Assembly (NCBI GenBank): GCA_030619985.1
Contig: JAUXAI010000039.1
Coordinates: forward strand, 1 to 11,761
DNA from: a bacterium
GTDB taxonomy: Bacteria > UBP18 > UBA7526
Length of the DNA: 11,761 nucleotides
Direction: 5' to 3'
Below the pieces are notes generated by a model. It searched no databases. It was not told the origin of the DNA and saw only the letters and a list, made by a program, of their open reading frames with translations. Below are positions 1 to 11,761 of this stretch, piece by piece. How positions within the stretch are numbered: the stretch's first letter is position 1; each line of letters begins with the position of its first letter. The translations under genes and the position numbers were made by a program.

Positions 1-642
1 TTGTCTGATTACATCTTCTCGGCTGTAAAGTCCACTCTTTGCTTGGCGAGTAATATTTATCCCGCCTGCCAGGATAATAAGATCTTGAATAAATGAATCT
101 TTGGTTATGGTAAATAATGGCCTTGCCCCTATCTGAACAAAAACTTTTGGCTTAGGTAGACCTTTAACCTTTTTACTAACGGAGTTTATTTTATTTTTCA
201 TTTGGCAAACTATTTCTTCTGCCTCGTCTTCTCTTCCAACGATTCTCCCTACTTCCATAAACTGCTTACAGATTTGAGAAAAGTTCTTGTTCTTATATAG
301 AGGAAAAGAAGTGACTCTTATGCCCAGGGATTTCAGTTTTTCAATCTGGTCAGGATCAGTTAAGGATGTAGCCAGTATTAAATCTGGTTTGAGAATTACT
401 ATCTTTTCTACGTCCACTTTAATTACTGTGCCCACCTTTTCTTTTTCTTCAGCCTCAGGAGGGCGGTCGCAATATATGGTGGTACCCACAATCCTATCCT
501 CCATTCCCAGAAGATAGAGTTCTTCGGTTATGGCAGGACTTAAGGAGACAATCCTCTGGGGTGATTCACTCCTTGCCTGTGAAATGGCAAAGAGAAGGAG
601 AAATAGGATTAAGGTTAAAACCTTTGTTCTTTTAATTTCCAT
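1..642 (-). CDS. btuF: BtuF-like corrinoid ABC transporter substrate-binding protein (3' end outside window)
   Basis: Exported binding protein predicted to capture vitamin B12 or other corrinoids for an ABC importer. The frame is open from the ATG at 642 to the window edge (214 codons), so the C-terminus is missing. Residues 1-25 form a signal peptide: a basic start (MEIKRTK), a leucine-rich core, then ISQARS. The mature part begins RIVSLSPAITEELYLLG, continues with VGTTIYCDRP and KIVILKPDLILA, and matches the first lobe of the Periplasmic_binding_2 (BtuF/FepB) fold. A GGAG ribosome site lies 8 nt before the ATG, and the start overlaps the upstream DUF71 gene by 28 bp. As last visible gene of the B12-riboswitch operon, corrinoid is a much likelier ligand than heme or siderophore, though the fold alone does not decide. 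Permease and ATPase genes would be expected beyond position 1. Confidence 0.85.
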   Translation of the reverse strand, partial: MEIKRTKVLTLILFLLLFAISQARSESPQRIVSLSPAITEELYLLGMEDRIVGTTIYCDRPPEAEEKEKVGTVIKVDVEKIVILKPDLILATSLTDPDQIEKLKSLGIRVTSFPLYKNKNFSQICKQFMEVGRIVGREDEAEEIVCQMKNKINSVSKKVKGLPKPKVFVQIGARPLFTITKDSFIQDLIILAGGINITRQAKSGLYSREDVIRQ

Positions 643-1289
643 TTTAAAATCTCCAGAAACCAATGATTCTTTTTTAATACTTTTTTACTTTTTGTAATTT
701 CGATTCGCTTCTTGAACAATGGCCCATAAATGGCGAGGGTGTGGTATTCGCCTTTTTCTCCACAGAGGTCGACGTTGCCTAGTTTCTTTAAGTCTTTTAT
801 GAATTCTTCATCTATTCTACGGCCCAACCATTCTCTACCTAACAAATCAGCCTTAGCAGCTACTACAAGAGCTTCAAAACCAGTCCGGATAAATTCTTTG
901 AGTAATCTCTCTCGGTCTTTTCCCCATAAGGGCAATAACGGTTGAATATCTGTCTCTCCACAAACTCTCTCTATCCAATCTCTGTGTTCCCGAAGGTCGA
1001 TATCACCAAAGATGCCTATCTTAATACCCTCCTTTTTCAACTCGGAAACTGCTTTTTTGAATACTCCTTCATAATTTTCCCAAGTAGTCTTTCTCTGTAT
1101 GATGGGGATGCCCATGGCATCTGCTTGGGTTCTCAAAAGAGCGGAACTGACTCCATGGGAACGAGAATGCCTACCATCCTCTGATACCATATTTAAGAGG
1201 TAGGCAACTTTGATATCTTGATCTTGCATCGCTCTATAGCAAGCCAATGATGTCTCCTTGCCCCCACTCCAAGAAACAAATGCCTTCAC
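615..1289 (-). CDS. DUF71/COG2102 PP-loop ATPase, B12-salvage type
   Basis: ATP-pyrophosphatase of the Dph6/MJ0570 family. In eukaryotes and archaea Dph6 amidates diphthine; bacteria lack diphthamide, and a published comparative-genomic analysis of DUF71/COG2102 predicted that a bacterial subgroup acts in B12 salvage. This gene's place between cob genes and btuF fits that. The PP-loop SGGKETS is at residues 8-14. A GDIDLREHRDWIERVCGE segment and the C-terminal GEKGEYHT motif (about 177-184) followed by GPLF are also family features. I chose GTG at 1289, giving 224 residues: it overlaps the preceding stop as GTGA, has a GGAG ribosome site 9 nt upstream, and starts just before the conserved VKAFVSWSGGK. 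An ATG 33 bp upstream (1322) is in frame but lies deep in the previous gene. The reaction is unknown; adenylation followed by amide formation is inferred. Confidence 0.85.
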   Translation of the reverse strand: MKAFVSWSGGKETSLACYRAMQDQDIKVAYLLNMVSEDGRHSRSHGVSSALLRTQADAMGIPIIQRKTTWENYEGVFKKAVSELKKEGIKIGIFGDIDLREHRDWIERVCGETDIQPLLPLWGKDRERLLKEFIRTGFEALVVAAKADLLGREWLGRRIDEEFIKDLKKLGNVDLCGEKGEYHTLAIYGPLFKKRIEITKSKKVLKKNHWFLEILKWKLKEQRF

Positions 1290-2215
1290 TCTCCTGCTCT
1301 CCAGTCCAAAACATTTCCACAAACCTGGCAGTGAAAACTATCCAAATCCATCCCCGCTCCGCATCCCGGACAGGCTTTCTGATTGTTCTTAGGTTTGGGG
1401 ATTTCTCCAACGACACTTCTGTATATCCTATAGTAATAAAAGTGCTCTTTGTTCATAAATTTTACAGCATAGGAGTTCTTCTTAAACTCTTCATCGGTTA
1501 TTTTGTTGGAGATAATCTCACGAATGTTTTCCATTCCTGAACCACACTCCAATGCCCTCTTATCCTGCCAAATAATCTCTTTGGGTAAAATATCTTCAAA
1601 TGCCTTACGTAAGATCCACTTTCCCAGAGACTTTCCGCCGTATTTTTTTAATTTCAAATCCAGATTTATTGATAAGGCAAAATTTACAAACTCTTTCTCT
1701 AAAAAAGGCTGGACAATTTTCATACCAAAAAAGTCACCTATACGATTAGAGCTAAATTTCATATTTCGCGATACTTTTTTAATGTATCCTTCCAAGTCAT
1801 CTATTTTTTGCATAAAAGAATAACCAGCAAAGAGCTCATCACTTCCATCACCAGTCATTATATCTTCCATTCCCATCTCTTTTGCTAATTTTAGGCCAAA
1901 GTAAACAACCAGATCATTAGGAATTGCCGGGTCAAAGCTCTTAAGGATCCTTATTACATCTGGAATAGAATCTATCGCTTCATCTATATTTACCCTTCTG
2001 TGATAATGGTTTAGTTTTAAATTCTTGGCCACTAATCCAGCATATGAGGTATCCTCTCCAAAGGATTCTAGGCTAACCGTGATGGCCTTCATATTGGGAT
2101 TTAAAACCGCTAAGATGCTGGTATCCAATCCTCCAGAAAAGAGTAGTCCTTCTGTAGAATTCTGCTGCATAGCCTCCCTCAATCTTTCTCGTAATTCAAT
2201 AGAGACTACTTTCAT
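1286..2215 (-). CDS. Standalone asparagine-synthetase-like amidotransferase domain with C-terminal zinc ribbon
   Basis: A 309-residue protein matching only the C-terminal synthetase half of AsnB. The PP-loop SGGLDTS is at residues 27-33 and the AsnB signature TGDGSDELFAGY at 121-132, followed by the helical FLEKEFVNFAL and GKWILRKAFEDILP segments typical of the family. There is no N-terminal glutaminase domain and no Cys2 nucleophile, so it would need free ammonia or a partner. Residues 282-299 carry CxxC-x10-CxxC (Cys282, 285, 296, 299), a zinc ribbon not found in ordinary AsnB. Its ATG forms an ATGA overlap with the cobS stop, and its own stop overlaps the GTG of the DUF71 gene, so it is tightly coupled to corrinoid salvage. 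Ordinary asparagine synthesis is therefore unlikely; ATP-dependent amidation of a corrinoid carboxylate is one inference. Family assignment is firm, substrate unknown. Confidence 0.85.
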   Translation of the reverse strand: MKVVSIELRERLREAMQQNSTEGLLFSGGLDTSILAVLNPNMKAITVSLESFGEDTSYAGLVAKNLKLNHYHRRVNIDEAIDSIPDVIRILKSFDPAIPNDLVVYFGLKLAKEMGMEDIMTGDGSDELFAGYSFMQKIDDLEGYIKKVSRNMKFSSNRIGDFFGMKIVQPFLEKEFVNFALSINLDLKLKKYGGKSLGKWILRKAFEDILPKEIIWQDKRALECGSGMENIREIISNKITDEEFKKNSYAVKFMNKEHFYYYRIYRSVVGEIPKPKNNQKACPGCGAGMDLDSFHCQVCGNVLDWRAGE

Positions 2216-2964
2216 AGAATTCCTCTATAGAGATTGAATAGTAGGAAAAGAATGAAGAGACTTCCCACTTCAATTATTTCGTTTATTGCTCCCAAGGTGT
2301 CGCCGGTCATTCCATTAATCCTCTTAGAAATAAATCTCATCAGAAGAAGGATTAGAGCCAGAATAAAGAAGAATAGTTCTAGGCCTAAGATTTTTAAGAA
2401 ACCTCCGGCAATCATCAGCGTAATTAAGCTGGCAACAACCAACTCCTTTCTTCCGCAATAGTTAACGAAGGCCTTTCCTGTTCCTCTCTTTCGAGCATAG
2501 ACAGATAAGGAACTGGCAACCACCATGGCCCATCTCCCCATAACAGGAAAGAGAAGTATGGCCCCTCTCTTTATTTCTAAAGGCATTTCGTGGAGCAGAA
2601 CTAACTTGAGCATTATTAAAGAGACTATTCCTACAATACCAAAGGCACCTACCCGGCTGTCTTTCATAATTTTTAAAATCTCTTCTCTCGATTTTCCTCC
2701 AGAGAGCCCATCAATAGTATCGATAAAGCCATCGATATGTAAGGCTCCGGTTAGAATAATCAAAACAATAATTGTCAAGGCATCTGCTACCAGGGGCGCT
2801 AAAAGAATAGAGAAACCCCAGTTGACCAGGACTAAGATTCCACCTAAGATTAATCCCACAATTGGAAAATAGGCTATGGACTTTCCCAGTCTCTTTTCAT
2901 CCTTAGAATATTTTTTACCGGGGGCTCGAGTTAAGAATTGGAGGGCGATTAGGAAATTTTTCAT
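2212..2964 (-). CDS. cobS: Adenosylcobinamide-GDP ribazoletransferase (cobalamin synthase)
   Basis: Integral membrane enzyme joining adenosylcobinamide-GDP to alpha-ribazole (or its 5'-phosphate) to form adenosylcobalamin (phosphate). The 250-residue length is normal. The N-terminal LIALQFLTRAP is typical, as is the central metal-binding signature LHIDGFIDTIDGL, with His76, Asp78, Asp82 and Asp85. MKDSRVGAFG (100-109) and a C-terminal MTGDTLGA motif also match CobS. Several hydrophobic segments are visible (about 30-57, 58-75, 107-126, a 175-207 block, and the C-terminus). The ATG overlaps the cobT stop (ATGA), with GGAGG just upstream, and the CobS stop overlaps the next start in the same way. 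It acts after CobU and CobT, both encoded just upstream. Confidence 0.97.
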   Translation of the reverse strand: MKNFLIALQFLTRAPGKKYSKDEKRLGKSIAYFPIVGLILGGILVLVNWGFSILLAPLVADALTIIVLIILTGALHIDGFIDTIDGLSGGKSREEILKIMKDSRVGAFGIVGIVSLIMLKLVLLHEMPLEIKRGAILLFPVMGRWAMVVASSLSVYARKRGTGKAFVNYCGRKELVVASLITLMIAGGFLKILGLELFFFILALILLLMRFISKRINGMTGDTLGAINEIIEVGSLFILFLLFNLYRGIL

Positions 2965-4037
2965 TCTTCCTCCAGACTCTTTGATACTTCAGCAGATTCG
3001 AAGGTTGCCATCTCGGTTAATACCTTCACCCCGACCTCAATGAGACTAATCCCTAAACAAGCGCCGGTTCCTTCGCCCAAGCGCATATCCAAGTCTAGCA
3101 AAGGTCGTAATCTCATCCTTTCCAAAATGGCCTTATGGCCTACCTCAACTGAAGAGTGGCTAGCGAAGATATAATCCTTTACTTTGGGTTCTAATTCGAA
3201 GGCGATCAATGCTCCAGCAGTAACGATGAAACCATCAGTAACCACTGGTATCCTGTGAGCTGCTGCTGCCAGAAAGGAACCGGCCAATCCTCCGATCTCG
3301 AAGCCCCCTACCTTGGCCAAGACATCTATGGGATCCTTTGGATTAGGTCTATTTAATTTGATAGCCCTCTTTATTACCTTTATCTTATTTTCAAATATTC
3401 CATCATTTATTCCTGTTCCCCGACCAGTAACCTCTTCTACTGGCCTACCAGTAATGACTGCCGTGACAGCGCTTGAGGGCGTAGTATTCCCTATCCCCAT
3501 GTCTCCTAAGCCCAGGATGTCGATTCCCTTCTTATACTCTTCCTCAAATACCTCTATTCCGGCCTCAATAGACTCTATTGCCTCTTCCCTGGTCATGGCC
3601 GGCCCCTTGGCCATATTCTTTGTCCCATACCCTATTTTTTTATCTATAACATTTTGCATTTTGAATTTTGCATTTTGAATTTTAGTAGCTACCCCCATAT
3701 CTACAACTATTACTCTTGCTCCTATATGGCGGGCTAAGACATTTATTCCCGCTCCTCCCCGTATGAAGTTATAGACCATCTGGGGGGTTACTTCTTGGGG
3801 GAAGGCGCTTACTCCTTCTTTAACTACTCCATGGTCCCCGGCCATAGTGAAGATAACTTTGTTCTTAAAGGAAGGGTTCTTTTCCCCAGTAATTCCTACT
3901 ACTTTCTTGGCCAATTCTTCTAACCTTCCCAGAGAATCTTGTGGCTTAGTCAGATTATCTAGTCTCTTTTGAGCCTCTACCTTTAGTTTCTTATCAACTG
4001 GCCCTATTCTTTTGATTATTTCTTCAATCCTTCCCAT
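2961..4037 (-). CDS. cobT: Nicotinate-nucleotide:base phosphoribosyltransferase (lower-ligand activation)
   Basis: Cytosolic enzyme transferring phosphoribose from nicotinate mononucleotide to a base such as 5,6-dimethylbenzimidazole, giving alpha-ribazole phosphate for CobS. The 358-residue length is typical. Recognisable segments are KPQDSLGRLEELA (31-43), TMAGDHGV (64-71), the GTKNMAKGPAMT stretch from about 138, GLGDMGIGNTTPSSAV, TGRGTGI, and GEGTGACLG near 321, where Glu322 matches the catalytic Glu317 of Salmonella CobT. Residues 119-129 (KIQNAKFKMQN) are read from a 14-bp tandem repeat and sit in a normally variable loop before the conserved KKIGYGTKN. The start is 5 bp after the cobU stop, with an AAGGGG ribosome site overlapping the cobU end; the stop overlaps cobS. 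Which base it uses cannot be told; no bluB is in the window. Confidence 0.97.
   Translation of the reverse strand: MGRIEEIIKRIGPVDKKLKVEAQKRLDNLTKPQDSLGRLEELAKKVVGITGEKNPSFKNKVIFTMAGDHGVVKEGVSAFPQEVTPQMVYNFIRGGAGINVLARHIGARVIVVDMGVATKIQNAKFKMQNVIDKKIGYGTKNMAKGPAMTREEAIESIEAGIEVFEEEYKKGIDILGLGDMGIGNTTPSSAVTAVITGRPVEEVTGRGTGINDGIFENKIKVIKRAIKLNRPNPKDPIDVLAKVGGFEIGGLAGSFLAAAAHRIPVVTDGFIVTAGALIAFELEPKVKDYIFASHSSVEVGHKAILERMRLRPLLDLDMRLGEGTGACLGISLIEVGVKVLTEMATFESAEVSKSLEEE
3651..3683 (-). repeat. 14-bp tandem repeat inside cobT
   Basis: Two perfect direct copies of TTTTGCATTTTGAA (plus strand) with a partial third, 33 bp in all, translated in frame as CobT residues 119-129. The AT-rich 'attcaaaatgcaaaa' style resembles the intergenic repeat at 6480-6630 and not neighbouring cobT codons. 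The tract replaces a variable loop and leaves the reading frame intact. Confidence 0.8.
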
Positions 4038-4042
4038 TTACA

Positions 4043-4558
4043 TCACCCCTTCACTTTTACTGGAATTCCAGATACCACCAGATAGACTTCATCTGCTGCC
4101 TGAGCGACTATCTGGTTTGCTCTGCCTGCTATATCTCTAAACCTTCGGGCTAATTTGTTATCTGGTACAATTCCCATTCCTACTTCGTTAGAGACTATCA
4201 AAACGGTTGCCTTAATCTCTCTTATTTTGTTTACCAGTTGCCTAATTTTTTTTAAAACATCCTTCTTACCGCTCAATAATAAATTAGAAATTAAGAGGGT
4301 GAGGCAGTCTAAGAGAATGACCTCATTCTTTTCTGCTATTCGGGATAATACTTCAGTAATATTCTTCTCCTTCTCTATTGTCTTCCAGTGAGCGGGGCGA
4401 TTCTTTCGATGAATCTTTATCCTCACTTCCATCTCTTTATCTTTTGCCTGGGCGGTGGCAATATAGGTCACTTTCTTACTTAATCTATTGGCCGACTTCT
4501 GGGCGAAAGCGCTCTTGCCGCTCCTCGCCCCTCCAGTGATAAATATTAACCTTCCCAT
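4043..4558 (-). CDS. cobU: Adenosylcobinamide kinase / adenosylcobinamide-phosphate guanylyltransferase
   Basis: Bifunctional enzyme that phosphorylates adenosylcobinamide and then transfers GMP from GTP, making the adenosylcobinamide-GDP used by CobS. At 171 residues it is a normal length. GGARSGKS (9-16) is the Walker A loop. In RIKIHRKNRPAHW, His50 aligns with His46 of Salmonella CobU, which is guanylylated during catalysis. VILLDCLTLLISNLL is the Walker B-like strand, and SNEVGMGIVPDNKLARRFRDIAGRANQ with the C-terminal DEVYLVVSGIPVKVKG is highly characteristic. I chose ATG 4558: it has a GAGG ribosome site and begins MGRLIFITGGARSGKS as the family does. An in-frame start at 4615 would add 19 residues read from dispersed repeat sequence and is rejected. 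First gene of the B12-riboswitch operon. Confidence 0.96.
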   Translation of the reverse strand: MGRLIFITGGARSGKSAFAQKSANRLSKKVTYIATAQAKDKEMEVRIKIHRKNRPAHWKTIEKEKNITEVLSRIAEKNEVILLDCLTLLISNLLLSGKKDVLKKIRQLVNKIREIKATVLIVSNEVGMGIVPDNKLARRFRDIAGRANQIVAQAADEVYLVVSGIPVKVKG

Positions 4559-4571
4559 CTTTACCTCGCTT

Positions 4572-4691
4572 CGCTCGGCGACACGGATTATCACAGATTG
4601 ATTATAGATTTGCACAGATCACAGTTTCGTGTTGATTCGTGTTTTAATTGCTTCTTGCTTTTGCTTTGCAGTTCGTGTCTATTCGTGTTAC
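4572..4691 (-). repeat. Dispersed-repeat leader between B12 terminator and cobU
   Basis: Noncoding leader made of short degenerate repeats: a CACGGATT-ATCACAGATT-GCACAGATCACAG block (about 4580-4625), then pairs of TTCGTGT/ATTCGTGT words around 4624-4642 and 4671-4689. The first block closely matches 7645-7695 upstream of ribH, so it is a dispersed family. It lies between the riboswitch terminator and the cobU ribosome site, lengthening the leader by over 100 nt. No gene is supported here. Confidence 0.75.
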
Positions 4692-4732
4692 AAAAAAAAT
4701 CCTCAAGGCCTTCTTGAAGGAACCTTGAGGAT
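4692..4732 (-). terminator. Intrinsic terminator of the cobalamin riboswitch
   Basis: On the minus strand ATCCTCAAGG (4732-4723) pairs perfectly with CCTTGAGGAT (4708-4699). The loop contains a smaller CCTTC/GAAGG hairpin, and the stem is followed at once by a run of seven or more T. A near copy of the 3' arm, CCTTCGAGG (4761-4753), lies just downstream of the aptamer and could pair with the 5' arm CCTCAAGG with one bulged C, a plausible antiterminator. The pairing choice is inferred; the hairpin is seen directly. Confidence 0.9.
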
Positions 4733-4772
4733 AAAAAAGTACTTCAACCTTCCCTCGAAGGCCAGTTACTTC

Positions 4773-4932
4773 AGCATCCAGCGAGATTTCCTGGCTTCCG
4801 GATCATCCTACTTCCCACGCCTTCCCGAGACGCGAATTATCGCAAATACTCAGTGGCGGTTGTGGGTTTCGTCCCCAGTTACAGTGGCGGGGCCACTCCG
4901 GTTTCTCACCGGATTCCCTCAGCCTGGATACT
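4773..4932 (-). promoter_or_regulatory. Cobalamin (AdoCbl) riboswitch aptamer
   Basis: Transcribed leader of the cob operon. It contains the conserved core in order: a GAGGGAATCCGGTG segment, GCCCCGCCACTGTAA, and the B12 box AAGCCAGGAAATCTCGCTGG (4797-4778). The closing P1 helix can form between GTATCC (4931-4926) and GGATGC (4779-4774). With the terminator that follows, it would stop transcription of cobU-cobT-cobS and downstream genes when cobalamin is abundant. A peripheral arm at 4851-4827 holds a repeat-like palindromic segment resembling tracts at 4624-4690 and 10859-10900. Confidence 0.95.
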
Positions 4933-4955
4933 TACTATATTTAGTTACTGAATCT

Positions 4956-4984
4956 AGTTTAACCTATTATTTCCCGTTTGTCAA
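4956..4984 (-). promoter_or_regulatory. Sigma70-like promoter for the cob operon
   Basis: TTGACA (4984-4979) is a perfect -35, followed by a 17-bp spacer and TAAACT (4961-4956) as -10. Predicted transcription starts near 4949, about 17 nt before the riboswitch. The -35 lies inside the last codons of the upstream phosphatase gene, so the cob operon gets its own start without an intergenic gap. Confidence 0.7.
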
Positions 4985-5593
4985 GTTTTTTAGATGGGAG
5001 GTATCATTCTGGAGCAAGACCTTTGCTCTCTTACTTTGATACTCGATAATGGAGATTCCTCCATTGCTGGTAATTGTCTTCCACCAATTGTCGGTTCCCA
5101 GGCCTAAGGCATCCATGAGGATAATGCGGATCGGCCCTCCGTGGGTGACGATGGCTACCCTTTGATTGGGGTGAGTGCTAATGATTTTCTTTATTGTAGT
5201 CTTAGTACGTTCTGCTAATTCCTGGATGCTCTCTCCTCTGGGAATTTTAATCTTAGAGGGCTCTCTCTCCCATTCATCAAGAAGCCCTCTCCACTCCCTT
5301 TGAATTTCATCATGCGTCTTCCCCTCCCAATCACCAAAGTCTATTTCCCTTAACTGAGGGAGGGTTCTTATCTTCAAGGAGTGGTAACGATTTATAGCCT
5401 TTGCTGTATACTCTGTTCTTCTTAGGTCGCTGGAGTAGATAGCGTTTAAGGGCTCGTTTCTTAATCTTAGGGCGGTCTCTTTCGTCTGCCTCTTCCCCTT
5501 TCTTGTCAAGGGCGTATCCCTATGCCCCTGATATCTTCTATCCCTATTGTAAGGTGTTTCGCCATGCCTGATTAAGATTAGGGTAGTGCTCAT
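4967..5593 (-). CDS. Histidine phosphatase (phosphoglycerate mutase family), possible alpha-ribazole phosphatase CobC
   Basis: A 208-residue histidine-phosphatase-superfamily protein. The RHGET motif gives the phospho-acceptor His10, followed by YQGHRDTPLTRKG, the SSDLRRTEYTA segment, REIDFGDWEGKTHDEI and the second catalytic histidine in THGG (His151). These are CobC/GpmB-like features. Dephosphorylation of alpha-ribazole phosphate or cobalamin phosphate is the best guess because cobU, cobT and cobS lie just downstream, but the family is broad and sequence alone cannot exclude another phosphomonoester. Its ATG overlaps the PHP gene stop (ATGA), so it is cotranscribed with the upstream FMN-controlled operon and not with the B12-riboswitch genes. 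Its last codons contain the -35 element of the cob promoter. Confidence 0.85.
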   Translation of the reverse strand: MSTTLILIRHGETPYNRDRRYQGHRDTPLTRKGKRQTKETALRLRNEPLNAIYSSDLRRTEYTAKAINRYHSLKIRTLPQLREIDFGDWEGKTHDEIQREWRGLLDEWEREPSKIKIPRGESIQELAERTKTTIKKIISTHPNQRVAIVTHGGPIRIILMDALGLGTDNWWKTITSNGGISIIEYQSKRAKVLLQNDTSHLKNLTNGK

Positions 5594-6471
5594 AGTTTTG
5601 CCTTTGCTTCCTTCAATCTTTCTATGATTTCATAGGGAGCTTTCACTCTTCCCAGGCGTATCTCTCCCTTTACCTTTCCGTGACAGTCACTCCCCCCAGT
5701 AATCACGAGATCATACTTCTTGGCAAGGGTTATGTAGTAACGAATAACAGAGGGAGGGTTTATGGCATCATAGGCTTCCAGACCCATAAGACCATTCTTT
5801 ACCAATTGAGGAATGAGTTCATCAACCTTGGTCCCTGCGGGATGGGCAAGAACCGGGATGCCCCCTGCTTTCAAGATGATATCTATGGCCTCAGAAGGCC
5901 TCAGTTTATACTTGGGAACAGAGACCGGGCCTCCGCTTCCCAAATACCTCCAGGCGCCCTCAGGAATATTGGGGGCGTATTCCTTCTCCACCAAGGCCTG
6001 GGCGATATGGGGTTTACCGATGGAACCCTTTCCGGCGATCTCTTCCACCCTTCCAAAGTCAACCTCCATTCCTAAACTCTTTAGCCTCTTGACCATCTTC
6101 TTTGCCCTCTCGTATCTCGCTTTCCTGAAAAGGGCTAGTTTCTTCTGGAATTCTTCATCCTCACAATCCATATAGTAGCCCAGGATGTGAACCTCCTTTT
6201 TCCCGTAATCGCTGGAAAGCTCCACCCCAGGCACTACCTCTAATCGGTACTTAGAGGCTGTCCTCTGGGCTATCTCGATTCCATCTGTGACATCATGATC
6301 CGTTATCCCTATCGCTACCAATCCCTCTTTGTGAGCGCACTCTATTACTTCTTTGGGAGTAAGTGCTCCATCTGAGATGGTAGTATGAATGTGAAGGTCA
6401 ACCCCGCACCTTTTACTTCGGGGTATTTTTTTGAAGCAAAAAGGTGCGGGGTCAACGTACTTCTCAGGCAT
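5590..6471 (-). CDS. PHP-domain metal-dependent phosphoesterase with in-frame palindromic insertion
   Basis: A 293-residue PHP-family protein resembling RNase AM/YciV-type 5'-3' exoribonuclease or 3',5'-nucleotide bisphosphate phosphatase. Metal ligands are visible at His27, His29, Asp34 (HIHTTISDG), His59 (ITDHD), Glu84 (PGVELS), His95 (EVHILGYY), His210 (LAHPAG), Asp262 and His264 (GGSDCHG). The ATG at 6471 has an AAGGA ribosome site. Residues 8-25 are encoded by a palindromic element; without it the protein would start MPEKYVDLHIHTT, the usual PHP N-terminus, and be about 275 residues, close to family length. All metal ligands lie downstream of the insert, so activity is plausible. The stop overlaps the phosphatase start (ATGA). 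The link to riboflavin or B12 is unknown; nucleotide or RNA end turnover is the family role. Confidence 0.9.
   Translation of the reverse strand: MPEKYVDPAPFCFKKIPRSKRCGVDLHIHTTISDGALTPKEVIECAHKEGLVAIGITDHDVTDGIEIAQRTASKYRLEVVPGVELSSDYGKKEVHILGYYMDCEDEEFQKKLALFRKARYERAKKMVKRLKSLGMEVDFGRVEEIAGKGSIGKPHIAQALVEKEYAPNIPEGAWRYLGSGGPVSVPKYKLRPSEAIDIILKAGGIPVLAHPAGTKVDELIPQLVKNGLMGLEAYDAINPPSVIRYYITLAKKYDLVITGGSDCHGKVKGEIRLGRVKAPYEIIERLKEAKAKL
6397..6456 (-). repeat. 48-bp palindromic element with 6-bp flanking direct repeat inside the PHP gene
   Basis: On the minus strand GTTGAC (6456-6451) and GTTGAC (6402-6397) flank a 48-bp segment. With flanking bases, ACCCCGCACCTTTT and AAAAGGTGCGGGGT form 14-bp perfect inverted arms, and CTTC/GAAG extends the stem inside. 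The segment is 16 codons long with no stop and encodes PAPFCFKKIPRSKRCG. The flanking repeat looks like a target duplication; removing 48+6 bp restores YVDLHIHTT. It resembles in principle the Rickettsia palindromic elements found inside proteins. No second copy is in the window. Confidence 0.85.
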
Positions 6472-6479
6472 AGCACTTC

Positions 6480-6630
6480 CTTGATAATAAATTCTAAATC
6501 CGAAATCCTAAATCCGAAACAAATCTAAAGCACCAATGACCAAAATTCAAAACGTTGTTTAAAACATTTGGATTTTGAATTTAGATATTGTTTAGAGTTT
6601 AGATATTAGAATTTAGGGTTTACTCGGGAT
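6480..6630. repeat. AT-rich dispersed repeat block between nusB and the PHP gene
   Basis: Noncoding, built of degenerate words such as AAATCCGAAATCCTAAATCCGAAA, CAAAATTCAAAA, TTGGATTTTGAATTTAGATATTG and TTAGAATTTAGGGTTT. The ends are roughly inverted (TAAATTCTAAATC-like sequence at the left, TAGAATTTAGGG at the right). It separates nusB from the PHP gene; no terminator with a clear U-tract and no promoter is evident. The style matches the tract inside cobT. Confidence 0.75.
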
Positions 6631-7041
6631 TTAACGCATTTGTTTCTCGTGGGCTATTCTATCGAGGAGGGCATTGACGAACTGGCTGGACTTCTCTGTG
6701 GAGAATTTCTTGGCTAATTCTACCGCTTCATTCAGGCTTACCTTAACGGGGATATCCGGGCAGTAAAGAATCTCGTAGGCTCCCAGGCGCAGGATATTCC
6801 TATCCACAGTGGGCATCCTCTTTATCTCCCAGTGTTCGGCATAGTGAGCTATCTTTTGATCAATGGCTTTGAGATTCCCCTGGGCGCCCTTTACTAATCT
6901 ATTGGCAAAATCCTTTATCTCTCTCGGATGTCGATGAAGGAACCAAAAGGTTTCCACGGCTTCTTTCAGATTCTCCTGGCCACTATCCAGCTGGAAGAGA
7001 ATTTGCAAAGCTAGTTCTCTCGCTTTTCGGCGTCTACCCAT
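6631..7041 (-). CDS. nusB: Transcription antitermination factor NusB
   Basis: Small helical RNA-binding protein that, with NusE (S10), binds boxA RNA in rRNA antitermination complexes. The family features are the basic RRRKARELALQILFQLD start, the mid-protein GNLKAIDQKIAHYAEHWEIKRMPTVDRNILRLGAYEILYC, and the closing IPVKVSLNEAVELAKKFSTEKSSQFVNALLDRIA. I chose ATG 7041 (136 residues): it has GGAG 6 nt upstream and matches the family start. An in-frame start at 7074 would add 11 residues from repeat-like sequence and is rejected. nusB directly downstream of ribH is a common bacterial arrangement. Confidence 0.95.
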   Translation of the reverse strand: MGRRRKARELALQILFQLDSGQENLKEAVETFWFLHRHPREIKDFANRLVKGAQGNLKAIDQKIAHYAEHWEIKRMPTVDRNILRLGAYEILYCPDIPVKVSLNEAVELAKKFSTEKSSQFVNALLDRIAHEKQMR

Positions 7042-7059
7042 AGATCTCTCCAAATCTGT

Positions 7060-7157
7060 CAACCAGTTAACCAATTGAGCCAGTTGGCCAGTTTTTATAA
7101 CAGGCTAACAGGCAAACAGGCAAACTGGCAAAGTGGCAAACAGGAAAACATTTTTTA
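7060..7157. repeat. Octamer-period repeat block between ribH and nusB
   Basis: Short tandem words with about 8-bp period: CCAGTT/GGCCAGTT units near 7060-7095, then AACAGGC-AAACAGGC-AAACTGGC-AAAGTGGC-AAACAGG at about 7098-7147. The block fills the whole ribH-nusB gap and holds no gene. Confidence 0.75.
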
Positions 7158-7628
7158 TTACTTCTTCAGTTGGGCGAAGAGGTCTGCCATCTCGATGGCG
7201 GTGATGGCTGCATCCCGTCCTCTATTGCCTTCCTTTGTTCCTGCTCTCTCAATGGCCTGCTCTATAGAGTCTGCAGTGATAACTCCAAAGATGGTAGGAA
7301 CCCCGGTAGCAAGGCTGGTAGAGGCCACCCCCTTTGCCACCTCACTTGCCACATACTCAAAGTGGGGGGTAGTTCCTCGGATGATGGCCCCAAGGCAGAT
7401 CACAGCATCAAACTTCTTGCTCTTGGCCATCCTATTGGCTGCATAGGGAATCTCAAAGGAGCCCGGCACCCTGGCCACAATAATATCTTTCTCATCTGCT
7501 CCATGGCGCAAAAGGCCATCCAGCGCTCCTTCTAAGAGTCTCTCGCTAACGAACTCGTTGAACCTGGCTACTACTATACCAAATCTTTTCCCTTTTGCCA
7601 AGACTTTTCCTTCATAGGTCTTTGCCAT
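7158..7628 (-). CDS. ribH: 6,7-dimethyl-8-ribityllumazine synthase
   Basis: Condenses 5-amino-6-ribitylaminouracil with 3,4-dihydroxy-2-butanone 4-phosphate to form lumazine, the substrate of RibE. It is usually an icosahedral or pentameric shell. Conserved segments are [28 protein letters not shown] (54-64), [14 protein letters not shown] with catalytic His89, [17 protein letters not shown], and the C-terminal [17 protein letters not shown] with the phosphate-binding arginine. I chose ATG 7628 (156 residues), preceded by a strong GGAGGTGA. A GTG at 7637 lies within that ribosome site and is unlikely to be the start. It follows ribBA after a repeat-filled gap. Confidence 0.96.
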
Positions 7629-7639
7629 TCTTCTCACCT

Positions 7640-7800
7640 CCTTTTACACACAGATTATCACAGATTTTTTACAGATTAGCACAGATCACAGATGTGGATC
7701 CTAGATCCTTAATCCTGGTTCTTGGTAGCTCGATGGCTTGATTGCTCGATAGCTGTTCTGCTCACCTGCTCACTTTCCCACTTTCTCATTTGCTTATTCA
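7640..7800. repeat. Mosaic of four short-period repeats between ribBA and ribH
   Basis: Left to right on the plus strand: a CACAGATT block (7645-7695) matching the cobU leader; a GATCCTAGATCCTTAATCC block (about 7697-7716); a block of about 8-bp period with AGCTCGAT/GGCTTGAT/TGCTCGAT words (about 7727-7756); and a second one with TGCTCACC/TGCTCACT/TTCCCACT/TTCTCATT/TGCTTATT units (about 7759-7800). The last overlaps the ribBA stop codon. Several unrelated repeats of similar period are stacked end to end. No gene is seen. Confidence 0.75.
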
Positions 7801-8999
7801 TTTAGTTTTAGAATGTGTCCTAATTTTTCCTTCTTTGTCCTTAGATACTTCTTGCTTATTCTCGTTACTGGGATTTCGATGGGGACTCTTTTTATTACTT
7901 TCAGGCCATATCCTTCCAGGCCCACAATCTTTCTCGGATTATTGGTTAAGAGTCTAATACTCTTAAGTCCTAGGTCCACTAAAATCTGGGCTCCAATCCC
8001 ATAATCCCTCAAGTCTGGCTTGAATCCCAGTTCAATATTTGCTTCCACCGTGTCCTTCCCTTCATCCTGCAAGCGGTAAGTTCTCAATTTATGCATCAGA
8101 CCAATCCCCCTTCCCTCCTGATGCATGTAGAGTAGTACCCCACACTTCTCTTTTGCTATGGTCTTTAATGTTGCCTCAAGCTGTGCCCCACAATCGCATC
8201 TCAGGGATTTGAAGACATCGCCCGTTAGGCATCTAGAATGAACCCGAACCAAGACATTTTTTCTCTTCTTAATATCTCCCATAACCAAGGCGATGTGATG
8301 CTCTTTATCCAGGATGCTCTCATATAATATCCCCTTAAAATCCCCATACTGAGTGGGCAGTTCAAAATCAACAATCCTTTTCACCAATTTCTCTTTTCTT
8401 CGACGATACTTAATTAGATCAGCAATGGTGATAATCCTTAGATTATGTTTCTTAGAAAGTCTCCTTAGTTCCAGTAATCGAGCCATGGTTCCGTCGGAAG
8501 CCAGGATCTCGCAGATTACCCCTGCGGGATATAATCCCGCTAATCTTGCTAAGTCTACTGCGGCTTCAGTATGGCCGGCTCTGGCCAGGACCCCTCCTTC
8601 CCTATAGCGCAGAGGAAGAATATGTCCTGGTCGAGCAAGATTCTCTGGTTTTGTTTTAGGATCCAGGACCGCTTTTATGGTTGTTGCTCGATCGTGAGCC
8701 GAGATGCCAGTAGTAGTTCCCTTCTTGGCATCTATGGATACCGTGAAGGCTGTTCCTAGTAAACTAGTATTCTCCGGCTCCATCAATGGGATATTGAGTT
8801 CTTCCAATCTCTTTCCAATAATGGGAAGACAGATTAATCCCCGGGCATATTTTGCCATGAAGTTAATTGCCTTTGGGGTTACCTTCTCTGCGGCCATGAC
8901 CAGGTCCCCTTCGTTCTCCCTACTTTCATCATCCAAGACGATGATCATCTTTCCTTTTTTAATCTCTCTTATTGCCTTTTCTATAGTATCAAAACCCAT
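7794..8999 (-). CDS. ribBA: Bifunctional DHBP synthase / GTP cyclohydrolase II (RibBA)
   Basis: Feeds both branches of riboflavin synthesis. The N-terminal domain (about 1-200) makes 3,4-dihydroxy-2-butanone 4-phosphate from ribulose 5-phosphate; [11 protein letters not shown] (23-33) and [11 protein letters not shown] (140-150) are its signatures. The C-terminal domain (about 208-401) opens GTP; Cys257, Cys268 and Cys270 in [17 protein letters not shown] are the zinc ligands with the same spacing as E. coli RibA, followed by [10 protein letters not shown] (292-301) and LLTNNPRK. Both domains look intact. I chose ATG 8999 (401 residues): it has AGGAG 6 nt upstream and gives the usual [10 protein letters not shown] start. 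A TTG at 9017 overlapping the ribE stop would add six residues. The stop codon lies in a repeat with about 8-bp period. Confidence 0.96.
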
Positions 9000-9013
9000 T
9001 TTCCTCTCCTCAC

Positions 9014-9646
9014 TCAATAACCATATCTCTTCAGGAAATCTAAAGTAATGCCTTTTTCCTTCATCAATTTGACAACATACTTACCAATCATATCCGCCTC
9101 GAGATTGACTTTATTCCCCACTTTTTTAAATCCCAGAGTGGTTACTTCTAAAGTATGCGGAATGATGGAAACGCTGAATCTATTTTTGTTAAAATCAACA
9201 ATGGTCAGACTTATTCCATCTAGGGCGATGGAACCTTTAGGGATGATATAGTTCATAATTTCATTTGGGGCTTCAAGCTCAAAGAGGAAAGTATCTCCTT
9301 CCTTAATTCTCTTTCTTATAATTCCCACCCCATCGATATGCCCAGTAACAAAATGGCCTCCCAATCTTTCACCCATCTTTAAGGCCTTCTCTAAATTCAC
9401 CTTCTCTCCAATCCTTAACTCCCCAAGACTTGTTCTTCTCAATGTCTCTGTCCCAACATCCACTTTAAAACTGGTAACTGGTAACTGGTTACTGGTTACT
9501 GTAAGACACACCCCATTCACCGAAACACTATCTCCCTTCCTCATGTCTTTTATCACTTCTTTACCGGAGACAGTTAGTTCTATAGAATCTGCTCTTCTCT
9601 TGATACTCTTAACTGTTCCCATCTCTTCTATCAATCCAGTAAACAT
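9014..9646 (-). CDS. ribE: Riboflavin synthase, alpha subunit type
   Basis: Dismutates two lumazine molecules to riboflavin plus the RibH substrate. The start [10 protein letters not shown] is diagnostic. Two tandem lumazine-binding barrels follow, about 1-95 (NGVCLTVT) and 96-190 ([24 protein letters not shown]), with the linker [24 protein letters not shown]. At 210 residues it is normal to slightly long. Residues about 49-59 ([11 protein letters not shown]) are read from a heptamer tandem repeat that occupies a variable loop after the conserved CLTVT. ATG 9646 has GGAG 6 nt upstream. It sits between ribD and ribBA, 15 bp from the ribBA start chosen here. Confidence 0.96.
9470..9501. repeat. 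Heptamer tandem repeat inside ribE
   Basis: About 4.6 copies of a 7-bp unit on the plus strand: ACTGGTA twice, ACTGGTT twice, then ACTG. It is translated in frame on the minus strand as part of [11 protein letters not shown]. The copies switch from A to T at unit 3, giving partial palindromy. It has the same period as the tracts at 9682-9712 and 10165-10199 but a different unit sequence. Confidence 0.85.
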
Positions 9647-9681
9647 CTCTTTCTCCTGCTAATTTAGAAGGTTGTTGGTTT

Positions 9682-9712
9682 ACCGTTAACGGTTAACGGT
9701 TCACGGTAAACG
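9682..9712. repeat. Heptamer tandem repeat spanning the ribD stop codon
   Basis: About 4.4 copies of a 7-bp unit on the plus strand (ACCGTTA, ACGGTTA, ACGGTTC, ACGGTAA, ACG). The last ribD codons (NRLP) and its TGA stop at 9703-9701 lie in the tract; the rest fills the ribD-ribE gap. The array therefore sets the C-terminus of RibD. Confidence 0.85.
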
Positions 9713-10813
9713 ATTAGCTACATATCCTTCTATGAGCACATCCTCTCCGAATCTTTTGATGTTAATATCTTTTAATTTTATGGCGTCTTTTATTTTTTTT
9801 ATTCCTTCCCCTTCTACTGGAGTAAGTGCTTCTTCTCCTCCGATTATTTTGGGGGCAATGAAGAATAGAACCTTATCCACTAGACCATTCTCTAAGAATG
9901 AGGCATTGATTTTTCCTCCCCCTTCAACCAAGAGGCTGGTTATCTCTAATTCCCCAAGTCTCTTCAATAATTCCTTTAAATTAACCTTTTTATCTCTATC
10001 CTTAATAACTAAAATCTCGATCCCCTTCTTTCTCAATGCTTCAGTTTTTCTTTTCGGGGCAAACTTCGTAGTAGCAATAATCGTTGGAGCCTCTTTATTT
10101 AAAACTCTCGCCCCCAGAGGAATTCTCACCCTGCTATCCACCACAACCCTAAACGGCTTCTTATCCTTAACCCTTAACCCTTTGCCCTTAACCCTAGACG
10201 TTAATCTCGGATCGTCTTTCAAGACCGTCTCTACACCCACTAGAATAGCATCTGCTTCACTTCTTAGCTTATGAACATACTTCCGTGATTTCTCATTTGT
10301 AATCCACTTTGAAACCCCGGTCTTAGTAGCAATCTTTCCATCCAGGCTCATGGCAGTCTTCAGGATGACGAATGGTTTCTTAGTAGTAATGTATTTGGTA
10401 TAGGCTTCGTTTATCTTCCGTGCTTCCTTCTCTAAAACTCCCACCTTTACTTCTATTCCTGCCTTTCTCAATTCTTTAACCCCGTTGCCACAATTCAGAG
10501 GGTTAGGGTCGATCATGGCTATTACTACTTCCTTTATCCCAGAAGAGATTATCCTTTTGGTACAGGGTGGGGTTTTTCCGAAGTGAGCACAAGGCTCTAA
10601 ATTAAGATATAAAGTGGCGCCCTTTGCCCTTTCTCCTGTCATATTCAGGGCATTGATCTCTGCGTGGGGTCTCCCTGCCTTTCTATGGTATCCCCTTCCA
10701 ACAATTCTATCATTCTTAACGATAACTGCTCCTACTAAAGGATTGGGGGAAGTCCTACCCTTCGCCTTAATCGCTAACCTTAGAGCCAATTTCATATACT
10801 TTTCGTCATCCAT
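9701..10813 (-). CDS. ribD: Bifunctional riboflavin deaminase/reductase
   Basis: Deaminates the pyrimidine product of GTP cyclohydrolase II and then reduces its ribose side chain with NADPH. The N-terminal deaminase (about 1-145) has His50 and Glu52 in HAEINAL and Cys75, Cys84 in LEPCAHFGKTPPC as zinc and proton-shuttle residues. The reductase (about 146-370) has MSLDGKIAT (155-163), GVETVLKDDPRLT and LLVEGGG (294-300). At 370 residues it is full length. Residues about 205-217 come from a heptamer repeat in a variable loop, and the last four residues from another at 9682-9712. ATG 10813 has GAGG 5 nt upstream, immediately after the riboswitch terminator. First gene of the FMN-controlled operon. 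Confidence 0.97.
   Translation of the reverse strand: MDDEKYMKLALRLAIKAKGRTSPNPLVGAVIVKNDRIVGRGYHRKAGRPHAEINALNMTGERAKGATLYLNLEPCAHFGKTPPCTKRIISSGIKEVVIAMIDPNPLNCGNGVKELRKAGIEVKVGVLEKEARKINEAYTKYITTKKPFVILKTAMSLDGKIATKTGVSKWITNEKSRKYVHKLRSEADAILVGVETVLKDDPRLTSRVKGKGLRVKDKKPFRVVVDSRVRIPLGARVLNKEAPTIIATTKFAPKRKTEALRKKGIEILVIKDRDKKVNLKELLKRLGELEITSLLVEGGGKINASFLENGLVDKVLFFIAPKIIGGEEALTPVEGEGIKKIKDAIKLKDINIKRFGEDVLIEGYVANRLP
10165..10199. repeat. Heptamer tandem repeat inside ribD
   Basis: Five consecutive 7-bp units on the plus strand: CCTTAAC, CCTTAAC, CCTTTGC, CCTTAAC, CCTAGAC, exactly 35 bp. It is translated in frame on the minus strand as about residues 205-217 (TSRVKGKGLRVKD) between the conserved DDPRL and the KPFRVVVDSR strand. 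Third member of the heptamer-period set in this operon. Confidence 0.85.
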
Positions 10814-10828
10814 CTTTTCCTCAAAGAA

Positions 10829-10858
10829 AAAGCCCCGAAGACTTCTCTTCGGGGCTTT
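10829..10858 (-). terminator. Intrinsic terminator of the FMN riboswitch
   Basis: A 13-bp perfect stem, AAAGCCCCGAAGA (10858-10846) with TCTTCGGGGCTTT (10841-10829), a GAAG tetraloop, and a T-rich tail (TTC TTT) that runs into the ribD ribosome site. The 3' arm TCTTCGGGG repeats the 5' strand of the riboswitch P1 helix (11047-11038), so in the ligand-free state that strand can pair with the terminator 5' arm CCCCGAAGA and prevent termination. The competition is inferred from exact complementarity. Confidence 0.93.
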
Positions 10859-10900
10859 CGCGTCAATTCGCGTATTTTAATTCGCGACTATTCGCGTCTG
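10859..10900 (-). repeat. TTCGCG-type repeat between FMN aptamer and terminator
   Basis: A 42-bp AT-rich spacer with TTCGCG three times plus a leading CGCG, separated by short variable runs, matching the ACRCGAAT family also seen in the cobU leader and inside the cobalamin riboswitch. It lies within the expression platform. Confidence 0.7.
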
Positions 10901-11047
10901 ATCTTCTCCCGTCCGGACTATACCGTCGGCTTCAGAATTTCACTGAATCAATCCAGACATAATCATGTCCGGACTCGCGGGCTTTACCGCCGATCGAGGA
11001 ATTCCCACCTCCGCCAAGGCTTCGGTGGGTCACCTCACCCCGAAGAT
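10901..11047 (-). promoter_or_regulatory. FMN riboswitch (RFN element)
   Basis: Shows the conserved RFN core in order on the minus strand: ATCTTCGGGGTGAGGTG (from 11047), GGTGGGAATTCC, CGGCGGTAAAGCCCGCGAG, the GAAATTC loop, AAGCCGACGGTATAGTCCGGA, and GGGAGAAGAT (ending 10901). ATCTTC and GAAGAT close the P1 helix. FMN binding stabilises the aptamer and favours the terminator at 10829-10858, reducing transcription of ribD and following genes. Confidence 0.97.
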
Positions 11048-11049
11048 TC

Positions 11050-11076
11050 ACCCCGCTCCCCCATGAGGGACGGGGT
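11050..11076 (-). other. Extra hairpin just upstream of the FMN aptamer
   Basis: ACCCCG (11076-11071) can pair with CGGGGT (11055-11050), extended by TCCC/GGGA, in the transcribed leader two bases before P1. The arm ACCCCG is also complementary to CGGGGT at the start of the aptamer (within 11042-11037), so it could compete for that strand. It is not part of the standard RFN fold; role inferred. Confidence 0.55.
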
Positions 11077-11101
11077 TCATCCAATATTCAATTGTAATTA
11101 A

Positions 11102-11130
11102 AGATTAACACAAATAATCTCAGTTGTCAA
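11102..11130 (-). promoter_or_regulatory. Sigma70-like promoter for the riboflavin operon
   Basis: A perfect -35 TTGACA (11130-11125), a 17-bp spacer and TAATCT (11107-11102) as -10, keeping the key T1, A2 and T6 positions. The start would fall near 11095, about 48 nt before the FMN aptamer. It has the same -35 and spacer length as the cob promoter and begins right after the stop codon of the upstream gene. Confidence 0.65.
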
Positions 11131-11134
11131 GTTT

Positions 11135-11761
11135 TTATCTTTGCTTTGATTTTATGACTTTAATTTGCTCTTCTGCTTTTCTTGCCCAGATGGCATTGGG
11201 ATATTCTTTAATTACTTTTTGGTATTCCCTTATTGCCTGGGGATACATCTTGTTTGCCTCGTAATTTTTCCCCAAAGAGTAGATGGTCTTTGCTTTATCC
11301 TCTGGATCTAATACTTTAGAAGAAGTTTTCCTAATTTTTGGCTTTGCAATAGGTCTAGGTACCTTGGCCAAAGCCTGACTCATACTTTGGGCAAAAGAGG
11401 AGGCTTTCTTGTAGCCTACTACCTTACTTATCTCTTTACCCTGGGAATTGGTGAAGATAATCGTGGGATAAGCACGCACACCATAATTGTCATTTGTCTC
11501 CTCGTCCTCATCTGCGTCTATCTTAACACAGACAAATTCTTTTGCTAATTTTATAACCTCAGAATCGGTATAGACAAATTTATCTATCTTAATCACATAA
11601 TAACCGCTCCAACCTTCCCACTCAGTATAGAAGTCAATCATCATGGGCTTTCCCGTTCTTTTGGCTTCTGCCAATCCCTCATCAAAGTCCTCATACCACT
11701 TTATCCCCTGCCCATATACTAAGGAGGTTATTAACAACATCGAGATTACTAAAAGAAATTT
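11135..11761 (-). CDS. Secreted thioredoxin-fold protein lacking the CxxC, with C-terminal TPR (5' end outside window)
   Basis: The frame is open to the right edge (209 codons visible). Upstream of an internal ATG at 11740 it continues as KFLLVIS, so residues KFLLVISMLLITSLVYG form a signal peptide whose first codon is outside the window. A thioredoxin-like domain follows: GKPMMIDFYTEWEGWSGYYV, VKIDADED and the cis-proline YPTIIF. In the Thioredoxin_7/DUF255-like family the active site reads WCGWC; here it is WEGWS (codons within 11620-11606), so both cysteines are replaced and redox activity is unlikely. The C-terminal 50 residues (IYSLGKNYEANKMYPQAIREYQKVIKEYPNAIWARKAEEQI) form a TPR-like repeat. 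A periplasmic or surface chaperone or scaffold role is inferred. No functional link to riboflavin is evident; it precedes the rib promoter. Confidence 0.8.
   Translation of the reverse strand, partial: KFLLVISMLLITSLVYGQGIKWYEDFDEGLAEAKRTGKPMMIDFYTEWEGWSGYYVIKIDKFVYTDSEVIKLAKEFVCVKIDADEDEETNDNYGVRAYPTIIFTNSQGKEISKVVGYKKASSFAQSMSQALAKVPRPIAKPKIRKTSSKVLDPEDKAKTIYSLGKNYEANKMYPQAIREYQKVIKEYPNAIWARKAEEQIKVIKSKQR

Follow-up and report, generated by a model that had tools for sequence, protein, structure and literature searches.

The window analysed here is the whole of one 11.8-kb contig (11,761 nucleotides) from a UBP18 MAG of 1.25 Mb that is 84% complete. Its minus strand carries an operon in which a cobalamin riboswitch is followed by cobU, cobT, cobS, AsnBz, a DUF71 gene and btuF, where AsnBz is the name we give to a 309-aa AsnB-type synthetase with a C-terminal four-cysteine ribbon. 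The features are as follows:

4763..4967, minus strand: cobalamin riboswitch aptamer (RF00174) heading the operon; cmscan 89 bits, E 2.1e-21, gathering score 31.5
4043..4561, minus strand: cobU, AdoCbi kinase/guanylyltransferase; PF02283 E 1.2e-65, NF004469 above cut-off
2961..4037, minus strand: cobT, DMB phosphoribosyltransferase; TIGR03160 460 bits against a cut-off of 319
2212..2964, minus strand: cobS, AdoCbi-GDP ribazoletransferase; TIGR00317 117.7 bits against a cut-off of 110
1286..2215, minus strand: AsnBz, stand-alone AsnB-type synthetase (PP-loop ATPase), predicted corrinoid-amidating CbiP analogue; PF00733
615..1289, minus strand: DUF71/COG2102 protein of 224 aa, DUF71-B12 subgroup; PF01902 E 7.6e-57
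1..642, minus strand: btuF, B12-binding protein, interrupted by the contig end; PF01497 E 3.9e-28

The start chosen for cobU gives a protein beginning MGRLIFITGG, and BtuF is among the best NCBIfam matches of the last gene, at a score below the cut-off. The first-pass annotation had described cobU-cobT-cobS as running without gaps into the AsnB-like gene, DUF71 and btuF in a B12-riboswitch salvage operon. The RF00174 match bears out the riboswitch, and the gene order and the stop/start overlaps (ATGA at cobT/cobS and cobS/AsnBz, GTGA at AsnBz/DUF71) also stand, but cobU and cobT are 5 nt apart. The btuF gene is incomplete at the contig end, which corrects the earlier description. In a relative (G003), the operon continues with cbiZ, a radical SAM gene, btuF, btuR, btuC, btuD, a second cobalamin riboswitch and a TonB receptor. 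The arrangement in the window is not due to chance, because it recurs in several phyla; the co-occurrence of the AsnB-like gene and DUF71 near cob genes and riboswitches, which had been put forward as a check, was thus found, contrary to the expectation of no conserved neighbourhood had the idea been wrong.

AsnBz as a glutaminase-free relative of AsnB

AsnBz matches PF00733 (E 3.8e-38) over the synthetase part alone. The protein starts at the synthetase domain, leaving unmatched the preceding residues of E. coli AsnB, that is, the N-terminal class II glutaminase with Cys1, and it ends in the ribbon, so the initial description of a stand-alone synthetase with a C-terminal four-cysteine ribbon and no glutaminase was accurate. 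Alignment with E. coli AsnB placed the following motifs:

2117..2137, minus strand: PP-loop motif SGGLDTS, residues 27-33
1835..1852, minus strand: GDGSDE motif, residues 122-127 (GEGSDE in E. coli AsnB)
1553..1570, minus strand: WQDKRA with the invariant Lys219 (Lys449 of E. coli AsnB)
1319..1372, minus strand: ribbon CPGC-x10-CQVC (CxxC-x10-CxxC), residues 282-299

The fold, the PP-loop ATPase residues, the missing glutaminase and the ribbon can be read directly from the sequence. The AlphaFold2 model (pLDDT 90.3) has human ASNS (Z 28.2) and E. coli AsnB (Z 24.8) as its closest PDB structures, followed by beta-lactam and carbapenam synthetases, and a search with Pfam and NCBIfam profiles gave no CobQ family match. 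With AsnB/ASNS (PDB 1ct9 and 8sue; Z 24.8 and 28.0), AsnBz has in common the synthetase fold, the SGGLD[ST]S PP-loop, GxGSDE and the catalytic lysine; unlike them, it lacks the N-terminal glutaminase, carries Asp in place of Glu348 of E. coli AsnB and has a changed TTIR segment, an extra C-terminal ribbon and a B12-operon setting.

The E. coli AsnB segment TTIRAS aligns with -AIPND in AsnBz. Part of this segment is linked to aspartate binding; AsnB relatives with other residues there still produce asparagine. The retained PP-loop, GxGSDE and lysine, together with the altered segment, suggest an active adenylating ligase that may act on a carboxylate other than aspartate, although as to the substrate this is a hint only. 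The least probable explanation that we weighed is that of an ordinary asparagine synthetase, dependent on ammonia, that sits in the operon by accident. Its best family and fold matches are indeed AsnB/ASNS, but it falls far below the AsnB equivalog cut-offs (NF006949, 147 vs 499 bits; TIGR01536, 105.7 vs 267.1), the TTIRAS segment is changed and the neighbourhood is found again in other phyla. Moreover, the genome already encodes two full-length AsnB proteins with glutaminase, so that AsnBz is dispensable for asparagine.

Neighbourhoods of AsnBz and DUF71

A genome scan with two short peptides as queries, which may have missed distant orthologues, yielded 20 AsnBz orthologues in UBP18, Aminicenantes, Omnitrophota, Spirochaetales, Aerophobetes and Chloroflexota (Dehalococcoidia). 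Identity to AsnBz of the window is 45-76% among the remaining 19; a flavobacterial sequence matching at 25% was omitted from the set. A97, P99, N100, D101, Lys219 and KF[MI]NKEH are kept in the 20-member alignment, as are the ribbon cysteines, bar one row ended by its contig. Most orthologues lie among B12 genes, often with a cobalamin riboswitch, the usual order in Omnitrophota being riboswitch, cobC, cobU, cobT, cobS, cbiB, cobD, AsnBz, DUF71, btuF, btuC, btuD and TonB receptor. Several AsnBz genes of Chloroflexota adjoin B12 operons instead of lying within them, often in divergent orientation to btu/cob genes, and no cobalamin riboswitch was called at the Chloroflexota loci.

The DUF71/COG2102 ATPase reported after the AsnB-like gene was likewise confirmed (PF01902, 192.8 bits against a gathering score of 23.2; motif GEKGEYH), and by its sequence it is a member of the DUF71-B12 subgroup, which is marked by a His in an ENGE[FY]H-type motif (de Crecy-Lagard 2012; PMC3541065):

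738..761, minus strand: DUF71-B12 signature GEKGEYHT, with His at the Dph6 Glu188 position (sequence motif)

GExGE[FY]H is found in all 22 DUF71 proteins listed. The window protein is not Dph6-like, having His and not the Glu188 of EGG[ED]xE and reaching 132.5 bits with TIGR03679 against a cut-off of 197.3. Its PF01902 match, its GExGE[FY]H motif and its adjacency to btuF, a B12 transport gene, are shared with the subgroup, whose genes are expected beside B12 transport genes such as btuF/btuCD or beside cbiB; 75 of 102 DUF71-B12 genes adjoin B12 transporter genes (PMC3541065). The subgroup has been suspected of acting in pseudo-B12 salvage, in a CbiZ-like or another way, with an anticorrelation with CbiZ in bacteria, and has been tied to CbiB and transporters, with no separate AsnBz (PMC3541065); in a 2016 survey it was still of unknown function (PMC5041015). 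AsnB-DUF71 fusions of some archaea join the same two PP-loop ATPase families, but unlike AsnBz they retain a GAT-II glutaminase, and a part in supplying ammonia to diphthamide synthesis has been discussed for them (PMC3541065).

All 20 AsnBz genomes tested have exactly one DUF71 match each, with one copy shortened. Among 237 Omnitrophota genomes, DUF71 is present in 76, AsnBz in 12 and both in 10 (Fisher p 2.7e-4, not tree-corrected); the two AsnBz genomes outside this overlap are G032, where AsnBz is ended by its contig, and G161, where DUF71 was not found in the assembly and the order is AsnBz-CbpA-CbpB-btuF. At an Aminicenantes locus (L030), AsnBz is present and DUF71 ends after residue 72, beside an intact CbiZ. 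Because AsnBz persists with a DUF71 stump or with none, DUF71 is not its obligate partner. The first-pass annotation had proposed that the two ATPases amidate or re-amidate corrinoids as a pair, with the ribbon as a putative docking or ammonia-supply module. The pairing is weakened by these loci and by DUF71 being far commoner, and DUF71 more probably performs a separate salvage step; the part concerning AsnBz is supported by its alternation with CbiP in genomes without CbiA/CbiP, described below. The Aminicenantes stump beside CbiZ fits the published overlap between DUF71 and CbiZ roles; G003 and G001 have both genes, contrary to the strict bacterial anticorrelation (PMC3541065). A shortened DUF71 in G250 was rejected as a biological truncation, as it ends with its contig.

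Some relatives have a gene for a small peptide, CbpA, and one for a radical-SAM enzyme, CbpB, between AsnBz and DUF71. These families (TIGR04164/TIGR04163), for which we found no literature naming them, accompany AsnBz and DUF71 in some of the clusters and constitute a separate peptide-modifying module. Seven loci with CbpA directly after AsnBz or, together with CbpB, directly before it could suggest that AsnBz belongs to this modified-peptide system and makes an amide or isopeptide in CbpA, like the lasso-peptide AsnB-like cyclase. We consider this very improbable, since CbpB occurs in only 2 of the 22 genomes of the AsnBz/UBP18 set, the window genome, which was searched for it, not being among them, and since CbpAB also accompanies CbiP in places where AsnBz is absent.

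Alternation with CbiP and a proposed role for AsnBz

A genome-wide search of the 20 AsnBz genomes gave no CbiA/CbiP-grade GATase_3 match, the sole strong match (in G011) being a 208-aa stand-alone domain. A place for AsnBz in the de novo pathway was rejected, as CbiA/CbiP was not found in these genomes. The B12 loci with both cbiB and cobD, picked via AsnBz, DUF71 or CbpB and with absence called locally, numbered 29: AsnBz alone was present at 13 and CbiP alone at 16, with none having both and none having neither. This alternation is new here. Among the DUF71 and CbpB loci read, each that has cbiB and cobD without AsnBz has a CbiP-like gene of ~500 aa, and all 12 CbiP genes submitted to NCBIfam, 8 of them within the 16 loci, were cobyric acid synthases. 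A further 33 DUF71 loci, all from AsnBz-negative genomes and mostly of the form btuFCD-cobCUTS-DUF71-TonB receptor, have neither cbiB+cobD nor CbiP, and they have no AsnBz either, which indicates that AsnBz tracks the cobyric-acid step and not DUF71.

The raw Fisher value for this exclusion (1.5e-8) overstates it, because the AsnBz-linked CbiBs of these loci form one clade in the CbiB tree; the 29 loci thus represent few independent events, the cbiB-AsnBz module having moved as a unit, also between phyla. CbiP also lies directly before DUF71 in G173, G087 and G107, in the slot that AsnBz takes at other loci. The DUF71 tree has an AsnBz-linked clade (100/96), nested within which G173 groups with the AsnBz genome G012 (100/99) and G087 and G107 with the AsnBz genome G071 (100/96). 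This pattern, which carries the independent support for the alternation, points to two separate swaps, of which one involves a deeper branch with weak support. G071, with AsnBz, and G087, with CbiP, are otherwise syntenic (TonB receptor 48%, TonB 43%, DUF71 56%, BtuF 47% and BtuC 61% identity). CbiP/CobQ, which acts on the b, d, e and g side chains of the corrin, is of the glutamine-dependent CobQ family and unrelated to AsnBz (PF00733); it occupies the same place both in cbiB+cobD operons and before DUF71, and the two are mutually exclusive in the loci read. The genomes are MAGs, 53-93% complete where known, and some CbiP loci include de novo genes (CbiA, CbiL and CbiM near L154); the exclusivity may merely reflect a salvage as opposed to a de novo lifestyle. 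By positional and phyletic alternation alone, AsnBz fills the operon place of the step that feeds CbiB.

Most likely, AsnBz supplies the substrate of CbiB as an ammonia-using, non-orthologous analogue of CbiP that amidates or re-amidates salvaged corrinoids. Its substrates would be scavenged corrinoids, incompletely amidated or partly hydrolysed, whose peripheral carboxylates it would adenylate and then amidate with free ammonia, a donor suggested by the missing glutaminase. The product, cobyric acid, would pass to CbiB for coupling to aminopropanol phosphate, and CobU, CobT and CobS would yield the cobamide. The corrinoid substrate, the ammonia donor, the product and a role for the ribbon are what we infer; the AsnBz genomes seem to be without de novo synthesis, and a source of under-amidated corrinoids is assumed. 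This amidation accounts for the ligase residues, the lack of a glutaminase, the exclusion of CbiP, the absence of AsnBz where cbiB+cobD is absent and its presence with or without CbiZ. That AsnBz is a corrinoid amidoligase standing in for CbiP/CobQ where de novo B12 synthesis is absent, with DUF71 performing a separate salvage step, is quite possible, if short of probable.

AsnBz could instead help, alone or with DUF71, to free cobyric acid from scavenged cobamides in a CbiZ-like remodelling, after which CbiB would rebuild the nucleotide loop. Such a role would also account for AsnBz replacing CbiP as the cobyric acid source upstream of CbiB, and DUF71 has been proposed as a CbiZ substitute from the bacterial anticorrelation (PMC3541065). 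It is nevertheless unlikely: PP-loop amidoligases form amides, an objection that Aravind, in his review, raised for DUF71, and AsnBz occurs alongside intact CbiZ in G003 and G006. During salvage CbiZ and CbiR act, as AsnBz would, ahead of CbiB or CobU, but they are hydrolases of other folds (PMC7733943), whereas AsnBz is a predicted ATP-dependent ligase.

Quite unlikely, too, is a role for AsnBz as an ATP-using partner of CbiB that activates cobyric acid at its f-propionate, the amine being aminopropanol phosphate and a glutaminase hence not needed. The order cobS-cbiB-cobD-AsnBz in Omnitrophota and the single clade of AsnBz-linked CbiBs at cbiB+cobD loci would fit, but CbiB evidently functions without AsnBz at the 16 loci with CbiP, and in UBP18, where CbiB and AsnBz also coexist, the CbiBs fall in another clade and are encoded away from the operon. 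AsnBz therefore needs no special CbiB, which weakens a dedicated partnership of the two. Replacement of CbiB by AsnBz was rejected, since 5 of the 6 genomes of the phylum have CbiB, which in Omnitrophota lies beside AsnBz.

To our knowledge, amidation of the corrin ring is known only for CbiA and CbiP, and we found no literature joining asparagine synthase with a corrinoid or cobalamin riboswitch or with cobyric acid salvage. Somewhat more tentatively than its substitution for CbiP, AsnBz may represent a third corrin amidase family, a glutaminase-free, ribbon-bearing AsnB relative unrelated to CbiA/CbiP, with which salvagers complete or repair under-amidated environmental corrinoids; UBP18, Omnitrophota, Aminicenantes and Dehalococcoidia are its candidate salvage-only hosts. 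If this is true, the existence of such a stand-in only in salvagers would mean that anoxic sediments and groundwater offer incomplete or hydrolysed corrinoids as a nutrient. Genes annotated as 'asparagine synthase' would then need correcting in many MAGs, and there would be a handle on the function of DUF71-B12. AsnBz is thus a good, testable candidate for a hitherto unrecognised enzyme by which scavenged B12 precursors are completed or repaired.

Genes preceding the B12 operon

Upstream of the B12 salvage operon in the window lie an ordinary FMN riboswitch, which heads riboflavin genes and a nusB-like gene, and two genes that precede the operon itself.

10897-11051, ordinary FMN riboswitch
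5590-6471, PHP-domain gene
4967-5593, cobC-like phosphatase gene

Radical SAM proteins and a small peptide

A small peptide gene encoding 35-38 aa (CbpA, matching TIGR04164) was observed within B12 salvage operons in related genomes, at the two loci listed below and at L033, L110, L112, L114 and L120, with the sequence pattern ...RKKCKA[SN]GTGLSHY[VI]L.DKK. It is adjoined by the gene for a radical SAM/SPASM enzyme (CbpB, TIGR04163), and the two are placed either between AsnBz, the glutaminase-less AsnB-type synthetase, and the DUF71 ATPase, or immediately 5' of AsnBz. Several clusters encode two more small radical SAM proteins, of no clear family, between DUF71 and btuF.

L014:3273-3386, CbpA gene (TIGR04164 match)
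L109:7179-7283, CbpA gene (TIGR04164 match)
L012:6786-7646, small radical SAM protein(s) between DUF71 and btuF
L014:5644-6372, as preceding
L112:5033-6624, as preceding

Among 237 Omnitrophota genomes, 21 carry CbpB, for the most part within cob operons that include the cobyric acid synthase CbiP; a divergent form of CbpA has the sequence YRLKCAKTANGLSH[FY]VMYGD (loci L146-L162, L124-L143). Stop codons interrupt AsnBz in one Omnitrophota genome (L111:9477-10397), and no intact CbpB adjoins this broken copy.

DUF71 beside CbiZ and at loci lacking cbiB

In two UBP18 genomes, B12-type DUF71 is directly followed by the remodelling enzyme CbiZ (L012:7647-9033; L119:7086-8331), which runs counter to the strict anticorrelation of the two in bacteria reported in 2012 (PMC3541065). 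At an Aminicenantes locus (L030:7902-9335), DUF71 ends after residue 72 and the next gene encodes CbiZ fused to a PgpA-like domain, perhaps of CobZ type.

Many Omnitrophota carry the order btuFCD-cobC-cobU-cobT-cobS-DUF71-TonB receptor (L163-L182), with neither cbiB nor cobD at these loci. If both genes are truly missing genome-wide, DUF71 would be unable to supply CbiB there, which would count against a cobyric-acid-forming DUF71.

Follow-up and report, generated by a model that had tools for sequence, protein, structure and literature searches.

A palindromic insertion within a PHP-domain gene

The window, that is the whole stretch of 11,761 nucleotides that was analysed, carries on its minus strand (5590..6471) a gene for a PHP-domain phosphoesterase of 293 amino acids, assigned by its open reading frame, by a Pfam match (PHP, PF02811, E 1.2e-11) and by orthologues free of the insertion described here. 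Near the start of this gene lies a palindromic mobile element of 50 bp (6402..6451, minus strand), composed of CCCCGCACCTTTT arms around a 24-bp middle, which adds 18 residues in frame after MPEKYVD and gives the protein the N-terminus MPEKYVD-PAPFCFKKIPRSKRCGVD-LHIHTT. The inverted-repeat arms (6401..6414 on the left and 6439..6452 on the right, plus strand) are perfect over 14 bp, as had been predicted from the letters of the stretch; the first base of the left arm and the last base of the right one belong to the flanking duplication. Folded as DNA, the element forms a hairpin with a z of -6.8 compared to dinucleotide shuffles, and copies of the same subfamily were found at loci L190, L159, L110, L303 and L042. 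Comparison with other copies placed the ends of the element (CCCCGC...GCGGGG on the plus strand, 6402-6451) and corrected its size, originally given as 48 bp, to 50 bp. The original prediction was right that GTTGAC stands on both sides, but not that it is a 6-bp duplication: the family comparison leaves a true target duplication of 4 bp (TCAA on the plus and TTGA on the minus strand; 6398..6401 and 6452..6455); of the outer G and C on each side, one belongs to the flank and the other to the end of the element, and they match by chance. The target, of the TTGA type, falls in codons 6-7 of the PHP gene, and both the predicted net gain of 54 bp (18 codons) and the open reading frame were found.

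The family of the source genome is small and isolated, and the collection includes five relatives (G001-G005). Two of them, G001 of the same genus and G005 of the sister genus, have an empty PHP site with a single copy of the 4-bp target; the proteins read MPEKYVDLHIHTT and MLEKYVDLHIHTT, and the DNA reads TACGTCGATCTTCAC, compared to TACGTTGACCTTCAC for the window with both flanks joined. The 18 residues are thus missing from two close relatives, and likewise three distant PHP homologues that were inspected (L046, L047 and L053) have no insertion at this site. In G002 (same genus) the site is filled with an element that has a similar middle and in which both arms differ from those in the source genome G000 (CCCC/GGGG versus CACC/GGTG), and in G003 (third genus) a different 26-bp palindrome occupies the same place, likewise in frame. 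In the PHP gene tree G005 and G003 fall outside the three congeners, whose branching order is not resolved, so that this pattern of filled and empty sites calls for two or more insertions or else for a single one followed by losses and a replacement. The change from CACC/GGTG to CCCC/GGGG was considered as a sign of RNA function and rejected, since both arm types share one middle elsewhere and a template-switch correction of the arms would give the same compensatory pattern.

Apart from the element, the window contains on its minus strand cobalamin and FMN riboswitches (4763-4967 and 10897-11051; both above the Rfam gathering score), which precede cobalamin and riboflavin genes. Intergenic gaps at 7091-7154, 6488-6516 and 9678-9711 hold short repeats, tandem or quasi-palindromic, in the form of 8-bp AACAGGCA units, AAATTCTAAATCCG pairs and GGTTAACGGTT palindromes, and related arms recur across the genome.

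A multi-copy family with 4-bp duplications in several phyla

The 12-bp arm CCCGCACCTTTT is present in 22 copies per strand in the 1.25-Mb source genome, where the reversed pattern is absent, and in 18, 33, 7, 26 and 17 copies in the five relatives. Searching 1.18 Mb of the own genome for YCCCG tips paired as inverted repeats yielded 113 tip pairs, 55 of which are flanked by an exact 4-bp duplication, compared to none in a control that took the right flank 10 bp further out; counting outermost tip-paired elements with a near-exact duplication, the genome holds 62. The duplications are most often TGAA/TTCA or TTGA/TCAA and in some cases TTTA/TAAA. Several arm families (CCCCGCACCTT, CCCCGCCCCTC, TCCCGTTAGACC and CCCCGTTAGAAG) share a common tip, and the window element is one member among them. 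Short copies span 26-140 bp, and copies are found nested inside one another. Additional empty sites with one copy of the duplication were seen in relatives at L096:8204, L131:5015, L132:11745, L186:19394 and L132:3116, and for nested copies. These empty orthologous sites and the many own-genome copies with direct duplications, which a check of the source genome brought to light, support the proposal that the insertion in the PHP gene is a mobile palindrome that entered by target duplication and preserved the frame.

At some orthologous positions different elements are flanked by the same 4-mer (L100:10201 versus L078, L132:5986 versus L084, and L155:5181 versus L309), indicating that sites are re-used or that the middle is exchanged, and at one site the middle is inverted (L038 versus L077). 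The own genome also contains other palindromic-arm repeats, GGTATCGGAATTT, AGTTCGGAGTT and CAGTAACCAGT (e.g. L122:4521, L170:13129, L186:4679), which are possibly further families of small mobile repeats; AGTTCGG also flanks copies in Omnitrophota. Four pairs of overlapping contigs (L094/L122, L097/L176, L121/L164 and L138/L174) are only 83-90% identical, so the MAG probably mixes in sequence of a close relative. A self-BLAST of the own genome for multi-copy insertion sequences returned divergent overlapping contigs and paralogues only.

Insertion into proteins is not confined to the PHP gene. Within the own genome, in-frame copies of 26 bp lie in a LipA-like gene (INPAPARRSGV) and in an O-antigen-ligase-like gene, and in other phyla in-frame copies interrupt genes that we take, by eye and from conserved motifs, to be RF2-, MurE-, UvrC-, MurJ- and prepilin-peptidase-like. 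Three more copies, two in L203 (6683-7141) and one in L217 (1810-1872), lie at two positions of an Omnitrophota gene that, again by eye, presumably encodes RNase P RNA, and a further copy in Omnitrophota, L211, occupies a start codon as copies do in the source genome. A single scan of 84,980 species genomes returned 46 stretches with perfect 13-bp arms, carried by Omnitrophota, several groups of Patescibacteria, SR1, one Spirochaetes MAG and relatives of the source genome; no Rickettsia is among the matches listed, for a scan that used the arms of the source element only, and the viral contigs that were scanned for the arms gave zero matches. At loci from other lineages, an exact duplication flanks 26 of the 91 tip pairs and none in the control.

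Placement on gene-start signals

In the source genome most copies lie on the signals with which genes begin, gene starts being deduced from open frames and Shine-Dalgarno motifs. A TGAA-type copy was scored as occupying a start codon when the last base of the element (A or G) together with the TG of the right duplication formed ATG or GTG at the head of a frame that stays open for 60 codons or more. This exact position is taken by 34 of the 42 outermost TGAA-type copies, while the other two frames are open in 0 and 1 of the 42, and about 14% of all genomic TGAA sites pass the same test (binomial p ~3e-22). The element supplies the first base of the start codon and a Shine-Dalgarno motif: all 34 copies have a Shine-Dalgarno-like run of 5-8 bases in the 3' arm upstream of the start, extending to AAGGAGG or longer in nine. 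For 15 copies the upstream gene has the TGA of the left duplication as its stop codon, so that a stop/start overlap has been split and both genes remain intact. Where the left side keeps a start codon (32 copies), the frame of the old start crosses the element and stops at a TGA overlapping the restored start in 18. TTGA-type copies are mostly found on promoter -35 boxes, with a matching -10 box at 13 of 18 loci, some of which are orthologous to one another, compared to a background of 8%.

Because copies are scarce at other intergenic TGAA sites, this placement argues for at least some targeting, beside a possible effect of survival. With its start codon restored and the motif provided by the arm, the host gene would be able to restart, a terminating upstream ribosome perhaps opening the hairpin. 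A start-codon copy would then be a parasite that has landed on the bases where a gene is most sensitive and yet lets the gene go on working. Such copies affect the annotation of gene starts and create small ORFs in these lineages.

GIY-YIG genes within full-length forms and comparison with known elements

The only gene found between the tips, other than host genes, encodes a GIY-YIG nuclease. Full-length forms measure about 270-375 bp and hold intact GIY-YIG domains (42.7 and 58.7 bits, cut-off 22.6). The 272-bp element in G000:C46 and G002:C30 has 14-bp inverted repeats, CCCCGC tips and a TTGA duplication with one extra C beside one of its copies; it lies on a -35 box and contains nothing but a 77-aa GIY-YIG gene. 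A 374-bp element in G002:C35, on a start codon, has tips identical to those in the window, a GIY-YIG gene and a nested hairpin. A remnant is present in the 130-bp element L137:6152-6281 before a ptsI-like gene, where the upstream ORF MNPAPPKIYYVYLLKSCEKTWIYVGFASDLSRHLQEHSQYIGGAG is a truncated GIY-YIG domain (21 bits in Pfam, cut-off 22.6; 31.7 bits with a model built for the analysis). Similar relics were sought in other short copies (FYTYLLKSKRKSL and similar), with a convincing score for L137 only, and the 24-bp middle of the PHP copy has no clear one. Where short copies resemble the L072 element in their DNA, this proved to be due mostly to a common nested module.

In Patescibacteria, CCCCGCACCTTT tips coincide with GIY-YIG genes in all four ~300-bp tip pairs among the matches listed, forms that are known from tip and gene positions alone: G078:C44 4164-4467 (gene 4196-4393), G084:C4 2671-2967 (gene 2745-2942), G060:C16 42841-43151 (gene 42871-43083) and G060:C29 5640-5935 (gene 5711-5911). 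A fifth GIY-YIG gene adjoins one tip in G060:C48. By a rough estimate, the chance for a ~300-bp tip pair to enclose such a gene is ~7e-4. The 272-bp element and its printed flanks (L189, L292) are nearly identical in G000 and G002, compared to ~91% identity for the PHP genes, and this suggests a recent transfer or a shared contig. Elsewhere in the source genome, a GIY-YIG gene by a tRNA-like stretch is bracketed by a different palindrome, CCGTCCCGTCCGGCC... (L323, G000:C69:30542-30766), perhaps another type of GIY-YIG element.

We consider it probable that the insertion in the PHP gene is a short non-autonomous member of a family whose autonomous form carries the GIY-YIG gene, the hairpins being deleted derivatives moved in trans. 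A family with YCCCG tips would insert into 4-bp TNNA targets, mostly in gene-start signals, namely -35 boxes (TTGAC) and start codons (RTGAA), and the autonomous form would most likely be the element of 270-375 bp in which the same inverted repeats surround one small GIY-YIG endonuclease gene. Cleavage by this nuclease, of which the chemistry is unproven, may drive mobility: it would cut the target with a stagger, the element DNA would be joined with the help of host repair, and filling of the gaps would generate the duplication. MITE-like hairpin-only copies, arising by internal deletion, would borrow the enzyme in trans. To our knowledge, no GIY-YIG protein transposes DNA by itself, and among known GIY-YIG homing enzymes recognition does not extend to their own mobile DNA (PMC1564403); both points count against this role of the nuclease. 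In groundwater genomes, a GIY-YIG gene is among those predicted to have been donated by Patescibacteria to other bacteria (PMC12455944), in line with mobility and no proof of it.

Alternatively, the short copies could be conventional MITEs that a lost or unassembled DDE or other standard transposase mobilised in trans, with the GIY-YIG genes as captured passengers. DDE elements typically have inverted repeats, a duplication of fixed length and deletion derivatives, repeats assemble badly in MAGs, which are incomplete, and rve matches do occur in G003 and G004. Yet of the families tested (Y1, DDE_Tnp_1 and rve), DDE_Tnp_1 (PF01609) and rve (PF00665) are absent from the genus, no DDE transposase lies between the same ends in any larger tip pair, these holding host genes or GIY-YIG, and every ~300-bp tip pair among the matches listed encloses a GIY-YIG gene, which leaves this explanation unlikely. 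Three candidates for an autonomous element, the tip pairs L139:5119-7254, L137:4304-6281 and G004:C17, turned out to hold ordinary host genes.

A REP-like palindrome moved as single strand by a Y1 tyrosine transposase (RAYT or IS200-IS605) next to a fixed TTGAC-like flank is largely refuted and very improbable. ISDra2, of the IS200-IS605 group, targets TTGAC, the hairpin shape would suit such a mechanism, some subfamilies keep a fixed orientation relative to the flank, and Y1_Tnp is found in 19 of 29 other arm-bearing genomes. Against this, Y1_Tnp (PF01797) is absent from all six family genomes and from 10 of those 29, the flanks vary in concert as direct duplications, and the single-strand reading of the orientation bias is weakened by copies that break the bias (L110, L168:5591) and by one site at which interiors are inverted. 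Least credible is that the start-codon hairpins are native ribosome-binding-site structures coupling translation, and the PHP copy an unrelated accident, since their exact placement, the Shine-Dalgarno motif in the 3' arm, the 15 split stop/start overlaps and the upstream ORF ending in an RTGA overlap (18 of 32 copies) are outweighed by empty sites among congeners, duplications, nesting, copies within proteins, RNase P RNA and unrelated host genes, and a PHP copy with the same arms and middle as copies on -35 boxes.

For the GIY-YIG reading in its widest form, that of a new transposable-element class spread over several uncultured bacterial phyla, in which a GIY-YIG gene in short inverted repeats inserts at gene starts with a 4-bp duplication and an end-borne ribosome-binding site, and hairpin-only derivatives yield in-frame protein insertions, we hold the chances to be about even. 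If the GIY-YIG nuclease is the mobility gene, transposition gains a catalytic class beyond DDE, HUH, tyrosine, serine, reverse transcriptase and Cas1. How such elements move is an old question that can now be tested, given a candidate enzyme, duplications of fixed length and sites known in their empty state. As far as found in the literature that was partly searched, the family is large and undescribed, and that search gave no description, for these phyla, of a GIY-YIG element that has inverted repeats. The window feature itself is filed as a variant of protein-coding palindromic elements and the GIY-YIG transposon reading as the novel part; start-codon and -35 placement, the spread over several phyla and the GIY-YIG-encoding full-length form all go beyond the original prediction.

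MITEs are a general class of element, and those of bacterial insertion sequences resemble the elements described here in their terminal inverted repeats, fixed-length duplication, lack of genes and origin as deletion derivatives of a longer element, whereas here no IS transposase lies between the tips. Free-standing GIY-YIG homing genes such as phage T4 seg likewise consist of just one small GIY-YIG gene, next to host genes or between them, but copy into one cognate allele, while the present elements end in inverted repeats, are flanked by 4-bp duplications, occupy many unrelated sites and have hairpin-only derivatives. REP/RAYT systems share the high-copy short palindromes; unlike them, this lineage has no Y1 transposase, and its copies have direct duplications and lie both inside and outside genes. 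The pneumococcal BOX, RUP and SPRITE repeats are likewise small and mobile and can give rise to small ORFs beside genes; start-codon targeting and an element-supplied Shine-Dalgarno motif, both seen here, are not mentioned in the parts of PMC3049150 that we consulted. In-frame palindromes are known from Rickettsia (PMC6649704 and PMC10969869), where short palindromes of several families (RPE; Ogata et al. 2000, via PMC10969869) lie in frame in unrelated protein genes, and the analogy drawn in the original prediction holds for in-frame palindromes in protein genes: both are dispersed short palindromes of several families in a small genome that insert without loss of frame. With the present family, protein-coding palindromic selfish DNA extends from Rickettsia to several phyla, in elements that differ from RPE in being shorter (26-140 bp), with clear 4-bp duplications and empty sites, in lying mostly on start codons and -35 boxes, in having arms common to several phyla and in carrying a GIY-YIG gene in their full-length forms.
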